DNA of 64,000 nt, taken from positions 186,001-250,000 of the forward strand of contig NZ_SDMK01000004.1 in NCBI RefSeq assembly GCF_004123295.1, written 5' to 3'. Shown in pieces: positions 1 to 64,000 of the stretch. The stretch comes from Silvibacterium dinghuense. GTDB lineage: Bacteria; Acidobacteriota; Terriglobia; Terriglobales; Acidobacteriaceae. Position numbers and translations under genes: made by a program. The notes below the pieces were generated by a model that did not search any database, was not told the DNA's origin, and saw only the letters and a list, made by a program, of their open reading frames with translations. Position 1 is the stretch's first letter. Each line of letters begins with the position of its first letter.

Positions 1-1
1 G

Positions 2-1273
2 ATGATTCCCATGGGCGTGGCCGATATGTGGGCGCAGGAAGCTCCGCCCCCGCCGCCGCCCGACCAGGCCACCGCCCAGCCCTACGATCAGGGTCCGCAG
101 CAGGGCACGCCGCCGCAGGCCTACAACGCGCTCAGCCCGGACCAGCTCGATCAGCTCGTCGCGCCGATTGCGCTCTATCCCGACGCACTTGTAGCCCAGA
201 TCCTTGCCGCGTCCACTTACCCCTCACAGGTCGTTGAGGCGGACCGCTTCGTCCAGACGCACCCCAACTATCCACCCGACCAGCTCGGCCAGATGGTCGA
301 CGGCATGAACTGGGATCCCAGCGTCAAGGCTCTGATTGCCTTCCCCTCGGTGCTCTCCAACCTGGATCGCAATCTCGACTGGACCAGCCAGCTGGGCAAT
401 GCCTACTACAACCAGCCGCAGGACGTGATGGCCTCCGTGCAGGCCATGCGCCAGCGCGCCTACCAGACCGGCAGCCTGCGCTCCAATGAGCAGATTGCGG
501 TCGAATACCAGCCGAGCGAGATCGTCATCGCCCCGGCGAACCCGGCTGTCGTCTACGTGCCCTACTACAACCCCTGGGTCGTCTATGGCGGACCTGTGGT
601 TGCATGGCCCGGCTACTACGTCGCCGCACCGCCGGTCGGCGTGGCCATCGGTGTCGGACTGGCCATCGGCTTCGGTATCGGCATCGCCATCGGCGGCTGG
701 AACCATTGGGGCTGGGGATGGCATAGCTGGGGCTGCGGATGGGGCGCGCACACCATCGTCTACCAGCGCAACGTCTACGTCTCCCGCAGCGTGACGGTCA
801 TCAACCACGGCTACTACGGCCACTTTGACCGTGCCCCGGGCGCCCGCGCCTACAACGCCAGCATGGCCTCCCGCGCAGCCGCCTTCCATGGCGGAGCGAA
901 CGGCTTCAATCGTGGCGGCGTGAACAACTTTAACCGTGGCGGAGCTACCGGTTTCAATCGCGGTGGTGCTGCCGACTTCAATCGCGGAGGAGCGGCCAGC
1001 AATTTCAATCGCGGCGGAGCCCAAAGCTTCAACCGTGGAAACACCGCTCAGGGCTTCAACCGCGGTGCAACCGGTGCCCAGAACTTTAACCGCGGCACGA
1101 CGGGCGCACAGAACTTCAATCGCGGAAACGCCGGTAGCGCGGCGCGTCCTGCTGGAAATGCGGCACGCCCGAGCGGCGGCGCACAGCGCCCGGCAGCCAG
1201 CGCATCGCATGCCGGTGGCGGCGGCCATCCTTCCGGCCATCCCTCCGGTGGCGGTCATCCTCACAACCGCTAA
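2..1273 (+). CDS. DUF3300 domain-containing protein, 5' end cut by window
   Basis: The reading frame is open from the window edge, so the first Met shown may not be the true start and a signal peptide is probably missing. Residues about 40-190 match the DUF3300 pattern: LSPDQLDQLVAPIALYPDAL, then a long stretch ending in VVYVPYYNP. Next comes a Gly/Ala/Ile-rich hydrophobic segment (about 210-235), a Trp/Gly/His-rich patch, and a low-complexity tail with about ten FNRGG/FNRGxT units followed by a Gly/His/Pro end. DUF3300 proteins are usually exported and have no established function. The FNRGG repeats are imperfect and look like a flexible surface tail. A strong hairpin terminator follows, so the gene ends its transcript here. 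Confidence 0.85.
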   Translation: MIPMGVADMWAQEAPPPPPPDQATAQPYDQGPQQGTPPQAYNALSPDQLDQLVAPIALYPDALVAQILAASTYPSQVVEADRFVQTHPNYPPDQLGQMVDGMNWDPSVKALIAFPSVLSNLDRNLDWTSQLGNAYYNQPQDVMASVQAMRQRAYQTGSLRSNEQIAVEYQPSEIVIAPANPAVVYVPYYNPWVVYGGPVVAWPGYYVAAPPVGVAIGVGLAIGFGIGIAIGGWNHWGWGWHSWGCGWGAHTIVYQRNVYVSRSVTVINHGYYGHFDRAPGARAYNASMASRAAAFHGGANGFNRGGVNNFNRGGATGFNRGGAADFNRGGAASNFNRGGAQSFNRGNTAQGFNRGATGAQNFNRGTTGAQNFNRGNAGSAARPAGNAARPSGGAQRPAASASHAGGGGHPSGHPSGGGHPHNR

Positions 1274-1290
1274 TCCAGCGGCTGCATAAC

Positions 1291-1324
1291 AAAAACGGCG
1301 GAGCCCCTTGGCTCCGCCGTTTTC
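1291..1324 (+). terminator. Rho-independent terminator after the DUF3300 gene
   Basis: A-run, perfect stem AACGGCGGAGCC/GGCTCCGCCGTT with a CCTT loop, then TTTTC. It lies 18 bp after the stop codon. Confidence 0.85.
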
Positions 1325-1523
1325 TTTGCCTGTGATCCCGCCCACTTTCTCTCTCTATTCGACACTTATTCGTCTTTTTTGCGCCTCTTTTGGCTCTTGA
1401 CCGTTTTATCTGTGAAGATAAACAAAGGGACCCCTCGTTCCATAACGAACAAGAGAGAAGGTGCGGACATTCCCGCGCCTCGGAGAAGGTTCCGCGCATC
1501 AAGTAGTGGTAAGAGGAGAGAGG

Positions 1524-2900
1524 ATGAACGCGACAGCGCAAGGAGCAGTACAGATCCCTGCCCTGCAACAGGGTCGGCGCCCACGCCTGCTGGTTTTGGG
1601 AGGCGGATTTGCCGGCACCCACGTGGCCAAGGAGGCCGCGCATTTGCCCATCGACATCACCATAGTCGATCGACGCAATCACTTTACATTCCAGCCGCTG
1701 CTCTATCAAGTAGCGCTGGCCATGCTTTCCCCGGCGAACATTGCCTCACCCATCCGCACCATTGTCAGCGGAAAGCAGAATGTTCAGGCCCTGATGGACG
1801 AGGCCACCGGCTTCGATCTCAACGCCCGCCGCGTGCAGATGAAGAGCGGTGCCGAGCTTGAATACGATTACCTGGTCGTCGCCACCGGCGCCACGCACTC
1901 CTACTTCGGCAACGACAGCTGGGCGCCCTATGCTCCCGGCCTCAAGACCATCGAGGACGCCATCGAGATCCGCCGCCGCGTCCTGCTGGCCTTCGAGCTG
2001 GCCGAGCGCCAGATGCTCGAAACCGGCTCCCATCCTCCTCTCAATTTCGTCGTCATCGGCGGCGGCCCCACCGGCGTGGAACTCGCCGGCGCCATCTCCG
2101 ACATCTCCAAGCTCTACATGAAGGAAGATTTCCGCCACATCGACCCGGCCAAGGCCCGCGTCATGCTGGTCGAAGGCGGTCCGCGCGTGCTTGCCGCCTA
2201 CCCGGAAGAGCTCTCCAAAAAGGCTGTCGAGCAGCTGAAGGATCTGGGCGTCGAAATCCACACCAAGATGCAGGTCACCGATGTGAAGCCCGGCTACGTC
2301 ATCGCCAACGGCGAGCGCATCGATGCCGTCGTCACCCTCTGGGCTGCCGGCGTGCAGGCTTCGCCGCTCGGCAAGCTGCTCGGCTTTGAAACCGACCGCC
2401 GCGGCTGCGTCATGGTCAACGGCACGCTCAATCCACCCGAGCACCCTGAAATCTTCATCTGCGGCGACCTTGCCCACGTAGAAATCAACGGCAAGCAGGT
2501 CCCCGGCGTCGCCCAGCCCGCCATGCAGATGGGCAACCACGTCGCCAAAATGATCGAAGAAGACCTGAAGGGCAAGACCCGCAGCGACTTCGTCTACTTC
2601 GACAAGGGCGACATGGCGACCATCGGCCGCATGGCTGCCATCGCCAACGTCAAGTGGCCTTTCAAGGCCAAGCTAAGCGGCTTCCCGGCCTGGATCACCT
2701 GGCTGCTCATCCACGTGATGTTCCTGGTCAACTTCCGCAGCCGCGTCTTCGTGTTCTGGGAGTGGATCTGGAACTACTTCACCTTCACTCACGGCGTACG
2801 CCTCATCACCGGCAGCCAGGAACTCCCCGGCTGGACCAACCAGAGCGATGCGCAACACGGCGCAGTTGAAGCCTCGAAGGAAAAAGCCAGCGTAGCGTAA
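1524..2900 (+). CDS. ndh: Type II NADH dehydrogenase (NAD(P)/FAD-dependent oxidoreductase)
   Basis: Single-subunit, non-proton-pumping NADH:quinone oxidoreductase at the inner face of the membrane (family knowledge). The FAD site LLVLGGGFAG lies at residues 22-31, and a second Rossmann motif (FVVIGGGPTGVELAG) sits mid-protein for NADH. FICGDLAHVE is the late FAD-binding aspartate region. A hydrophobic C-terminal part (WITWLLIHVMFLVNF) fits the membrane anchor of bacterial NDH-2. The ATG at 1524 is chosen because GAGGAGAGAGG lies just upstream; the frame is open 21 codons further but without a better start. The 458-residue length is normal. It is monocistronic, with a terminator behind it. Confidence 0.9.
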   Translation: MNATAQGAVQIPALQQGRRPRLLVLGGGFAGTHVAKEAAHLPIDITIVDRRNHFTFQPLLYQVALAMLSPANIASPIRTIVSGKQNVQALMDEATGFDLNARRVQMKSGAELEYDYLVVATGATHSYFGNDSWAPYAPGLKTIEDAIEIRRRVLLAFELAERQMLETGSHPPLNFVVIGGGPTGVELAGAISDISKLYMKEDFRHIDPAKARVMLVEGGPRVLAAYPEELSKKAVEQLKDLGVEIHTKMQVTDVKPGYVIANGERIDAVVTLWAAGVQASPLGKLLGFETDRRGCVMVNGTLNPPEHPEIFICGDLAHVEINGKQVPGVAQPAMQMGNHVAKMIEEDLKGKTRSDFVYFDKGDMATIGRMAAIANVKWPFKAKLSGFPAWITWLLIHVMFLVNFRSRVFVFWEWIWNYFTFTHGVRLITGSQELPGWTNQSDAQHGAVEASKEKASVA

Positions 2901-2928
2901 GCAGCGCCGTGCAGGATCACCACCCTCC

Positions 2929-2959
2929 AAAAGCCCTGCGCCACCAGCGCAGGGCTTTT
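2929..2959 (+). terminator. Rho-independent terminator after ndh
   Basis: AAAAGCCCTGCG / CGCAGGGCTTTT with a 7-base loop, 28 bp after the ndh stop codon. Confidence 0.85.
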
Positions 2960-2984
2960 CTTTCTTCTCAAATCCCAATAGATT

Positions 2985-3235
2985 GTCATCCCGACCGGAG
3001 CGACCATAGGGAGCGAAGTGGAGGAACCTGCAGTGTTCAAGCAGCACGAGGACGAGGGTGCCCCATCCAAGCTCCGCTTGGGTGGGAAGCGACGAACCCG
3101 GGTGCCCCATGTCTCGATTCTGAGACATGGGTTCACAGAACGCCGACGGTGGGGTTGGGGACTTGTCCGCACCGGCACAATCAAAGGTGCTCCGTCCAAG
3201 CTACGCCTGGGCGGGAACGCATGAGCTCGAGACAA
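2985..3235. repeat. Block of three dispersed repeat types
   Basis: No gene is seen between 2901 and 3315. The stretch holds a GTCATCCCGACCGGAG-type element (about 2986-3035), a CCCATCCAAGC/GCTTGGGTGGG palindrome (about 3060-3090), the CCATGTCTC/GAGACATGG palindrome (3101-3134) and a second copy of the CCAAGC type near 3190-3220. All recur elsewhere in the window. Confidence 0.8.
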
Positions 3236-3315
3236 AAGGCTGACCGTATTTACGACTGGCTGCTGACCGCATCATCCCCGCTCCAATAGACTGTTTCCAG
3301 CAAACGAGGTCCGCA

Positions 3316-4635
3316 GTGGAAGCCTACATCGAACGAGTCGTCGATCTCACCGATCCCAACGACAACCAGATCCTCAACCAGTCGGTCGAAGACGCGCGTG
3401 CTGCGATCCTCGCCAACGATGCAGAGCGCGTCCGCCGCATCTCGGGCTCTTTTGCGCTGCTCGCCCGCGACGGCAAGACCGTGCGCATGGCCCGCTCGCT
3501 CGACCGCCCCATGCGCTACTTCCTGGCCAAGCGCGCCGAGGGCCCCGCACTCATCGTCGCTCCGCGCATTGACGCCATCTATCAGCAGCTCGTCACCGAA
3601 GGCCTCGCCGACCAGTTCCATCCCGGCTATACGCGCATGGTGCCCGCGCACTACATCACCGAGCTGCAGCTCATCGGCTGCCCCGATCCCGACCCCACGT
3701 ATACGCGCTTCTTCACGCCCGTCTCGAACGCGCTCTCGACTGACACCAACGAGATTGGCCGCGCCTACATCGCAGCGCTCGCCGACGAAATCGCCGCGTG
3801 GCTTCAGTCCATCCCCGAGTCCCAACCCATCGGCGTCTGCTTCTCCGGTGGCATCGATTCGGGCTCGGTCTTCCTGGTTACTTACCATGTGATGCGCAAG
3901 CTCGGCATGAGCCCCGCGCGCCTCAAGGCCTTTACGCTCGATCTCGGCGACGGCCCCGATCTCCAACAGGCACGCGCATTCCTCGACTCGCTTGGCCTCG
4001 GCCTCTTTCTCGAAACCATCGAAGCCGACCCTGCATCGCTCCATGCCGAAGAGACCATCCGCATCACCGAGGACTACAAGGCGCTCGACGTGGAGTCGGC
4101 GACCATGGCGCTCGCGCTGCTCGGCGGCATCCGCAGGCGCTACCCCGAGTGGAAGTACCTGATCGACGGCGACGGCGGCGACGAGAACCTCAAGGACTAT
4201 CCCATCGAGGAGAATCCCGAGCTCACCATCCGCAGCGTCGTGCACAACCAGATGCTCTACCAGGAGGGCTGGGGCGTCGGTCGCATCAAACACTCGCTCA
4301 CCTACTCCGGCGGCCTCTCGCGCTCCTACACGCGCACCTACGCGCCCGCGCGTCACTACGGATTCGCCGGCTTCAGCCCTTATACGCGGCCCAATGTCAT
4401 CGCCGTGGCCGAGGCCGTGCCCTTCATCGCGATCACGAACTACAGCGTGCCGCGCCTCTACGAGCTCAAGGGCGAAATCGTCGCCGCCGGCGTCCGCGCT
4501 CTCACCGGCCTCGAGATGCCGGTCTACGAGAAGCGCCGCTTCCAGCACGGCGCGATCCCGAAGGAAGCCATGCGCCAACACCTGCCCCTGCGCGAAGCCG
4601 AGTACCGCCGCCGCTTTCTCTCGATCTACCAGTAA
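3316..4635 (+). CDS. Asparagine-synthase-like ATP-dependent amide ligase, without an N-terminal Cys
   Basis: Asparagine synthase-type adenylating domain with the PPi-loop motif SGGIDS at residues 177-182 and a later LIDGDGGDENL patch. The first ~150 residues (SGSFALLARDG...ARSLDRPMRYF) resemble the glutaminase (Ntn) half of AsnB, but the protein starts V/M-E-A-Y, so the Cys2 nucleophile of true AsnB is absent. It is more like beta-lactam-synthetase-type relatives, which lack glutaminase activity. The GTG at 3316 follows AACGAGG. The gene lies 4 bp before the radical SAM gene and upstream of the flavin oxidoreductase, so a shared transcript is likely. A role in making or tailoring a small amide-containing molecule is inference; the substrate is unknown. 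Confidence 0.75.
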   Translation: MEAYIERVVDLTDPNDNQILNQSVEDARAAILANDAERVRRISGSFALLARDGKTVRMARSLDRPMRYFLAKRAEGPALIVAPRIDAIYQQLVTEGLADQFHPGYTRMVPAHYITELQLIGCPDPDPTYTRFFTPVSNALSTDTNEIGRAYIAALADEIAAWLQSIPESQPIGVCFSGGIDSGSVFLVTYHVMRKLGMSPARLKAFTLDLGDGPDLQQARAFLDSLGLGLFLETIEADPASLHAEETIRITEDYKALDVESATMALALLGGIRRRYPEWKYLIDGDGGDENLKDYPIEENPELTIRSVVHNQMLYQEGWGVGRIKHSLTYSGGLSRSYTRTYAPARHYGFAGFSPYTRPNVIAVAEAVPFIAITNYSVPRLYELKGEIVAAGVRALTGLEMPVYEKRRFQHGAIPKEAMRQHLPLREAEYRRRFLSIYQ

Positions 4636-4639
4636 CGCC

Positions 4640-5926
4640 ATGGCCGAGCCGTCACATGACCGTGATTGTCATTCCGACCGAAGCGAGCCGAAGGCGAGCG
4701 CAGCGGAGGAACCTGCGGTTTCTAAACGGGTGCTCCATCCAAGCTCCGCTTGGGTGGGAGAAAGCGATCTCTCAGGCAGCACAGAGCACTATCCCGCATC
4801 CCCCACCGGCCGCGACCGCTGGATCATCGAACATCGCGCCGGCGTGCGCAACGACGACGGCATTCCCATCGCCGAGCATCGCGCCGCACTCTCGCCCTAC
4901 GAGCCCTACGGCTTCTTTCTCGAAGAGGAGCCGGCCGCCGGCGGCCACATCGCCCCATGTGTAACCATTCTGCTTACAAATAGAGAATGCCCGTGGCGCT
5001 GTGCCATGTGCGACCTCTGGCGCAACACCCTGACCACGACCGTGCCCACCGGAGCCATCCCCAGTCAGATCGACCACGCCCTCAATCACCTCCCACCTCT
5101 GTCATCCCGACCGGCCTTCCCCAACTTGTCATCCCGACCGGAGCAACGCGAAGTGGAGGGACCTGAGGTTGTCTCTGAAGCCGGCGAAGACACCTCGCAG
5201 CGGAATGAAGCTCTACACCCTACACCCTATCCCCCATACCCTGCCGTCATTAAGCTCTACAACGCCGGCTCCTTCTTCGATCCCCGCGCCATTCCGCCGG
5301 AAGATGACGAAGCGATTGCTGCACGTATGCAGCATTTCGAGCGCGTCATAGTCGAGTGCCATCCAGCACTGCTTGGAGAGCGCACGCTCCGATTCCGCGA
5401 CCTTATACCCGGCAAGCTCGAAGTCGCGATGGGCCTCGAAACCGTGCACCCTGAAGCGCTCGAAAAGCTGAACAAGCGCATGACGCTCGAGCAATTCCGC
5501 AGCGCATCCGACTGGCTCCGCAAGCACGACATCGACCTCCGCGTCTTCCTCCTCGTGCAGCCACCGTTCGTTCCACCAGCGGAGGCACTCGACTGGGCCT
5601 GCCGCTCCATCGACTTCGCCCACGACTGCGGCGCGACCGCGATCTCCCTGCTCACCACGCGCGGCGGCAACGGAGCCATGGAAGCCCTTGCCGCGACTGG
5701 CGACTTCATCTCACCCAGCCTCAACACCGTGGAGGCTGCATTCGAATACGGACTGAGCCAGCAACGCTCCAGGATATTTTTAGATACCTGGGACATTCCC
5801 ACACACTTAACCTGTGAATCATGCCGGGAAGCCCGCATCGCTCGCATAAAGACGATGAACCTCACCCAGCAGATTCAGCCGCGTGTGAGCCAGCACGAAC
5901 CCGGGTGCCCCACGTCTCGATTCTGA
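4640..5926 (+). CDS. Radical SAM protein with repeat-derived insertions
   Basis: The CxxxCxxC cluster motif CPWRCAMC (C117, C121, C124) binds the 4Fe-4S/SAM cofactor. IKLYNAGSFFDPRAIP and GLETVHPEALEKLNKRMT follow, as in the archaeosine-synthase-type (RaSEA/TIGR01210-like) Fe-S oxidoreductases; the actual substrate is unknown. The start is the first ATG after the upstream stop (4-bp gap). Residues about 9-41 (4666-4760), about 155-178 (5101-5172) and the last ~9 residues are translated copies of dispersed repeats, including the stop codon, which lies inside a palindrome. An alternative in-frame GTG at 4754 would skip the first repeat. The conserved part probably begins near GRDRWIIEHR. The core is intact, so the gene may still work. 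Confidence 0.75.
   Translation: MAEPSHDRDCHSDRSEPKASAAEEPAVSKRVLHPSSAWVGESDLSGSTEHYPASPTGRDRWIIEHRAGVRNDDGIPIAEHRAALSPYEPYGFFLEEEPAAGGHIAPCVTILLTNRECPWRCAMCDLWRNTLTTTVPTGAIPSQIDHALNHLPPLSSRPAFPNLSSRPEQREVEGPEVVSEAGEDTSQRNEALHPTPYPPYPAVIKLYNAGSFFDPRAIPPEDDEAIAARMQHFERVIVECHPALLGERTLRFRDLIPGKLEVAMGLETVHPEALEKLNKRMTLEQFRSASDWLRKHDIDLRVFLLVQPPFVPPAEALDWACRSIDFAHDCGATAISLLTTRGGNGAMEALAATGDFISPSLNTVEAAFEYGLSQQRSRIFLDTWDIPTHLTCESCREARIARIKTMNLTQQIQPRVSQHEPGCPTSRF
4666..4760 (+). repeat. GTCATYCCGACCG-type and CCAAGC-type repeats inside the radical SAM gene
   Basis: The DNA reads TGTCATTCCGACCGAAGCG..., GGAGGAACCTGCGGTT and then CCATCCAAGCTCCGCTTGGG. This matches intergenic copies near 3000-3090 and 62113-62215, but lies within the open frame. 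Confidence 0.75.
5101..5172 (+). repeat. Tandem GTCATCCCGACCGG repeat inside the radical SAM gene
   Basis: Two partial copies of the GTCATCCCGACCGG element, the second continuing into AGTGGAGGGACCTGAGGTT. The frame stays open through both. Confidence 0.75.
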
Positions 5927-5935
5927 GACGTGGGA
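5899..5935 (+). repeat. CCCACGTCTC/GAGACGTGGG palindrome carrying the radical SAM stop codon
   Basis: GGGTGCCCCACGTCTCGATT followed by CTGAGACGTGGG. Translated in this frame it ends ...GCPTSRF and the TGA of the loop is the stop codon. Confidence 0.85.
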
Positions 5936-5975
5936 AGGCGCGAGCGCTAAAACACAGGTGCCAGAAAGACCTCGA

Positions 5976-7577
5976 ATGACAGAACCACCCTCAAGCTCGA
6001 ATTACGACCTCGCCATCGCCGGCTCCGGCTTTGCCGGAAGCATCCTCGCCTCGATCGCCCGCCGCCTCGGCCTCTCCGTCGTGATTCTCGAGAAGGGCAG
6101 CCATCCGCGCGTCGTCATTGGAGAGAGCTCCACACCCCTCACCGCGCTACTGCTTGAAGAGCTTGCTGCAAAGTACGATCTCCCTACACTCGCCGCCTTC
6201 TCCAAGTGGGGCAGCTGGCGGCGCGAACACCCGGAGATCGCCTGCGGCCTCAAGCGCGGCTTCACCTTCCACCACCACACGCCAGCCCAGCCTGCATCCT
6301 CCGGCCGCGACTCGCAACTCCTGGTCGCCGCCAGCCCCAACGAATCCATCGGCGACGTGCACTGGTACCGCGCCGACTTCGATCACTTCCTGCTCAACGA
6401 AGCCGTCCGCCACGGCGCCGTCTACTACGATCTCGTCCATAGCCTCACACCCAGCTTCGACAGCGAAGGCGTCACGCTCACGGCCACGCGCCACGATGAT
6501 CCAGTCCACATCCGCGCAAAATTTCTCGTCGACGCCACCGGCCCGCGCGGTTTTCTCCATCGCGCGCTCTCGCTCGGCGAAAGCACACTCCCCGGCATGC
6601 CTGCCACCGAGGCGCTTTACAACCACTTCACATGTGCAGCAACGCTCGAGAGCGGAAACCACGCCCGCCTCAATGGCCAGCCGCCGCCCTACCCTATCGA
6701 TCAGGCAGCCGTGCATCATCTCTTTCCCGGTGGATGGGTGTGGGTGCTGCAATTCCACCACAGCATGAACGGCGGTGGCATCACCAGCGCCGGCGTCGCC
6801 TGCACGCAGGAAACCGCCGCACGCCTCAACCTGCGCGAAGGCCAGCCCGCATGGCAGCGCCTGCTCGAAGAGATTCCCGCACTGAAAGAACAATTCGCAC
6901 ACGCAAAGCCAGAGCGCGCCTTCACCCACATTCCGCAGTTGAGTTTTCGCAGCGCCGCCATCGTCGATCCGAACAAACAACCGCGCTGGGCGCTGCTGCC
7001 TTCAGCCGCGGGCTTCGTCGACCCACTGCTCTCGACCGGCTTCCCGCTCACGCTGCTCGGAGTCAGCCGTCTCGCGCAGCTCTTCTCTCAGCACGAGCCT
7101 GCAACATGGTCCTCGCCCGCTTTCGCGCAAGACCTGCGCACGTATGCCGAAGCCACCGACACCGAACTCCTCGCCGCGGCACACCTCATCGCCGCGCTCT
7201 ACGCCAACCTCGACGACTTCCCTGTCTTCGCCGCGCTCTCGCTGCTCTATTTCGCCGCGGTGAGTTATGCGGAAACCGCACGCCGCCTGGGCCGCGCCGA
7301 CCTCGCACCGAACTTCCTGCTCCACGATGCCCCAAACTTCGGCCCCGCAATGAAAGACCTCTGCGCCCGCGCACAGCAGCCGCGCACACTGCAGGAGTCA
7401 GCCGCACTCATCAAATCTATCTACAGAGTGATTGAGCCCATCGACGTAGCCGGGCTATGCGATACCACGCGACGCAACTGGTACCCGGTGGAAGCCGCGG
7501 ACCTCTACGCCAACGCGTACAAACTCGGCGTCACGCAGGAAGAGATCTCCGCACTCCTCAAGCGCTGCGGCTTTTAA
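5976..7577 (+). CDS. FAD-dependent oxidoreductase, flavin-dependent halogenase-like
   Basis: The N-terminal FAD motif LAIAGSGFAGSILA, the GESSTPLTALL segment, WYRADFDHFLLNEAV, an ATGPRGFLHRAL region and SAAGFVDPLLSTGFPLTLLG together match the tryptophan-halogenase / geranylgeranyl-reductase branch of flavoproteins. In known tryptophan halogenases a WxWxIP motif is diagnostic; here the matching site reads WVWVLQF, so halogenation cannot be assumed. The ATG at 5976 is used; a GTG at 5958 is an alternative and neither has a strong ribosome site. It follows the radical SAM gene by 49 bp, across its repeat, and completes the plus-strand triad. The substrate may be free or carrier-bound; this is not visible. 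Confidence 0.75.
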   Translation: MTEPPSSSNYDLAIAGSGFAGSILASIARRLGLSVVILEKGSHPRVVIGESSTPLTALLLEELAAKYDLPTLAAFSKWGSWRREHPEIACGLKRGFTFHHHTPAQPASSGRDSQLLVAASPNESIGDVHWYRADFDHFLLNEAVRHGAVYYDLVHSLTPSFDSEGVTLTATRHDDPVHIRAKFLVDATGPRGFLHRALSLGESTLPGMPATEALYNHFTCAATLESGNHARLNGQPPPYPIDQAAVHHLFPGGWVWVLQFHHSMNGGGITSAGVACTQETAARLNLREGQPAWQRLLEEIPALKEQFAHAKPERAFTHIPQLSFRSAAIVDPNKQPRWALLPSAAGFVDPLLSTGFPLTLLGVSRLAQLFSQHEPATWSSPAFAQDLRTYAEATDTELLAAAHLIAALYANLDDFPVFAALSLLYFAAVSYAETARRLGRADLAPNFLLHDAPNFGPAMKDLCARAQQPRTLQESAALIKSIYRVIEPIDVAGLCDTTRRNWYPVEAADLYANAYKLGVTQEEISALLKRCGF

Positions 7578-7590
7578 GACAACAAATCCG

Positions 7591-7689
7591 TGTGCCCCAC
7601 GTCTCGATTCCGAGACGTGGATTCGTAAAACTGCGAATCGCGACCAAAGGGAGCGGAGGCTGAAGGCGGAAGGCCTGGACGGCCAGTCC
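7591..7689. repeat. Palindrome plus 3'-end repeat between convergent operons
   Basis: A CCCACGTCTC/GAGACGTGG palindrome (7594-7621) is followed by GCGACCAAAGGGAGCGGAGG...GGCCTGGACGGCCAGTCC, which runs straight into the reverse-strand stop codon at 7690-7692. Confidence 0.85.
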
Positions 7690-9489
7690 CTATTTCAAAG
7701 CCTCGCGCGCCACGATCCCTTTTCCCTCTTCCACGGTTACAAATTGGTTCGGCGCCACATCGGCCACCGTTTCTTTGCGTCCGCTCGGCCACGTAATCTC
7801 GATCCTCGCCACATTCTTCGCATCGGGCTTACCGAGCCCGAAGGTCAACGGCAGCTCGCTCTGCGAGAGATAGCTTGAACCCGACTTCACCCGCTCGGTC
7901 ACGCGCAGTCCGCGCGCAGTCACCACTGTCACCTTTGCGCCGATGCCGTCTTTGTTGGACTTCACGCCCACCAGCTTCACGCGCAGTGCATCGTTCGCGT
8001 TACCGCCGTCGTTGCGCAGCAGCTTGGCTGCGCCATTGCTCACGTTCAGCGCCAGATCGAGATCGCCATCGAGATCGATATCCGCATACGCCGCACCGCG
8101 CCCCACCACCGGCTGCCGCAGAGCCGAGCCCACCTTGGCTGTCACATCCTCAAACTTGCCGCGCCCCACGTTGCGAAACAGTAACGGCTGTTCCGGATAA
8201 CTTAACGTCGGCGTCGTCACCGCTACGTCATCGGCCACATGCCCATTGAAGGCGAAGATATCCGGAAGCCCGTCAAGATCGTAGTCGAAGAAAAAGCTTG
8301 AGAACGTCAGCGACTTCGCCGATGGCCCCGCGATCCCCGCAGCATTCGCAACATCGGAGAACAACCCGCCGCCGTCGTTATGGAACAGCGCCATGCTCTC
8401 ATTGGTGAAGTTACCTACCACCAGGCTCTCGCGGCCCGACTGGTCATAGTCCGCAGCATCCGTGCCCATGCCTGCGCGCGCCTTGCCCGCATCGCTGAAG
8501 GCCACACCCGCCGCAAAGCCGCTCTCCGTAAACGTGCCATTGTGATTGTTGCGATAGAGCTTGTTCGGCTGTGTGTCATTGGTCACAAACAGGTCGAGCC
8601 ATCCATCGTCGTCGAAGTCTACCAGCGCCACACCCAGCGACTTGCTCGTCGCGTCCTCAAGCCCCGCAGCCTTCGTCACATCTTTAAATCGTCCATTGCC
8701 CTCGTTGTGATACAGCGTCCCCGACTCGCCCTTGTAGAGCTCCGGCGTGCAGTAGGACTTGTGCGTTCCATCGAGCGAGCAGCGCTGGTCCGTCGCCACC
8801 GACCATGTCACATAGTGCGCCACGTAGAGATCGAGCCGCCCGTCGTTGTCATAGTCGAACCACACCGCACCCGTCGCAAAGCCCGGCGACGCTACGCCAG
8901 CCTTCGCTGTCACATCCGCGAACGTCCCGTTCTTCATGTTGTGAAAGAGCCGTCCGCCGCCGACTGCCGAGAGATACACATCATCGTAGCCGTCGTTGTC
9001 GAAATCCCCGACCGCACAGCCCATGCCATAGATCTCGACATCGAGATGTGCAGCCTTCGTCACATCGGTAAACGTGCCGTCATGATTATTGTGATAAAGC
9101 GCCGGGGTCGAATGCTGCCGAACATGCCCCGGCCAGTCCTTGCCGTTCACGAATAGCACGTCCTGGTAGCCGTCGTTGTCGTAGTCGATAAAGCACACGC
9201 CGCTGCCCATCGTCTCCGGCAGATACTTCTCGCCGAAGGCTCCACTGTTATGCCGGAAGCGAATGCCTGCCGCAGCGGTCACATCCGTAAAGCGCACCGG
9301 ACCTGAGCCCCGCACCCGCTCGGGAGTCGAAGCAGCAGCCGGCGCCGGCTGCGTTGCAACGGAAGGCGACGCGGGCTTGCTCGCGGGCTGGGAAGACGCG
9401 GGGGCAGAAGGAGACGAAGCATGCTGGCATCCACCCAGCACGAGCACAAACAACCAACACACGACAGGAAAAAAGCGGCGAAGCAACAA
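7690..9489 (-). CDS. CRTAC1/UnbV-like lipoprotein with FG-GAP repeats and ASPIC domain
   Basis: The signal peptide ends in a lipobox (LVLGGC, residues about 16-21), so this is predicted to be an exported lipoprotein. Repeated FG-GAP/VCBS units (DYDNDGYQDVLFVN, DFDNDGYDDVYLS, DYDNDGRLDLYVA and others) build a beta-propeller with Asp-rich calcium sites. The C-terminus (GIGAKVTVVTARGL...ITWPSGRKETVADV) is the ASPIC/UnbV domain. Its 599 residues are typical. It is the last gene of the minus-strand operon, 35 bp after the UnbU-like gene. Founding relatives are the UnbV proteins of enediyne clusters; their function is unsettled. Confidence 0.9.
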   Translation of the reverse strand: MLLRRFFPVVCWLFVLVLGGCQHASSPSAPASSQPASKPASPSVATQPAPAAASTPERVRGSGPVRFTDVTAAAGIRFRHNSGAFGEKYLPETMGSGVCFIDYDNDGYQDVLFVNGKDWPGHVRQHSTPALYHNNHDGTFTDVTKAAHLDVEIYGMGCAVGDFDNDGYDDVYLSAVGGGRLFHNMKNGTFADVTAKAGVASPGFATGAVWFDYDNDGRLDLYVAHYVTWSVATDQRCSLDGTHKSYCTPELYKGESGTLYHNEGNGRFKDVTKAAGLEDATSKSLGVALVDFDDDGWLDLFVTNDTQPNKLYRNNHNGTFTESGFAAGVAFSDAGKARAGMGTDAADYDQSGRESLVVGNFTNESMALFHNDGGGLFSDVANAAGIAGPSAKSLTFSSFFFDYDLDGLPDIFAFNGHVADDVAVTTPTLSYPEQPLLFRNVGRGKFEDVTAKVGSALRQPVVGRGAAYADIDLDGDLDLALNVSNGAAKLLRNDGGNANDALRVKLVGVKSNKDGIGAKVTVVTARGLRVTERVKSGSSYLSQSELPLTFGLGKPDAKNVARIEITWPSGRKETVADVAPNQFVTVEEGKGIVAREALK

Positions 9490-9524
9490 GCGTCAAATCC
9501 CTTTAATTCACATGTTCAATATAT

Positions 9525-10376
9525 TCAAGCCGCCGCAGTCATGGCCGCAGGCGACTTCCTGCGCCGCGCATCCAGACCCATTTCCAGCAGCAACGCCAGC
9601 GGCCCGACGAGAAACAGCGCATACAGCGGCGCATACACCGACTGGTGCAGCCTCAGGACCATCTCCACGATGGCCACCGCCACCACCACAGCACACTGCC
9701 CCCAGCGTGAGCGCACCGTCGTCTTCGGGTCCGTAATCATGAAGAAGATGAAGAGCTGATACTCCGGACCCGTGATGGGCGCAATCTCCGACTGCCACGG
9801 CTCGTGGATCATCCGCGCACGCACGACCGCCAGCACCAGGAACGCGATCACGTAGGTCGCAGTGATGTGGAAGCGCCGCAGCCGCCAGATAATAGCCGAG
9901 CCCAGCAGCCAGATCACCGCCATCGCAGCCAGGTTGTTGCCCCACTGGATGCCCAGCATCGCCACCGTCTCCGGCAGCAGGAAGAGCATCACGCAGATAC
10001 CGAAGTTCGAGGGATTCCACAGGTGCCGCCCGCGAAAGCGCAGGACATACTTCGAAAAGATGGTGATCGCCGCACACACCGCAAACGGCCAGTACTCCGG
10101 CGTGCGCAGCAGGATGCCGACGCTGATCCCCGAGATATACGCGCTCGCCAGGTTGGGAAACTTTCCGTAGAAAAATTTCCCCAGCACCAGTTCTGTCACA
10201 ATCGCGGTGACAATAGCCAGCGCCGTCCGCGAATAGCTCTCGAGCACTCCATAGCTGAGCTGGGCCGCCAGCAGGATGATCGTGATGAACACCGGCGGCA
10301 CATAGCGATTCTCGAGCGAGAGCCACTGCTTCCACAGCGGCTTCGCTGGCGGCGCAGCCACAGCCGTCTCACTCAT
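9525..10376 (-). CDS. UnbU/RnfD/NqrB-like integral membrane protein
   Basis: At least seven hydrophobic spans (for example PPVFITIILLAAQLSYGVL, PFAVCAAITIFSKYVL, FGICVMLFLLPETVAML) and the RGRHLWNPSNFG signature identify the NQR2/RnfD/RnfE superfamily. The SGAT motif that carries covalent FMN in NqrB/RnfD is not visible, so electron transport cannot be assumed. In enediyne clusters an NqrB-like membrane protein, UnbU, is conserved beside UnbV; the same pairing is seen here with ASPIC proteins on both sides. It lies 9 bp downstream of the preceding ASPIC gene and 35 bp upstream of the next, so co-expression is likely. Confidence 0.8.
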   Translation of the reverse strand: MSETAVAAPPAKPLWKQWLSLENRYVPPVFITIILLAAQLSYGVLESYSRTALAIVTAIVTELVLGKFFYGKFPNLASAYISGISVGILLRTPEYWPFAVCAAITIFSKYVLRFRGRHLWNPSNFGICVMLFLLPETVAMLGIQWGNNLAAMAVIWLLGSAIIWRLRRFHITATYVIAFLVLAVVRARMIHEPWQSEIAPITGPEYQLFIFFMITDPKTTVRSRWGQCAVVVAVAIVEMVLRLHQSVYAPLYALFLVGPLALLLEMGLDARRRKSPAAMTAAA

Positions 10377-10385
10377 AGCGCGTCC

Positions 10386-12185
10386 TCACAGCTCAGGCTC
10401 CTTGATCTCATACAGTTTGTCCGGCGTCAGATTTTCGAGCGTCTGCACCTTGCCGGAAGGCCAGCGAATTTCAGCTTTCTCAATCTTCGCGTCTTTACCG
10501 AGACCAAAGTGTATGCGCCGGTCATTCTCCGCAGCAAAGCCGCATCCGCCCGAGATTTGCTGAATCTGCCGCTGTCCATTCCAGTACAGTTCCACCTCGG
10601 CGCCGATCGCCGAACGGTTGCTCTTCGTACCTTCGAGCGCGAACTCAATCCATTTGTTCCCCGGCGCGACGGTGTTTTTATAAATCAGCACCGGTCCGCG
10701 CTCATTCGCCACCAGCACATCGAGCACCCCGCGATTCCACAGGTCCGCCACTGCTACGGCGCGGCCATCATAAGTATCGGTCACGCCCACAGCACGCGCC
10801 ACATCCTCGAACTTGCCCGCACCATCGCTGATCCACACCTTCTTCTGCTGATAGCCCGAGAGGCTGCGTCCCTGCATGGCCGGCCAGTTCTTCGCGTCCT
10901 CGATAATCGAGCGGTTCCCGCCCGCTACCTTGGCAAAGTCGTACCAGTAGCTCTTCCCGTGATCGAGCGAAACGTTGCCGTTGGTCAGATAGAGGTCGAG
11001 ATTGCCATCGTTATTCAGATCCGCGAACTGTGCACCGAAGCTCCATCCGCCCAGCTCCACGCCAAGATCGCGCGCGAGATTTTCATACTGAATCCCGTCG
11101 CCCGAGGTGCCGTCCTTCGGCGTCCACAGATTATTGCCCTGGATCAGGTATCCCTCTTCGGAGATATTCGAGACATAGACCGAATACTTACCCTGGTTAA
11201 ATATGTCCCCAAAAGCCACATCCATGCCGCTCTTCGGTGCGAAGCCGATGCCCGTCTGCCTGCCCACTTCACGGAACCGCTTGCCGTCGTAGAAGTAAAG
11301 CTCCGAAACCCCGTAATCGTTGGCGATAAACAGGTCCTGGTGCCCATTGCCCAGCAGGTCCGCCGCGCCTGAGGCCAGCGCCCACCGCCGGCTATCGATG
11401 CCGAGCTGCTGGCTCACCTCTTCGAACTTCCCCTTGCCTAGATTGTGGAAGAGATACTTTCGTCCGCCGTTCGATGCGTACTCGAAGCTGTCCGGCATCA
11501 TCTTCGTCGTCTTCAGGTGCCACAGGTCGACATCTTCGTTGTAGTAGCCACCGACAAAGAGATCGAGTTTTCCATCGCCGTCATAGTCGAACCACACCGC
11601 CGTATTCGCGTTGATCCACGGCGGCAGCCCGGCCTGCTCGCTCACGCGCGTAAAGCCCTTGCCGTGGTCGTTGTGGAAGAGCTCCGGCCGTCCCCACTTG
11701 ATGAGATAAAGATCCTCATAGCCGTCGTTGTCGTAATCACCCCACACCGCGCCCATCGAAACGCCGGTGCCCGGCTGGTTCACATCCGCGATGCCCAGTT
11801 CCGGCGCGACATCCGTAAATGTGCCATCGTGATTGTTACGATATAAGGCGTTCTTACTTCCCTCGCGGCTGTTGGTCACGTAGAAGTCCGGCCAGCCATC
11901 GCGGTTGTAGTCCACCACCGTCACCGACGCGCCCATCGAAGCCACATCCGGCATGATGTGCGCGAGCTTCGGATCGAGGGTCGGTCCCTCGTTCACAAAG
12001 TGCACCCCCGCCCGCTGCGAAACTTCGGTGAGATAGAAGCCGTAGCGCTCGAGCGCCGCGGCCTGGCTTATCCGCATGGCCTCCGCGCGCCGCCGCGCTG
12101 AAATTCGCTTCACCACCAGCGGCGTCACAATCAGGCCGACAAAGATCACTGCCAGCACAAGGCGGGCAACAGGACCGCGTTTCAT
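10386..12185 (-). CDS. CRTAC1/UnbV-like FG-GAP and ASPIC protein, membrane-anchored
   Basis: The ATG at 12185 overlaps the stop of the upstream gene (ATGA), which decides the start. The N-terminus MKRGPVARLVLAVIFVGLIV is a signal anchor. FG-GAP units (DYNRDGWPDFYV, DYDNDGYEDLYL, DYDGDGKLDLFVGGYY, DLNNDGNLDLYLTN) form a propeller, and the ASPIC domain closes the protein (IGAEVELYWNGQRQ...IRWPSGKVQTLENL). The length is 599 residues after the start correction. It is the middle gene of the four-gene minus-strand operon and a diverged paralogue of the lipoprotein at the operon's end. Confidence 0.9.
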   Translation of the reverse strand: MKRGPVARLVLAVIFVGLIVTPLVVKRISARRRAEAMRISQAAALERYGFYLTEVSQRAGVHFVNEGPTLDPKLAHIMPDVASMGASVTVVDYNRDGWPDFYVTNSREGSKNALYRNNHDGTFTDVAPELGIADVNQPGTGVSMGAVWGDYDNDGYEDLYLIKWGRPELFHNDHGKGFTRVSEQAGLPPWINANTAVWFDYDGDGKLDLFVGGYYNEDVDLWHLKTTKMMPDSFEYASNGGRKYLFHNLGKGKFEEVSQQLGIDSRRWALASGAADLLGNGHQDLFIANDYGVSELYFYDGKRFREVGRQTGIGFAPKSGMDVAFGDIFNQGKYSVYVSNISEEGYLIQGNNLWTPKDGTSGDGIQYENLARDLGVELGGWSFGAQFADLNNDGNLDLYLTNGNVSLDHGKSYWYDFAKVAGGNRSIIEDAKNWPAMQGRSLSGYQQKKVWISDGAGKFEDVARAVGVTDTYDGRAVAVADLWNRGVLDVLVANERGPVLIYKNTVAPGNKWIEFALEGTKSNRSAIGAEVELYWNGQRQIQQISGGCGFAAENDRRIHFGLGKDAKIEKAEIRWPSGKVQTLENLTPDKLYEIKEPEL

Positions 12186-15100
12186 CGTGCGTCCGAACTC
12201 CTCAATGCGTTCACAAATCCCTCCGGCGAAACATACCGCGTCTGGTAGGTCTGCCAGTCTTCCGGATGGTGCCGGTACACCCACTCGTCTTCGAGCCTTC
12301 CCGGCGCCGTGTCATACACCGTGCGCTGGTGATACGGCAGCGGCTGGACCGTAGCGGAGTAGGTTGAGTTGTAGTCTCCGTCCTTCACCCAGCCGTCGCC
12401 TGCGATGATGAAGTCCCGCACCCAACCCGCAGGCGGCGCCGCGGGAGCAGCAAAGCGTAAGCTCATCTCGTCTCCCGCGTTCATGATCACGTAGCGATCG
12501 TCGGTCTTGGCCAGCAGCTCGCGCACATCGCCATAGCGCGTGTAGTAGCCGCTCAGGTCGCGCCAGATCTGCGTCGTTGCCATCAGCTTGTTGTACTCCG
12601 GAATCTCCGGCGACGAATCGTTGGCCTGATCGATCATCGAGTAGCCACGATAATGCAGATCGGCGGAAGTGACAGTGAGCGGCGTCACACGTACCTGCGC
12701 ATCCGGCGCGCCCTTCGCCCACTCGATCTGATCCCAGTAGATTTCGAGATTCGTGCGCAGCCGCACCTGATGCGGCGCACCCGGAAGAAACACGCCCGTC
12801 AGATCGATGAGGCAGGTCTTCTTTCTTCCTGCCGGAAAGCCGAGGTTGGCCTTCGCCACATGCCAGTGCCCATCGCGATCCACGACCTCAAGGCTCAGGG
12901 GCTTCGGCGCCGGATGCGCGCCCTGTTCCATCGCCACGTTCACCGAAGAGTCCGAGGGATGCAGCCATCCGCTCGCGATCAGATACAGCGGGCCGGATGC
13001 GGGCACATCCTTCCCCAAATCAAGCTCCACATAGTGATCGCGCGTCACGCCCTGATACTGTCCGCGCCCGAAGGTATCGAGATACTGCCCATCGCGCGCG
13101 CGCAGTGTCGCCGTCACGTCATGGCCAAGATCGTCCGTCGCCCGCGCAATCGGCTGCGGCTCGGCCGTCGCCGTCACCGCAGGCTTCACTGCGGGGACGA
13201 CAAACATTTCACCTGTGAAGATTTCCGTCCCCGCCGGATGATCCACCGCCATCAGCTTCAGATGATCGTAGTAATACGTCTCCCACAGCTCGCCGGTGAT
13301 GCGAAGATCGTAATAAGCGTCGCGCGGCGTTGGATAGCCATCCCGCAGAGCAAGCTGATCGCCGCGAATCTTGTACCACTCCTCGGTAGCCGCAATCGCC
13401 GCCGTGCCCACGCCGTCAATCCGCAGCCCCAGCGCCGATCCCCACGGCACCGTATCTTCCACGAACTTCATCTCCTTGCCGTCCCACGCAAACAGGAACG
13501 GGCACGAGCCCTTCAGCCGCTGCTCGGTCAACACCTGCTGATCGGCCTTGAGCGCGAACTCCGCGCGCACGCTGCCGTTCGGCCAGATGATCCGCGCCAC
13601 CTCCGACTGTGTATGCGCGCCGAGGCCGAAGTGCAGCTGCGGACCGGCGATCACCTGCCTCTGCGTCAGCAACGCGGAACGAATCTCAATCTCACCGCCG
13701 ATGCCGAATGAATTGATGCGCTGATCGCCGGTCGCCGTGCGCGCGCGCGGCCGCACCGTCTGCCAGTGATAGCCCTTCGTCCCCTGCGCCACCAGCGCCG
13801 CCGCATGACCATCCGCCGTCAGCCCCAGCAACGCCATGCGCCCATCGGCTTTCAGGTCGGCGATGCCGAAGACCTTCGCCAGTCCCTGCGGCTGCGGCGC
13901 CGGCAGATAGTGACCATGTTCATCACCCAGCCAGATGCGCGCACCGGCAGCATGGCCGCCCACAGGCGCCAGCACCGATGTCAGCACCAGGTCCACCGCG
14001 CCGTTGTTGTCGATATCCGACGCATACAGCCGCACCGAACCTGATCCAGGTCCGGCAAACAGCGCCGCCGCATCCGGCACCGTCGCCAGCGTCGCCGTCG
14101 TCCACTGCGGATGCGCGCTGGCATCGGCATCCGATGCCGCGAGCCGCACCAGCTTTCCATCCGGCGTAGCGGCAATCAGAGAAAGCCATCCGCCCACATC
14201 CGCCACCGTGACGGCCTTCGCCTCATCGATCGGCACAGCGGTCTCGGCAAAAGCGCCCAGCCGCTGATTGATGAACACGTGCAGCTTTCCGGCCGCATCG
14301 ATCATCGCCGCATCCGGCAGGCCATCGCCGTTCAGGTCGGCCCACACAAATTGCGTCAGCCCGTTCACGCCCGCAAAGGGATGCAGCACAGCAAAGCTCC
14401 CATCCCCGTTATTGCGCAGCACCGTCACCGGCCCCGCAGCCGCGCCCAGCACTATATCCAGATCGCCGTCCGCCTCGATATCCGCGGCCCACGCGCCGGT
14501 ATAAGCGCCGCGCAGCACGGCCTCGGGCAGCTTCGTCGCCGCGGTCACGTCTGTAAATTGCGCGGGCGTGTCCTGCCGGAAGAAGCGGATGCCGGCTGCG
14601 CCGGTGAGCACCAGGTCCGTCTTGAAGTCGTAATTGAAATCCACCGGCAGCACGCTCTCCGGCATGAGCGCGGCCACCGTATCTCCCTTACCGGAGCCGG
14701 GAAACGCCATCCGCGCGCCCGAACTCAGCGTCAACTCCTGCGGTGTCGCCGTGGCTGTCACCGGAGCGCCCTCGCCGGTCAGCGAAATCGCCCCGGCCCA
14801 CGCTGCCGCATCCCCGCTCAACGGCTGTGCCTGCCACTGCATCGCCATATCGGCCGGCGCAGGCTCCGAGCCCGGTGCCGCCATCTTCAACGGATGCGTC
14901 ATCGGCTGCGCCTCTTCACCCGCCGCCGGTTTCAGCTCGGCCAGGTCCTCGCGCACCGACGGCACCTGCATCAGCACATTGCGCAGAAAGAGCGTGCGCC
15001 GCGCCGCCGGACGCACATCCGTCTCCAGGGCTGCCGCCTGCAAGGCCTTCAGCTGTGCCTGCGCATCCGCCGGCCATTCTGCCGACTGGCCAGCCACGTC

Positions 15101-15793
15101 TTTCACCATCGCCTGCAGCAGCCGCGCATTGCCTGCCTTTGCCGCCACGCGCGCCAGGTCCAGCTCCGCAATCACATTGCGGGGATAAACGCTGCGAATC
15201 TGCTGCAGAATCTGCTGATACTGGCCGTCGCTTCCCGGATTCCCCTGCCGTTCTACCTCTTCGGCCAGCGCATAGCCCACGCGCACGTTCTTCGGATTCA
15301 ATCCCGATGCGATCCCCAGGTTCGTAATCGCCGCCTGCGTGTTGCCGCGCTCACTCTCGAGCACACCCAGCAAGTAATAAACCTGGTCATTATGCGGCTC
15401 GAGCTTCGCGGCGCGGTTCAACCGCTCCGCCGCCATGTCGAAATTTCTCTGCCTTAACGCCAGGATGCCCCAGTTCACCCACACCGCGGGCTCGCCCGGA
15501 GCCACCTGCGTTGCGTCTGCCAGCGCGCTCTCCGCACGCACGTCGTCGCCCACCTGCAGCGCAGCCAGCCCTACATAGAAGTCCGACACCGCACGGCTAT
15601 AGGCATCGCTGCCCGGCGACGGCACATGCTCCGAGGAATGGCAGCCGGCCATGCTCAAAACCGCACCCAAAGCCGCTCCGCAGGCCAGCGCCACAGCAGG
15701 CCGCGAGGAAAACGCCTGGACCGAAGAAAAGCGGGACAGAGAACGAGACAGAAAAAAAGAAGAAAGACCGGGCATGCGCATCCAGTCATCCAT
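12182..15793 (-). CDS. Large TPR, FG-GAP and ASPIC/UnbV lipoprotein
   Basis: About 1,200 residues. The start at 15793 places a signal peptide before the lipobox LSMAGC; a second ATG lies six codons on. Residues about 60-200 are TPR-like helical repeats (AALADATQVAPGEPAVWVNWG, AAERLNRAAKLEPHNDQVYY). The middle has FG-GAP units (DFNYDFKTDLVLTG, DIEADGDLDIVLG, DLNGDGLPDAAM) and an ASPIC-like segment (LGAHTQSEVARIIWPNGSVR). A further 400-residue C-terminal part (CPFLFAWDGKEMKFVEDTVPWGSALGLRI) matches the large FG-GAP/TPR proteins often seen beside UnbV genes. It is the first gene of the operon, overlapping the next by 4 bp. The TPR part suggests it recruits partners outside the cytoplasm (inference). 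Confidence 0.85.
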   Translation of the reverse strand: MDDWMRMPGLSSFFLSRSLSRFSSVQAFSSRPAVALACGAALGAVLSMAGCHSSEHVPSPGSDAYSRAVSDFYVGLAALQVGDDVRAESALADATQVAPGEPAVWVNWGILALRQRNFDMAAERLNRAAKLEPHNDQVYYLLGVLESERGNTQAAITNLGIASGLNPKNVRVGYALAEEVERQGNPGSDGQYQQILQQIRSVYPRNVIAELDLARVAAKAGNARLLQAMVKDVAGQSAEWPADAQAQLKALQAAALETDVRPAARRTLFLRNVLMQVPSVREDLAELKPAAGEEAQPMTHPLKMAAPGSEPAPADMAMQWQAQPLSGDAAAWAGAISLTGEGAPVTATATPQELTLSSGARMAFPGSGKGDTVAALMPESVLPVDFNYDFKTDLVLTGAAGIRFFRQDTPAQFTDVTAATKLPEAVLRGAYTGAWAADIEADGDLDIVLGAAAGPVTVLRNNGDGSFAVLHPFAGVNGLTQFVWADLNGDGLPDAAMIDAAGKLHVFINQRLGAFAETAVPIDEAKAVTVADVGGWLSLIAATPDGKLVRLAASDADASAHPQWTTATLATVPDAAALFAGPGSGSVRLYASDIDNNGAVDLVLTSVLAPVGGHAAGARIWLGDEHGHYLPAPQPQGLAKVFGIADLKADGRMALLGLTADGHAAALVAQGTKGYHWQTVRPRARTATGDQRINSFGIGGEIEIRSALLTQRQVIAGPQLHFGLGAHTQSEVARIIWPNGSVRAEFALKADQQVLTEQRLKGSCPFLFAWDGKEMKFVEDTVPWGSALGLRIDGVGTAAIAATEEWYKIRGDQLALRDGYPTPRDAYYDLRITGELWETYYYDHLKLMAVDHPAGTEIFTGEMFVVPAVKPAVTATAEPQPIARATDDLGHDVTATLRARDGQYLDTFGRGQYQGVTRDHYVELDLGKDVPASGPLYLIASGWLHPSDSSVNVAMEQGAHPAPKPLSLEVVDRDGHWHVAKANLGFPAGRKKTCLIDLTGVFLPGAPHQVRLRTNLEIYWDQIEWAKGAPDAQVRVTPLTVTSADLHYRGYSMIDQANDSSPEIPEYNKLMATTQIWRDLSGYYTRYGDVRELLAKTDDRYVIMNAGDEMSLRFAAPAAPPAGWVRDFIIAGDGWVKDGDYNSTYSATVQPLPYHQRTVYDTAPGRLEDEWVYRHHPEDWQTYQTRYVSPEGFVNALRSSDAR

Positions 15794-16014
15794 TGTGGAG
15801 CCTGCCGCAAACCTCCGGCAATCTCTCTCCACATCTTCGTGCCCGGATACCCCCACCACCGCTGTGCCTTCTTTCCGCTCCGCCACTATAAGGAGCGCAC
15901 ACAGTCACGGTCTTCCAACCATGGAACGAGATATGACTCCATCAAAAGGAGTAGAGGACTGCGCTTCCTGGCAGCTTGCGGCTCCGCATCCAAATTTTCA
16001 TGGAGATTTCAGAG

Positions 16015-16650
16015 ATGTCATGGAAACGGGCCCTTTGCCTTACCGCCTGCAGTCTTCTTTTCCTCGGAGCAGGCTGCCGCAAGACCAACCTTGTCGATAA
16101 AACTGCCTTTGAATCGGCGATCAACCACTCCTACAGCAGCTTTCCGCGCTGCGTCTGGTCCAGCTCCGTCAAGCTCCCGGCCCAGGCCGATACCTCCAAC
16201 GATGAGCAGACCAGGGGCTTTGACGCCCTTACCGATGCCGGCCTCCTCCAGCGCAGCTCGCAGGAGAAAAAGCGGTTCCTCATCGGCTCCAAGCAGGTCA
16301 ATAACTATGACCTCACCGAGAAAGGCCGCTCCGTCTGGACCGCCGATCCATCCCAGCCCGGCTATGGCAACTTCTGCTATGGCCATCTCGCCGTGAAGTC
16401 CATCGATGCCTACACGCCCAGCGACAACCCCGACGCAACGCAATACACCGTGAACTACCACTCCGACGTGACCGGACTCGCCGACTGGGCCAAATCCACC
16501 GAAATGTCCACGGCTTTCCCCAAGATCGCCACCGACACCTCCGGCCAGCAGACCGCAACGGCGACCCTGACCAAAGGCAGTGACGGCTGGCAGGTCAGCA
16601 ATATGAATCCGCCTGCCGCCAGCGCTCCGGCGAACAATCTGTCGCAATAA
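16015..16650 (+). CDS. Putative lipoprotein of unknown function
   Basis: MSWKRALCLTACSLLFLGAGC is a clear lipoprotein signal with a Cys at residue 21. The ATG at 16015 has GGAG nine bases upstream; earlier in-frame ATGs at 15976 and 16000 are less likely. The mature part (about 190 residues) is soluble and has no motif I recognise; it contains AFESAINHSYSSFPRCVW and SKQVNNYDLTEKGRSVW. The latter resembles a winged-helix or protein-interaction patch but is not diagnostic. It is divergent from the UnbV operon and ends in a strong terminator, so it is probably monocistronic. Confidence 0.7.
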   Translation: MSWKRALCLTACSLLFLGAGCRKTNLVDKTAFESAINHSYSSFPRCVWSSSVKLPAQADTSNDEQTRGFDALTDAGLLQRSSQEKKRFLIGSKQVNNYDLTEKGRSVWTADPSQPGYGNFCYGHLAVKSIDAYTPSDNPDATQYTVNYHSDVTGLADWAKSTEMSTAFPKIATDTSGQQTATATLTKGSDGWQVSNMNPPAASAPANNLSQ

Positions 16651-16661
16651 CCGCGAATCAT

Positions 16662-16695
16662 AAAAAAAGCCGGGCCCGAAGGCCCGGCGCTCTTT
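16662..16695 (+). terminator. Rho-independent terminator
   Basis: A-tract, then GCCGGGCC CGAA GGCCCGGC and a short T-rich run, about 18 bp after the stop codon. Confidence 0.8.
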
Positions 16696-16736
16696 CATCG
16701 TCTTTCATAGGAAAACCGGCACTTCCAGCAGAAACC

Positions 16737-16840
16737 GGGTGCCCCACGTCTCGAGGTTGAGACGTGGGTTTGGCTTGCATCAGCCCCGATCGCGACCAAA
16801 GGAAGCGGAGGCCGAAGGCAAAAGGCCTGGACGGCCAGTC
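16737..16840. repeat. Palindrome plus 3'-end repeat
   Basis: A CCCACGTCTC/GAGACGTGGG palindrome (about 16741-16767), then GCGACCAAAGGAAGCGGAGG...GGCCTGGACGGCCAGTC, directly abutting the reverse-strand stop codon at 16841. Confidence 0.85.
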
Positions 16841-17497
16841 CTAGCGCTTCCAGCGGAAGCCGTTGAAGGTGAAGCCTGCCTTGGCCATGAGGTTCCCGCT
16901 CCAGTCGCCGTCAGTCTGCTTCGAGGCCACGTACTCGGCCGGAATCAGCTGAAAGCTCACCGACTTCGAGATCCTGGTGTTGAAGCCGATGCCACCAGCG
17001 GCCGAGGCCATCCAGTTGATATAGTTGTCGCGCGAGTCGCGCACCGCGCCGCCCTCCGTGAAGACGAACGGCTGCACATGGTGCATCGTCGCAAAGGTCC
17101 ACTCCGGACCGCCCAGGAAGGCGCGGACATTCTCCCCTGCATGCGCGTGGTAGTTCCCCAGGTCGTCGAACTCGCCAATCGCACTCAGGTGCCTGGTGAA
17201 GTAGTACTGCGGCATCGCGTACCACCCGAGGGTGTAGGTATTCGCCACTCCGGGAGTATTCAGCAGATCGGTCTGCAGATAGCTGAAGCCTGCCGAAAAA
17301 GCCACAGCGGGAACCGGGGCCTCCAGCACCTGCTGTGGCCGTGGCGCCGGCGGGTCCTGTGCCGCGGCGGTCATCGCCGAGCTCAAGGTAGAACTCGAGC
17401 TCGCATCCTCCGCTGTACTGGAATCTGCATGCTGCGCCTGGGCTGAAACGGCAAAACAAGCTGCAATGGCTGCAGCCGAAAACATTTTAAGAAACAT
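16841..17497 (-). CDS. Secreted outer-membrane beta-barrel-like protein
   Basis: The signal peptide MFLKMFSAAAIAACFAVSAQA is followed by a Ser-rich linker. The rest alternates polar and aromatic residues in short strands (FSAGFSYLQTDL, NTYTLGWYAMPQYYFTRHL, VQPFVFTEGGAVRDSRDNYI) and ends GFTFNGFRWKR. This fits an eight-stranded outer-membrane barrel of about 195 mature residues. Proteins of this look are annotated as OmpA-like or porin-family; no specific ligand can be inferred. It sits alone on the minus strand. Confidence 0.7.
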   Translation of the reverse strand: MFLKMFSAAAIAACFAVSAQAQHADSSTAEDASSSSTLSSAMTAAAQDPPAPRPQQVLEAPVPAVAFSAGFSYLQTDLLNTPGVANTYTLGWYAMPQYYFTRHLSAIGEFDDLGNYHAHAGENVRAFLGGPEWTFATMHHVQPFVFTEGGAVRDSRDNYINWMASAAGGIGFNTRISKSVSFQLIPAEYVASKQTDGDWSGNLMAKAGFTFNGFRWKR

Positions 17498-17735
17498 AAA
17501 TACCAGTCCTGTGGGCCTCGCTTTCGTGCTGCGAAACTCAATATGAATTCACGTCCTGTTCATAGAGATTGGTATCGCTCTCCTCCGGTTGGCAGCCTTT
17601 CCACGCAGGAACCCACCCTGAGTCCTGCGGACGATTTTTCCGCTACCCGATCCGGCGGCGCTGCGTCGATCCCGCAAGCAATACAACGTCAAAGACTTGC
17701 CAGACACGGAGCGGCGGAACTCCGTCTGAACCTGT

Positions 17736-18440
17736 ATGGAGCCTGCTGTCCAGCCCGGCTCATCGCGCATGCGGGACATCCTCGAGCTCGCCTGCGGATA
17801 TCTCCTGATCCTTGCCGTGCTCTGGACGGATGATCCCTGGCAGCGCGTCTTCTACTGGATCGCTCTCGCCGTGATCGCCGTCCTCACGCTGGCCCGGCGC
17901 GCCTCATTGCGCGCGCTCGGCCTGACCCGCGCCGGAGTCCTCCGCTCGCTCTGGATTCCGGCGCTCGCGCTCGGCCTTGCGCTCGTGGCCGGAGTCGCCG
18001 CCGCGTACCTGCACACCCTGCATCGCCACATCGGCCACATGCTGCTGGATTTCCGCTTCGCCGGATACCTGCTCTGGGCCTTCGTCCAGCAGTTCCTCCT
18101 GCAGAACTACTTCCTCGCCCGCCTGCGCCGCATCGTTCCGGCGAGATATGCCGCCGCGCCCGCGGTACTCGCCGCGCTGCTCTTCGCCCTCGCGCACCTG
18201 CCCAACCCGCTGCTCACCACGCTCACGCTCGCCTGGGGATGGGTCTCCTGCATCCTCTTCCTGCGCTATCGCAACCTCTACACGCTGGGCCTGGCCCACG
18301 CTATCCTCGGCATCACCATCGCCCTCACCGTGCCCAACCATGTGCATCACCACATGCGCGCCGGATTAGGCTACCTGCACTACCATCCACACCGGCCAGC
18401 ACCGCACGGGCACGAAACCGCAGCAAGAAATCAAAGGTAA
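17736..18440 (+). CDS. CPBP-like membrane protein with QQ in place of the catalytic EE
   Basis: Six to eight hydrophobic segments and the CPBP (Abi/CAAX-like) layout: motif 1 reads FVQQFLLQNYFLARL, motif 2 FALAHLPNPLL, motif 3 LAHAILGITIAL. In active glutamic-type CPBP proteases motif 1 contains EE; here it is QQ, while both His motifs are kept. It may be an inactive or altered family member. A His-rich tail follows. The start is uncertain: 17736 and the ATG at 17769 are both possible and neither has a clear ribosome site. It faces another CPBP gene across a repeat block. Confidence 0.7.
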   Translation: MEPAVQPGSSRMRDILELACGYLLILAVLWTDDPWQRVFYWIALAVIAVLTLARRASLRALGLTRAGVLRSLWIPALALGLALVAGVAAAYLHTLHRHIGHMLLDFRFAGYLLWAFVQQFLLQNYFLARLRRIVPARYAAAPAVLAALLFALAHLPNPLLTTLTLAWGWVSCILFLRYRNLYTLGLAHAILGITIALTVPNHVHHHMRAGLGYLHYHPHRPAPHGHETAARNQR

Positions 18441-18459
18441 GTTCGCAGAATGCAAGAAG

Positions 18460-18793
18460 GATTCACCACAGAAGACACAGAGAGCACAGAGGGTTCCGTA
18501 CCCTGACAAATATCCCTTTTCAGCGCAAAGACGCAAAGATCGCAAAGGATTTTCAGAAAAGACAAATCAAGGGTGCCCCATGTCTCGATTCTGAGACATG
18601 GGTTCGCAGGAGAAACGCGTCACGAAGGGTTGTACCGTCCCACCCAAGCGGAGCTTGGATGGGGCACCCGTTTCCGGTCCACCCCACAGTTCCCAAAGCG
18701 CGACCGAAGGGAGCGGGGGCCGAAGGGAGCGGGGGCCGATTGTGCTTCGCCCTGCGCGCAGCAGCGCGAAGCACAATCGCCGGACGCGCAGTC
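18460..18793. repeat. Long composite repeat, copy 1 of a direct pair
   Basis: In order: the CACAGAAGACACAGAGAGCAC block, CGCAAAGACGCAAAGATCGC, a CCATGTCTC/GAGACATGG palindrome (18571-18604), CCCACCCAAGCGGAGCTTGG and two GGAGCGGGGGCCGAAGG units. It runs to the reverse stop codon at 18794. About 270 bp are nearly identical to 20435-20705. Confidence 0.85.
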
Positions 18794-19687
18794 CTAGCGG
18801 AGCAGGAGACCCCAGAGCGTGTCTACGGTGGCGTGCGTGATGGCCGAAGCGTCGATCCGCCGCTTCTCCCGCCACGCCCGCCCATAGAAGATGCCGGCCA
18901 GCGCCGCCAGCAGCACATACCGCCAGTTGAAGAAGTGGGTTCGCTTGTTGAAGTGCGAGAGCCCGAAGAGCATCGCCGTCACCGCCAGCGCGCCACGCCG
19001 CCCGATCCGCCGCTCCAGCAGGTTCTGCATCCAGCCGCGAAAGAAGATCTCCTCCGGCAGCGCGATCAGCACGAAGGTGAAGAGCCACATCGGCACCGCC
19101 ATCCACGGATGCTTCGGTGGCCAGTGCACGTGCAGAAATCCGAGCCATAGCCCCAGCGGAATCGCCATCGGCGCATAGAAGCACCACTCTCTGAGGCCGG
19201 TCTTCCAGTCGCTCCCGCGCAGACGCAGGTCGAAACCCACGCCGGAGAGCCCGCGCACCACCAGAAAGCCGTACAGCCCCGCATCCAGCAATAGAACTTT
19301 TCCGAATGCTGCAAGCCCCGAGGGCCACGCCGGCTCCAGCCAGCGCAGATCGACGGCCAGCCCCAGCCCGAGCAGCACCACGAACTCCAGCCAATGGCCG
19401 GTCTGCTCCGGATCGCGCCGCGCTACCCATGCAAGACAGCACGCCACCAGCACCGGAGCGCACAGGTACACCCCGCACCCATACCAGCGGAAGGAGTCCG
19501 CCGGTACAGCCACCAGGAGATAAGGGATCACCAGCAGCGCAGGCAACAGAAGACGCAGCAGCGCAGGCTGCAGCCGCGCGCGCAATCCGGCACAGCCCTG
19601 CTCGCCCACAAAACCCAGCCAGAAGAGCGGAGCCAGCGCCAGCAACGCTGCGCTCAGAACAGAAGGATGCAGCCAGGGACTCGTCAC
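18794..19687 (-). CDS. CPBP family intramembrane metalloprotease
   Basis: An N-terminal set of membrane spans (LLRLLLPALLVIPYLLVAV, VYLCAPVLVACCLAWVA and others) leads to a C-terminal CPBP domain with all motifs: LPEEIFFRGWMQNLL (E212, E213, R217), FGLSHFN (H245) and ITHATVDTLWG. These residues make the glutamate-type intramembrane protease active site (family knowledge). The substrate is unknown; relatives act in prenyl-protein processing, bacteriocin immunity or exosortase-linked pathways. The GTG at 19687 is used. The gene ends directly at the 3'-end repeat and lies between two copies of a long direct repeat. Confidence 0.8.
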   Translation of the reverse strand: MTSPWLHPSVLSAALLALAPLFWLGFVGEQGCAGLRARLQPALLRLLLPALLVIPYLLVAVPADSFRWYGCGVYLCAPVLVACCLAWVARRDPEQTGHWLEFVVLLGLGLAVDLRWLEPAWPSGLAAFGKVLLLDAGLYGFLVVRGLSGVGFDLRLRGSDWKTGLREWCFYAPMAIPLGLWLGFLHVHWPPKHPWMAVPMWLFTFVLIALPEEIFFRGWMQNLLERRIGRRGALAVTAMLFGLSHFNKRTHFFNWRYVLLAALAGIFYGRAWREKRRIDASAITHATVDTLWGLLLR

Positions 19688-19795
19688 GCCCCAATCCTAT
19701 CGGCACGGCAGCCAGCGCAACCGCTGACCCTCTCGTCCCGTGATCGTTTCATCCGGTGACCGTCTCTTTCCGCCCATCGCCAGACCGTAAAAGCT

Positions 19796-20353
19796 TCAGT
19801 CGCCGATCGAACGGATGACTCTCGCCGGATTTCCTCCAACCAGGGTATTGGGAGGAACGTCCCTGGTCACGACCGCACCCGCCGCCACAACCGAGTTCTC
19901 GCCTACGGTGACGCCGCCGAGGATGATCGCGCCGGCTGCGATCCATACGTTTTTCCCGATCGCAACCGGCTGCGCAATCACAGCGGCGCGCCGCTGCGCA
20001 GGCTCCACGGGATGGCCCGCGGTCAGAATGCTTACATTGGGACCGATCATCACGTCATCGGCAATATCGATCCCGCCCAGGTCATACATGGTGCAATTCT
20101 GATTGATGAAGACATTGCGCCCGACGCGGATATGCTCACCGCCGGTGGTGTAGAACGGCGGAATCAGCGAAAAACTCTCATCCACCGTGCAGCCGATGAG
20201 TTCGCTGAACACGGCCCGGATCTGCTCCGCATCGTCGAAGGTCAGCCGGTTCAACACCGGGGTAATGGCCATGGCCCGCTTGACGCTGGCCACCATGGCC
20301 GCCGATTCCGGCGTGCGCCTGGGAATCACCTTGATACCGTTGTCCTGCGTCAT
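19796..20353 (-). CDS. Sugar O-acetyltransferase, left-handed beta-helix (maltose/galactoside acetyltransferase type)
   Basis: Hexapeptide repeats (VGRNVFINQN, IADDVMIGPNVSI, VAIGKNVWIAAGAIILGGV, VGENSVVAAGAVVTRDVP) and the LTAGHP motif, whose His is the catalytic base, identify the LacA/Maa/NodL group. It transfers acetyl from acetyl-CoA to a sugar hydroxyl. The ATG at 20353 has GGAGAAAGC upstream; the frame continues into repeat DNA beyond it, which is not coding. Its 185 residues are typical. No operon partners; the acceptor is unknown. Confidence 0.85.
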   Translation of the reverse strand: MTQDNGIKVIPRRTPESAAMVASVKRAMAITPVLNRLTFDDAEQIRAVFSELIGCTVDESFSLIPPFYTTGGEHIRVGRNVFINQNCTMYDLGGIDIADDVMIGPNVSILTAGHPVEPAQRRAAVIAQPVAIGKNVWIAAGAIILGGVTVGENSVVAAGAVVTRDVPPNTLVGGNPARVIRSIGD

Positions 20354-20384
20354 GCCCGTTGCTTTCTCCTCAAACGAAGATACG

Positions 20385-20785
20385 ACGGTGGCCCATGCAA
20401 GCCCGAAGTTGGCTTGCGTGGGGAAGAACAAAGGCGATTCACCACAGAGGACACAGAGAGCACAGAGGGTTCCGTACCCTGGCCAATATCCCTTTTCAGC
20501 GCAAAGACGCAAAGATCGCAAAGAATTTTCAGAAAAGACAAATCAAGGGTGCCCCATGTCTCGATTCTGAGACATGGGTTCGCAGGAGAAACGCGTCACG
20601 AAGGGTTGTACCGTCCCACCCAAGCGGAGCTTGGATGGGACACCCGTTTCCGGTCCACCCCACAGTTCCCAAATCGCGACCAAAGGGAGCGGGGGCCGAA
20701 GGCAAAAAGCCGCGCGGGTAGCGCCGCGACCAAAGGGAGCGGAGGCCGAAGGCCGCTTCGCCCTGCGCGCAGCAGCGCGAAGCGG
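20385..20785. repeat. Long composite repeat, copy 2 of a direct pair
   Basis: Begins with GGTGGCCCATGCAAGCCCGA and GGCTTGCGTGGGGAAG, then the same series as at 18460-18793: CACAGAGGACACAGAG block, palindrome (20547-20580), CCAAGC palindrome and GGCCGAAGG units. It ends at the reverse stop codon at 20786. Confidence 0.85.
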
Positions 20786-21793
20786 CTACTTTACGCGCTC
20801 GGCCAGCACTGCCGCCGGCACCAGGCTCGGCCGGCCGGCCGACTCATACGACTTGTAGACCGTGATGTGGAAGCACGACTGGTAGAACTCCTCCTCCACA
20901 TCGATCTTCCCTGCCTCTTCGAGCGGATACAGGTAGGCCCGCATCCACGAGACCTCCGAGGTCGAAAGCCCCTTCTTGGCAATGTCGATGGTCGCGCCCG
21001 TCAGATGCGGCGAAGCAATGTCTCCATCCGCCGGCGCCGCGTTGCCGTTCACCTCCATCAGGTGCCGCTGATACTCCACCGTGCGCACTGCCGAGTTCAC
21101 CTGCAGGCTGCGATGGAAACGCGCCGCATGCGCCCGCGCCAGATCGGTAAGAAATCGCGCCGTCCAGGGACGGCAGTAGCGGCGATTCTCCGGCAGTCCC
21201 TCGTTGATGCGCAGGTTCATGCTCACCGGTACGGCCACCAGCGCACGATCGGCCAGCAGCTGGTCCAGCTCGGCATCGTCCTCGATGCGTGTCAGCCCGT
21301 CGGCCTGGGTGCGCTCGTTCTGCCGCACCAGCGAGGCACGCGAGCCGACCAGCGCGGGCAGAATCGCCCAATGATCCAGCGGCGCCGCCGGAATCATGGC
21401 ATCGGCGACCTCGGTCTTGGCCGGAACCATCCGTGCCGGCCGCCGATGGGCGGCAATCAGCGCGGCACGACGACGCGCCCTGCGCCCCAGCCGGCCGCTT
21501 ACCGGCTCAGCAACAGGCTCGGCCACGGCCGCGTGCGAACCACGGTGCCGCGCCGCAGGAGCAGTCGAAGCCGCTTGCTCGCTCGCGCTTGCGGTCTTAT
21601 GCGCAGCCCTGTTCTTCGTCATTCTGGATTTCGTCGTTCCGGCTGTCGCCTTCACCGGGGCGGAGGCGGCCGTCTTCCGGGCATGGGAAGACCGCCCGTG
21701 GGCCGTGCCCTTACGCGCCGTGGTGGCAAAAACAGGGATGGTGAGTCCGCTGCACAGCAACAGGATCAGCGAGACCCGGCAGAAAAACCGCAT
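20786..21793 (-). CDS. DUF5715 family secreted protein, M15/DUF882-like
   Basis: The signal peptide MRFFCRVSLILLLCSGLTIPVFA precedes a basic Ala/Arg/Ser-rich linker of about 120 residues. The C-terminal half (NSAVRTVEYQRHL, GDIASPHLTGATIDIAKKG, CFHITVYKSYE) has the S-x-H-x(6)-D and late H-x-T pattern of the D-Ala-D-Ala carboxypeptidase/DUF882 fold, suggesting a peptidoglycan-related metallopeptidase (inference). The ATG at 21793 is preferred to the TTG at 21808. It ends directly at the 3'-end repeat. A second protein of this broad fold is at 61297-62064. Confidence 0.75.
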   Translation of the reverse strand: MRFFCRVSLILLLCSGLTIPVFATTARKGTAHGRSSHARKTAASAPVKATAGTTKSRMTKNRAAHKTASASEQAASTAPAARHRGSHAAVAEPVAEPVSGRLGRRARRRAALIAAHRRPARMVPAKTEVADAMIPAAPLDHWAILPALVGSRASLVRQNERTQADGLTRIEDDAELDQLLADRALVAVPVSMNLRINEGLPENRRYCRPWTARFLTDLARAHAARFHRSLQVNSAVRTVEYQRHLMEVNGNAAPADGDIASPHLTGATIDIAKKGLSTSEVSWMRAYLYPLEEAGKIDVEEEFYQSCFHITVYKSYESAGRPSLVPAAVLAERVK

Positions 21794-21926
21794 GAGGCAA
21801 TACCGCAAGAAGGCTCGCGGCGAATCGATCAGAGCATCCTCAGGCTATCGAAGCCCGGCGGCCCCGCAAAGTAGCCATCCGGGTTCCTCCCCCGAAAGTG
21901 GGACTGGCCCGGACCTGATCCAACGG

Positions 21927-22775
21927 TCAGAACCTGCCGGAAACCTGTGTTCCATCCTCGAGCTGCGGCATATGAGCCTGATCCACGACGAGCACGGCCA
22001 GCGGCCGCATCTCGTGCTTCACCCTCACACCGAAGGCCTCGTAGAGCGCCTGTTCGAAGGTCTTTGCGTCCGGATCATCACTCGTTTCTCCCGGCGGCGT
22101 CCACTTCAGATCGAAGTCGTAGGAGCCCTGGAGACCTGTGTCATCCTCCACCTTCTCCTGCAGAGCCCATCCCGCTTCGTGGACGACTACCTGAAAGGAA
22201 ACACCCTTGCCGGTCACGGAGCCATGGCCTTCCCGCCATCTGCCATCCTTGACCGCCAGCGTGGAGACCGGCGGGGCAGCGTGCTTCGGATCGCGGTAGA
22301 GAACGGCAGTCTTGTGCTCTCCAACCCGGCAATGCAGCCGCACGCCGAACTGATCCGCAAGCAGCGTCTGCAGACGTTTGGCCTCGTTGGGATCGACCCT
22401 GGGAACCGGTCCACCGCCGGGAGCAGCCAGCGTCTTTGCCCGGATATCGAACCGCTTCTGCCGCAGCCCCGGCGGAATGCCTTCGACCTGGTAGGAATCG
22501 ACGCCGTAAGCCTCCTCGATCAAGGTGGAGAGCGTCACTCCCTCCACCTCCCACTTGCCATAGTCATTGGCCTTGAACAGCACCCGGTCCCGCGAAGGAT
22601 CGCCGGGCCGGATCACTGCCACGTCAAAGGCCAACGTATTGTCAGGGGTCAGAGAAAACGCGCCGCAGGGGCCGGAACCCTGAGCGACCGCCGAAGCTTG
22701 CGCCCATGAGGATGCCGCGCAGCAGAGAAGAAATACAAAAATGGCGGAAAGAACACGAGAGCCGGAAGTCCGCAT
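21927..22775 (-). CDS. TIGR03435 family secreted protein
   Basis: The N-terminus MRTSGSRVLSAIFVFLLCCA is a signal peptide; the ATG at 22775 starts it and the upstream open frame lacks typical coding signs. The mature part follows the TIGR03435 plan: FDVAVIRPGDPSR, a central RFDIRAKTLA, LADQFGVRLHCRV, TGLQGSYDFDLKWTP and a final VKHEMRPLAVLVVDQAHMP. This family is expanded in soil Acidobacteriota and its function is unknown. Four members lie in this window. Confidence 0.85.
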   Translation of the reverse strand: MRTSGSRVLSAIFVFLLCCAASSWAQASAVAQGSGPCGAFSLTPDNTLAFDVAVIRPGDPSRDRVLFKANDYGKWEVEGVTLSTLIEEAYGVDSYQVEGIPPGLRQKRFDIRAKTLAAPGGGPVPRVDPNEAKRLQTLLADQFGVRLHCRVGEHKTAVLYRDPKHAAPPVSTLAVKDGRWREGHGSVTGKGVSFQVVVHEAGWALQEKVEDDTGLQGSYDFDLKWTPPGETSDDPDAKTFEQALYEAFGVRVKHEMRPLAVLVVDQAHMPQLEDGTQVSGRF

Positions 22776-22884
22776 GGCACACTTCCGATCTTCGGCAGGC
22801 GGGAACCTGAGTGGACGCATGTTGTACCGACGCATGCCTCTCTTTCCGCGCTCCCGGCTATACCCTGTCCCCCGCACCGTCGCT

Positions 22885-24573
22885 TTACTTTCCTGCATTC
22901 TCCTCGCGTTCCATCGCCAGGTCGAAGGTCTGGCGCTTCGGCGGCAGGGGGTGCAGCTTATAGAGGATCAGCCGGTTGCGGTCCGGATCGTCGAAGGCCG
23001 CGAACGACGCCACCTGCTCGAGCGAATACTGCGTGCTCAGGTCCTGCAGCGTTCCCGGATCGATCTCGTTCCACGCCGCATACCATCCCGGCCGGTAGGC
23101 ATGGATGCGCATCGGCAGATCATACGTTCCATAGTCGTCGCAGATCGCCGGAAGATGCGTGATCAGCGTAATGTCATCGCCGGAGATCGAGAGCAGCAGC
23201 CGGTTCCCGTTCGGGTGCGCGTTGATATACGCCGTCACCCCTTCGGCCGCATGCAGAAAGGTGTATTGCGGATGCCGCGCCCAGCCGGCAATCTGCCACG
23301 CCTCGCAGGCAGAGCCCGTCACGAGGGTAAGCATCGCCACCGCAACCAGTCCGCGCCGCAGCACCGCCGAACGCTCCAGGTCAGGGAAAGAAGCGGGCGC
23401 CCCATCCAGGCCCGGTGTTGGCTTGGGTGGGATGGCACGAACCCACGTGCGCGAAGCAGCTAACGCTGCGACGGCCAGTCCCGCAAGCATCGCCAGAGGA
23501 AAGGCGATCACCTGGTAGTAGCGCGGCTGCATGTTGTTATGCCAGCCGATGAAGAAGAGGTATCCGGCTACGGCCAGCCACGCGGCCTGCACTAGCCGGC
23601 TGCGCCAAAAGCCGCGCGCCAGGACCGCCGTCGCCACAGCCAGCACCAGCAGCAGCACGCACAGCCAGCTGCTGATCCACAGCGCGCCATGCACCGCATA
23701 CCAGAAGGCCGCCACCCAGCCCAGCACCGAGTGCGGCTGCTCCCACTGGTTGGCCGCAAACAGATAGTGATAGTCGTAGCTGTAGCGCGGCTTCACGAAC
23801 AGCCCGTAATAGAGCGCCCACGGCACAGCCGCCGCCACGCCCACCATCGCCGTCCTCCGCGCGCTGTCCTTCAGCCGCCCGTCCCACAGCAGCCACACCA
23901 CCGAGGGCACCAGGAAGATCGCCGTCGTCTTGGTCAGGATCATCAGGCACAGTGCAAAACCCATGCCTACCGCGCATACCGCCTGCGCGGCGATACTCTC
24001 TGCCCGCCGCAGCGCCAGCCCCAGCCACCATGCCAGCAGCAGAAACAGCACCAGCAGCGGCTCAAGGATCGCCAGCCGGCTAAAGGCATAGAGAAACGCG
24101 CTCGAGGCCAGCACCGTCACCGCCAGCATGGCTGAGGCAGAGGAGATCGGCCGCGCCACACCCCATGTGCGCGTTTCCGCACGCACCAGCGCATAGACCA
24201 GCCACAGGTTCCCGGCAAAGGCCGCCAGCACGATCAGCCGCGCCGCCACCAGGCTTACGCCCGTAAAGCGGAAGACCCCCCACTCCAGCACCGGCAGCAC
24301 CGGCAGCGCCACGCTGGGATTGAAGTCTCCATGCACATACCAGTGCCCCAGCACCGCGTGCTCGATCGCAGCCTTCCCGTACCAGCCCTCATCGGTGTAC
24401 TTGGCGTAATCCATCCAGGGCGAGAAGTTCGGGAAATCCGCCCGCAGGTGCACGGCATGCAGGGCGAGCAGTGCCGCCACGGCCGCCAGCCACAGCCCCC
24501 AGATCAGCGTGGTCAGCCAGCTCCGCTCGATATGTTGCAACCAGTTCGGCTCAGCGTTTTTCTGCTCGATCAA
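22885..24573 (-). CDS. Glycosyltransferase family 39 (PMT/ArnT-like) membrane protein
   Basis: A long polytopic protein of about 560 residues with at least ten hydrophobic spans. Near the start it has DYAKYTDEGWYGKAAIEHAV; the acidic DEGWY site matches the catalytic loop of lipid-linked-sugar GT39/GT83 enzymes (dolichyl- or undecaprenyl-phosphate mannose type). The C-terminal extracytoplasmic part includes LLSISGDDITLITHLPAI. The TTG at 24573 is chosen because GGGAAGGGC lies just upstream; a TTG 32 codons earlier is possible. It follows no clear operon partner and ends about 110 bp before the neighbouring TIGR03435 start. Confidence 0.8.
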   Translation of the reverse strand: MIEQKNAEPNWLQHIERSWLTTLIWGLWLAAVAALLALHAVHLRADFPNFSPWMDYAKYTDEGWYGKAAIEHAVLGHWYVHGDFNPSVALPVLPVLEWGVFRFTGVSLVAARLIVLAAFAGNLWLVYALVRAETRTWGVARPISSASAMLAVTVLASSAFLYAFSRLAILEPLLVLFLLLAWWLGLALRRAESIAAQAVCAVGMGFALCLMILTKTTAIFLVPSVVWLLWDGRLKDSARRTAMVGVAAAVPWALYYGLFVKPRYSYDYHYLFAANQWEQPHSVLGWVAAFWYAVHGALWISSWLCVLLLVLAVATAVLARGFWRSRLVQAAWLAVAGYLFFIGWHNNMQPRYYQVIAFPLAMLAGLAVAALAASRTWVRAIPPKPTPGLDGAPASFPDLERSAVLRRGLVAVAMLTLVTGSACEAWQIAGWARHPQYTFLHAAEGVTAYINAHPNGNRLLLSISGDDITLITHLPAICDDYGTYDLPMRIHAYRPGWYAAWNEIDPGTLQDLSTQYSLEQVASFAAFDDPDRNRLILYKLHPLPPKRQTFDLAMEREENAGK

Positions 24574-24835
24574 TCCGTAGCCCTTCCCGCCAGCACCGCA
24601 TGAAATACACAACAGGAACCACCAGAACCTCGCGCTCCAGGCTGATCCGGACACGAGTCTTCCCGTCAAAAACCCTGCACACCATCAATGTTTCTTAAAA
24701 AATGAACGGCTACTGCTGCGAAGGCCCGGCCACAACGCCCGCTGGTGCCTCACCGGTCTTTCGCTCTGAGACGAATGACCCGGGCACAAAGCCTGCTTTG
24801 TCTATCATAACCGGCCCGCGGCTGCACCCAGCAGC

Positions 24836-24935
24836 GGGACTGGCCGTCCAGGCGATCCGCTTCGCGCGGCGCTCCCTATGGTCGCGATCCGGCATGGCTG
24901 GTTTCGCGACCAACGAGAGCGGAGGCCGGAGGCGA
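24836..24935. repeat. 3'-end-type repeat in a gene-free stretch
   Basis: The gap 24670-25105 holds no gene I can support. It contains GGGACTGGCCGTCCAGGCGA followed by two GGTCGCGA / CGCGACCAACGAGAGCGGAGG units, in the opposite orientation to the copies behind minus-strand genes. The rest shows nothing recognisable. Confidence 0.65.
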
Positions 24936-25105
24936 TTCGACCCGGACCCTGGGTTTGTTTATGCTCTAAACGCGGCCTCAGGCCGTCTTCGGGCCGCGAA
25001 GCAAAACAGGTATGCAAGCGGGTTCCAGCATTTGCCCCGGTCCCCGCATCCAACTCACCGGCAATCACCCCAGAGCAGAACCCTCAAAAACGAAGGAGAG
25101 CAGTT

Positions 25106-25534
25106 ATGGAGCGCACCGCGAGCGCCGTTTGGAACGGCGGACTGAAGGACGGAAAGGGCGTCATTTCGACGCAGAGCGGAGTCCTCAAGGAGACTCAGTA
25201 TTCGTTCGGCACCCGTTTTGAGAACGGCATCGGCACCAATCCCGAAGAGCTCATCGCCGCCGCTCATGCCGGCTGCTTCACCATGGCCCTGAGCGCCCAG
25301 CTCGGCCAGGCCAACCTCACCCCCGAGTCGCTCGAAACCACCGCGCACGTCAAGTTCGAGAAGACCGACGCCGGTTTCACCATCACCCACATCACGCTCG
25401 TGACCCGCGCCAAGGTCCCCGGCGCCTCCGAGGCAGCCTTCGAGACCGCAGCCAGCAACGCCAAGGCCGGCTGCCCCATCTCGCGCCTCTTCCACGGCAA
25501 CACCGAGATCACCCTCGACGCCCAGCTGGTCTAA
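25106..25534 (+). CDS. OsmC family peroxiredoxin
   Basis: The 142-residue length and both redox cysteines fit OsmC: AAHAGCFTMALSAQLG (C57) and KAGCPISRLFHG (C123), with a NPEELIAAAHA glutamate nearby. OsmC enzymes reduce organic hydroperoxides in the cytoplasm using a dithiol cycle. The ATG at 25106 has AAGGAGAG upstream; the open frame before it is repeat and spacer DNA. It is transcribed alone and followed by a repeat of the 3'-end type. Confidence 0.92.
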   Translation: MERTASAVWNGGLKDGKGVISTQSGVLKETQYSFGTRFENGIGTNPEELIAAAHAGCFTMALSAQLGQANLTPESLETTAHVKFEKTDAGFTITHITLVTRAKVPGASEAAFETAASNAKAGCPISRLFHGNTEITLDAQLV

Positions 25535-25540
25535 CTGCTG

Positions 25541-25610
25541 CGCGCAGGGCGATCCACCTTCGGCCTCCGCTCCCGCTGGTCGCGACCAGCGGGAGCGGGG
25601 GGCCGAAGGA
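25541..25610. repeat. 3'-end repeat behind osmC
   Basis: GCGCGCAGGGCGATCCACCTTCGG, then CTCCCGCTGGTCGCGACCAGCGGGAG, itself a palindrome, then GGGGGGCCGAAGG. Same family as the minus-strand copies but oriented with the plus-strand gene. Confidence 0.75.
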
Positions 25611-25615
25611 ATTGG

Positions 25616-25681
25616 CGTGTGCTTGAACGCATCGCCGCGGCCCTAGATATCAAACTTTCCACCTTCTTTGTGAACTTTTAG
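25616..25681 (+). pseudogene. C-terminal remnant of a helix-turn-helix (XRE-type) regulator
   Basis: The frame from 25616 reads RVLERIAAALDIKLSTFFVNF and then TAG. LERIAAALDI-LSTFF is the usual end of an XRE/Cro-type HTH domain. Everything before it is repeat DNA, so the regulator was cut down to its last 21 codons. It lies at the edge of the AT-rich island. Confidence 0.6.
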
Positions 25682-25729
25682 AGTTTCGGCTTAAACGGCA
25701 AAACCACGGATTCACCCCAATAAGATCAG

Positions 25730-26776
25730 TCACAATAACGGAAGCCGACAAGATAAGCTGTGTTTGTGTGGAGTAAAAAGGTATCCAACTCTGTTTGGAT
25801 ATGGCACTTGCACAGCCATTTGGTAGGGCAGTTTTATCTTCAATATTTGAGAAGAATCATCGAGGTTGAATTTAGCAATAGGCTTTCGCATTTCTTTTGG
25901 GAAGTAAGCCATTGGGATTTTCCCTAATTCCGTAATCGCGGCATCCCATTGAAGATGATCCGCGACTTTTGTCTTCGGAAGGGATATACCCTTTGCCGAA
26001 AGTACTTTTTGGACAGCGTTGATGAGTTTATCTGAGCCACGGTACACATTCGCCATATGCCAAGTTAGATCCCGAGCGAAAGAAAAGGCTCCCTGGTCAG
26101 GATGAACTTCTGGAGAAGGTCCTAATATCCCATTTGTATCTGGCTCCTCAAGGCAATAGCCAAGATGGACATCCCTTCCGAACCACGCGGCTACTACTCT
26201 AAGGAAGCACTGCTGATGTTTGAGTTTATTAGCTATCCGCAGTGTGCTCTTGTAATCTCGTATCGCCTCTTGAAATGATTTTGCTCCTGGCAATTTATTG
26301 TCGAGGACATATTGTTCTGTAAATTCACTCGATTTGCTTGCCAATTTCGGATCGATCAGCGTCTTAAGAATCAGCCACAATTCATCTAAATATTCCTGCA
26401 TCGTTCTAAGGAAATGAACTTGGTAATCAAGGAGTTGGCTGACATCCAAAGCAGCATCTTTATCACGGCGAAGATTGTCCGTTTCCAGAAAATACTCTTT
26501 TGTTACTGAACAGAATGCTCTAGCGATTTTTTCAAGCGAGCGGTTGTAAATTGCTGAAGGATGAAGTTGGCAATGCTCCCTATAGAACAAAACGTCTTCC
26601 GGAATATTGTCCAGATAATTGACTGCAGGAGGTGCGAGAGTGCCGTCAGTTGAACGATCTCGAACGATAAGAGTCATGTAAATTAAACTGGCGTGCACTT
26701 GCCTAGTAACGGCTCTAGAGTATTCCTTAATGCACTTAAATTGAATAGTTTCAGCGCTGAAACTATTGCAGCGCAT
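25730..26776 (-). CDS. Unknown protein in an AT-rich island
   Basis: 348 residues, mixed helical composition, no signal peptide or membrane span. Segments such as YREHCQLHPSAIYNRSLEKI, YQVHFLRTMQEYLDELWLIL and ANKLKHQQCFLRVVAAWFGR suggest an all-helical cytoplasmic protein. I do not recognise the family. Its DNA is clearly more AT-rich than the flanking genes and uses A/T-ending codons, a sign of acquisition by transfer. The adjacent regulator remnant supports an imported segment. The start is the ATG at 26776, after AGGAC; a Met 33 codons in is an alternative. A defence or mobile-element role is possible but not shown. Confidence 0.6.
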   Translation of the reverse strand: MRCNSFSAETIQFKCIKEYSRAVTRQVHASLIYMTLIVRDRSTDGTLAPPAVNYLDNIPEDVLFYREHCQLHPSAIYNRSLEKIARAFCSVTKEYFLETDNLRRDKDAALDVSQLLDYQVHFLRTMQEYLDELWLILKTLIDPKLASKSSEFTEQYVLDNKLPGAKSFQEAIRDYKSTLRIANKLKHQQCFLRVVAAWFGRDVHLGYCLEEPDTNGILGPSPEVHPDQGAFSFARDLTWHMANVYRGSDKLINAVQKVLSAKGISLPKTKVADHLQWDAAITELGKIPMAYFPKEMRKPIAKFNLDDSSQILKIKLPYQMAVQVPYPNRVGYLFTPHKHSLSCRLPLL

Positions 26777-26799
26777 TTATTTGTCCTGAGAAGATAGCT

Positions 26800-27027
26800 G
26801 CAAAGAGTTTTCAGAAAAGACAAATCAAAGATGCCCATGTCTCGACTCTGAGACATGGATTCGCAGAACGATTGAAATAAAAACTCACCACCGCAATGTC
26901 ATCCCGACCGGAGCGAGTCCAAGGCGAACCAGTGGAAGGACTTGCGGTTTTGTTTTGCTGCGCAACACGCCAGCCCGCGACCAACGGGAGCGGGGGGCCG
27001 AAGGCGAAAGGCCTGGACGGCCAGTCC
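26800..27027. repeat. Repeat cluster between the AT-rich gene and a TIGR03435 gene
   Basis: Contains TTTTCAGAAAAGACAAATCA, a CCATGTCTC/GAGACATGG palindrome (26830-26860), a GTCATCCCGACCGGAGCGAG element (26898-26950) and the GGCCTGGACGGCCAGTCC 3'-end repeat running into the reverse stop codon at 27028. Confidence 0.8.
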
Positions 27028-27789
27028 CTAGTTTTCCAGCGAAGGCTCTTCCGCGCTGTCCACCACCAGAACCTTCACCGGTCCGTGGGTGGGCTTCAGT
27101 TCCAGCCCCAGTGACTCTTTCACTACCGTAAATATGTCAGGCCGGATGTCCTCCGATGGAGAGGGGTCCGGCTTTCCGCGCAGCGGAGCCCATTTCAGCG
27201 TTACGTCGTATCTTCCCGTCAGCCCGGTCTTATCCACCACCGGCTTCTCCAGCGCGAACGCAAACGTCTTCGCCAGGTCTCCGGAGCTCTGCATCTCGGC
27301 ATCCATCCCGTCCCAGTTCAATCCGCTCGAGGGATGCTTCGCGGTGCTCTCTTTCAGACGGCTGCCGCCCTTGGCCACCACCAGCTCATACTCCGGCTTG
27401 TCGCGCGTCTCCCAATGCGTCTTCAGGTGAAAGCGGTCCTCGAGCACCGCAACGAACATCGCCCGCCGCTGATCCTCCGTCAACGCCTTGATCTGGTCCG
27501 GCGTCGCATCGAGAATCTTCCCCTGCACATCGAAGTGCTTGCTCTGTCCCCACTTCGGCGCGCCTTCGATCAAGTATTCGTGAAGATCGAAAGCTACCGT
27601 CAGCATGGTCATCAGCGATGAGTTCTCGACCTTCAGCATGTCGCCGGAATCAGAATCAATCAGCGTGATGGGCTCTGTCGATTTGCTTTCCTTGACCGTC
27701 ACCACGTCGTACCTGAGCGGCGCGGCCTCCTGGGCTACACCCGACACCAACGACAGACAACCCAGCAGCGAAACAAGCAGAATACGCAT
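27028..27789 (-). CDS. TIGR03435 family secreted protein
   Basis: MRILLVSLLGCLSLVSGVAQEAAPLRYDVVTV carries the signal peptide, cleaved near AQ-EA. It then has HFDVQGKILDATPDQIKAL, MFVAVLEDRFHLKTHWETRD, LTGRYDVTLKWAP and a final KVLVVDSAEEPSLEN. The start at 27789 is supported by GGAGGGAGATGC upstream. Its closest relative in the window is the next gene upstream (28096-28860), so the pair probably arose by tandem duplication. Function unknown. Confidence 0.87.
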   Translation of the reverse strand: MRILLVSLLGCLSLVSGVAQEAAPLRYDVVTVKESKSTEPITLIDSDSGDMLKVENSSLMTMLTVAFDLHEYLIEGAPKWGQSKHFDVQGKILDATPDQIKALTEDQRRAMFVAVLEDRFHLKTHWETRDKPEYELVVAKGGSRLKESTAKHPSSGLNWDGMDAEMQSSGDLAKTFAFALEKPVVDKTGLTGRYDVTLKWAPLRGKPDPSPSEDIRPDIFTVVKESLGLELKPTHGPVKVLVVDSAEEPSLEN

Positions 27790-27910
27790 GCATCTCCCTC
27801 CAGGCCGTATCCACACAGAGAGGCGTTGAAAATAAAACTTACCACTGCGCTGTCATCCCGGCCGAAGCGATGACAACGATTTGGCTGAGCTATAAGTCGA
27901 CACGACCTAA

Positions 27911-28095
27911 GTCGCATCCCCATAGAGCCATTCCACAAATTGTCATTTCGACCGGAGCAGGACAGTTCTATCGTCCTGCGGAGTGGAGAAAACTGCAGGT
28001 TCCTCCGCTGCGTTCGCCTTACGGCTCACTCCGGTCGGAATGACAATGCGCAATACAAGTCGCTTATTTTCAGCCTGGATATATGGGGACACGAC
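27911..28095. mobile_element. 185-bp element with terminal inverted repeats, abutting a TAG stop codon
   Basis: Left end GTCGCATCCCCATAGA, right end (reverse complement) GTCGTGTCCCCATATA, flanked by CTAA and CTAG. Inside are GTCATTTCGACCGGAGCAGG and its inverted partner. The CTAG on the right contains the stop codon of the gene at 28096. A related broken end (GACACGACCTAA) lies just left of it. Confidence 0.65.
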
Positions 28096-28860
28096 CTAGT
28101 CTGTAACCGGCATCTCCGCGCCATCCACCACCAGCACCTGCACCGGTCCGCGCGAAGGCTTCAGCTCGAGGCCCAGCGTTTCCTTCACTGCGGTGAAGAT
28201 GTCCGGCGCCGCGTCCTCATCCTGAGCAGCATCCGGGCCGCTCTTCGACGTCATGGGAGCCCACTTCAGATCCACATCGTACTTTCCCATGAGCCCGGTC
28301 CTGTCCACGACCGGCTCCTGCAGCGCATCGGCAAACGCCTCTGCCAGCTCCGCGGCGCTTTGCTGCTTGGCATTCAGGGTATTCGGGCTCAGCATTCTGG
28401 AGTGTTGCTGCCCCGAGCCTTCCTTCATCTTGCTGCCGCCCTTGGCCAGCACCAGCTCGTACTCGGGCTTCTCGCGCGTCTCCCAGTGTGTCTTCAGATG
28501 GAAGCGATCCACGAGCACCGCCGCGAACATCGCCCGCCGCTGCTCAATCGTCAGCGCCTTGATCTGGTCCGGCGTCGCGTCCAGGATCTTCGCCTGAACA
28601 TCGAAGTGCTGGTTTTCGCCCCACTTCGGCACGCCTTCGATCAGGTACGGATGGAGGCCGTAGGCCGCCGACAACATGATCTGCAGAGTCCCGTTCTCGA
28701 CGTTCAGCATGTCACTGCCCGTAAAGCGGAGCATGGTCATGCCCGAAGCCGATTTGTTTTCCTTGACCGTGGCGACATCGTATTTGAGCGGCGCAGCCTC
28801 CTGGGCCACACCCGATGCCAACGACAGACAACTCACCAGCGCAACCAGAAGAACCCGCAT
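28096..28860 (-). CDS. TIGR03435 family secreted protein
   Basis: Signal peptide MRVLLVALVSCLSLASGVAQ, then APLKYDVATVKENKSASGM, HFDVQAKILDATPDQIKAL, AVLVDRFHLKTHWETREKPE, LMGKYDVDLKWAP and VQVLVVDGAEMPVTD. It is a close paralogue of the gene at 27028-27789; whole segments such as LDATPDQIKAL and HLKTHWETR are shared. Its stop codon TAG is part of the CTAG bordering a small inverted-repeat element. Function unknown; predicted periplasmic. Confidence 0.87.
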   Translation of the reverse strand: MRVLLVALVSCLSLASGVAQEAAPLKYDVATVKENKSASGMTMLRFTGSDMLNVENGTLQIMLSAAYGLHPYLIEGVPKWGENQHFDVQAKILDATPDQIKALTIEQRRAMFAAVLVDRFHLKTHWETREKPEYELVLAKGGSKMKEGSGQQHSRMLSPNTLNAKQQSAAELAEAFADALQEPVVDRTGLMGKYDVDLKWAPMTSKSGPDAAQDEDAAPDIFTAVKETLGLELKPSRGPVQVLVVDGAEMPVTD

Positions 28861-28944
28861 CCGTGCACCTCAGCCCTTTGACTGAGGAGCATAAGCGAAC
28901 GCACTGCCGTCGCAGGAAAAAATTCACTTCTCCCACTATCGGAT

Positions 28945-29353
28945 CGCGACCAAAGGGAGCGCCACGCGAAGCGATTCGCCGGACGCGCAGTCCCCTGCGC
29001 GCAGCAGCCGGGTGGCCCATGCAAGCCCGAAGTTGGCTTGCGTGGGGAAGAACAAAGGCGATTCACCACAGAGGACACAGAGAGCACAGAGGGAGTCGTG
29101 CGTCTGCACGCATCCCTTTCGCGCCAGGACGCAAAGCACGCCAAGTTCCGCAAAGACTTTTCAGAAGAACGACCCGGGTGCCCCATGTCTCGCTTCTGAG
29201 ACATGGGTTCGCAGGATAAACGCGTCACGAAGGTTCGTACCGTCCCACCCAAGCGGAGCTTGGATGGGGCACCCCTTTCCGATCCACCCCACAGATCCCA
29301 AATCGCGACCAAAGGGAGCGGAGGCCGAAGGCGATTCGCCCTGCGCGAAGCAG
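28945..29353. repeat. Composite repeat, diverged third copy of the long block
   Basis: Gene-free stretch. It holds a GCGACCAAAGGGAGCG unit, GGTGGCCCATGCAAGCCCGA, the CACAGAGGACACAGAG block, a palindrome (about 29178-29212), the CCCACCCAAGCGGAGCTTGG palindrome and a GGCCGAAGGCG unit ending at the reverse stop codon at 29354. Confidence 0.8.
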
Positions 29354-29587
29354 CTAGCTGTTGTGCTGGATATATTCCCTGAGATTGCGGTTCACGCGCG
29401 CCGCCTGCTGGACTCCGTCATCGAGCAGCTTGCGCCAATGCTGCCCCTGTTCTCCGAGTTCGAGTGTTCCCAGCAGGTAGCTGGTCTGCAGGATGATCTC
29501 CAGGGCGTTGCTGAGATCGTGGGCATAGGCCCGAATCTGTTGTGCCTGTTCCAGGGGAATCGGCGGAAGATCGGCTGGCTGACTCAT
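29354..29587 (-). CDS. Small protein resembling a lone histidine-kinase dimerisation (DHp) domain
   Basis: 77 residues. RAYAHDLSNALEIILQTSYL resembles the H-box of histidine kinases (phospho-accepting His followed by Asp), and the rest (HWRKLLDDGVQQAARVNRNLREYI) fits the second DHp helix. No ATP-binding domain follows. It might be a phosphotransfer or dimerisation partner, or a relic of a larger kinase. It ends directly at the 3'-end repeat, as do many minus-strand genes here. The family assignment is tentative. Confidence 0.55.
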   Translation of the reverse strand: MSQPADLPPIPLEQAQQIRAYAHDLSNALEIILQTSYLLGTLELGEQGQHWRKLLDDGVQQAARVNRNLREYIQHNS

Positions 29588-29812
29588 ACGCGGAACTCAC
29601 TCCATAAGAGGTTGCAGCCGGAACGAACCGGGACCGGTCCGGCGGCGAGGGCCATTTTGTTTTCTTTCTTCTACGATGCGTCGACCCTGTCCCGCGCCGT
29701 ATCCGGAGCGCTTCCGGCTGCAAGTCACGCCGGTTTGACATCCTCTTCCTCGTCTGTAACACTAAGAATCACTGCCAGTCCAGTAAGTCGCAACGCTGGA
29801 TACCACATGCGT

Positions 29813-29899
29813 GCCGAAGTGGCGGAATTGGCAGACGCGCATGGTTCAGGTCCATGTACTCGCAAGGGTGTGGAGGTTCGAGTCCTCTCTTCGGCACCA
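29813..29899 (+). tRNA. tRNA-Leu (anticodon CAG)
   Basis: Acceptor stem GCCGAAG/CTTCGGC, D-arm, anticodon stem CATGG/CCATG with loop TTCAGGT (anticodon CAG), a long class II variable arm, T-arm GGTTCGAGTCC and an encoded CCA end. Confidence 0.95.
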
Positions 29900-30093
29900 A
29901 TACGCTTTGTCTTCTTCGGAAGACAAGCACAGCAGTCACCAATGATTCGCACACAGCCCGCCTAGAAAGCGGGTCTTCGTGTTTCTGGACGCCTCTCGAT
30001 CTCCAGCGTCACCTCTCCGGCAAGACACCTGGACGCGCCCAACATACGACGTTACACTGCTTCCGCTGTCATCCTGCCGTTGAGAACTCGACC

Positions 30094-30888
30094 ATGCGCC
30101 TGCTCGCTGCCGCTGTTTTCACCCTCGCCTCGGCCCTGGCCGCGCACGCACAGGACATCCTGCTCCCTCAGCCCGGCAAACCGCTGCCGCAATTCGCCGT
30201 GGCCACCATCAAGCCCGCGTCGGTCCGGTATATCGGCCTGCTCACCTACCCAGGCGGCCGGATTGAAGGAGGACAGTGCTGGCTCACCTATCTCATCTCC
30301 GAGGCCTTCCATATTCCCATAGTCCGCGTCACGGGCGGCCCGGACTGGGTGAAGCAATCGAGGTTCGACATCACCGCCGTGCCGCCCGATGACTCTTCCG
30401 CACGCCAGTACACACCTCCGGGCATCACCCATCCATTAATCGATGAGCAGCGGCTTATGCTGCAGGCGCTGCTCCGCGACCGCTTCGGCCTCAAGTACCA
30501 CCTGGAAAAGACCGAGCAGCCCGTCTACTTCCTCGAACGCAACGGCAAGCCGCTGAAACTCGATACCCCGAAACATCCGGAATGGCCGCCACGCACCATT
30601 GTCATGGTCTATTCCGACGGCAAGGGGAACGGCGAGATCGTGGGGCAAAACACAACCATGCCCTATACCGCCCAGCAGCTCAGCGAAACACTCCAGCGCC
30701 CGGTCATCGACCAGACCGGCATCACCGGCTCGTACGACTTCCATGTCGATGCGCCCGACGAAGCCAATGCCGACCAGACCAACGCCGTCCTCGAGGGCCT
30801 GCCGCAGCTGGGACTCAGGCTCCGCGCCGGCAAGGCACCGGTCGACACCATCGTGATCGACGCCGTAACCCAGCCCACCCCGAACTGA
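30094..30888 (+). CDS. TIGR03435 family secreted protein
   Basis: Signal peptide MRLLAAAVFTLASALAAHAQ, then FAVATIKPASVRYIGLLTYP, RFDITAVPP, LQALLRDRFGLKYHLEKTEQ, LDTPKHPEWPP, TGITGSYDFHVDAP and the final APVDTIVIDAVTQPTPN. The start at 30094 puts the signal peptide first; the frame upstream overlaps the tRNA gene and is not coding. It is convergent with the LysR gene, only 9 bp apart. Fourth member of the family in this window. Function unknown. Confidence 0.85.
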   Translation: MRLLAAAVFTLASALAAHAQDILLPQPGKPLPQFAVATIKPASVRYIGLLTYPGGRIEGGQCWLTYLISEAFHIPIVRVTGGPDWVKQSRFDITAVPPDDSSARQYTPPGITHPLIDEQRLMLQALLRDRFGLKYHLEKTEQPVYFLERNGKPLKLDTPKHPEWPPRTIVMVYSDGKGNGEIVGQNTTMPYTAQQLSETLQRPVIDQTGITGSYDFHVDAPDEANADQTNAVLEGLPQLGLRLRAGKAPVDTIVIDAVTQPTPN

Positions 30889-30897
30889 GCCGGGCGT

Positions 30898-31797
30898 CTA
30901 CATCTTTTCGACCTTGCGCCGTCTGCGCACCATCTCCAGAAAGGATTTGAGCGCCGGGCGCTCCATCTTCGGCGACCAGGCCACGACCATGTCGATCACC
31001 GCACCCTTGTCGGCCAGCGGCACCCACACGATGTCCTCACTGCCCAGAATGCGCGAGCCCTGCGGCAGGATCGCCACCCCTTCGCCTGCCTCCACCAGCG
31101 CAATCACTCCCGAAGAGACGCTGCCCGTCGCTCCCAGCTTCGGAGAAAATCCCGCCTCCGTGCACAGCGTAATCACCTTGTCGAAGACCGCCGGCGAATA
31201 CCGCCGGTCGTTCAGGATGAAGGTCTCCCCGGCCAGCTCCCGCATGAAGACCGAGGGCTGCCGCGCCAGCGGATGCGTCCGCAGCAGCACCGCGTAGAAC
31301 GGCTCGGTGCGCAGCGGCTCCGAACGCAGCTGCGAGGCGTGCACCGCCGGCAGCGTGCGCGTGAAACTCACGTCGATCGTCCCCGCCTGCAGCGCCTGGT
31401 ACTGCATGCCCGGCGCCATCTCCACCAGCGATACCTGGATGCCCGGATAGATGCGGCGGAACTCGCGGATAATCGCCGAAAAGAACGGCCCCATGCCACC
31501 AACGAAAAATCCGACCGTCAGCTTGCCAACCTCGCCCCGCTGCGTGCGCTGCACATTCTCCACCGCACGGGTCGCCTGCTCCATCACCGCCCGCGCGTCT
31601 TCCAGAAACTGCTCGCCCTGGTAGGTGAGCTGAATTCGACGGTTCTGACGATCAAACAACGGAACGCCCAGCTCCGTCTCCAGGTCGCGAATCTGCTCGC
31701 TGATAGCCGATTGAGCCACGTGCAGCAGCTTCGCCGCGCGTCCGAATCCGCCCGTCTCCGCAACCGTGATGAAGTAGCGCAGATGTCTAAGCTCCAT
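30898..31797 (-). CDS. LysR family transcriptional regulator, likely for the RND efflux operon
   Basis: The winged HTH is at residues 1-60 (MELRHLRYFITVAETGGFGR, AQSAISEQIRDLE, GVPLFDR). A substrate-binding domain follows (VGFFVGGMGPFFSAII, VSLVEMAPGMQYQALQAGTI, ALVEAGEGVAILPQG). The ATG at 31797 is the usual LysR start. It is divergent from the efflux operon beginning at 32067, the classic position for a LysR regulator of its neighbour. The promoter region between them contains a small inverted-repeat element. Confidence 0.9.
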   Translation of the reverse strand: MELRHLRYFITVAETGGFGRAAKLLHVAQSAISEQIRDLETELGVPLFDRQNRRIQLTYQGEQFLEDARAVMEQATRAVENVQRTQRGEVGKLTVGFFVGGMGPFFSAIIREFRRIYPGIQVSLVEMAPGMQYQALQAGTIDVSFTRTLPAVHASQLRSEPLRTEPFYAVLLRTHPLARQPSVFMRELAGETFILNDRRYSPAVFDKVITLCTEAGFSPKLGATGSVSSGVIALVEAGEGVAILPQGSRILGSEDIVWVPLADKGAVIDMVVAWSPKMERPALKSFLEMVRRRRKVEKM

Positions 31798-31918
31798 TAA
31801 AGACAGTTTACGTGATAAACAATCGTTTATTCCGATAGGTGCCAACGGAATAAAGAACGAATCCCCACGTCCGAAACTGGGTCAAAATAGGTGCAGCGGT
31901 TTTTCCGATTGAGTGCCT

Positions 31919-32034
31919 AGAGCATTTCTCCTGAGGTTGTCGCGTGAGGCGAGAGCGCAAGTGCCGTTTTCTCTCAAGAAAGACGGCATGGCACGCCCGC
32001 TGGAGACACTACGGTGTCAGGAGAAATGCTTTAA
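31919..32034. mobile_element. Short inverted-repeat (MITE-like) element in the LysR/efflux promoter region
   Basis: Arms AGCATTTCTCCTGA (31921-31934) and TCAGGAGAAATGCT (32017-32030) are exactly complementary and enclose about 80 bp. The flanks are CTAG on the left and TTAA on the right. It ends about 30 bp before the GTG start of the efflux permease, so it may carry or disturb the promoter. Confidence 0.6.
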
Positions 32035-32066
32035 CCCAGAGCCTGTCACCCGGAGGCCTCCCCTAA

Positions 32067-35000
32067 GTGTGGATCGTTAAATTAGCGCTGGACCGTCCCT
32101 ATACCTTCATCATCCTGGCCCTGCTCATCCTGATCATGGCGCCCGTGGTGATCCTGCGGACGCCCACCGATATCTTCCCGAACATCAACATCCCCGTGGT
32201 CTCCGTCGCCTGGCAGTACACCGGCCTCGACCCCGAGCAGATGGAAGGCCGCCTGGTCGCGCCCTATGAAAAGGCGCTCACCACGCTGGTCGACAACATC
32301 GAGCACACCGAATCCACCAGCTACAACGGCGTCGCCACCATCAAAATCTACCTGCAGCCCGGCGCCAGCCTCGACACCGCAAACGCGCAGGTTACCGCCG
32401 CCTCGCAGTACATGCTCCGCCAGCTGCCTCCCGGAACCCTGCCGCCCGAGATCATCAACTTCTCCGCTTCGAGCGTGCCCATCATCCAGATCGGCATCTC
32501 CGGCCAGGGCCTCAACGAGCAGCAGCTCAACGACTACGCCCAGAACTTCATCCGTCCCGCGCTGGTCACCATCCCCGGCGCCGTCATTCCCCAGGTCTAC
32601 GGCGGCAAGCAGGCGCAGATCACCGTCAGCATGGACCAGGAGAAGATGCAGTCCAAGGGCGTCTCGCCCGGCGACGTGCTGACGGCCATGCAGAACGGCA
32701 GCGTCGTGCTGCCCTCCGGCACCGCCAAGATCGGCCCGCTCGAGTACGACGTCCGCTCCAACGCCGCGCCCCGCACCATCCCCGAGCTCGACATGCTGCC
32801 CATCAAGCAGGTGAACGGCGCGATGGTCTACCTGCGCGATGTAGCCACCGTCAGCGACGGCGCCGCCTTCCAGACCAACATCGTCCGCCAGGATGGCCGC
32901 CGTGGCGTGCTCATCAGCATCCTCAAGGGCGGCAGCGCCTCGACGCTCTCGGTCGTCTCCGGCATCCGCGGCCTCCTGCCGCGCGTCTCGCAGCTCGTGC
33001 CGCCCGCGGTCAAGATGACTCCGATCGCCGACCAGAGCGTCTTCGTCCGCTCGGCCGTACAGGGCGTCATCCGTGAGGCGATCATCGCCGCGGCCCTGAC
33101 CGGCCTGATGATCCTGCTCTTTCTCGGCAGCTGGCGCTCGACCGTCATCATCGCCGTCTCCATCCCGCTCTCGATTCTCACCTCGGTCATCGTGCTCAGC
33201 ATGATCGGCGAGACCATCAACACCATGACCCTCGGCGGCCTCGCGCTGGCCGTCGGCATCCTGGTCGACGACGCCACCGTCACCATCGAGAACATCGAGC
33301 GCTTCCTCGAGAACGGCTACGAGATGCGCGAGGCCATCCTCGACGGCGCCGCGCAGATCGCGGTTCCCGCGCTGGTTTCCACGCTCTGCATCTGCATCGT
33401 CTTCCTGCCCATGTTCTTCCTGACTGGCGTCTCGAAGTACCTCTTCGCGCCGCTGGCCGAGGCCGTCATCTTCGCCATGATCGCCTCCTATATCCTGTCG
33501 CGAACCCTGGTGCCGACCCTGGCCATGTACCTGCTGCGCCACAAGCACACCGGTCCCACGCGCAATCCGTTCACGCTCTTCCAGCGCGGCTTCGAGCGCC
33601 AGTTCGAGAAGGTCCGCTCCGGCTATGAGACGCTGCTTACCCGTCTCGTCTTCCTGCGCAAGGCCTTCATCCCCGTCTTCCTGCTCTGCTGCTGCTGCGC
33701 CTTCCTGCTGCTGCCCTTCCTCGGCCGGGACTTCTTCCCCTCCACCGACTCGGGCGAGTTCATCCTGCACATGCGCGGCCGCACCGGCCTGCGTATCGAA
33801 GAGACCGCGCGCCTCGCCGACCAGGTCGAAGACGCCATTCACAAGACCATCCCCGCGAACGAGGTCAACAACATCCTCGATAACATCGGCCTGCCTTACA
33901 GCCCGATGAACACCATGCACATGACCAACGGCGGCATCGGCGCAGCCGACGCCGACATCCTTGTCTCGCTGAACGAGGACCACCACCCCACCGCCGATTA
34001 CATCCGCAGGCTGCGCGAGAGCCTGCCGCGTGATTTCCCCGGCACCACGTTCTACTTCCTGCCCGCCGACATCACCACGCAGATCCTCAACTTCGGCCTG
34101 CCCGCGCCCATCGATATCCAGATCCAGAGCAGCGATCTCGAATCGAGCACCAAGGTGGCCACGGCCATGATGGAAAAACTGCGCCAGGTTCCGGGCCTTG
34201 TCGACCTGCGCATCCAGCAGCCGCTCGACTATCCCACGCTCGATGTGGACGTGGACCGCACCAAGGCCGGCCAGGGCGGCTACACCGCGCGCGATGTGGC
34301 GCAGAGCATGCTCAACTCGCTCAGCGGCAGCTTCCAGATCACGCCCATGTTCTTCCTCAACTACAAGAACGGCGTGAACTACAACCTCGTCGCGCAAACC
34401 CCGCAGTACCGCATGGATTCACTGCAGGATCTGCAGAATATTCCCATCAATTCCGCCAACGGCGGCCCCGCGCGCCCCACACCGGAAACGCTCAACGATC
34501 TCTCCGGCATCCATCGCGGCCATGAAGACGCCGTGGTCTCCGAGTACAACATCCGCCGCGTCGTCGACATCTACGGCGCGGTGCAGGATCGCGACCTCGG
34601 AGCCGTCGGCAAGCAGGTGCAGGCCATCGTCGACGAGCAGTCGAAGACCGTGCCCCGCGGCATGTTCCTCAGCCTGCGCGGACAGGTCAACACCATGCGC
34701 AGCTCTTACATCTCGCTGCTTGGCGGACTGGTCTTCTCCATCCTGCTGGTCTACATGCTGATCGTGGTCAACTTCCAGTCGTGGCTCGATCCGTTCATCA
34801 TCATCACGGCGCTGCCCGCCGCGCTGGCCGGCATCGTGCTCTTCCTCTTCTTCACCCACACCACGCTGAGCGTGCCCGCGCTGATGGGCGCCATCATGTG
34901 CATGGGCGTGGCCACGGCCAACTCCATCCTGGTGGTCTCCTTCGCCAAGATGCGACTGGCCGAGCACCATGACCCCATCCTCGCCGCCATCGAATCCGGC

Positions 35001-35252
35001 GCCACCCGCTTCCGCCCCGTCTGCATGACGGCCCTGGCCATGATTATCGGCATGGTGCCCATGGCGCTCGGCCTCGGCGACGGCGGTGAGCAGAATGCGC
35101 CGCTCGGACGCGCCGTCATCGGCGGCCTCATGTGCGCCACCGTCGCCACGCTCATCTTCGTGCCTGCCGTCTTCGCCCTGCTCCACGGACGCGAAAAAGG
35201 ATCGGCCCCGGCCGAAGAGAAGCACAACGCACTGCACCCGCAGCACGCCTAG
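32067..35252 (+). CDS. RND efflux transporter permease (HAE1/AcrB-like)
   Basis: Inner-membrane proton-driven drug pump of 1,061 residues. The N-terminal start (TFIILALLILIMAPVVILR, PTDIFPNINIPVVSVAWQYT) and FAPLAEAVIFAMIASYILSR are typical. The proton-relay Asp pair sits in GILVDDATVTIEN (D401, D402). GTG at 32067 is the start, with GGAGG upstream. It is the first of three genes; the next starts 10 bp after its stop. The permease-adaptor-outer-membrane-factor order differs from the usual adaptor-first order. Probable control: the divergent LysR protein. Confidence 0.93.
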   Translation: MWIVKLALDRPYTFIILALLILIMAPVVILRTPTDIFPNINIPVVSVAWQYTGLDPEQMEGRLVAPYEKALTTLVDNIEHTESTSYNGVATIKIYLQPGASLDTANAQVTAASQYMLRQLPPGTLPPEIINFSASSVPIIQIGISGQGLNEQQLNDYAQNFIRPALVTIPGAVIPQVYGGKQAQITVSMDQEKMQSKGVSPGDVLTAMQNGSVVLPSGTAKIGPLEYDVRSNAAPRTIPELDMLPIKQVNGAMVYLRDVATVSDGAAFQTNIVRQDGRRGVLISILKGGSASTLSVVSGIRGLLPRVSQLVPPAVKMTPIADQSVFVRSAVQGVIREAIIAAALTGLMILLFLGSWRSTVIIAVSIPLSILTSVIVLSMIGETINTMTLGGLALAVGILVDDATVTIENIERFLENGYEMREAILDGAAQIAVPALVSTLCICIVFLPMFFLTGVSKYLFAPLAEAVIFAMIASYILSRTLVPTLAMYLLRHKHTGPTRNPFTLFQRGFERQFEKVRSGYETLLTRLVFLRKAFIPVFLLCCCCAFLLLPFLGRDFFPSTDSGEFILHMRGRTGLRIEETARLADQVEDAIHKTIPANEVNNILDNIGLPYSPMNTMHMTNGGIGAADADILVSLNEDHHPTADYIRRLRESLPRDFPGTTFYFLPADITTQILNFGLPAPIDIQIQSSDLESSTKVATAMMEKLRQVPGLVDLRIQQPLDYPTLDVDVDRTKAGQGGYTARDVAQSMLNSLSGSFQITPMFFLNYKNGVNYNLVAQTPQYRMDSLQDLQNIPINSANGGPARPTPETLNDLSGIHRGHEDAVVSEYNIRRVVDIYGAVQDRDLGAVGKQVQAIVDEQSKTVPRGMFLSLRGQVNTMRSSYISLLGGLVFSILLVYMLIVVNFQSWLDPFIIITALPAALAGIVLFLFFTHTTLSVPALMGAIMCMGVATANSILVVSFAKMRLAEHHDPILAAIESGATRFRPVCMTALAMIIGMVPMALGLGDGGEQNAPLGRAVIGGLMCATVATLIFVPAVFALLHGREKGSAPAEEKHNALHPQHA

Positions 35253-35262
35253 AGCAGGGATC

Positions 35263-36576
35263 ATGACCATGGAACATTCCTCAGAAAGCAGGCCCAGAAG
35301 CCCGATGCCCGATCAGAACGAAGGAATCCGCGACGCGAGGGAAAGCACGCCCTCCGCAGAGTTCACGGCCCCGGTCCATCACGCTCCCCGACCGGCTCCC
35401 GAAGAGCCCACCGTGATCGTCGATCCGGACCGCCGCCTTTCCCCGGCCTTTCTCATCGGCCTGGGCGTGGTCGCTCTCATCATCGTGGTCGCGATCGTCT
35501 TCGGTATCCGCTCGCGTGCCCACGATGCCTCCGAGCTGACCCACGTCACGCACGAAGACGCCATCGAAGCCGTCGATGTCACCACCGCATCGCGCGGCGC
35601 CAAGGCGCTCGAAATCGTGCTGCCCGTCAATACCCAGGCCTACATCGATACCGGCATCTACGCCCGCACCAACGGCTACCTGAAGAAGTGGTACCACGAC
35701 ATCGGCTCGCACGTGCAGCAGGGCGAGCTGCTGGCCGATATCGAGACCCCCGAGCTCGATCAGCAGGTCCAGCAGGCCAGGTCCGACCTGGCCACCGCGC
35801 AGGCGAATCTCGAGATCGCGCAGATCACCGCCGAGCGCTGGAAGAAGCTGCTGGCCAAAAATGCCGTCTCCCGCCAGGAGGCCGACCAGGCCACCAGCGA
35901 TTACGCCGCCAAGCAGTCGGCGCTCGCCTCCGCCCAGGCCAACCTCGGCCGCCTGCAGCAGCTGCAGGGCTTTGAGAAGGTCTACGCGCCCTTCACCGGC
36001 GTCATCACCGCGCGCAACATCGACATCGGCTCGCTCATCCAGGCCGGCGATTCCAGCTCGCTGCGCACCGAGCTCTTCCACATGGCCGCGACCGACAGGC
36101 TGCGCATGTTCGTGCCCGTGCCCGAAGCCGATGCCCGCTTCGTGAAGAACGGCGACAAGGTGGTCATCACCTCCGACGCCGCGCCAAACCAGAAGTTCGA
36201 AGGCGCAGTCGTCCGCAACTCCGATTCGATCGACCTCACCAGCCGCACCCTGAACGTCGAAGTCGATATCGAGAACCAGGACCACAAGCTGCTCCCCGGC
36301 CAGTACGCCTTCGTACATATCCCCGTGCCTGCCGAGGACCGCTCGCTCACGCTGCCTTCGAATACGCTCCTCTTCCGCGCCGAGGGACTGCGCGTCGGCG
36401 TCGTCCGCGACGGCAAGGTCGATCTCGTTCCGGTGACCGTCGGCCACGACTACGGCGCCACCGTCGAAATCACCTCCGGCATCGACGATCAGGACCAGGT
36501 CATCCTCAATCCATCCGATTCGCTCGCGCAGGGCCAGCCGGTGCGCGTCGAAACCAAGCCGGGAGCCGGAGCATGA
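35263..36576 (+). CDS. RND efflux periplasmic adaptor subunit
   Basis: 437 residues. A disordered N-terminal cytoplasmic tail of about 60 residues precedes one membrane span (AFLIGLGVVALIIVVAIVFG). Then come a lipoyl/barrel region (GYLKKWYHDIGSHVQQGELL), a coiled-coil hairpin (TAQANLEIAQITAERWKKLL ... ALASAQANLGRLQQLQ), and beta-barrel and membrane-proximal domains (FTGVITARNIDIGSLI). It links the permease to the outer-membrane factor. The ATG at 35263 follows GAGCAGGG. Its stop overlaps the next start (ATGA at 36573-36576), showing tight coupling. Confidence 0.92.
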   Translation: MTMEHSSESRPRSPMPDQNEGIRDARESTPSAEFTAPVHHAPRPAPEEPTVIVDPDRRLSPAFLIGLGVVALIIVVAIVFGIRSRAHDASELTHVTHEDAIEAVDVTTASRGAKALEIVLPVNTQAYIDTGIYARTNGYLKKWYHDIGSHVQQGELLADIETPELDQQVQQARSDLATAQANLEIAQITAERWKKLLAKNAVSRQEADQATSDYAAKQSALASAQANLGRLQQLQGFEKVYAPFTGVITARNIDIGSLIQAGDSSSLRTELFHMAATDRLRMFVPVPEADARFVKNGDKVVITSDAAPNQKFEGAVVRNSDSIDLTSRTLNVEVDIENQDHKLLPGQYAFVHIPVPAEDRSLTLPSNTLLFRAEGLRVGVVRDGKVDLVPVTVGHDYGATVEITSGIDDQDQVILNPSDSLAQGQPVRVETKPGAGA

Positions 36577-38087
36577 AGCACGTCTCCTTACTCCGCGCGG
36601 CATCGGTGATGGCCGCGGCCCTGCTGCCTCTTGCCGGCTGCACGGTCGGGCCCAACTACAAGCGTCCCGACGTGCCCACGCCGCCGGCCTTCAAGGAACA
36701 GCCGCCGGCATCTGCTGACAATGCAGCACAGTCCTCCGCTGCGCACGACACTTCCGCTCAAAATCAGGACGGGTGGAAGCCCGGCCAGCCCGCCGACAAC
36801 GCCCTCAAGGGCGACTGGTGGACCATCTACAACGACTCCGAGCTGAGCACGCTCGAAGGCCAGATCGACACCGCCAACCAGACGCTCAAGGCCGCCGAAG
36901 CCAACTTCCGCGCCGCCCGCGCACAGATCGGCTACGCCCGTTCCTACGAGGCACCGACCATCGGGGTCTCGCCTTCGGTCGGCGCCGTGCGCGACTCCGC
37001 GCACCAGCCTTACTTCTCCTCGACCGAGGTCAACGACGGCGAGGGCAACTTCTCGCTGCCTTTCGATCTGAACTACGAGGTCGATCTCTGGGGACGCATC
37101 CGCCGCGGCGTCACCGCCGCCCGCGAGCAGGCGCAGGCCAACGCCGCTGACCTCGAAAGCGTCCGCCTCAGCCTCCATGCCGAGCTGGCGATGGACTACT
37201 TCGGCCTGCGCACCGACGATGCGCAGACCAAGCTCCTCGAAGACACGGTGAAGGCCTACGAGCAGGCGCTCCAGCTCACGCAGGATCGCTTCGAAGGCGG
37301 CGCCGCGCCCATGTCCGATGTGGCCCAGGCCCGCACCCAGCTCGACCAGACCAAGGTACAGCTCACCGACATCGAAGTGCAGCGCGCCCAATATGAGCAC
37401 GCCATCGCCGTCCTGATCGGCAAGCCCCCGGCCGAGTTCACCCTCGACCGCACACCGCTCAACCAGCAGACCCCGCTGCTCCCGGTGATCCCGGCCACCG
37501 TGCCCGCCGAGCTCCTCGAGCGCCGCCCGGATATCGCCGCCGACGAGCGCCGCATGGCCGCGGCCAACGAGCAGATCGGCATCGCCCAGGCAGCGTTCTA
37601 CCCAACGCTCTCCCTCAGCGCGCTCTTCGGCCTGCAGGGCACCTCGGCGCTCAACTGGTTCAACTGGCCTTCGCGCTTCTGGGCTGTGGGACCGACCTTC
37701 TCGCAGACGCTCTTCGACGCCGGCCGCCGCAAGTCGACGAAAGTGATGACCGAAGCGCAGTACGATGCAACGGTCGCCACCTATCGGCAGACGGTGCTGA
37801 CCGCCTTCCAGCAGGTCGAAGACAATCTCGCCGCGCTGCGTGTGCTCTCGCACGAGGCCGATCAGCAGCACCAGGCCACCGAATCGGCCGAGCAGTCGCT
37901 CGATCTCTTCCAGACCCGCTACGAAGGCGGCGTCGATACCTATCTGCAGGTGGTCACCTGGCAGACCGCCGCGCTCAACAACCAGCGCAACGATCTCGCC
38001 ATCATGCAGCGCCGCCTCGAAGCCAGCGTCCTGCTCATCAAGGCACTGGGCGGAGGATGGGACACCAGCAGGCTGCCCAAAATGTAA
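36573..38087 (+). CDS. Efflux outer-membrane factor (NodT/OprM family lipoprotein)
   Basis: Lipobox LPLAGCTVGPNYKRPDVPTP at the N-terminus is the NodT-family signature, with lipidation predicted at the Cys. Two long helical repeats follow (TANQTLKAAEANFRAARAQI, ALQLTQDRFEGGAAPMSDV and later QSLDLFQTRYEGGVDTYLQV), plus the RRPDIAADERRMAAANEQIG motif. It forms the trimeric outer-membrane channel for the pump above. It is the third gene of the operon, with a terminator behind it. Confidence 0.93.
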   Translation: MKHVSLLRAASVMAAALLPLAGCTVGPNYKRPDVPTPPAFKEQPPASADNAAQSSAAHDTSAQNQDGWKPGQPADNALKGDWWTIYNDSELSTLEGQIDTANQTLKAAEANFRAARAQIGYARSYEAPTIGVSPSVGAVRDSAHQPYFSSTEVNDGEGNFSLPFDLNYEVDLWGRIRRGVTAAREQAQANAADLESVRLSLHAELAMDYFGLRTDDAQTKLLEDTVKAYEQALQLTQDRFEGGAAPMSDVAQARTQLDQTKVQLTDIEVQRAQYEHAIAVLIGKPPAEFTLDRTPLNQQTPLLPVIPATVPAELLERRPDIAADERRMAAANEQIGIAQAAFYPTLSLSALFGLQGTSALNWFNWPSRFWAVGPTFSQTLFDAGRRKSTKVMTEAQYDATVATYRQTVLTAFQQVEDNLAALRVLSHEADQQHQATESAEQSLDLFQTRYEGGVDTYLQVVTWQTAALNNQRNDLAIMQRRLEASVLLIKALGGGWDTSRLPKM

Positions 38088-38116
38088 CCATCACGATCAC
38101 ATTTTGCTCACAAACG

Positions 38117-38146
38117 CCGGCCCGGAACATCGGGCCGGTTTTTTTT
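38117..38146 (+). terminator. Rho-independent terminator of the efflux operon
   Basis: CCGGCCCG GAACAT CGGGCCGG followed by eight Ts, about 30 bp after the last stop codon. Confidence 0.9.
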
Positions 38147-38215
38147 GCGCCTCGCGCCCCACAACGAGCGGCCCCTGCAAGCCGCGCTCTCTGCGACTTG
38201 TAAGGGGAAGCACGA

Positions 38216-38400
38216 ACCCGGGTGCCCCACGTCTCGCATTTGAGACGTGGGTTCTCCTCACTCAGACAAAACTTCAGACGAATACGTCAAATTTCCCCCA
38301 TCCAACGGAAGCGAGGATGGGGCACCCATTTCCGTCTCCCCCACAGAAAACCCAAATCGCGACCAGAGGGAGCGGAGGCCGAAGGCCGCACGGTTGGCTC
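38216..38400. repeat. Repeat cluster upstream of a LysR gene
   Basis: A CCCACGTCTC/GAGACGTGGG palindrome (38219-38251), a CCCCATCCAACGGAAGCGAGG variant of the CCAAGC type, and a GCGACCAGAGGGAGCGGAGG unit. No gene is seen from 38088 to 38447. Confidence 0.75.
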
Positions 38401-38447
38401 TGCGGCCGCTCCTCAAAGAGAGGATGCATTGGTAGCATCAGGACAGG

Positions 38448-39371
38448 ATGGCACCCCGCATCAATCTCGACCTCGACATCTTACGGACCCTCGCAGTCGC
38501 CCATGATCGGGGCGGCCTGGCACAGGCTGCGGCTGATCTCGGACGCACACCCTCCGCGATCAGCCTGCAGATGAAGCGCCTGCAGGATGAGCTTGGCCTG
38601 CCCATCTTTCGCAAGCGCGGCCGGGGCCTTGCTCTCACGGAAGCCGGCGAGACAGCCTTGGCTTATGCGCGCCGCATACTGTCCCTGAACGATGAACTGC
38701 TGGCCACGCTGCAGGGAGCAAAGCTTGCAGGCCAGATTCGCATTGGCTGCCCGCAGGATTTCGCTTTTGTTCTGCCGCCCGTGCTGTCCCACTTCGCCAG
38801 CATTTATCCCCGCATGCAGGTCGAGCTGCATATCGAAGGCAACGCACGATTAGTGGAAGCGACCGAGAAAGGCGACCTGGATCTCGCTGTCGTTATCGGC
38901 CATGCCGACCGTGCCGGCGCACGGATGGTCGGACGAATCGGCCTGGCATGGATCGCGTCCCCGGATTTTGCACCTCCGGGCAACCAGCCAATACCGCTTG
39001 CGCTTCTCGGTCCGCAGTGCGCCTTTCGCAAGTGCGCGCTGCAGCAGCTTGAAACCGGGCAAATCCCGCATCGTATCGCCGCAGTCAGCCCAAGCCTGGA
39101 TGGTCTCTGGGCAGCACTGCGCGGCAAACTCGGCATCACCGCGCGCGCCGCCATCCATCTTCCTGGCGGACTTATCGCGGGCGCCTCGCTCTTCGGGCTT
39201 CCACCCCTGGGCAGCTTCCCGGTCACCCTGCACCGCCATGCACAGGCGAGCGGCGCGGCGGAGGATCACATGGCATCCCTGCTGACCAGCTCTCTCGAGC
39301 CGATCCTGCAGCAATCCGGCCCTCCGAAACAACGCCGCATCACTCGTGAGCCCCACTCACCCGAGCGTTGA
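38448..39371 (+). CDS. LysR family transcriptional regulator
   Basis: HTH at residues 1-65 (INLDLDILRTLAVAHDRGGL, TPSAISLQMKRLQDELG, PIFRKRGRGLALTEAG), then an effector domain (IRIGCPQDFAFVLPPVLSHF, LDLAVVIGHADRAGARMVG, GLWAALRGKLGITARAAIHL). This outline fits the MhpR/YdcI-like branch of LysR proteins; the target is not evident. The following gene is 46 bp downstream on the same strand, and the gene before it is separated by a terminator and repeats. Confidence 0.88.
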   Translation: MAPRINLDLDILRTLAVAHDRGGLAQAAADLGRTPSAISLQMKRLQDELGLPIFRKRGRGLALTEAGETALAYARRILSLNDELLATLQGAKLAGQIRIGCPQDFAFVLPPVLSHFASIYPRMQVELHIEGNARLVEATEKGDLDLAVVIGHADRAGARMVGRIGLAWIASPDFAPPGNQPIPLALLGPQCAFRKCALQQLETGQIPHRIAAVSPSLDGLWAALRGKLGITARAAIHLPGGLIAGASLFGLPPLGSFPVTLHRHAQASGAAEDHMASLLTSSLEPILQQSGPPKQRRITREPHSPER

Positions 39372-39417
39372 GAAGAATCAAATTGTGCAGCCCGGGACAC
39401 ATTGCTACAGTCGCCGC

Positions 39418-39927
39418 ATGATGACTCGCAGTCTTGCCCTTCTCATCGCACTGCTGTGCGCTCCCCTGGCAGCCATGGCGCAGAGCTCTTCCATTGTCGG
39501 CACATGGATTCTTACAGGAGCAGACAAGGTGCTGCCCGATGGAACCACGGTTCCGGACTTCGGCAGCAATCCTCATGGTCTGATCATCTTTACAGCCGAC
39601 GGCCACTACTCCGTGCAGATCTATCGCGCCGACCGCGCAAAGTTTTCATCCGCAGACAGGAATCAGGTAACGGCGGAAGAGTTCAAAAACGCCGCGCTCG
39701 GAATGAGCGTTCACTTCGGCACGTACGCCGTCGATCCAGATCGGCACACCATCACCTTCCGCATCGATCGCGCCTCCTGGCCGAACTGGGATGACACCGT
39801 TCAGGTACGCAGTTACGAAATGAAGGGGGACCAGCTTTCGTGGAAAGTACCACCGCGGCCTGACGGCTCCATCCCCGTCACAACTCTGCGGCGGGCAACC
39901 CAGGACAAATCCACAGAGGAAAGATAA
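39418..39927 (+). CDS. Secreted lipocalin-like domain protein
   Basis: The signal peptide (MMTRSLALLIALLCAPLAAMA) is followed by a compact domain beginning SIVGTWILTGADKVLPDG. The GTW-L motif, GLIIFTADGHYSVQIYRADR, FGTYAVDPDRHTITFRIDRA and a DGSIPVTTLRRA end match the lipocalin-like (DUF1579/Lipocalin_5) group of about 150 residues. These small barrels bind unknown hydrophobic ligands. Either of two adjacent Met codons could start it; 39418 is given. It may be co-transcribed with the LysR gene. Confidence 0.75.
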   Translation: MMTRSLALLIALLCAPLAAMAQSSSIVGTWILTGADKVLPDGTTVPDFGSNPHGLIIFTADGHYSVQIYRADRAKFSSADRNQVTAEEFKNAALGMSVHFGTYAVDPDRHTITFRIDRASWPNWDDTVQVRSYEMKGDQLSWKVPPRPDGSIPVTTLRRATQDKSTEER

Positions 39928-39973
39928 GAAGCCTGAGTAAGCGCGTATGCCTGCATACCCCAGTGAGAGGAAC

Positions 39974-41074
39974 TCAGAACTTCTCCCCATCAGGAGCCGG
40001 AGTGGAGATAGGCAGGGCTTCCATCTGGCTCCATAGATTCGCGAAACATGTGCTGACCACGGGCGCATCTGTCCAGTCGACGGATGCATGTTGCAGATGA
40101 AGAACGATGGACACAGGAATTTCATTGCCCGGCCTGCGGAATTGCATCTCCATCTCCTGATCGGACGCAGAAGGAGCAGGCGGCGAGAGCGGCCGCAGGT
40201 GCACAGTCAGGTCCGCGGACTGCGCATCGGGAGCCGCAGTCAGGTGCCCGGACGCGGTCAGGATCGACGCAATGCGGCGTTGCAGATTCGCATCCCCGGC
40301 CGATGCGGAAACGAATACAGTCTTCGCATTGGAAAACACGTCGGTAGGAGGAAAATACTTCTCCTGCACCGTGAACAGCGCAGGATCGGGTTCTGCCAGC
40401 TTTACATGCGCTGCGCTGAAGCTCTGGGTACTCCCATCCTCCAGATTCGTCGAGCGGAAGCTATAGGTAAACCCCAGATCCGATTCCCATTCGTCCTGCG
40501 TGAAATGTCTTTCTGCATCCGGCGCGCTTTCCATATGCAGTCCGAAGAGGGCCGTGCCGTCCACCTCTCTTTCTCCAAGAGAACTGCGGCGGACCATGCC
40601 TTCGGACATATCCCGTTGCGGCGTCTCGATAAATTGCTGCTGCTGTCGCGCATACCCGCGGCGAAGATCTTCGACCGTGACAGAGCGCTGCTCGGAACGA
40701 TCCGCGTAGAGGTTGATGCTCAACCCGGCCATGCCTCCAAGCCATGTGCCGTTGCTTGCCTGGTGTCTTTGCGACACGAATGGGGAGATATACAGATTGC
40801 AGCCGCTCGAAGCATCGAGGATGCGGATATGCATGTTGTTGAGGCTGTCTTTCGCAACGCCCGAGGTAAAAAAGTGGGCCTGGTACACGCTCCCGCTGCT
40901 TGAGCGGGCAACCTGCGCAGTCCATGTCAGCGAGTCACTTGCATGAGCATTCAACCCCTGGAATTCGGCGGAAAACGGAGCGTTCTTGATCGTTCTGATC
41001 GCGCCTGTGTCCTGTGCAAAGCACATCGTGCCGGTGATGAGAGCCAGTGCGGCATATCCAACGTAAGGTTTCAT
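39974..41074 (-). CDS. Secreted protein of unknown function
   Basis: MKPYVGYAALALITGTMCFA is a signal peptide; the ATG at 41074 has GGAGGTGGG upstream. The 346-residue mature part has APFSAEFQGLNAH, a repeated His/Ser-rich strand pattern, FVSASAGDANLQRRIASIL and TVHLRPLSPP. ADLTVHLRPL and the flanking text resemble lipoproteins with a resistance-type DUF4410-like end, but this is weak. I do not recognise the family. No operon partner. Confidence 0.6.
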   Translation of the reverse strand: MKPYVGYAALALITGTMCFAQDTGAIRTIKNAPFSAEFQGLNAHASDSLTWTAQVARSSSGSVYQAHFFTSGVAKDSLNNMHIRILDASSGCNLYISPFVSQRHQASNGTWLGGMAGLSINLYADRSEQRSVTVEDLRRGYARQQQQFIETPQRDMSEGMVRRSSLGEREVDGTALFGLHMESAPDAERHFTQDEWESDLGFTYSFRSTNLEDGSTQSFSAAHVKLAEPDPALFTVQEKYFPPTDVFSNAKTVFVSASAGDANLQRRIASILTASGHLTAAPDAQSADLTVHLRPLSPPAPSASDQEMEMQFRRPGNEIPVSIVLHLQHASVDWTDAPVVSTCFANLWSQMEALPISTPAPDGEKF

Positions 41075-41206
41075 TCCCACCTCCGCTCCAGCCTGCAAAC
41101 GCACACACTGTTTCTCTGCATCGCTCAGGAAGCATGAAAAGCGCCCCGATCATACCATCGGCAATATGCTTTGCTGAATGCTGAAGCATGCCGAAGGCAC
41201 GAAAAG

Positions 41207-41305
41207 GATGCCCCGCGTCTCGCGTCTGAGGCGCAGGAGAGCACAAACTCCAACAAGAACAAATTTCCCGCCCCACACAAGCCAATAACAAATTTGCATG
41301 AGCCA
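41207..41305 (+). repeat. Direct repeat, left copy flanking the PadR operon
   Basis: GGATGCCCCGCGTCTCGCGT, then TGAGGCGCAGGAGAGCACAA and ACACAAGCCAATAACAAATT. About 90% identical to 42502-42603 in the same orientation. The rest of the gap 41075-41484 holds repeat pieces and no gene. Confidence 0.75.
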
Positions 41306-41457
41306 CTCGAATTCTTTTGCCTGGCAGGGATGGGCGATAAACGCGCGAGAGAAAAAAGCAACGCATCAGGGCACAGCTTCACCCCAGACATACGCGTCTG
41401 CGGATACCCGGGCACGCATGCCAGGGGGTGAAGACAGGCACAATCCTCTGGACAACC

Positions 41458-41479
41458 TAAATCTACATATGTAGATTTA
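41458..41479. promoter_or_regulatory. Perfect 22-bp palindrome, probable PadR operator
   Basis: Core AAATCTACATATGTAGATTT, extended by T and A at its ends, fully symmetric. It ends 5 bp before the GTG start of the padR-type gene, where a bound repressor would block its own expression. It also covers where a ribosome site would lie. Confidence 0.7.
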
Positions 41480-41484
41480 TCCAC

Positions 41485-41784
41485 GTGAAGCTACGCCGCA
41501 CTCCGCAGACAGCCCTTGTCCTTCGCGAGCTCCTGCGCTCCCCGCGCGCGTGGAGCTACGGCTACGACATCAGCCGTGAGACCGGTCTCAAGTCCGGAAC
41601 ACTGTATCCGCTGCTCATCCGCCTCGCCGAGCAGCAGTTGCTCGAAACCAGGTGGGAAGCCGCGGAGAACGGGCGCCCGCCGCGTCACATGTATCGCCTC
41701 ACCGCGAACGGTGTGCGCGCCGCGCGCGACTGGGCGGAAGACACCATGACTCTCACCGCACGCAAACCGGCATTCGGGATATGA
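41485..41784 (+). CDS. PadR family transcriptional regulator
   Basis: 99-residue winged HTH: ALVLRELLRSPRAWSYGYDI, SGTLYPLLIRLAEQQLLETR and RPPRHMYRLTANGVRAARDW are the PadR signatures. No long C-terminal dimerisation helix is visible, so it is of the short (PadR-s2-like) type. GTG at 41485 is the only good start. It is followed 4 bp on by a membrane protein gene, the usual PadR/partner operon in this phylum. A perfect palindrome covers its translation start region, so autoregulation is likely. Confidence 0.88.
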   Translation: MKLRRTPQTALVLRELLRSPRAWSYGYDISRETGLKSGTLYPLLIRLAEQQLLETRWEAAENGRPPRHMYRLTANGVRAARDWAEDTMTLTARKPAFGI

Positions 41785-41788
41785 AGCC

Positions 41789-42475
41789 ATGAGCCTCATT
41801 CGCAACATCGCACGGCGGCTGGCAGAGTTTACGGTGCGACACGCCTCTCCCGGCTCGAAGCCATGGGCGGAGGCCATCGCCGCAGAACTCGATTGCATCG
41901 GGAACGACTGGCGCGCCCTCAACTGGGCCTGCGGCAGCCTGCGCGTGCTCGCGCACTACCGGCCGGCGCCCATCCACACCATGGAGGAGCTTGCCGCCGA
42001 GGCGGAGAAGTTCGCCTCGCGGCGCCGCGGCCAGGCCACCGATCTCCGGACCGGCAGATACCTGATCTGGGCAGCGGGCCTGATCTGGATAGCCCTGATT
42101 GTCGCGCATATCGGCCATCGCAAGGACCCCGTCGGCAGCCTCCTGATGCTTGCCACCCAGGCCACGCTCTTCTTCGCCCAGTTCCTCCACAGCCGTTACC
42201 TCTTTCTCCGCGACGAGGTCCCCGATCAGGACGACGCTCACGCCGTGATCCTCTACTACCGGCAGCAGCTGCAACGCTCTCTGCGCCTCGCCGCCCTTGA
42301 CCTTCTTCCCATGCTCCTGATCCTCGCCAGCCTGGTCTACGACCTCCGGTCCAGCCTCTGGTTCATTTCCATCGTCTGCCTGACGATATCCGCCTTCGTG
42401 CTTTCCTATACCCGCCGCCGCCTCGGCAGCCGCTTCACGCTCGAGCAAATTGACGCCCTGCTCACCGAGCGCTGA
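41789..42475 (+). CDS. Membrane protein co-transcribed with PadR
   Basis: 228 residues. The first ~75 residues (FTVRHASPGSKPWAEAIAAE, LNWACGSLRVLAHYR) are soluble and match the small helical part seen in many PadR-partner proteins. Then come four hydrophobic spans (YLIWAAGLIWIALIVAHIGH, GSLLMLATQATLFFAQF, LAALDLLPMLLILASLVYDL, SLWFISIVCLTISAFVLSY). It starts 4 bp after the padR stop, so it is in the same operon. Its function is unknown; a membrane-stress or transporter-linked role is only inferred. Confidence 0.75.
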   Translation: MSLIRNIARRLAEFTVRHASPGSKPWAEAIAAELDCIGNDWRALNWACGSLRVLAHYRPAPIHTMEELAAEAEKFASRRRGQATDLRTGRYLIWAAGLIWIALIVAHIGHRKDPVGSLLMLATQATLFFAQFLHSRYLFLRDEVPDQDDAHAVILYYRQQLQRSLRLAALDLLPMLLILASLVYDLRSSLWFISIVCLTISAFVLSYTRRRLGSRFTLEQIDALLTER

Positions 42476-42501
42476 GCCAGAGCACCTGCAAACTCCCCGC
42501 C

Positions 42502-42603
42502 GGGTGCCCCGCATCTTGCGTTTGAGGCGCAGGAGAGCACAAACTCCGACAGAAACAAATTTCTCGCCCCACACAAGCCAATAACAAATTTGCATGAGCC
42601 ACC
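42502..42603 (+). repeat. Direct repeat, right copy flanking the PadR operon
   Basis: GGGTGCCCCGCATCTTGCGT, then TTGAGGCGCAGGAGAGCACA and ACACAAGCCAATAACAAATT. Matches 41207-41305. Confidence 0.75.
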
Positions 42604-42634
42604 CGGTTTTCTCTTTTTATGAACAATCCCAAAT

Positions 42635-42728
42635 CGCGACCAGAGGAAGCGGGGGCCGAAGGCGGATCGCTCTGCGCGTAGCAGCGGGGGCGGAGGCGTG
42701 AGGCGCGGAATGCCTGGACGGCCAGTCC
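42635..42728. repeat. 3'-end repeat behind the alpha/beta hydrolase gene
   Basis: GCGACCAGAGGAAGCGGGGG...GCCTGGACGGCCAGTCC, ending 12 bp from the reverse stop codon at 42741. Confidence 0.75.
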
Positions 42729-42740
42729 AGCAAAGCAGGC

Positions 42741-43868
42741 CTATTCCCGCGTTGTCGAACCATAGGTTGTAGGCTGCGGCGCAGTCCCGCGGATCTGCTC
42801 CAGAAACGCCGTCACCTCATCCACCACCAGCTGCGGCCGCTCCTCAAAGAGATGATGCGTGCCACCCGTCACAATGATCCTCCGGCTGCGTGTTGAGAGC
42901 GACTTCAGATTCTCCTGCAGCCCGTCCCACATGCCCTGCCTTTTCTTCTCGTCTGCAGATTGAGGCTTACGCGGCAGCGTCCCAAATGGATCGTGCGAAA
43001 AGATCAGCACCGGCAGCGAGCCAAAGCTACTCCGGCGTGACGCCTCTCCGCTCGAATCGCCGAACGCGCGGAGTTCCATGGCCAGCGCCGGATAGTACAT
43101 GCGGCAGCGGTCTTCGCTTTTCATCACAGGATAATCGGTGTTCTCTCCGCTTCCGTGCGATGAGCACATTCCAATCAGCCGAGGCACCCCCACAATCATC
43201 GCAAACTGCAACAACCAAGGCGGCGGACCGCCGCCCATTGTGACTCCCATCTTTCGATCCTGAAACGGCGTCGAAGCATCCACAAAGATCAGCCCTGCAA
43301 CGTCCTCCGGATACTTCACGGCGTAGTCGCGGATATAGATCCCGGCAATCGAATGCCCCATCAGCACCACAGGGCCAGATATGCTCGCCGCGCCGAGCAG
43401 TCCATGCAGCGCCTCTACGATCTGGTCCGCATCCTGGGGCCCGGCCGTAGGCTCGCTCCCTCCAAATCCGGCGCGGTCATACGCACACACTCGCGTCGTC
43501 TTCGACAGCACGGGCTGCAACTGAGCCCACATCATCGAATCGTCACCAAGCCCGGAGTCGAGCACCAAGGCCGGTGAGCCTTCTCCCATGCAGTGGATGT
43601 ACATCCTTGCGCCGTTCACCGCTTCGAACTCGCCCGCCGGCGGATGTTTTACCCAGAAGGCATGCATCGCAATCGCGTTGTAGGCGCTCAACGTCGCCAC
43701 CGAAGACGCCAGCATCATCGCCGCCCATGCACCCACTAGGCGGATTGCCTTCTGACCACGCCTCAGAGGTCTCCTCGACACGGCAAAGGCATAGCGCAGG
43801 CCAAGCCCATCGACAATCAGCGCAAGCACCACAATCACCACCGGCATCACGACATAATCGAAATCCAT
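42741..43868 (-). CDS. Membrane-anchored alpha/beta hydrolase
   Basis: The ATG at 43868 has GAGGTGGCGG upstream. Two N-terminal hydrophobic spans (YVVMPVVIVVLALIVDGLGL and LVGAWAAMMLASSVATL) precede an alpha/beta hydrolase fold: PALVLDSGLGDDSMMWAQLQ, the nucleophile elbow VLMGHSIAGIYIRDYA (GHSIAG), and the late GGTHHLFEERP supplying the His. The substrate (ester or amide) cannot be told from the sequence. The catalytic part probably faces outwards. It ends near a 3'-end repeat and stands alone. Confidence 0.82.
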   Translation of the reverse strand: MDFDYVVMPVVIVVLALIVDGLGLRYAFAVSRRPLRRGQKAIRLVGAWAAMMLASSVATLSAYNAIAMHAFWVKHPPAGEFEAVNGARMYIHCMGEGSPALVLDSGLGDDSMMWAQLQPVLSKTTRVCAYDRAGFGGSEPTAGPQDADQIVEALHGLLGAASISGPVVLMGHSIAGIYIRDYAVKYPEDVAGLIFVDASTPFQDRKMGVTMGGGPPPWLLQFAMIVGVPRLIGMCSSHGSGENTDYPVMKSEDRCRMYYPALAMELRAFGDSSGEASRRSSFGSLPVLIFSHDPFGTLPRKPQSADEKKRQGMWDGLQENLKSLSTRSRRIIVTGGTHHLFEERPQLVVDEVTAFLEQIRGTAPQPTTYGSTTRE

Positions 43869-44037
43869 CCGCCACCTCGTTCGTACAGCAGCCCTATGTA
43901 GCATTCTATCTAACAATGACGATGCGCCTGTCAAGCCTCCTTTCACAATCCCACCAGCTCGCGATTCCGATTTCGGCTCGTATGGGAGACAAATCCTACC
44001 CCCAGCCTCACAATTTCGTTACCCTGTTCACGAGCCC

Positions 44038-45966
44038 ATGAAATTCCAAATGAAATCGATATCATCCGCGCTCCTGCTCTCCGCCTTCGCCCTCGGCGGC
44101 TGCCAGCTTCTCTCTGCCCAGGCCACTTCCCAGACCACCTACCAGGCGGCCGACACCGCGCATTCCTTCAAAGTCGAGAACGGCCAGTTCCTGCTCGACG
44201 GCAAGCCCTTCCAGATCATCTCCGGCGAGATGCACTACGCCCGCGTGCCGCGCGAGTACTGGCGCGCGCGCCTGAAGATGGCCAAGGCCATGGGCCTCAA
44301 CGCCATCACCACCTACGTCTTCTGGAACGAGCACGAGCCCACGCCCGGCGTCTACGACTTCTCCGGCAACAAGGACATTGCCGAGTTCGTCCGCGAGGCG
44401 CAGCAGGAAGGCCTCTACGTCATCCTGCGCCCCGGCCCCTACGCCTGCGCCGAATGGGAGTTCGGCGGCTACCCCGCCTGGCTGCTCAAGGACCCGAGCA
44501 TCAACGTCCGCTCACGCGATCCCAAGTTCCTCAATGCCGCTCGCACCTGGCTCCTGCGCCTCGGCCAGGAGGTTGCGCCGCTGCAGATCGGCAACGGCGG
44601 CCCCATCATCGAGGTTCAGGTCGAAAACGAGTATGGCTCCTACGGTGACGACCACGAGTACATGGAAGACATTCACCATGCCCTCATCGACGCCGGCTTC
44701 ACCAGGGCGCAGCTCTACACCGCCGACGGCGCCGACGAGCTGACTCGCGGCTCGCTGCCCGAGCTGCCCGCCGTCATCAACTTCGGCACCGGCGAAGCCA
44801 AGGGCGAGTTCGAAAAGCTGCACAAGCTGCGCCCGCAGGGCCCCTTCATGTCCGGCGAGTACTGGGCCGGCTGGTTCGATCACTGGGGCTCGCCGCATGA
44901 GACTCGCAGTCCGCAGCAGGAAGCCGACGAAGTCGGCTGGATGCTCAAGCAGGGCTACTCCGTCAGCATGTACATGTTCCACGGCGGCACCAGCTTCGGC
45001 TGGATGAACGGCGCCAACGCCGAAGGCGCGAACTCCGACGGCAAGAACTACCAGCCCGACACCACCAGCTACGACTACGACTCCCCGCTCGACGAGAGCG
45101 GCCGCGTCACGCCGAAGTACCTGCTGCTGCGCAAGACCATCGCCGAGGCCACCGGACACGAGCCGCCGCCCATCCCCGAGGTCGCGCCCGCGCAGGCCAT
45201 CCCGACCTTCCCCGTCACCGGCTCCATCTCGCTCTGGAAGACGCTGCCCAAGCCCGTGCACTCCGAGCAGCCGCTCACCATGGAGGCGCTCGACCAGGCC
45301 TACGGCTACGTCCTCTATCGCACCACGCTCGATGGTCCGGTTGCGGGCGAGCTCAATCTCGGCAAGCTGCACAGCTACGCGCAGGTCTATATCGATGGAC
45401 GCCTGCTCGGCACCGTCGACCGCCGCTACGACCAGCACACCCTGCCTATCGATGTACCGGCGGGCAAGGCTCGCCTCGACATTCTCGTCGAAAATACTGC
45501 ACGTGTGAACTATGGCAAGGCCATCCCCGGCGAGCGCGTAGGTTTACTTACCGGCGTGACAGTAAAAGATAGCAAGGGCGCGGTAACTCCACTTACCGGC
45601 TGGGATAACTACTCGCTGCCCATCGACTATCCAGATCATGACGCGCCGCAGAAGCTGACCTTCTCGAGCGAGCCCTGCACCGGCGTCTGCTTCTATCGCG
45701 CCAGCTTCAACGTAACGGAGCAGCGCGACACGTTCTTAGACACCAGCGCCTTCACCAAGGGACAGGTCTGGGTCAACGGACATAACTTAGGTCGCGTCTG
45801 GAACGTAGGTCCGCAGAAAGCCCTCTATCTGCCCGGACCCTGGCTGCGCAAAGGCAGGAACGAGGTCGTAGTGCTCGATCTGCAAGGCCAACCCGGAGCA
45901 AAGCTCTGGGGACTGGACCACCCCTACCTCGACGGAGCCGTCATCCGGCCCGCTGAGGCCAAGTAA
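44038..45966 (+). CDS. Beta-galactosidase, glycoside hydrolase family 35, exported
   Basis: Signal sequence with a lipobox-like ALGGC. The GH35 core starts SGEMHYARVPREYWRARLKM and continues FWNEHEPTPGVYDFSGN. Catalytic acid/base region IEVQVENEYGSYG and nucleophile region SGEYWAGWFDHWG are both intact, as is MYMFHGGTSFGWMNGAN. C-terminal jelly-roll domains follow (FYRASFNVTEQRDTFLDTSA, GQVWVNGHNLGRVWNVGPQK). The 642-residue length is normal. It releases terminal beta-galactose from plant or microbial glycans outside the cytoplasm. It is transcribed alone from 44038. Confidence 0.92.
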   Translation: MKFQMKSISSALLLSAFALGGCQLLSAQATSQTTYQAADTAHSFKVENGQFLLDGKPFQIISGEMHYARVPREYWRARLKMAKAMGLNAITTYVFWNEHEPTPGVYDFSGNKDIAEFVREAQQEGLYVILRPGPYACAEWEFGGYPAWLLKDPSINVRSRDPKFLNAARTWLLRLGQEVAPLQIGNGGPIIEVQVENEYGSYGDDHEYMEDIHHALIDAGFTRAQLYTADGADELTRGSLPELPAVINFGTGEAKGEFEKLHKLRPQGPFMSGEYWAGWFDHWGSPHETRSPQQEADEVGWMLKQGYSVSMYMFHGGTSFGWMNGANAEGANSDGKNYQPDTTSYDYDSPLDESGRVTPKYLLLRKTIAEATGHEPPPIPEVAPAQAIPTFPVTGSISLWKTLPKPVHSEQPLTMEALDQAYGYVLYRTTLDGPVAGELNLGKLHSYAQVYIDGRLLGTVDRRYDQHTLPIDVPAGKARLDILVENTARVNYGKAIPGERVGLLTGVTVKDSKGAVTPLTGWDNYSLPIDYPDHDAPQKLTFSSEPCTGVCFYRASFNVTEQRDTFLDTSAFTKGQVWVNGHNLGRVWNVGPQKALYLPGPWLRKGRNEVVVLDLQGQPGAKLWGLDHPYLDGAVIRPAEAK

Positions 45967-45984
45967 CTTCCAGTATCTCTACGG

Positions 45985-46095
45985 CCCCATTCAAGCCTGC
46001 TTTTAGCTTGAGTGGGACAGCAGAACTCTTTTCTGATCGTCAGAGAGAGAAGAAGTATCCCACGTCTCAAGAGCGAGACGTGGGGCACCCGGAAT
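45985..46095. repeat. Palindromic repeats between GH35 and the nuclease-like gene
   Basis: A CCCATTCAAGCCTGC.../GCTTGAGTGGGAC element (45989-46018) and a CCCACGTCTC/GAGACGTGGG palindrome (46059-46084). The palindrome carries the reverse stop codon at 46067. Confidence 0.75.
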
Positions 46096-46507
46096 TTAGA
46101 AACCTCTTTAACTTCGACCGCACGACCTCCTCATCGGCAGATACATTGCGATGCAGTCGCTTGCGAGAGTCGTGTGAAAACATCGTGTAATCGAGTTCAA
46201 CAAGAACTATGCCATTCTGCGGTAACACTATGCGGCGGCGTTCGTCGTAGCGCTTACGCTGTTCTCCACGAGAACAGCCGCTAATTGTCGGGCGTCGATC
46301 CATAATCCCAATCGATTCGAAATGCTGGCGTTCACGATATTCAATTACGAGCTGATGCTCGTGATAATAGGCATCAACCGGCAGCCTGCGGCATCGCCCA
46401 TCTTTACCACAATCACCCAGAAGAAAAGGGAAAGTATGCTGGCGACGCCCGATCAAGCTAAGCACCTTATTGCACAGATCGAGAATGTAACTTTCGTCTT
46501 TCGGCAT
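46067..46507 (-). CDS. Putative PD-(D/E)XK-type endonuclease-like protein, C-terminus made of repeat DNA
   Basis: 146 residues from the ATG at 46507. LPVDAYYHEHQLVIEYRERQ has the D-x(n)-E-x-[K/R] spacing of PD-(D/E)XK nucleases, and RKRYDERRRIVLPQNGIVLV resembles the Vsr/DUF559 core that follows. Residues before it (ESYILDLCNKVLSLIGRRQH, FLLGDCGKDGRCRRLPVDAY) fit the start of such a fold. The last seven residues, GCPTSRS, and the stop codon come from the dispersed palindrome. The DNA is somewhat AT-richer than neighbours. A nuclease role is an inference from motif spacing. Confidence 0.55.
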   Translation of the reverse strand: MPKDESYILDLCNKVLSLIGRRQHTFPFLLGDCGKDGRCRRLPVDAYYHEHQLVIEYRERQHFESIGIMDRRPTISGCSRGEQRKRYDERRRIVLPQNGIVLVELDYTMFSHDSRKRLHRNVSADEEVVRSKLKRFLNSGCPTSRS

Positions 46508-46544
46508 GGCCGAAATATAGCATTCGAGATTATGGACACTGTGC

Positions 46545-46590
46545 GGGTGGCCCATGCAAGCCAAAACCTGGCTTGAGTGGGCCCCCCCGG
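46545..46590. repeat. GGTGGCCCATGCAAGCC/GGCTTGAGTGGGCC palindrome
   Basis: Hairpin-forming copy of the GGCCCATGCAAGCC family, directly upstream of the nuclease-like gene. Confidence 0.7.
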
Positions 46591-46613
46591 CAACCTAACC
46601 CTGGAAACAAGAA

Positions 46614-47240
46614 TCAGTCGAAGTCTGTCGTCACAGACTTCCAACCGGACTGCGTGTACTTTTCCCTGGTCCATCCGTAGCAGGCCAGTATCGAGAGCGC
46701 GGTGGGATTCTGTTCGCACAGCAGCGGATCGCCGACGGTCCGGCTGCGATCGAGAAACATGTCGAACTGTTCTTGCGTGATATATCCCTTCCGCAGATAC
46801 GACTCTGTTTTCTCTCGAAGACCAGGGGCGTGCTTACGAATCAAGCTTCCGTTTTCCCACGCCGATATCTCGGGATACTGGCAATAAGCGGGGTCATAAT
46901 ACCCCGTCCAGACAACGGTGCAGCGGTTCAAGCGGCTGTATTCCCTGCACAGCGGGTCCAGATCGGGCCAGATCAGCGAACCACCGCCATCCACCAGCAG
47001 TTCACCAATAGGCAGGGAGAGGGAAAAAAAGCGATGCCTGCTTCTAGGGATGAGAGCCAGGTTTACAGCGCTGAACTCCCCGGAAAATCTCTTGTTCTCC
47101 CGGAGCTTGATATGCGGAAATTCCCGGGCGAATATCTCGCGCCAGGTCACGTTGCCGGGCGGCAAAATCATGCACCGCGTGTCGTTGCGCGGGAAGGCCA
47201 TATGGGGAAATATCGCCTCCATATCCGTCATATTTTCCAT
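46614..47240 (-). CDS. Hypothetical protein
   Basis: 208 residues, no signal peptide or membrane segment. It contains LLVDGGGSLIWPDLDPLCRE, CTVVWTGYYDPAYCQYPEIS and FDMFLDRSRTVGDPLLCEQN. I do not recognise the family. The DNA uses more A/T-ending codons than the surrounding genes and lies next to the nuclease-like gene, so the two may have arrived together. The start at 47240 is preceded by TTGGAACG. Confidence 0.6.
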   Translation of the reverse strand: MENMTDMEAIFPHMAFPRNDTRCMILPPGNVTWREIFAREFPHIKLRENKRFSGEFSAVNLALIPRSRHRFFSLSLPIGELLVDGGGSLIWPDLDPLCREYSRLNRCTVVWTGYYDPAYCQYPEISAWENGSLIRKHAPGLREKTESYLRKGYITQEQFDMFLDRSRTVGDPLLCEQNPTALSILACYGWTREKYTQSGWKSVTTDFD

Positions 47241-47410
47241 CGTTCCAATCGCTAAGCATCCTTACCAGTACCAGGCGTTATCAGCGTCCTACCCGCCATT
47301 TTAAGAAGGCATGCCCTTGCGAGAAAATGGCACGGGCGATCTAGCCGCACGCTGCAGCTTCAGAAAAGGGCCCAGGCAGGCACAATGTACCTTCCGGAAT
47401 TGAGGATCAG

Positions 47411-48664
47411 TTGATCAATCGCAGGCGATTTTTGCAAGGCAGCGCAGCGCTCGGCGCGCTTTCCTGGGGAGATGCCACCTCTGAAGCCGCAGGCGCGCTC
47501 ACCGCGCAGGATGACCGCCGGTTCTGGATAGAAACCACGACAAAGCTTGCTCAGCCGGTGCTCCAGGCACTCCAGGCAAGAAAGCTCAAATTGCTGATGC
47601 CCGTGGAGGCACCTCACGGCAATGGAGAAGATCGCCGGCAATTCACGCATCTCGAAGCGCTGGGACGGCTCTTATGCGGCATCGCTCCATGGCTCGAAAC
47701 CGGTCCGCAAGACGGCCCGGAGGGTCAGCTCAGAGCACAATATGCCGAGTGGTCGCGTGCCGGAATCCAGTCGGCGACCGATCCTCAGTCGCCTGACTTC
47801 ATGAACTTCCACCAGGGCGGCCAGCCTGTCGTGGACGCCGCTTTCCTCGCGCTTGCCATCGTCCGTGCTCCCCATGAGCTATGGCAAAAGCTGGATAGCA
47901 CCACGCAGCGGCATGTCATCGCCGCGCTTGCCTCCACGCGCGTCATCCAGCCGCCGTACAGCAACTGGCTCTTGTTCTCTGCCATGGTTGAGGCCGCCCT
48001 GTCCTTCATGGGCGCCTGGTGGGACCCGATGAGGATCGACTATGCCGTTCGCGGCGTGGACAGTTTCTATAAGGGAGATGGGATGTATGGCGATGGACCG
48101 GATTTCCATTGCGATTACTACAACAGCTTCGTCATCCATCCCATGCTGCTGCATGTTCTGGATACGATCGGGAAATCCTCCTCGGCCTGGAACGCCTATC
48201 GGCCGCAGATGATGGAGCGTTCGCGCCGCTATGCTGCCATCCAGGAACGTCTGATTGGTCCGGAGGGCGATTTTCCCCCGATTGGGCGGTCCTTGTCTTA
48301 TCGTTTCGGGGCATTCCATCTCCTGGCAGAGATGGCCCTGCGCAAAGAGCTCCCCGAGACGGTTTCTCCTGCACAGGTACGAAGCGCGCTCACAGCCGTC
48401 ATGCGCCGCATGCTCCAGGCGCCGGGCATGTTCGATACACAGGGATGGCTCCAGGTCGGGTTTTACGGACATCAACCCACGATCGCCGAGCCTTATATTT
48501 CTACCGGCAGCTGTTATCTCTGCTCCGCGGCCTTGCTTCCCCTGGGACTCTCATCGAGTGATCCCTTCTGGAGCGATCCAGCCGCCCCCTGGACTTCGAA
48601 AAAAGTCTGGGCAGGAGAACCCGTCGAGGCAGATCACGCACTGCGAGAAGAGCACAGCAGGTAG
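47411..48664 (+). CDS. DUF2264 domain-containing protein, Tat-exported
   Basis: The N-terminus MINRRRFLQGSAALGALSW is a twin-arginine signal (RRRFL). The rest has the DUF2264 outline: FTHLEALGRLLCGIAPWLE, FMNFHQGGQPVVDAAFLALA, NWLLFSAMVEAALSFMGAWW, GDGMYGDGPDFHCDYYNSFV, PIGRSLSYRFGAFHLLAEMA. Family members are alpha/alpha-toroid proteins often near polysaccharide-degradation genes and are probably carbohydrate-active. TTG at 47411 after GAGGATCAG is the start. A bidirectional terminator separates it from cspA. Confidence 0.87.
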   Translation: MINRRRFLQGSAALGALSWGDATSEAAGALTAQDDRRFWIETTTKLAQPVLQALQARKLKLLMPVEAPHGNGEDRRQFTHLEALGRLLCGIAPWLETGPQDGPEGQLRAQYAEWSRAGIQSATDPQSPDFMNFHQGGQPVVDAAFLALAIVRAPHELWQKLDSTTQRHVIAALASTRVIQPPYSNWLLFSAMVEAALSFMGAWWDPMRIDYAVRGVDSFYKGDGMYGDGPDFHCDYYNSFVIHPMLLHVLDTIGKSSSAWNAYRPQMMERSRRYAAIQERLIGPEGDFPPIGRSLSYRFGAFHLLAEMALRKELPETVSPAQVRSALTAVMRRMLQAPGMFDTQGWLQVGFYGHQPTIAEPYISTGSCYLCSAALLPLGLSSSDPFWSDPAAPWTSKKVWAGEPVEADHALREEHSR

Positions 48665-48757
48665 GCATTTGCCGTTCCGAAACCCACGCCTTGATGCCGG
48701 GGCGTGGGGAATCAAGCTCACCGCCGGCCCCATTGCTAAAACCTCGTCGCAAAAGCC

Positions 48758-48783
48758 AAAAGGCCGGCACAAGCCGGCCTTTT
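48758..48783. terminator. Bidirectional terminator between the DUF2264 gene and cspA
   Basis: AAAAGGCCGGC ACAA GCCGGCCTTTT, with A/T runs on both sides, between two convergent genes. Confidence 0.85.
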
Positions 48784-48801
48784 GTATTCCCTCACGCGAA
48801 A

Positions 48802-49002
48802 TTACAGCGCGCGGACGTTCTCAGCCTGCAGACCCTTGGGGCCCTTGGCTACCGTGAACTCAACCTGCTGGCCTTCGGCCAGCGAGCGGAAGCCATTCGA
48901 CTGAATCGCGGTGTGGTGGACGAATACGTCCTCACCGTTCTGGCGGCTGATGAAACCAAAACCCTTTGCGTCGTTAAACCACTTAACAGTGCCCTGCTCC
49001 AT
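48802..49002 (-). CDS. cspA: Cold-shock protein, CspA family
   Basis: 66 residues with both RNA-binding motifs, KGFGFI (RNP1) and DVFVHH (RNP2), in the order [18 protein letters not shown] ... [10 protein letters not shown]. Single-stranded RNA/DNA-binding chaperone in the cytoplasm. The length is typical. The 750-bp stretch upstream (49003-49752) carries its promoter region and repeats but no other gene. cspA genes often have long regulatory leaders; a specific fold cannot be seen by eye. Confidence 0.93.
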
Positions 49003-49259
49003 GTGTATATACCTCGAAAATCAATGTACCGGCGAACGCAATATGGAGTTGATGCGGGCCGCGGATGACCAGGAACGCGCAAGCAGACCAATCGAATTCA
49101 ACGATCTGTCAGATTCTACCAGCCCGCCCCCATTCCGCCGATACCCAAAAAATTCCAGGCGCAAAAACCTGTACCGCAACGGCACGATTCCATACCCGGA
49201 AATTGCCCGCCATCCCCAGGAAAATCGCGGCCAAAACCAGCGCCCTTCCGCGCCGGAAC

Positions 49260-49430
49260 GTAAAGAATCGCAAGGATTTTTCAGGCAAGAAACCCGGCCA
49301 AAGCACCCCACACAAGCCAACAGCAGGCGTGTATGGGGTACATTTTTCACCACAGAGGAGACAGAGGGACTCGTGCCACTGCTGTCATGCTTTTTCAGCG
49401 CAAAGACACAAAGCTCCGCAAAGGGATTTC
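49260..49430. repeat. CACAGAGGAGACAGAGG block and CGCAAAGACACAAAG unit
   Basis: A copy of the composite block seen at 18460 and 20440, with a partial ACACAAGCCAACAGCAGG unit before it. No gene between cspA and 49753. Confidence 0.65.
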
Positions 49431-49492
49431 CCCCCTCGGACTCTTTCGCCTGGCAGGGATGGACAACAAACCCGGGCGAAAGAAGAGAACAG

Positions 49493-49629
49493 TATCAGGG
49501 CACGGCTTCAGCCGTGCCGTCCATGCAGCGAAGATAAGGGGGCTTCAGCCCCTGCGCGGTCTCGTCGACAGGGGCTGAAGCCCGGATCTTCTGCCTCGAT
49601 AGCGGCACGGCTGAAGCCGTGCCCTGATA
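49493..49629. repeat. Nested inverted repeat (REPIN-like), 137 bp
   Basis: The 26-bp outer arms (49493-49518 and 49604-49629) are exactly complementary and each contains GGCACGGCT/AGCCGTGCC. Inner arms GGGCTTCAGCCCCTG (49540-49554) and CAGGGGCTGAAGCCC (49569-49583) pair as well. This is two REP-like palindromes arranged head to head. Confidence 0.85.
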
Positions 49630-49635
49630 CTTGGC

Positions 49636-49752
49636 TATTGCGACCAGCGGGAGCGGGGGCCGAAGGCAGAAAACCACACGAAGTGCCGACCAGAGGGAGC
49701 GGAGGCCGAAGGCGAAAGGCCTGGACGGCCAGTCCCGCTCTGCGCGCAGCAG
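49636..49752. repeat. 3'-end repeat behind the LLM oxidoreductase gene
   Basis: GCGACCAGCGGGAGCGGGGGC, a second GACCAGAGGGAGCGGAGG unit, GGCCTGGACGGCCAGTCC, then GCGCGCAGCAG up to the reverse stop codon at 49753. Confidence 0.8.
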
Positions 49753-50775
49753 TCACCGCCAGCCCAGGCCTGGAGCCACGTACTTCAGGATCGACTCCAG
49801 CACGTGCGCGTTGTAGGCCACGCCCAGTTGGTTGGGCACGGTCAGCAGCACGGTATCCGCCTCCGCGATGGCCTCGTCCTGTTTCAGCTGCTCCACCAGC
49901 ACATCCGGCTCCCCTGCGTAGCTGCGGCCGAAGATCGCCCGCATGGTCGGCTCGATGTAGCCGACCGAATCGGCGCTCTCGGCATTGCGCCCGAAGTAGG
50001 CGCGGTCATAGTCGTTCACCAGCGCAAAGATGCTCCGGCTCACCGAAACCCGCGGCGTGCGGGTGTGCCCGGCCTCCTTCCACGCCGCGCGATAAGCGCG
50101 AATCTGCTTCGCCTGCTGCACGTGGAAGGGCTCGCCCGTCTCATCTTCTTTCAGCGTCGAGCTCTGCAGGTTCATGCCCAGCTTCGCCGCCCACACCGCC
50201 GTCGCGTTCGACGCCGCGCCCCACCAGATACGGTCGCGCAGCCCCTCGGAAAACGGCTCCAGGCGCAGCAGTCCCGGCGGATTGGGAAACATCGGCCGCG
50301 GATTCGGCTTGGCAAAGCCCTCGCCGCGCAGCAGGTCATAGAAGACCTGCGCATGCCGGCGCCCCATCTCCGCGTCCGACTCGCCTTCGCGCGGCTCATA
50401 GCCGAAATGCCGCCAGCCCTCGATCACCTGCTCCGGCGACCCGCGGCTGATGCCCAGCTGCAGCCGTCCGCCCGCAATCAGGTCCGCCGCGCCCGCGTCC
50501 TCCGCCATGTAGTGCGGATTCTCGTAGCGCATGTCGATGACGCCGGTGCCGATCTCGATCGTCTTCGTCCGCGCGCCCACCGCCGCCAGCAGAGGAAACG
50601 GCGAGGCCAGCTGCCGCGCAAAGTGATGCACCCGGAAGTAAGCGCCGTCCACGCCCAGGCGCTCGGCCTCCACGGCCAGGTCAATCGACTGCAGAAGCGT
50701 ATCCGCCGCCGACTGCGTGCCCGACTGCGGGGAGGCCGTCCAATGCCCAAAGGAGAGAAAACCGATCTTTTTCAT
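49753..50775 (-). CDS. LLM class flavin-dependent oxidoreductase
   Basis: 340 residues with the bacterial-luciferase-like TIM barrel: MKKIGFLSFGHWTASP at the start, DLAVEAERLGVDGAYFRVHH, IEIGTGVIDMRYENPHYMAE, LQLGISRGSPEQVIEGWRHF and WWGAASNATAVWAAKLGMNL. These bind FMN or F420 and oxidise various substrates; the substrate here is unknown. The ATG at 50775 is the only start consistent with the conserved FLSFGHW end. It ends at a 3'-end repeat. Confidence 0.88.
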   Translation of the reverse strand: MKKIGFLSFGHWTASPQSGTQSAADTLLQSIDLAVEAERLGVDGAYFRVHHFARQLASPFPLLAAVGARTKTIEIGTGVIDMRYENPHYMAEDAGAADLIAGGRLQLGISRGSPEQVIEGWRHFGYEPREGESDAEMGRRHAQVFYDLLRGEGFAKPNPRPMFPNPPGLLRLEPFSEGLRDRIWWGAASNATAVWAAKLGMNLQSSTLKEDETGEPFHVQQAKQIRAYRAAWKEAGHTRTPRVSVSRSIFALVNDYDRAYFGRNAESADSVGYIEPTMRAIFGRSYAGEPDVLVEQLKQDEAIAEADTVLLTVPNQLGVAYNAHVLESILKYVAPGLGWR

Positions 50776-50952
50776 AGAAAACCAACTTTTGTTGTCTAAA
50801 AATCAGATGTCGAAAATCGCCAAAAGATGCACGGCCATCGGTTGACGAGGTCCGTCAACCACGCTGTGGCATAAGTTTTCGCAGACATGCGCACGCGTCT
50901 CCAAACCGCCATCCACTCTGCCATGTCCGTCGGCTGTTGTCGCTGCCGCTAG

Positions 50953-51154
50953 GGTGTATCCCCATAGAGCGATCGTAAAAGGCTGTCCTTTCGACCGGAG
51001 CAGGACAGTTTCATCGTCCTGCGGAGTGGAGAAACCTGCAGTTTTCTCCGGTACCGGCAAAAACGCAGGTCCCTCCACTGCGCTGCGCTCCGGTCGGGAT
51101 GACAACCATATGGGTAAGTCCTTTAGTTTCATACCAGCTATACGGGGATACCGC
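50953..51154. mobile_element. 202-bp MITE-like element with terminal inverted repeats and CTAG flanks
   Basis: Left end GGTGTATCCCCATAGAG, right end (reverse complement) GCGGTATCCCCGTATAG, CTAG on both sides (50949-50952 and 51155-51158). The interior has GACCGGAGCAGGACAGTTTC and an inverted CTCCGGTCGGGATGAC, so it can fold into a long hairpin. No coding sequence. Confidence 0.7.
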
Positions 51155-51165
51155 CTAGAAAACAC

Positions 51166-51430
51166 CGGGTGCCCCACGTCTCGATTCTGAGACGTGGGAA
51201 AGCACGAACCCCAATCTTCAGAGTTGTCATCTCGACCGAAGCACTCCACTTATGTTGTCATCCCGACCGGAGTGGAGGGACCTGCGGTTTTGTTTCGCCC
51301 GCAACACTCCAGCTCGCGACCAAAGGAAGCGGAGGCAGAAGGCCGCGCGGTTAGCGCCGCGACCAAAGGGAGCAGGGGCCGAAGGCGATTCGCCCTGCGC
51401 GAAGCAGCCGAAGGCGAAAGACCTGGACGG
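51166..51430. repeat. Palindrome, CCGACCGGAG element and 3'-end repeat behind the GH1 gene
   Basis: A CCCACGTCTC/GAGACGTGGG palindrome (51168-51198), GTCATCCCGACCGGAGTGGA near 51258, then two GCGACCAAAGGAAGCGGAGG units and CCTGGACGGTCAGTCC. The last run contains the reverse stop codon at 51431-51433. Confidence 0.8.
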
Positions 51431-53005
51431 TCAGTCCAGCTTGCCGGAAGCCGCCACCTTCGCATACCAGTAGCCCGAGTCTTTGATGGTCCGCTTCTGG
51501 CTGCGAAAATCCGTGTAGATCAGCCCATAGCGCTCGGTGTATCCCTCGGCCCACTGGAAGTTATCGAGCAGCGTCCACGCGTGGTAGGCGCGCACCCGCG
51601 CTCCGTCGGCGATCGCGCGCGCCAGCTCGGCCAGCGTCTCGCGATACCACTCGATGCGCCGCCCGTCGGGCACACGGCCACCCAGCTCCGCGTCCGGCTC
51701 ATCCAGATACCCGCACCCGCTCTCCGTGATCTCGATGACCGGATGGTCGTACTCACGCGAAATCTGTGTCACCAGGTCGTAGATGCCGCGCGGCCACACC
51801 TCCAGCCCAGAGTCGGTCAGCGGACCCTCGGTCGGCATCGCGGCGCGAAAGCGCGTATAAGGATCGCGCCCGCCCGGCGAGTTGTTCTCAATCTCCGTGC
51901 CGCTGAACGCGCCGCCGCTCTCAAACTTCTCCTTGCTCGCATCCGAGACCACGCGCCGCGTGTAGTAGTGGAAGCCCACCCAGTCCAGCGGCGCGTAGAG
52001 CAGCTTCTCATCGCCCGCCTTGAAGCCCATCCGCTCATACGGCGGCTCGCCCACAAAGGCCTTCGGATAGCGGCCCTTCATCGCCGCCTCCAGGAAGAAG
52101 ACATTGTTCATCGCGTGGTAGCGCGCCGCAGCCGCGCGGTCGTCCTCCGAATCCGTCTTCGGATACGCCGGAGCCATCTCGTACGCGCTGCCGAAGGTCG
52201 CATGCGGCGAGGCCGCCTTCACCGCGCGATGCGCCTCGGCCTGCGCCAGGGCCAGCGTGTGCGCAGCCTTCAGAAAATCCGCAAAGCTCGTCCGGCAGGG
52301 AGGAAACGCGCCCGCCGCATAGCCCATGAACGCAATCGCCCACGGCATGTTGAACGGAGCCCACACCGTGATGCGGTCCCCGAGATGTTTCGCCAGGATG
52401 CCCGCGTAGTCCGCGAAGTAGCCCGCCAGGTCGCGGTTCGGCCAGCCGCCCTTGTCTTCGAGCGCCTGCGGCAGATCCCAGTGGTACATCGTGCACCATG
52501 GCCGGATCCCCGCCTCGAGCAGCGTGTCCACAAACCGGCTGTAGTGGTCGATGCCCCGCATGTTCGGCGCGCCCGTTCCGTCAGGCTGGATGCGCGGCCA
52601 GGCAATCGAAAAGCGCTGGCTCTTCATGTTCAACTGCTTCGCCAGCGCAATGTCCTGCGCATAGCGGTGATACTGGTCGCAGGCCACATCGCCCGTCACG
52701 CCGCCGCGCACCTTGCCCGGCGTATGCGCAAAGCGATCCCAGATCGACTCGCCCTTGCCGTCCTCGTTCCACGCGCCTTCGTTCTGATACGAAGCCGTGG
52801 CCGTGCCCCAGAGAAATCCCTCGGGAAAGCGCGCCGCACGGATCACGGAATCCGCAATCGCACCGGGGCGATCGGTAAGCAAACCGGGCAACTGTTCCGA
52901 AGCCGGCACAGCCCCGGATTGAGCCCGGGCCGCATCCTCACCGCGCGAAAGCGCCACACCCGCGACTGTAGCCAAAGAACGCACAGCAAACTGACGACGA
53001 TCCAT
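51431..53005 (-). CDS. GH1 family protein (beta-glucosidase-like) with altered acid/base residue, Tat-exported
   Basis: A Tat signal (MDRRQFAVRSLATVAG) fixes the start at 53005, with GAGGAGTCC upstream. GH1 landmarks follow: FPEGFLWGTATASYQNEGAW, SIAWPRIQPDGTG, TMYHWDLPQALEDKGGW and ITESGCGY (nucleophile E428). The acid/base site, normally NEP, reads FNMPW with Met at residue 220 (codon at 52346-52348). Enzymes of this family lacking that Glu, such as plant myrosinases (Gln), act on activated glycosides or need an external base, so ordinary beta-glucosidase activity is uncertain. Its stop codon lies inside the 3'-end repeat. Confidence 0.88.
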   Translation of the reverse strand: MDRRQFAVRSLATVAGVALSRGEDAARAQSGAVPASEQLPGLLTDRPGAIADSVIRAARFPEGFLWGTATASYQNEGAWNEDGKGESIWDRFAHTPGKVRGGVTGDVACDQYHRYAQDIALAKQLNMKSQRFSIAWPRIQPDGTGAPNMRGIDHYSRFVDTLLEAGIRPWCTMYHWDLPQALEDKGGWPNRDLAGYFADYAGILAKHLGDRITVWAPFNMPWAIAFMGYAAGAFPPCRTSFADFLKAAHTLALAQAEAHRAVKAASPHATFGSAYEMAPAYPKTDSEDDRAAAARYHAMNNVFFLEAAMKGRYPKAFVGEPPYERMGFKAGDEKLLYAPLDWVGFHYYTRRVVSDASKEKFESGGAFSGTEIENNSPGGRDPYTRFRAAMPTEGPLTDSGLEVWPRGIYDLVTQISREYDHPVIEITESGCGYLDEPDAELGGRVPDGRRIEWYRETLAELARAIADGARVRAYHAWTLLDNFQWAEGYTERYGLIYTDFRSQKRTIKDSGYWYAKVAASGKLD

Positions 53006-53142
53006 CGAGGACTCCTCACATGGGGGATGAGCCAAAACACAACGCAGCCAGCCTAACTTGTCAGGCTCAAGGCGCACCACAATGTAATGGTATACATTCC
53101 ATCTCCCACAAGTGAAAACAGGAGAAATCGCATTTCATCCGC

Positions 53143-53175
53143 ATTGTCATCCCGACCGAAGCGGAGGGACCTGCG
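53143..53175. repeat. GTCATCCCGACCGAAGCGGAGG element
   Basis: A copy of the GTCATCCCGACCGGAG family, continuing GGACCTGCGGTT. It lies in the spacer before the secreted protein gene at 53295. Confidence 0.7.
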
Positions 53176-53294
53176 GTTCGCTCAAAACATGCAAGAACGA
53201 GGGTGCCGACCTTTTGCTTTTAAGAGATGGAAAGGCACGAGCGCCAACGGACTCCTGCGCAGCACGCCATCTTGAATTTGCAAGAGGAAGAGCA

Positions 53295-54287
53295 ATGCTC
53301 CCTGGGATATTACGATCGAAAGCGATGCTCTATCGCGCAGTCATCCTCGTCTTGCTGTCTTTCTTCACCCATCCTGTGCGAGCGGAGCAGTTCCCGGCGC
53401 CCGATCCGGCAGAGGCCTGCTCTCCCAGTCATCTGAAAGAATCGGTTCTTGTGAGCGGCGTTACTTTCCGCTCCTACCTGGACGATCAGTCCGGGCAGGC
53501 GTGTCTTCGCATCCTTGATGCAAACAGGATGGTCTTTCAGCGAACCAACGACAACGATGGCCACTTCGACCTGGGACAAAAAGCCAGCGACGACGGAAGC
53601 ATCCAAGCAATACCGAACGGCACCGATATAACCGGCCTCGGCCGTCCGGACATGCTCGTCTCGCTATGGACCGGCGGCGCCCACTGTTGTCGCGTCGACT
53701 ACGTCTTCGAGCTGAGGCCGCAGTTCAGACTCATCGCGGAGCTCGACGCGCGCGACAGCGACACCGCCCACTTTGAAGCGATAGACGGACACTACGACTA
53801 CTTCGCAAGCGACTGGTCGTTCGCATACTGGCATTCGTCCTTTGCCGGCTCACCCGTAGCGCCGGTCGTGCTCACCTACAGCGAAGCCCCAGGGCAGAAA
53901 GCCGGATTCCATCTCGCCCTCGACAGAATGAAGCAGCCCGCGCCCAGCGCGGCGGAGTGGGCCGACGCACTCGCGCAGGTAAGGCAGGAGCTGAAGCGGG
54001 ATAACAGCGGGATGGCGAACGAGCTGCCGGGCGTCCTCTGGAACGAAGTGCTCAACCTCATTTACAGCGGCCATCCCCGCCTCGCCTGGAAATTTCTCGA
54101 AGCAGCCGGACCCAAAGCGCAACAGGGCAACAATCCCAGCCTCGAGGACTTCTGCTCCACGCTGAAAACCAGCCCATACTGGCCGGACCTGCAACCGCTG
54201 CTGCAGAACGGGACCGGCCATCCAGGCCTGAAGTTGGCTTGTACGGGGAAATTGAGCAAGACCGGCACCGTCCCACTCGTTCCATAA
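53295..54287 (+). CDS. Secreted protein of unknown function with repeat-derived C-terminus
   Basis: The ATG at 53295 follows AGAGGAAGAG; a second Met ten codons on starts MLYRAVILVLLSFFTHPVRA, a signal peptide. The mature part is Cys-containing (DPAEACSPSHLKESVLVSG, SGQACLRILDANRM, LVSLWTGGAHCCRVDYVFEL) with an HCC motif, then ATVE-type acidic strands. I do not recognise the family. The last 23 residues (GHPGLKLACTGKLSKTGTVP...) are a translated copy of the GGCCCATACAAGCC/GGCTTGTGTGGG repeat, so the native end was probably earlier. No partner genes. Confidence 0.7.
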   Translation: MLPGILRSKAMLYRAVILVLLSFFTHPVRAEQFPAPDPAEACSPSHLKESVLVSGVTFRSYLDDQSGQACLRILDANRMVFQRTNDNDGHFDLGQKASDDGSIQAIPNGTDITGLGRPDMLVSLWTGGAHCCRVDYVFELRPQFRLIAELDARDSDTAHFEAIDGHYDYFASDWSFAYWHSSFAGSPVAPVVLTYSEAPGQKAGFHLALDRMKQPAPSAAEWADALAQVRQELKRDNSGMANELPGVLWNEVLNLIYSGHPRLAWKFLEAAGPKAQQGNNPSLEDFCSTLKTSPYWPDLQPLLQNGTGHPGLKLACTGKLSKTGTVPLVP

Positions 54288-54335
54288 TCGGCCTTGAGTG
54301 GAGCACGGACTGCTCTTGTTGAGCGAAGCATGTTG

Positions 54336-54501
54336 GAACACGATTCTGAGACATGGGTCACAGATCAAAGAATCACGACCAAAGGGAGCGGGCCGAAGGC
54401 GAAAGACCGCGCGGTTAGCGCCGCGACCAAAGGGAGCGGGGGCCGAAGGCGAATCGCGCCACGCGCAGTGGCCGAAGGCGAATCGCCCTGCGCGAAGCAG
54501 C
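54336..54501. repeat. Palindrome fragment and three GGCCGAAGGCG units behind purU
   Basis: A partial palindrome (CGATTCTGAGACATGGGTCA), then GACCAAAGGGAGCGGGCCGAAGG repeated, ending CCCTGCGCGAAGCAGC beside the reverse stop codon at 54502. Confidence 0.75.
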
Positions 54502-55353
54502 CTAGTCGAAGATCACCGTCTTGTTGTCGTAGTGCAGGATGCGATGCTCCAAATGCCAGCGCACCGCGCGCGAGAGCACCACGCGCTCCAGGTCGCGGCC
54601 CTTGCGGATCAGGTCCGGAATCGTATCCCCCTGCGTCACCCGCGTCACATCCTGGTCGATGATCGGCCCTTCATCGAGGTCCGCCGTCACATAGTGGCTT
54701 GTTGCGCCGATCAGCTTCACCCCGCGCGCAAATGCCGCGTGGTACGGCTTCGAGCCGATGAACGCCGGCAGAAACGAGTGATGCACATTGATGATCCGCG
54801 CCGGCCACTGCTCGACAAATTCGCTCGACAGAATCTGCATGTACCGCGCCAGCACCACCAGGTCCACGCGATGCTCGCGCAGCAGGCGCTGCTGCTCTTC
54901 CTCGACCGCGGCCTTATTGCCGCGCACCGGCAGCGTGTAAAAGGGAATCCCGTAAAAATTCGTCAGCGCCTCGCCGTCCGGATGGTTCCCGATCACCAGC
55001 GCGATCTCGCACTCCAGCTCGCCCGCCTTATGCCGCTGCAGCAGGTCCGCCAGGCAGTGCAGGTGCTGCGAAACGAACAGGCACACCCGCAGCCGCCGGT
55101 GCGACTCGGCAAGCTGCCAGCGCATGCGGTACTCGTCGGCGATGCGCGTAAAGCGCTGCTCGAAGACACGCTCGTGCAACAGGTGATCCTCGCACTCGAA
55201 CTCCACCCGCATGAAGAAGCGGCCCAGCTCGGCATCCTGGTGCTGGCCGGCATGCAGAATGTTCGCGTCATACTCGGCCACAAGAAAGTTCATGATCGCC
55301 GCAACCAAACCCTTGCGGTCAGGACACTCAAGCAGAAGCACAGCTTTCGTCAT
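54502..55353 (-). CDS. purU: Formyltetrahydrofolate deformylase
   Basis: The N-terminal ACT domain (KAVLLLECPDRKGLVAAIMN, residues 3-22) and the C-terminal formyl-transferase domain (LARYMQILSSEFVEQWPARI, NVHHSFLPAFIGSKPYHAAF, TSHYVTADLDEGPIIDQD) define PurU. It hydrolyses 10-formyl-THF to formate and THF in the cytoplasm, balancing one-carbon pools. 283 residues, full length. The ATG at 55353 is chosen because MTKAVLLLECPDRKG begins the conserved fold. Divergent from ruvX with an 80-bp gap. Confidence 0.95.
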   Translation of the reverse strand: MTKAVLLLECPDRKGLVAAIMNFLVAEYDANILHAGQHQDAELGRFFMRVEFECEDHLLHERVFEQRFTRIADEYRMRWQLAESHRRLRVCLFVSQHLHCLADLLQRHKAGELECEIALVIGNHPDGEALTNFYGIPFYTLPVRGNKAAVEEEQQRLLREHRVDLVVLARYMQILSSEFVEQWPARIINVHHSFLPAFIGSKPYHAAFARGVKLIGATSHYVTADLDEGPIIDQDVTRVTQGDTIPDLIRKGRDLERVVLSRAVRWHLEHRILHYDNKTVIFD

Positions 55354-55433
55354 AACGTTATCTGCCAACCAGTATCGCTGAAGAAGCCTTGCAGCGGTCA
55401 TCTTCGTGATCGCCGCGGCAGTAAACTAAACGC

Positions 55434-55862
55434 ATGCAGAACGGCCGCGTCCTCGCGCTCGATGTCGGCAAGGTGCGCATCGGCGTTGCTATCACCGACC
55501 CGCTTGGCTACACCGCGCAGCCGCTGATCACCCTTTGGCGCAAGACTCCCGGCGAGGACATGCGCAACCTGCTGCGCCTCATCCGCAAGCATGAAGTCAC
55601 GGAGATCGTCATCGGCAACCCGCTCCATCTCTCCGGCGATGTGAGCCCCTGGGCCGCGAAGGTGCAGGCTCTCGCCGAAACGCTGCGCGAGCGCTCCGCG
55701 CTTCCCGTGCATCTGTGGGACGAGCGCCTCACCTCCGTCGCCGCGCACGAGCTTCTCGACGAGGCCGGCAGCAGTAAAGATCGCCACGAGCGCAAACACA
55801 TCATCGACCAGGTCGCCGCCACGCTGATCCTCAAAGGCTGGATGGAAGCCCAACACAAGTAA
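55434..55862 (+). CDS. ruvX: Putative pre-16S rRNA nuclease / Holliday junction resolvase YqgF
   Basis: 142-residue RNase H-like fold: VLALDVGKVRIGVAITDP (first Asp), VIGNPLHLSGDVSP, WDERLTSVAAHELLDEAGSS and KHIIDQVAATLILKGWM (last Asp). The family matures 16S rRNA 5' ends and was named after resolvases. Full length and well conserved. Divergent from purU. Confidence 0.92.
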   Translation: MQNGRVLALDVGKVRIGVAITDPLGYTAQPLITLWRKTPGEDMRNLLRLIRKHEVTEIVIGNPLHLSGDVSPWAAKVQALAETLRERSALPVHLWDERLTSVAAHELLDEAGSSKDRHERKHIIDQVAATLILKGWMEAQHK

Positions 55863-56050
55863 CCCGGGTGCCCCACATCTCGTTCTGTTCGAGATGTGGG
55901 TTCGCAGGATTTCGAAAATAACTGGAAAGATCCGGTGGCCCATACAAGCCCGGTGTTGGCTTGTGTGGGAAAGCACAAACGTTCCTGTCTCCACCGTAGG
56001 CTTTTGCTCGCGACCAACGGGAGCCGAAGGCCGCGCGGTTAGCGCCGCAA
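55863..56050. repeat. Repeat cluster after ruvX
   Basis: A CCACATCTCG/CGAGATGTGG palindrome (55866-55905), GGTGGCCCATACAAGCCCGG / GGCTTGTGTGGGAAAG (55934-55970) and a GCGACCAACGGGAGCCGAAGG unit (56010-56032). Confidence 0.75.
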
Positions 56051-56071
56051 ATTCTATAAACTAGAACGAGC

Positions 56072-56854
56072 GTGGCCACCGAACTCATCCTCCAGCAAAC
56101 CCCGGACGACGCCGATTTTCTTGGCAAGCGCGAGCAGTTGGCCGCCGCGCGCGCCACCCTCGCCGAGCGCGAGTCAGAGCTGACCCAGCTGCGCACCAGG
56201 CTCAAGGCCTTCGAGAGCCGCTACCTTCGCCAGGTCGGCATCCTCTACGCCGATCTCGACGACATCGAAGCCCGCATCGCCGAGCGCGAGGTCGATCTCT
56301 ATGACTCCGACTCCGCGCGCGAACGCGCCGAAGAAGCCCGCCAGCGCGCGCAGGAGACGCATGACGCCGCCTTCGGGCAGGCGCATGAACCCGAGGCCGT
56401 CGAAGCGCCGCCCAGCCTCAAAACGCTGTTTCGTGAGGTCGCGCGCCGCATCCATCCCGACTTTGCCCGCGACGACGAAGAGCAGCGCTACTTCACCCTG
56501 CTGATGGCCCGCGCCAACCACGCCTACAGCCGCGGCGACGCAGAAACCCTGCAGCGCCTGCTCGATGACCAGATCGAGATCGACGCACCCGCCAACAGCG
56601 AGCGCGCCTCGGCCGAGTTCCTCCGCGCCGCGCGCCAGCTTCAGCACGTGCGCCGCGATATCGCCATTCTCGAAGCGGAAAAACACACCCTGCTCTCGAG
56701 CGAAATCGCCCATCTTTACATCGAATCCGAAGCCGCCGAGCGCGAGCATCGTGACCTGCTCACCGAGCTCGCTACCAGCCTCCGCGAGCAGATTGCCGAA
56801 GCCCAGTATCGTCTCGACTTCACCGACCGCCAGGTCCGCGCGCAGAAAAGATAA
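56072..56854 (+). CDS. Coiled-coil protein with a J-domain
   Basis: 260 residues. An N-terminal coiled coil (about 15-75), then SLKTLFREVARRIHPDFARD with the HPD tripeptide (128-130) and RYFTLLMARANHAYSRGD: a J-domain that would stimulate an Hsp70 ATPase. A second coiled coil (AARQLQHVRRDIAILEAEKH to the end) follows. The GTG at 56072 is used. The next gene, a Sel1 protein, starts 8 bp on, so the two probably work together, perhaps as a targeting module for DnaK. HtpG lies 2.3 kb further on. Confidence 0.75.
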   Translation: MATELILQQTPDDADFLGKREQLAAARATLAERESELTQLRTRLKAFESRYLRQVGILYADLDDIEARIAEREVDLYDSDSARERAEEARQRAQETHDAAFGQAHEPEAVEAPPSLKTLFREVARRIHPDFARDDEEQRYFTLLMARANHAYSRGDAETLQRLLDDQIEIDAPANSERASAEFLRAARQLQHVRRDIAILEAEKHTLLSSEIAHLYIESEAAEREHRDLLTELATSLREQIAEAQYRLDFTDRQVRAQKR

Positions 56855-56862
56855 CGGCGCAC

Positions 56863-57651
56863 ATGAACGAGAACAAGCCCACAGGCATCCAGCACATCCC
56901 CGCGGCAACAGGTCTCGCGCTCGGCGGCTCGCGCTCGAGCCTCGTCGCCCGCGCCCGCCGCGACGCATCCGCTGCGGCCGCAAACCCGCACTACCAGCAG
57001 GCTGTGGCCGACTACAACGCCGGAAACATCGCCGCCGCAGCCGCAGGCTTCCAGCTGGCCGCCGAACAGGGCCACGCCGAAGCGCAGTACATGTTAAGTA
57101 CTTTGTATGATGCAGGCCATGGCCTTCCCCAGGACAACGCCCAGGCCGCACACTGGGAGCGCAAGGCCGCCGAGCAGGGTCACGCCTACGCGCAGGCCAA
57201 CCTGAGTTTTCGTTACTACGCGGCCGGAGATTTCCCCGAAGCCTTCCAATGGTGCCAGCGCGCCGCACACGCGAAGCTCGCCTGGGCGCAGTACCACGTC
57301 GGCCTCATGTATCGAAAGGGCGAAGGCATCGCGCAGAGCAACGCGGAAGCCGCGCACTGGTATCGCCTCGCCGCCACGCAGAATTTTCCCGAAGCACAGC
57401 AGAAGCTGGCCGAGCTGTATTACTTCGGCCAGGGCGTGCCGCGCAGCTACACGCAGGCCGCGCAGTGGTATCGCCAGGCCGCGGCCAACGGTAACGCAGA
57501 AGCCCAGTTCCAGCTCGGTCATCTCTACGCCATAGGGCAGGGCGTCGAGCACGACTACACGCAGTCACGCCACTGGATCAGGCAGGCCGCGCAGCAGGGC
57601 CACGAGCAGGCCATCCGCGAGCTCAAGCGCCGCGAGTATCGCGACCCATAG
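56863..57651 (+). CDS. Sel1-like repeat protein
   Basis: 262 residues carrying about six Sel1-like repeats of 36 residues: AAGFQLAAEQGHAEAQYMLS, AHWERKAAEQGHAYAQANLS, WCQRAAHAKLAWAQYHVGLM, WYRLAATQNFPEAQQKLAEL, WYRQAAANGNAEAQFQLGHL and HWIRQAAQQGHEQAIRELKR. Such solenoids hold protein partners; there is no signal peptide, so it is likely cytoplasmic. It starts 8 bp after the J-domain gene, supporting a shared function. Confidence 0.85.
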   Translation: MNENKPTGIQHIPAATGLALGGSRSSLVARARRDASAAAANPHYQQAVADYNAGNIAAAAAGFQLAAEQGHAEAQYMLSTLYDAGHGLPQDNAQAAHWERKAAEQGHAYAQANLSFRYYAAGDFPEAFQWCQRAAHAKLAWAQYHVGLMYRKGEGIAQSNAEAAHWYRLAATQNFPEAQQKLAELYYFGQGVPRSYTQAAQWYRQAAANGNAEAQFQLGHLYAIGQGVEHDYTQSRHWIRQAAQQGHEQAIRELKRREYRDP

Positions 57652-57659
57652 CATGGTGT

Positions 57660-57740
57660 CGAAAACGGCTTGCGGCCAACGGGAGCAGGTGCCGAAGGCA
57701 AAAGGCCTGGACGGCCAGTCCCGTACTGCGCGGAGCAGCT
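57660..57740. repeat. 3'-end repeat behind the MFS transporter gene
   Basis: GCCAACGGGAGCAGGTGCCGAAGG, GGCCTGGACGGCCAGTCC, then ACTGCGCGGAGCAGCT beside the reverse stop codon at 57741. Confidence 0.8.
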
Positions 57741-59108
57741 TCAGCTCTGCTGTTGCGGCTCCACCCGCAACGGCAGCCGCAACGTCGCCAGCGCCAGCAC
57801 CGCATGCAGAATACTTAACAACGCAAACGATGCTACGAACGCCTGCGCAGGCAAACCCGCCGTCATCCTCCACGCAAGCACCGTTGCGCACACCGTCGTC
57901 AGCGTAGGGCCGCCCAGCCGCTGCACAATGTTCATCGAGGTCGTCGCCATGGGCAGCTCTTCCTTGCGCACCGAGCTGTAGGCGCCCGTCACCGAAGGCA
58001 GACCCACCGCGCTCAGGCCCGCTCCGCGCAAAAACAGCGCTGCAACCAGCACCGCAATCGACAACATATGCCCGGCCAGGTACACCAGCGGCAGCGTGCC
58101 AGCCAGCGCCAGCACTGCGCCGCCCGCCGCAAGCCTGCGGATGCCGAAACGCTCGGTAAACGCGCCCATCAGCGGAAAGGTGCACATCATGCCCAGGCCC
58201 AACGAGGCCATCATCCAGCCCGTCGCCGCCTCGGTCCTGCCACACAGCCGGATCAGGTAAACCGGCACCAGCATCTGCCCCGCGAACATCAGCCCGTTGC
58301 CGATGAACTGCGCGACCGCAGCCGCCGAAAACACCCTGCTGCGAAAGAGCTGCAGATCGACGATGGCCCGCTCCTGCTTGTGCACGGCCACGCGGAAGAA
58401 ACCCGCCAGCAGCAGCACCGCCAGCGCCAGCGCGGCCTGCCCCATACGCTCGCGAAAGTACTCCGCGCCATAGAGAAACACCACCAGTCCAGGCGAGAGC
58501 AGAAGAAATCCCGCGAAATCGAAGGGCCGTCTCTGCGCGGCTTCGCGCTCACGAGGAAGAAACACGAAGGCCAGCGCCAGTCCCAGCACGCCCAGCGGCA
58601 GGTTGAAGAAAAATAGCCATCGCCATGAGCCGTGCATTAGGATCGCGCCCGCCAGCACCGGGCCCACCACCGGCCCCAGCAGGATCGGCATCGAGACATA
58701 GCCGAAGACCCGCGCCATATTCCTGCCCGCCACGCGCGCCATCATCATCTGCGCCAGCGGAGCCATCAGTCCGCCGCTCGCGCCCTGCACCACGCGGAAC
58801 GCGATCAACGAAGGTGTCGACCACGCCAGGCCGCACAGCCCGGAGAAGAGCGTGAAGGCCGCGAAGCACCACAGGTAGAGCGCCCGCGCGCCCATGCGCT
58901 CCACCAGCCACGCATTCAGCGGCAGCATCAGGGCCAGCGCCAGCAGATAGCCGCTGATCACCCACTGGATCGTCGCCAGACTGCTGCGCAGGCTCATAAC
59001 CAGCGCGGGCAGCGCCACGTTGACCACCGTCGCATCCATCTGCGCCATCAGCGAGCCCAGCACCGCCACCGCGCCCACCTTCCAGATCAGCTTCGTGCTC
59101 TCCTCCAA
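57741..59108 (-). CDS. MFS transporter, DHA2 family (EmrB/QacA-type)
   Basis: 455 residues with 12-14 membrane spans. The DHA2 signatures are MAQMDATVVNVALPAL in TM1, QWVISGYLLALALMLPLNAW after it, and GASGGLMAPLAQMMMARVAG. A proton-drug antiporter in the inner membrane; the substrate is unknown. The TTG at 59108 has GGGGAG upstream and starts MEESTKLIWKVGA. Divergent from htpG with a 66-bp gap. It ends at a 3'-end repeat. Confidence 0.9.
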   Translation of the reverse strand: MEESTKLIWKVGAVAVLGSLMAQMDATVVNVALPALVMSLRSSLATIQWVISGYLLALALMLPLNAWLVERMGARALYLWCFAAFTLFSGLCGLAWSTPSLIAFRVVQGASGGLMAPLAQMMMARVAGRNMARVFGYVSMPILLGPVVGPVLAGAILMHGSWRWLFFFNLPLGVLGLALAFVFLPREREAAQRRPFDFAGFLLLSPGLVVFLYGAEYFRERMGQAALALAVLLLAGFFRVAVHKQERAIVDLQLFRSRVFSAAAVAQFIGNGLMFAGQMLVPVYLIRLCGRTEAATGWMMASLGLGMMCTFPLMGAFTERFGIRRLAAGGAVLALAGTLPLVYLAGHMLSIAVLVAALFLRGAGLSAVGLPSVTGAYSSVRKEELPMATTSMNIVQRLGGPTLTTVCATVLAWRMTAGLPAQAFVASFALLSILHAVLALATLRLPLRVEPQQQS

Positions 59109-59174
59109 ACGGCTCCCCGCTTTTCATCCGGCGACTTCATCTCGTCCGGCATTTTCGCTAATAATGAAGATGCT

Positions 59175-61076
<1,902 letters not shown>

Positions 61077-61097
61077 CCTGATTCTCAGCAGGAAGCA

Positions 61098-61126
61098 GCG
61101 ACGCCTCCCCATCCGGGAGGCGTCGC
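61098..61126 (+). terminator. Hairpin after htpG
   Basis: GCGACGCCTCCC / GGGAGGCGTCGC with a 5-base loop, about 20 bp after the stop codon. No long T-run follows, so it is a weaker terminator than others here. Confidence 0.6.
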
Positions 61127-61296
61127 TCGTTGCGGGGGAGGAGCCTTCGATGCCGCGGGAAAAGATCCGTCTTGCCCCGGAATTCCCGCCCCCTGCCGTT
61201 CCAAAAAATGGAACACTCCCTTGCGGTCCACGGAGCCCTCTGTGTAGTTTAAAAAAATACCTGTTTGAGAGGGAGAGGATGCCTGGAGGCGAGGGG

Positions 61297-62064
61297 ATGA
61301 AGTCTGCCGATGCGTGCGCTGCCGGCAGCCTTTTCTGCAAAGCACGGAAAATACGGTTTTTCAGGTGCCTCGTCTTCGGCGCCGCCATCGCTGCATTTCT
61401 ACTCGGCACGGCCAATGCGCATGCCCGGACGCTGCATCGCCATCCGCGATTCCACGCCGTCATGCATATGCTGTTCGATACCCCGCTGCCCAGCGACGGC
61501 CTGATGCCCCTGCTGCCGGACTCTCTTCCGACCGCCGGCAAGCCCTATGAGCTGAAGCTCACCCGGCAGGAAGACGGCCAGAGCATCGACGTCGTTTACC
61601 GCATCGGCGATATCTATATTCCCCAGGCGCTGGATGCGCTGAACCGGTTTCTCCACGACACCCACAACGGCGAGGTGGCGAGCTACGATCCGCGCACCTT
61701 TGACGTGCTGCACACGATCCTCGTGGCGCTGGGCAAATCGTCGGATGCCGTAGATATTCTGTCGGCCTACCGCACGCAGCAGACGAATGACTGGCTGCGC
61801 GAGCAGGGCGGCACCAACGCCGCCGAGCACTCCCAGCACATCGTGGCCAAGGCGCTGGATATCCGCGTGCCCGGCGTCTCGGCCAATATCCTGCGCGATG
61901 CCGCGCTCTCCCTGCATGCCGGAGGCGTGGGCTACTATCCGCGCAGCCAGTTCGTGCATGTGGATGTGGGCCCGGTTCGCCAGTGGACCTATTCCCCGCA
62001 CGAGCGCTATACCCGCGGCGGCCATGACCGGCACGCCCATGCGCGCATCAGACACGCCAGCTAG
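61297..62064 (+). CDS. DUF882/M15-like putative cell-wall protease, exported
   Basis: The ATG at 61297 follows GGAGGCGAGGGG. The signal sequence MKSADACAAGSLFCKARKIR...LGTANAHA precedes a domain with IYIPQALDALNRFLHDTHNG, VDILSAYRTQQTNDWLREQG, SQHIVAKALDIRVPGVSANI and SQFVHVDVGPVRQWTY. The S-x-H-x(6)-D and H-x-D pairs are the zinc ligands of the DUF882/peptidase M15 fold; many members trim peptidoglycan. 255 residues. Its TAG stop codon is inside the CTAG at the left edge of a mobile element. Confidence 0.8.
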   Translation: MKSADACAAGSLFCKARKIRFFRCLVFGAAIAAFLLGTANAHARTLHRHPRFHAVMHMLFDTPLPSDGLMPLLPDSLPTAGKPYELKLTRQEDGQSIDVVYRIGDIYIPQALDALNRFLHDTHNGEVASYDPRTFDVLHTILVALGKSSDAVDILSAYRTQQTNDWLREQGGTNAAEHSQHIVAKALDIRVPGVSANILRDAALSLHAGGVGYYPRSQFVHVDVGPVRQWTYSPHERYTRGGHDRHAHARIRHAS

Positions 62065-62112
62065 GGCGTATCCACCTATAGAGGCATCAGAAATAAAAAA
62101 CTTACCCCCGCA

Positions 62113-62215
62113 TTGTCATCCCGACCGGAGCGCAGCGAAGTGGAGGGACCTGCGGTTCTCTCTCTACACAGGCACGAAAAAGGATGCCCCATCCAAGCTC
62201 CGCTTGGGTGGGAAG
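62113..62215. repeat. GTCATCCCGACCGGAG and CCAAGC repeats inside the element
   Basis: GTCATCCCGACCGGAGCGCA...GGGACCTGCGGTTCTC, CACAGGCACGAAAAAGGATG, then CCCCATCCAAGCTCCGCTTG. The first part is inverted at 62921-62987. Confidence 0.8.
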
Positions 62216-62252
62216 CATGACGCCTTGCGAACGGGACAGGAAGTATGCTGCT

Positions 62253-62825
62253 TTACTTTCTTGAGCGGCAGGCTTCGTCCCTGCAAGCTTTTCTCAGTTG
62301 CTTAATCTTCAGACGAAGCGTTTTATCCCTGGCCGGTCCGGTTAGATTCAAAGGCGGTTTCTTGCACTCCAGAAGCTGTTTTTCTATGTGCTCGATTTCC
62401 TGCCTGCTGCCGTCGATAGGATAGTGACTTACGAACAGATTCTTATACATCCACTGCGTGAGCTTGATCTCCTCATGGTCAGGGAATCGATAGTTCGTGC
62501 AGGCGTGGCGATCTGTTTGCGGCCCTCTCGGTATCGCATGTAAGGAGAGCTCTTCCTGCAATAGCGCTCCAAGGGTTCTGCGCGGAGACGAGGTCCCGCT
62601 GTGCTCAGCGGTGAAATGATTGCGCCGGCCAGCGGCATCCGCAGTCATGCCTATGTAAAGGAGACCTTGTTCGGTTGGTATAGAGATACTTCCTTGTCCT
62701 GCCTGCACGGTCAGTACATCTCGCGTCACAAGGAAGACCGCATAGATGCCCGGTGGAACTTCGTTTAGCTGAACTGGATCGAGGCGTTTCAAAGCAAGCG
62801 CTTCATATATTTCTTCATATTGCAT
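62253..62825 (-). CDS. GIY-YIG nuclease-like protein (probable separate gene within the mobile element)
   Basis: 190 residues from the ATG at 62825, which has its own site GGAGAATCC eight bases upstream. GIY motif PPGIYAVFL (G26-I27-Y28), YIG motif LLYIGMTAD (Y57-I58-G59), Arg in GRRNHF (R67/R68), Glu in EHIEKQLLE (E148) and Asn in PPLNL (N160) match the catalytic set of GIY-YIG nucleases. A basic C-terminal tail (LRLKIKQLRKACRDEACRSR) could bind DNA. The same frame also continues the upstream MarR-GNAT gene, so the protein may exist alone, fused, or both. It is the only cargo of the element. Confidence 0.7.
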   Translation of the reverse strand: MQYEEIYEALALKRLDPVQLNEVPPGIYAVFLVTRDVLTVQAGQGSISIPTEQGLLYIGMTADAAGRRNHFTAEHSGTSSPRRTLGALLQEELSLHAIPRGPQTDRHACTNYRFPDHEEIKLTQWMYKNLFVSHYPIDGSRQEIEHIEKQLLECKKPPLNLTGPARDKTLRLKIKQLRKACRDEACRSRK

Positions 62826-63953
62826 CGCGGATTCTCCGGGACTAGTTTGGCGTCCTCGGTAGTGCAATGCTTTTCTTCTTTCGTGCGAAGACCTGGCCAT
62901 AGAAAGCTCGTTCCTCCCACCCTTTTGTGCCTGTGTAGAGAGAACCGCAGGTCCCTCCACTCCGCTGTGCTCCGGTCGGGATGACAGGTCTCTGCTTGAG
63001 CTATAGGTGGATACACCCTGGGGCAGGTTCTGCGCGCGGTCAAGCTCCAGCGTCCAGACCTGTCCAACCAGGTCTTTTCCAAAAGAGTGGTGACGGTTTT
63101 CTTCCGAGAGCGTGAAGCCTGCCGCCACATAAATCTTCCGCGCCGAACTCAGCACGTCGTTGGTCCAAAGCACGAGCCTTCGATATCCCAGCTCACGCGC
63201 CCGTTCCACGCACATGCGCACCAGGCGCGATCCCACGCCCAGGCCTCTGGCCACCGGATCGACATAAAGCAGCCTCAGCTTCGCGACCTCGTCCTGCTCC
63301 GTCTTCATGAGGAACACCGAGCCGACCACTTCTCCGTTCAGCTCTGCCACCCAGGCATCTTCACGCGAAGCATCGAAGTTCGCGGCAAAATCGCCAAGAA
63401 TCCGGCTGACCAGCCCCTCGTAGGTCCAGTCCCATCCATACTCCTGCTCATAGAGAACCGCCTGCCGATGCGTGATCCAGCCCAGGTCCCCGACGCGCAG
63501 CCCGCGAAACTGCACGTCCGCCGCTGCTGCCGGCTTCCCCTCCAGCACATTCCGGACCTCCCGCATGCCCTCTGCCAGGCGCTTCCGGCGCTCCACCGTG
63601 AGCGGAGCAAGCAGCGTTTCGATCTGCGATTCCGTTCCGTCGTTCAACTGCCTGAAGGCTTTCTTTCCCGCGGCCGTAAGCGACAGCAGCTTGTGCCTGC
63701 CATGCTCCGGACTGATCCGGAACTTCAGCAATCCCGCCTCCCGGAAGCGCGCGACAATGCGGCTCACATGCGCCTTGTCCATGCCAAGATTGCGCAGGAT
63801 ATCGGCCGCCGTCCGTTCTCCGGGCTGCGCCAGCTCATAAAGAACCCGGGCCTCCGCAAGCGAAAAGCGGCTCTGCGGCAGATGCTCCGCCAATAACCCG
63901 ATCTCCCGGGTGTAAAACCGGTTGAAACTCCGCACCTGATCGACAAGCAACAT
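62253..63953 (-). CDS. MarR-type HTH / GNAT acetyltransferase fused in frame to a GIY-YIG domain
   Basis: The frame starts at 63953 (GGGAGAGGTGCCC upstream) with a MarR domain (RFSLAEARVLYELAQPGERT, DKAHVSRIVARFREAGLL) and a GNAT domain (GSVFLMKTEQDEVAKLRLLY, GLGVGSRLVRMCVERARELG). This is the usual two-domain regulator/acetyltransferase of about 311 residues, ending near RAQNLP. The frame then continues through CAG at 63018-63020, repeat-encoded residues (SSSRDLSSRPEHSGVEGP) and the GIY-YIG protein, 566 residues in all. Changing that CAG to TAG restores a normal end, so the fusion is probably a stop-codon loss at a mobile-element edge. Confidence 0.75.
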   Translation of the reverse strand: MLLVDQVRSFNRFYTREIGLLAEHLPQSRFSLAEARVLYELAQPGERTAADILRNLGMDKAHVSRIVARFREAGLLKFRISPEHGRHKLLSLTAAGKKAFRQLNDGTESQIETLLAPLTVERRKRLAEGMREVRNVLEGKPAAAADVQFRGLRVGDLGWITHRQAVLYEQEYGWDWTYEGLVSRILGDFAANFDASREDAWVAELNGEVVGSVFLMKTEQDEVAKLRLLYVDPVARGLGVGSRLVRMCVERARELGYRRLVLWTNDVLSSARKIYVAAGFTLSEENRHHSFGKDLVGQVWTLELDRAQNLPQGVSTYSSSRDLSSRPEHSGVEGPAVLSTQAQKGGRNELSMARSSHERRKALHYRGRQTSPGESAMQYEEIYEALALKRLDPVQLNEVPPGIYAVFLVTRDVLTVQAGQGSISIPTEQGLLYIGMTADAAGRRNHFTAEHSGTSSPRRTLGALLQEELSLHAIPRGPQTDRHACTNYRFPDHEEIKLTQWMYKNLFVSHYPIDGSRQEIEHIEKQLLECKKPPLNLTGPARDKTLRLKIKQLRKACRDEACRSRK

Positions 63954-64000
63954 GGGCACCTCTCCCTTCAATGTTGTCACAGACAACATATAAAAGAAAG

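Follow-up and report, generated by a model that had tools for sequence, protein, structure and literature searches.

What kind of mobile DNA lies between the two convergent genes studied here, and how did it come to hold a GIY-YIG nuclease-like gene? The locus belongs to a 64,000 nt stretch of the Silvibacterium dinghuense genome, analyzed as a whole and hereafter called the window. The sequence-only reading had described an unusual segment with a lone GIY-YIG gene and REP-like repeats that might mobilize itself. Our comparisons lead to a different answer: the segment is very probably a MITE derived from an IS5-family (IS427-type) insertion sequence, which holds the GIY-YIG gene between REP-like arms and is structurally a mobile insertion cassette. 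This core description is the same whichever way the gene was captured.

Structure of the element and its insertion site

The features on which the analysis is based are the following (window coordinates).

50950-51157, no strand assigned: sibling pair of ends, 208 bp (G000:C4:236950-237157), too short to hold the cargo
61150-62064, plus strand: DUF882/Peptidase_M15_2 gene, with its TAG stop kept at the left junction; the true start may lie downstream of 61150
62061-62064, plus strand: left target flank CTAG, in which TA (62062-62063) is the likely duplicated target
62064-63018, no strand assigned: the 955-bp element (GG...CC), probably an IS5/IS427-type MITE that holds a passenger gene, in structure a mobile insertion cassette
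62064-62081, plus strand: left terminal inverted repeat, GGGCGTATCCACCTATAG, 18 bp
62114-62213, plus strand: left inner arm, a REP-like repeat TGTCATCCCGACCGGAGC...GGACCTGCGG followed by the hairpin GGATGCCCCATCCAAGC
62253-62825, minus strand: gene for a GIY-YIG nuclease-like protein of 190 aa (PF20815), 51.5% G+C against 61.9% for the window
62915-62986, minus strand: right inner arm, an inverted second copy of the REP-like repeat lacking the hairpin of the left arm
63001-63018, minus strand: right terminal inverted repeat, GGGTGTATCCACCTATAG, 18 bp
63018-63020, minus strand: former MarR-GNAT stop codon, now CAG and presumably TAG before
63018-63989, minus strand: MarR-GNAT gene in the extent presumed for the ancestor; its frame today continues into the element and is 578 aa long (62253-63989)

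Inverted ends between CTAG and CTGG had been noticed before, and both ends and flanks stand; however, the segment measures 955 bp instead of 953 bp, and its terminal repeats 18 bp instead of 17 bp. The inverted arms also extend further inward, where some 65 bp (62114-62179 and 62923-62986) form another inverted repeat. Together with their flanks, the ends read TAGGGCGTATCCACCTATAG (62062-62081, plus strand) and CAGGGTGTATCCACCTATAG (63001-63020, minus strand). A 14-bp core of the ends has three matches in the window with up to two mismatches, against 0.02 expected, and two of the three are these ends. The right flank of the element is CTGG (63017-63020), with the right copy of the target TA now TG (63019-63020); the cargo-bearing copy thus has TA on the left and TG on the right, and an intact target-site duplication is gone.

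The left CTAG carries, as proposed earlier, the stop of the DUF882 gene: TAG at 62062-62064 is the in-frame stop of the ORF 61150-62064, and its G is the first base of the element. On the right, the minus-strand frame reads ...CTG CCC CAG GGT..., and with a CTAG flank the MarR-GNAT protein would end at 311 residues, a count that holds from the second ATG. Its six closest orthologues, those that were examined, all stop within about five codons of the junction, and none of them runs on into a GIY-YIG sequence. The presence of the ends and the position of these six stops bear out the view that mobile-element ends sit on one CTAG common to two convergent stops. The proposed check for an empty site in relatives yielded none, with DUF882 beside MarR-GNAT in 0 of 29 loci scanned (29 out of 45 places beyond the own genome, with flanks no longer than 1.5 kb).

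The ends belong to a large family of MITEs

The same ends gave 128 matches in the genome at up to three mismatches, against 10 for a reversed-pattern control. Likewise, there were 132 end matches (up to four mismatches) in 251,745 fetched bases, which are regions chosen for having such ends, and 0-2 in each of 10 Markov resamplings. We found 47 convergent pairs, 44 of them of 109-313 bp and the others of 472, 807, and 959 bp, counting the TAs. Many short copies with the same ends and no transposase are therefore present, as is characteristic of a MITE. The genome-wide search suggested in the sequence-only reading thus did return further copies, but the GIY-YIG gene occurs in only one of the 47 pairs and has a single copy in the genome.

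The element combines one left and one right arm type, and both types occur in shorter siblings (C1:2181658, C3:369628, C4:328504, and C1:1844799). REP-like repeats are common in this genome, and two separate MITE or REP insertions might have come to flank a resident GIY-YIG gene without forming a single element. We regard this as very improbable, because there is exactly one arm of each type, in the convergent arrangement of the siblings, and removal of the segment brings the two inferred stops together in a single CTAG. Additionally, two full MITEs would bring four ends, whereas the 14-bp core has two matches here at up to two mismatches.

The 807-bp pair (C2:640600-641406) encloses a decayed IS5-family transposase sequence. 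Apart from this broken copy, the genome yielded no transposase of the DUF4096 type (E up to 0.001; in this assembly of nine contigs an intact copy could be missed), which makes present mobility doubtful. An IS630 identity, first suspected from the CTAG target, was discarded, as a search of the genome for DDE_3 transposases (E up to 0.001) gave none.

Transposase-bearing elements in relatives share these ends

Among 38 loci of relatives we found five pairs of 766-836 bp and 10 pairs of 126-268 bp. Four of the five long pairs were read (L194 was left out), and all four contain IS5-family transposase sequence. Two of them (L201 and L209) have two intact-looking ORFs each, while in the copies from genome G015 (L149 and L154) the transposase ORFs are shifted or shortened. 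Intact-looking insertion sequences of 835 bp with the same type of ends are thus present in two relatives; in L201, of 835 bp, the ORFs (2278-1901 and 1832-1500) match PF13340 and PF01609 as well as NF033580, although the second is just below the cut-off of the latter. The direct repeats of these partners comprise GTA..TAG in L149 and CTA..TAA in L201, with TA alone common to both.

Elements of the IS427 group are described as 832-865 bp long, with ends of 13-21 bp, mostly 2-bp repeats and, in some cases, two overlapping ORFs (PMC3281130). The partner elements resemble this group in their 835 bp, similar ends, two-ORF transposase, and TA target, whereas the element itself lacks a transposase; the group name is used here on the basis of size, ORF layout, and repeat length, and without an ISfinder search. 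At the level of sequence, these comparisons support the view that the segment's ends are those of an insertion sequence of the IS5/IS427 type and of the many MITEs related to it. If the segment moves at all, it would presumably do so in trans, through an IS427-type transposase.

GIY-YIG enzymes occur in homing elements, and self-mobilization had been suggested on that account. In a homing-like scheme of this kind, the enzyme would cut an empty CTAG stop site and repair would copy the element in. The GIY-YIG motif residues are indeed kept, and the element is placed exactly at one short target. Nevertheless, we give this explanation hardly any credence, since the other 46 paired elements have the same ends but lack the GIY-YIG gene, and IS5-family transposase sequence lies between such ends both in the own genome and in relatives. 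CTAG is, moreover, far too short for a homing site. The sequence-only reading had also called for a search for GIY-YIG homologs bounded by such ends, and the scanned loci disclosed none: paired ends were absent around the homologs from G014, G075, G193, G219, and from Ancylobacter and Arthrobacter/Paenarthrobacter plasmids, within flanks of 1.5-4 kb or less. The distribution typical of homing, in which mobile copies and their homologous cognate sites have the nuclease gene, was not found.

Target site and association with stop codons

TA is found on both sides in 26 of the 47 pairs. Two of the seven non-CTAG sites have CTAA to the left and right, and for these a duplication of 4 bp is the better fit. 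On the whole, TA is likely to be a better description of the duplicated target than CTAG, although some copies depart from it; the reconstructed empty site is the same under either duplication.

The ends bearing TAG close a frame of at least 100 codons in 46 of 91 cases, as compared to 20.1% of 134 other CTAG sites and 10.3% of 1752 TAG used as controls. With G as its first base and C as its last, an element that enters TAG restores this codon on either strand, and both genes keep their stops; a 4-bp duplication of CTAG would likewise rebuild both. Six more family ends lacking TAG are also entered by a frame of at least 100 codons, several of them being weak end matches.

From these data, the GG..CC ends would be cut in trans by a transposase of the IS427 type and joined to the TA inside CTAG/YTAR, with duplication of TA, and the element would have entered the one CTAG common to the stops of the two convergent genes. 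Later, the right TA would have changed to TG and the MarR-GNAT stop from TAG to CAG, and the MarR-GNAT frame now continues across the end of the element into the GIY-YIG gene. We infer this order, insertion followed by stop loss.

The passenger gene

The earlier identification of the cargo as a GIY-YIG nuclease-like gene was confirmed by its match to PF20815 (GIY_YIG_2; E = 1.6e-18, 67.5 bits, cut-off 22.4). Residues G-I-Y (G-V-Y in two homologs), Y-I-G, R, E, and N, which we take to be the GIY-YIG motif residues, are kept across three aligned sequences. The reported absence of a transposase from the cargo also agrees with the search of the 578-aa frame, which covers the GIY-YIG ORF and gave no transposase match; other ORFs, of 69-172 aa, overlap the segment as well. 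Nor did the protein match PADLOC or NCBIfam at E up to 1; comparison to solved structures retrieved two distinct sequences at E values of 1.3 and 8.1, which are not meaningful. There was no match in phage records; viral contigs produced 272 pattern matches and no relatives, and genome contigs 57 pattern matches with one relative, in an Acidobacteriaceae MAG.

The gene starts at an ATG of its own that is preceded by GGAG at a distance of 8 nt, and this start aligns with that of a homolog. Translation of the whole 578-aa frame into a single protein is therefore not required. A selected fusion, in which the acetyltransferase-regulator is tethered to the nuclease, would agree with the single open frame from MarR to GIY-YIG; also, no promoter-like match was found in 62000-63100, and expression of the nuclease may rely on transcription from MarR-GNAT. 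Yet the fusion was not seen in the six orthologues, and running into a family end is not peculiar to this frame, given the six other TAG-less ends (several weakly matched) mentioned above. These observations, together with the gene's own start signals, make a selected fusion unlikely, and the GIY-YIG gene appears to be an ordinary passenger, translated separately from the MarR-GNAT gene.

The inner arms and the capture of the gene

The two inner arms hardly differ from one another and are similar to REP-like repeats dispersed over many loci; the REP-like repeat and the hairpin sequence of the left arm each recur elsewhere in the genome. Despite the short hairpin, folding of the left-arm DNA is no more stable than that of shuffled sequences (z 0.20), and an Rfam search of 61000-64000 at E up to 1 gave no match. 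The arms thus resemble REP/BIME sequences in being repeats found at many loci, but differ from them in being nested inside transposon ends. An origin of the inner repeats from a RAYT was rejected: the only Y1 (RAYT-like) gene found in the genome lacks such a repeat in its 3.3-kb locus, scanned for 1.5 kb on each side of the gene.

As to when the gene was acquired, we estimate an about even chance that it was already aboard at insertion. In a variant compatible with the core of the preferred explanation, an ordinary MITE already occupied the CTAG and the GIY-YIG gene entered later through REP-like recombination, the whole never having moved together. The near identity of the arms, their closeness to dispersed repeats, and the single gene copy in the genome agree with such capture in place; conversely, no donor copy was seen, as the cargo DNA outside the arms had no match elsewhere in the genome (40 of 266 candidates scored). 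We consider this variant plausible, if short of an even chance. A second copy of the cargo-bearing form was not found in the genome either, and recombination between the REP-like arms as the means of capture is a guess.

Discussion

The element, very probably a MITE carrying a gene between IS5/IS427-type ends, adds a further case to an already known class of mobile DNA; a limited literature search found no printed description of it. It is closest to the mobile insertion cassettes (MIC/MICE), such as the qnrS2 cassette of the Aeromonas plasmid pAC3, with which it shares terminal inverted repeats of a known IS type and a passenger gene, the 578-aa frame being free of transposase matches. According to PMC5444012, MICE, like MITE, are non-autonomous IS derivatives, and the two are told apart by the presence of coding sequence. 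The element is set apart from these cassettes by its host in the Acidobacteriaceae, its IS5/IS427-type ends, its GIY-YIG cargo, and dozens of short sister MITEs in the same genome. RUP and Correia elements, which are bacterial MITEs, also have many short copies with common ends, and fusions of the 107-bp Correia form with reading frames are reported (PMC2229807). In contrast, the element is 955 bp long with a complete gene, and its family shows an enrichment at stop codons, which survive the insertion.

The analysis thus brings together, probably within the Acidobacteriaceae, a family of MITEs, the insertion sequences from which it descends, and a derivative with cargo. It is possible, although we hold it as a tentative idea, that this IS427-type family uses the TAG stop as a safe harbor, and that decay of rebuilt stops repeatedly adds C-terminal tails and generates gene fusions. 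If true, the family would spread through gene ends without damage, and the new tail would here be a whole nuclease domain. A simple rule, by which entry at TA in CTAG and a starting G keep TAG, would explain the siting of these elements on stop codons, and stop decay may be a route by which a passenger gene becomes joined to a host gene.

Junctions of the Element

Every junction feature claimed by the sequence-only reading is present: both ends, flanks of CTAG and CTGG, an in-frame DUF882 stop and, in the MarR-GNAT frame, a broken one. With TA taken as the repeated target, the features are as follows:

61150–62064 (+), DUF882 gene
62062–62063, left target TA
62064–63018, element, 955 bp, GG...CC
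62253–62825 (−), GIY-YIG passenger gene
63018–63989 (−), MarR-GNAT gene, now open into the element as a 578-aa frame
63019–63020, right target copy, mutated to TG
50950–51157 (G000:C4:236950–237157 in the genome), 208-bp MITE of the same family

This delimitation leaves unchanged the empty site implied by that earlier reading.

Copies of the Ends and Their Probable Transposase

The ends are not peculiar to the GIY-YIG element: a search of the 5.1-Mb genome with TAGGNNGTATCCACNTATAG at up to 3 mismatches gives 67 + 61 matches, vs. 4 + 6 for the reversed pattern. Places among the end matches listed, plus loci retrieved by DNA similarity, gave 78 segments (251,745 bases), picked for holding such ends or repeats, which contained 132 end matches at ≤4 mismatches; 10 first-order Markov resamplings produced 0 to 2 each. 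These ends form 47 convergent pairs, a count that misses pairs whose second end exceeds 4 mismatches: 44 span 109–313 bp, one 472 bp and one 807 bp, and the GIY-YIG element measures 959 bp counting both TAs.

Within the 807-bp pair (C2:640600–641406) lies the genome's sole DUF4096 hit (E up to 0.001), a transposase with an internal stop and split frames, 46–64% identical over aligned stretches to those of relatives, which are themselves mutually 44–83% identical over such stretches. In relatives, 38 loci were scanned, and five segments enclosed by similar ends were found there (766, 836, 835, 835, and 835 bp); the four that were read, all but L194, hold IS5-family transposase sequence. Loci L201 (genome G601) and L209 (G593) each show two intact-looking transposase ORFs, while of two copies from G015 one (L149) appears shifted and the other (L154) shortened. 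The same 38 loci include 10 pairs of 126–268 bp, five of them with the REP-like core. We place the partner IS in the IS5 family, IS427 type, because its size, two-ORF layout and 2-bp repeats agree with the IS427-group elements captured in Paracoccus, of which the tabulated ones consulted measure 832–865 bp, have mostly 2-bp repeats (one of 4) and in some cases possess a frameshift motif and two ORFs that overlap (PMC3281130); the group name comes from these properties, not from an ISfinder comparison.

At least one such end at ≤1 mismatch occurs in 20 of 200 surveyed genomes of the family, this one included, and one of eight other genomes of the genus has a single end at ≤2 mismatches. In the family survey, the GTATCGAC version of the ends was also abundant in G559 (23 + 21 matches) and G601 (6 + 7).

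The Cargo Gene and Proposed Assembly of the Cassette

The cargo gene starts at an ATG of its own, preceded by GGAG, encodes a 190-aa PF20815 protein and has a G+C content of 51.5% (61.9% for the window). Across the phylum its family is scarce, occurring in 5 of 396 genomes including this one; a search of 99 other genomes gave a homolog in G014 alone (44% identical; a genome from the same bacterial family as the window), and 4 of 72,556 plasmid records hold one. The Ancylobacter homolog lies between genes for an N-6 DNA methylase and a tyrosine recombinase, and that of Paenarthrobacter near mobC and relaxase genes; as a guess from one such neighborhood, the cargo may be an accessory nuclease of restriction or defense. 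No paired ends were found at homolog loci L040, L158, and L160 (all G014), L157, L161–L163, L191, and L192, the scanned homolog loci giving five single end matches in all, at 5 mismatches.

Shorter siblings share the left type seen in the left arm, although the family's other left types fit about equally well; at the right end the agreement is with the right type of those same siblings, so the element is one MITE and not two. The siblings examined have two different inner halves, and the inner arms of the element are near-identical inverted copies; it looks as if a copy of the left inner arm had taken the place of the right one, and the gene may thus have arrived by recombination between REP-like repeats. 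There is about an even chance that the cargo-bearing form then moved as such to its present site; that it was assembled there in place is slightly less probable.

Further copies of the REP-like core GTCATCCCGACCGGAGC (≤2 mismatches, both strands) occur in the window at 2985, 4668, 5128, 26898, 27852, 27942, 28028, 51087, 51226, 51257, and 53146, at least one inside a MITE and others free. Only one match to a Y1 (RAYT-like) transposase gene was found in the genome (L098, G000:C1:2075683–2076006), and the core is absent from its 3.3-kb locus.

Target Site and Insertion at Stop Codons

TA is present on both sides in 26 of the 47 pairs, and the rebuilt sites read CTAG (19), CTAA (3), TTAG (2), and ATAG (2). 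Of the seven non-CTAG sites, five differ in outer bases between sides, as expected if TA alone was duplicated, and two carry CTAA left and right, which fits a 4-bp duplication. The relatives' ISs L149 (G-TA/TA-G) and L201 (C-TA/TA-A) have TA alone in common. We favor TA as the duplicated target, a 4-bp duplication being possible for some copies. At L156 (G000:C2:640582–641406) the decayed IS427-type copy described above directly adjoins another family end, with a single CTAG common to both, and the same sharing is seen at C2:269579–269616.

The element base next to TA in the 26 TA-flanked pairs is G on the left in 22 and C on the right in all 26, so that insertion into a TAG keeps the TAG, whichever strand the gene is on; a CTAG serving two convergent genes is therefore an ordinary target. 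TAG stands at the junction in 91 of 132 ends and closes an open frame of ≥100 codons in 46 of these 91, as against 20.1% of 134 other CTAG sites and 10.3% of 1752 TAG in the same segments; these are raw proportions with related copies counted individually, and 600 bases upstream were required of control sites but not of ends. Long open frames are likely to arise by chance in a G+C-rich genome, a bias that the controls share.

Of the 132 ends, 34 have lost the stop in that register, and at seven of these a frame of ≥100 codons runs into the element, the one in the window continuing furthest (255 codons). Three of the seven, matching at 4 mismatches, may be spurious. In the six closest MarR-GNAT orthologs (71–79% identity across the aligned region) the stop lies no more than about 5 codons from the inferred position, so the MarR-GNAT/GIY-YIG fusion would not be ancestral, as far as these six show. 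An empty site in relatives, proposed as a check by the sequence-only reading, was not found: a scan of 29 MarR-GNAT loci with up to 1.5 kb of flank showed no DUF882 gene beside them.

The element is in structure a mobile insertion cassette, a known kind, real and well explained, and its interest lies in insertion that preserves stop codons and in read-through into the passenger gene.
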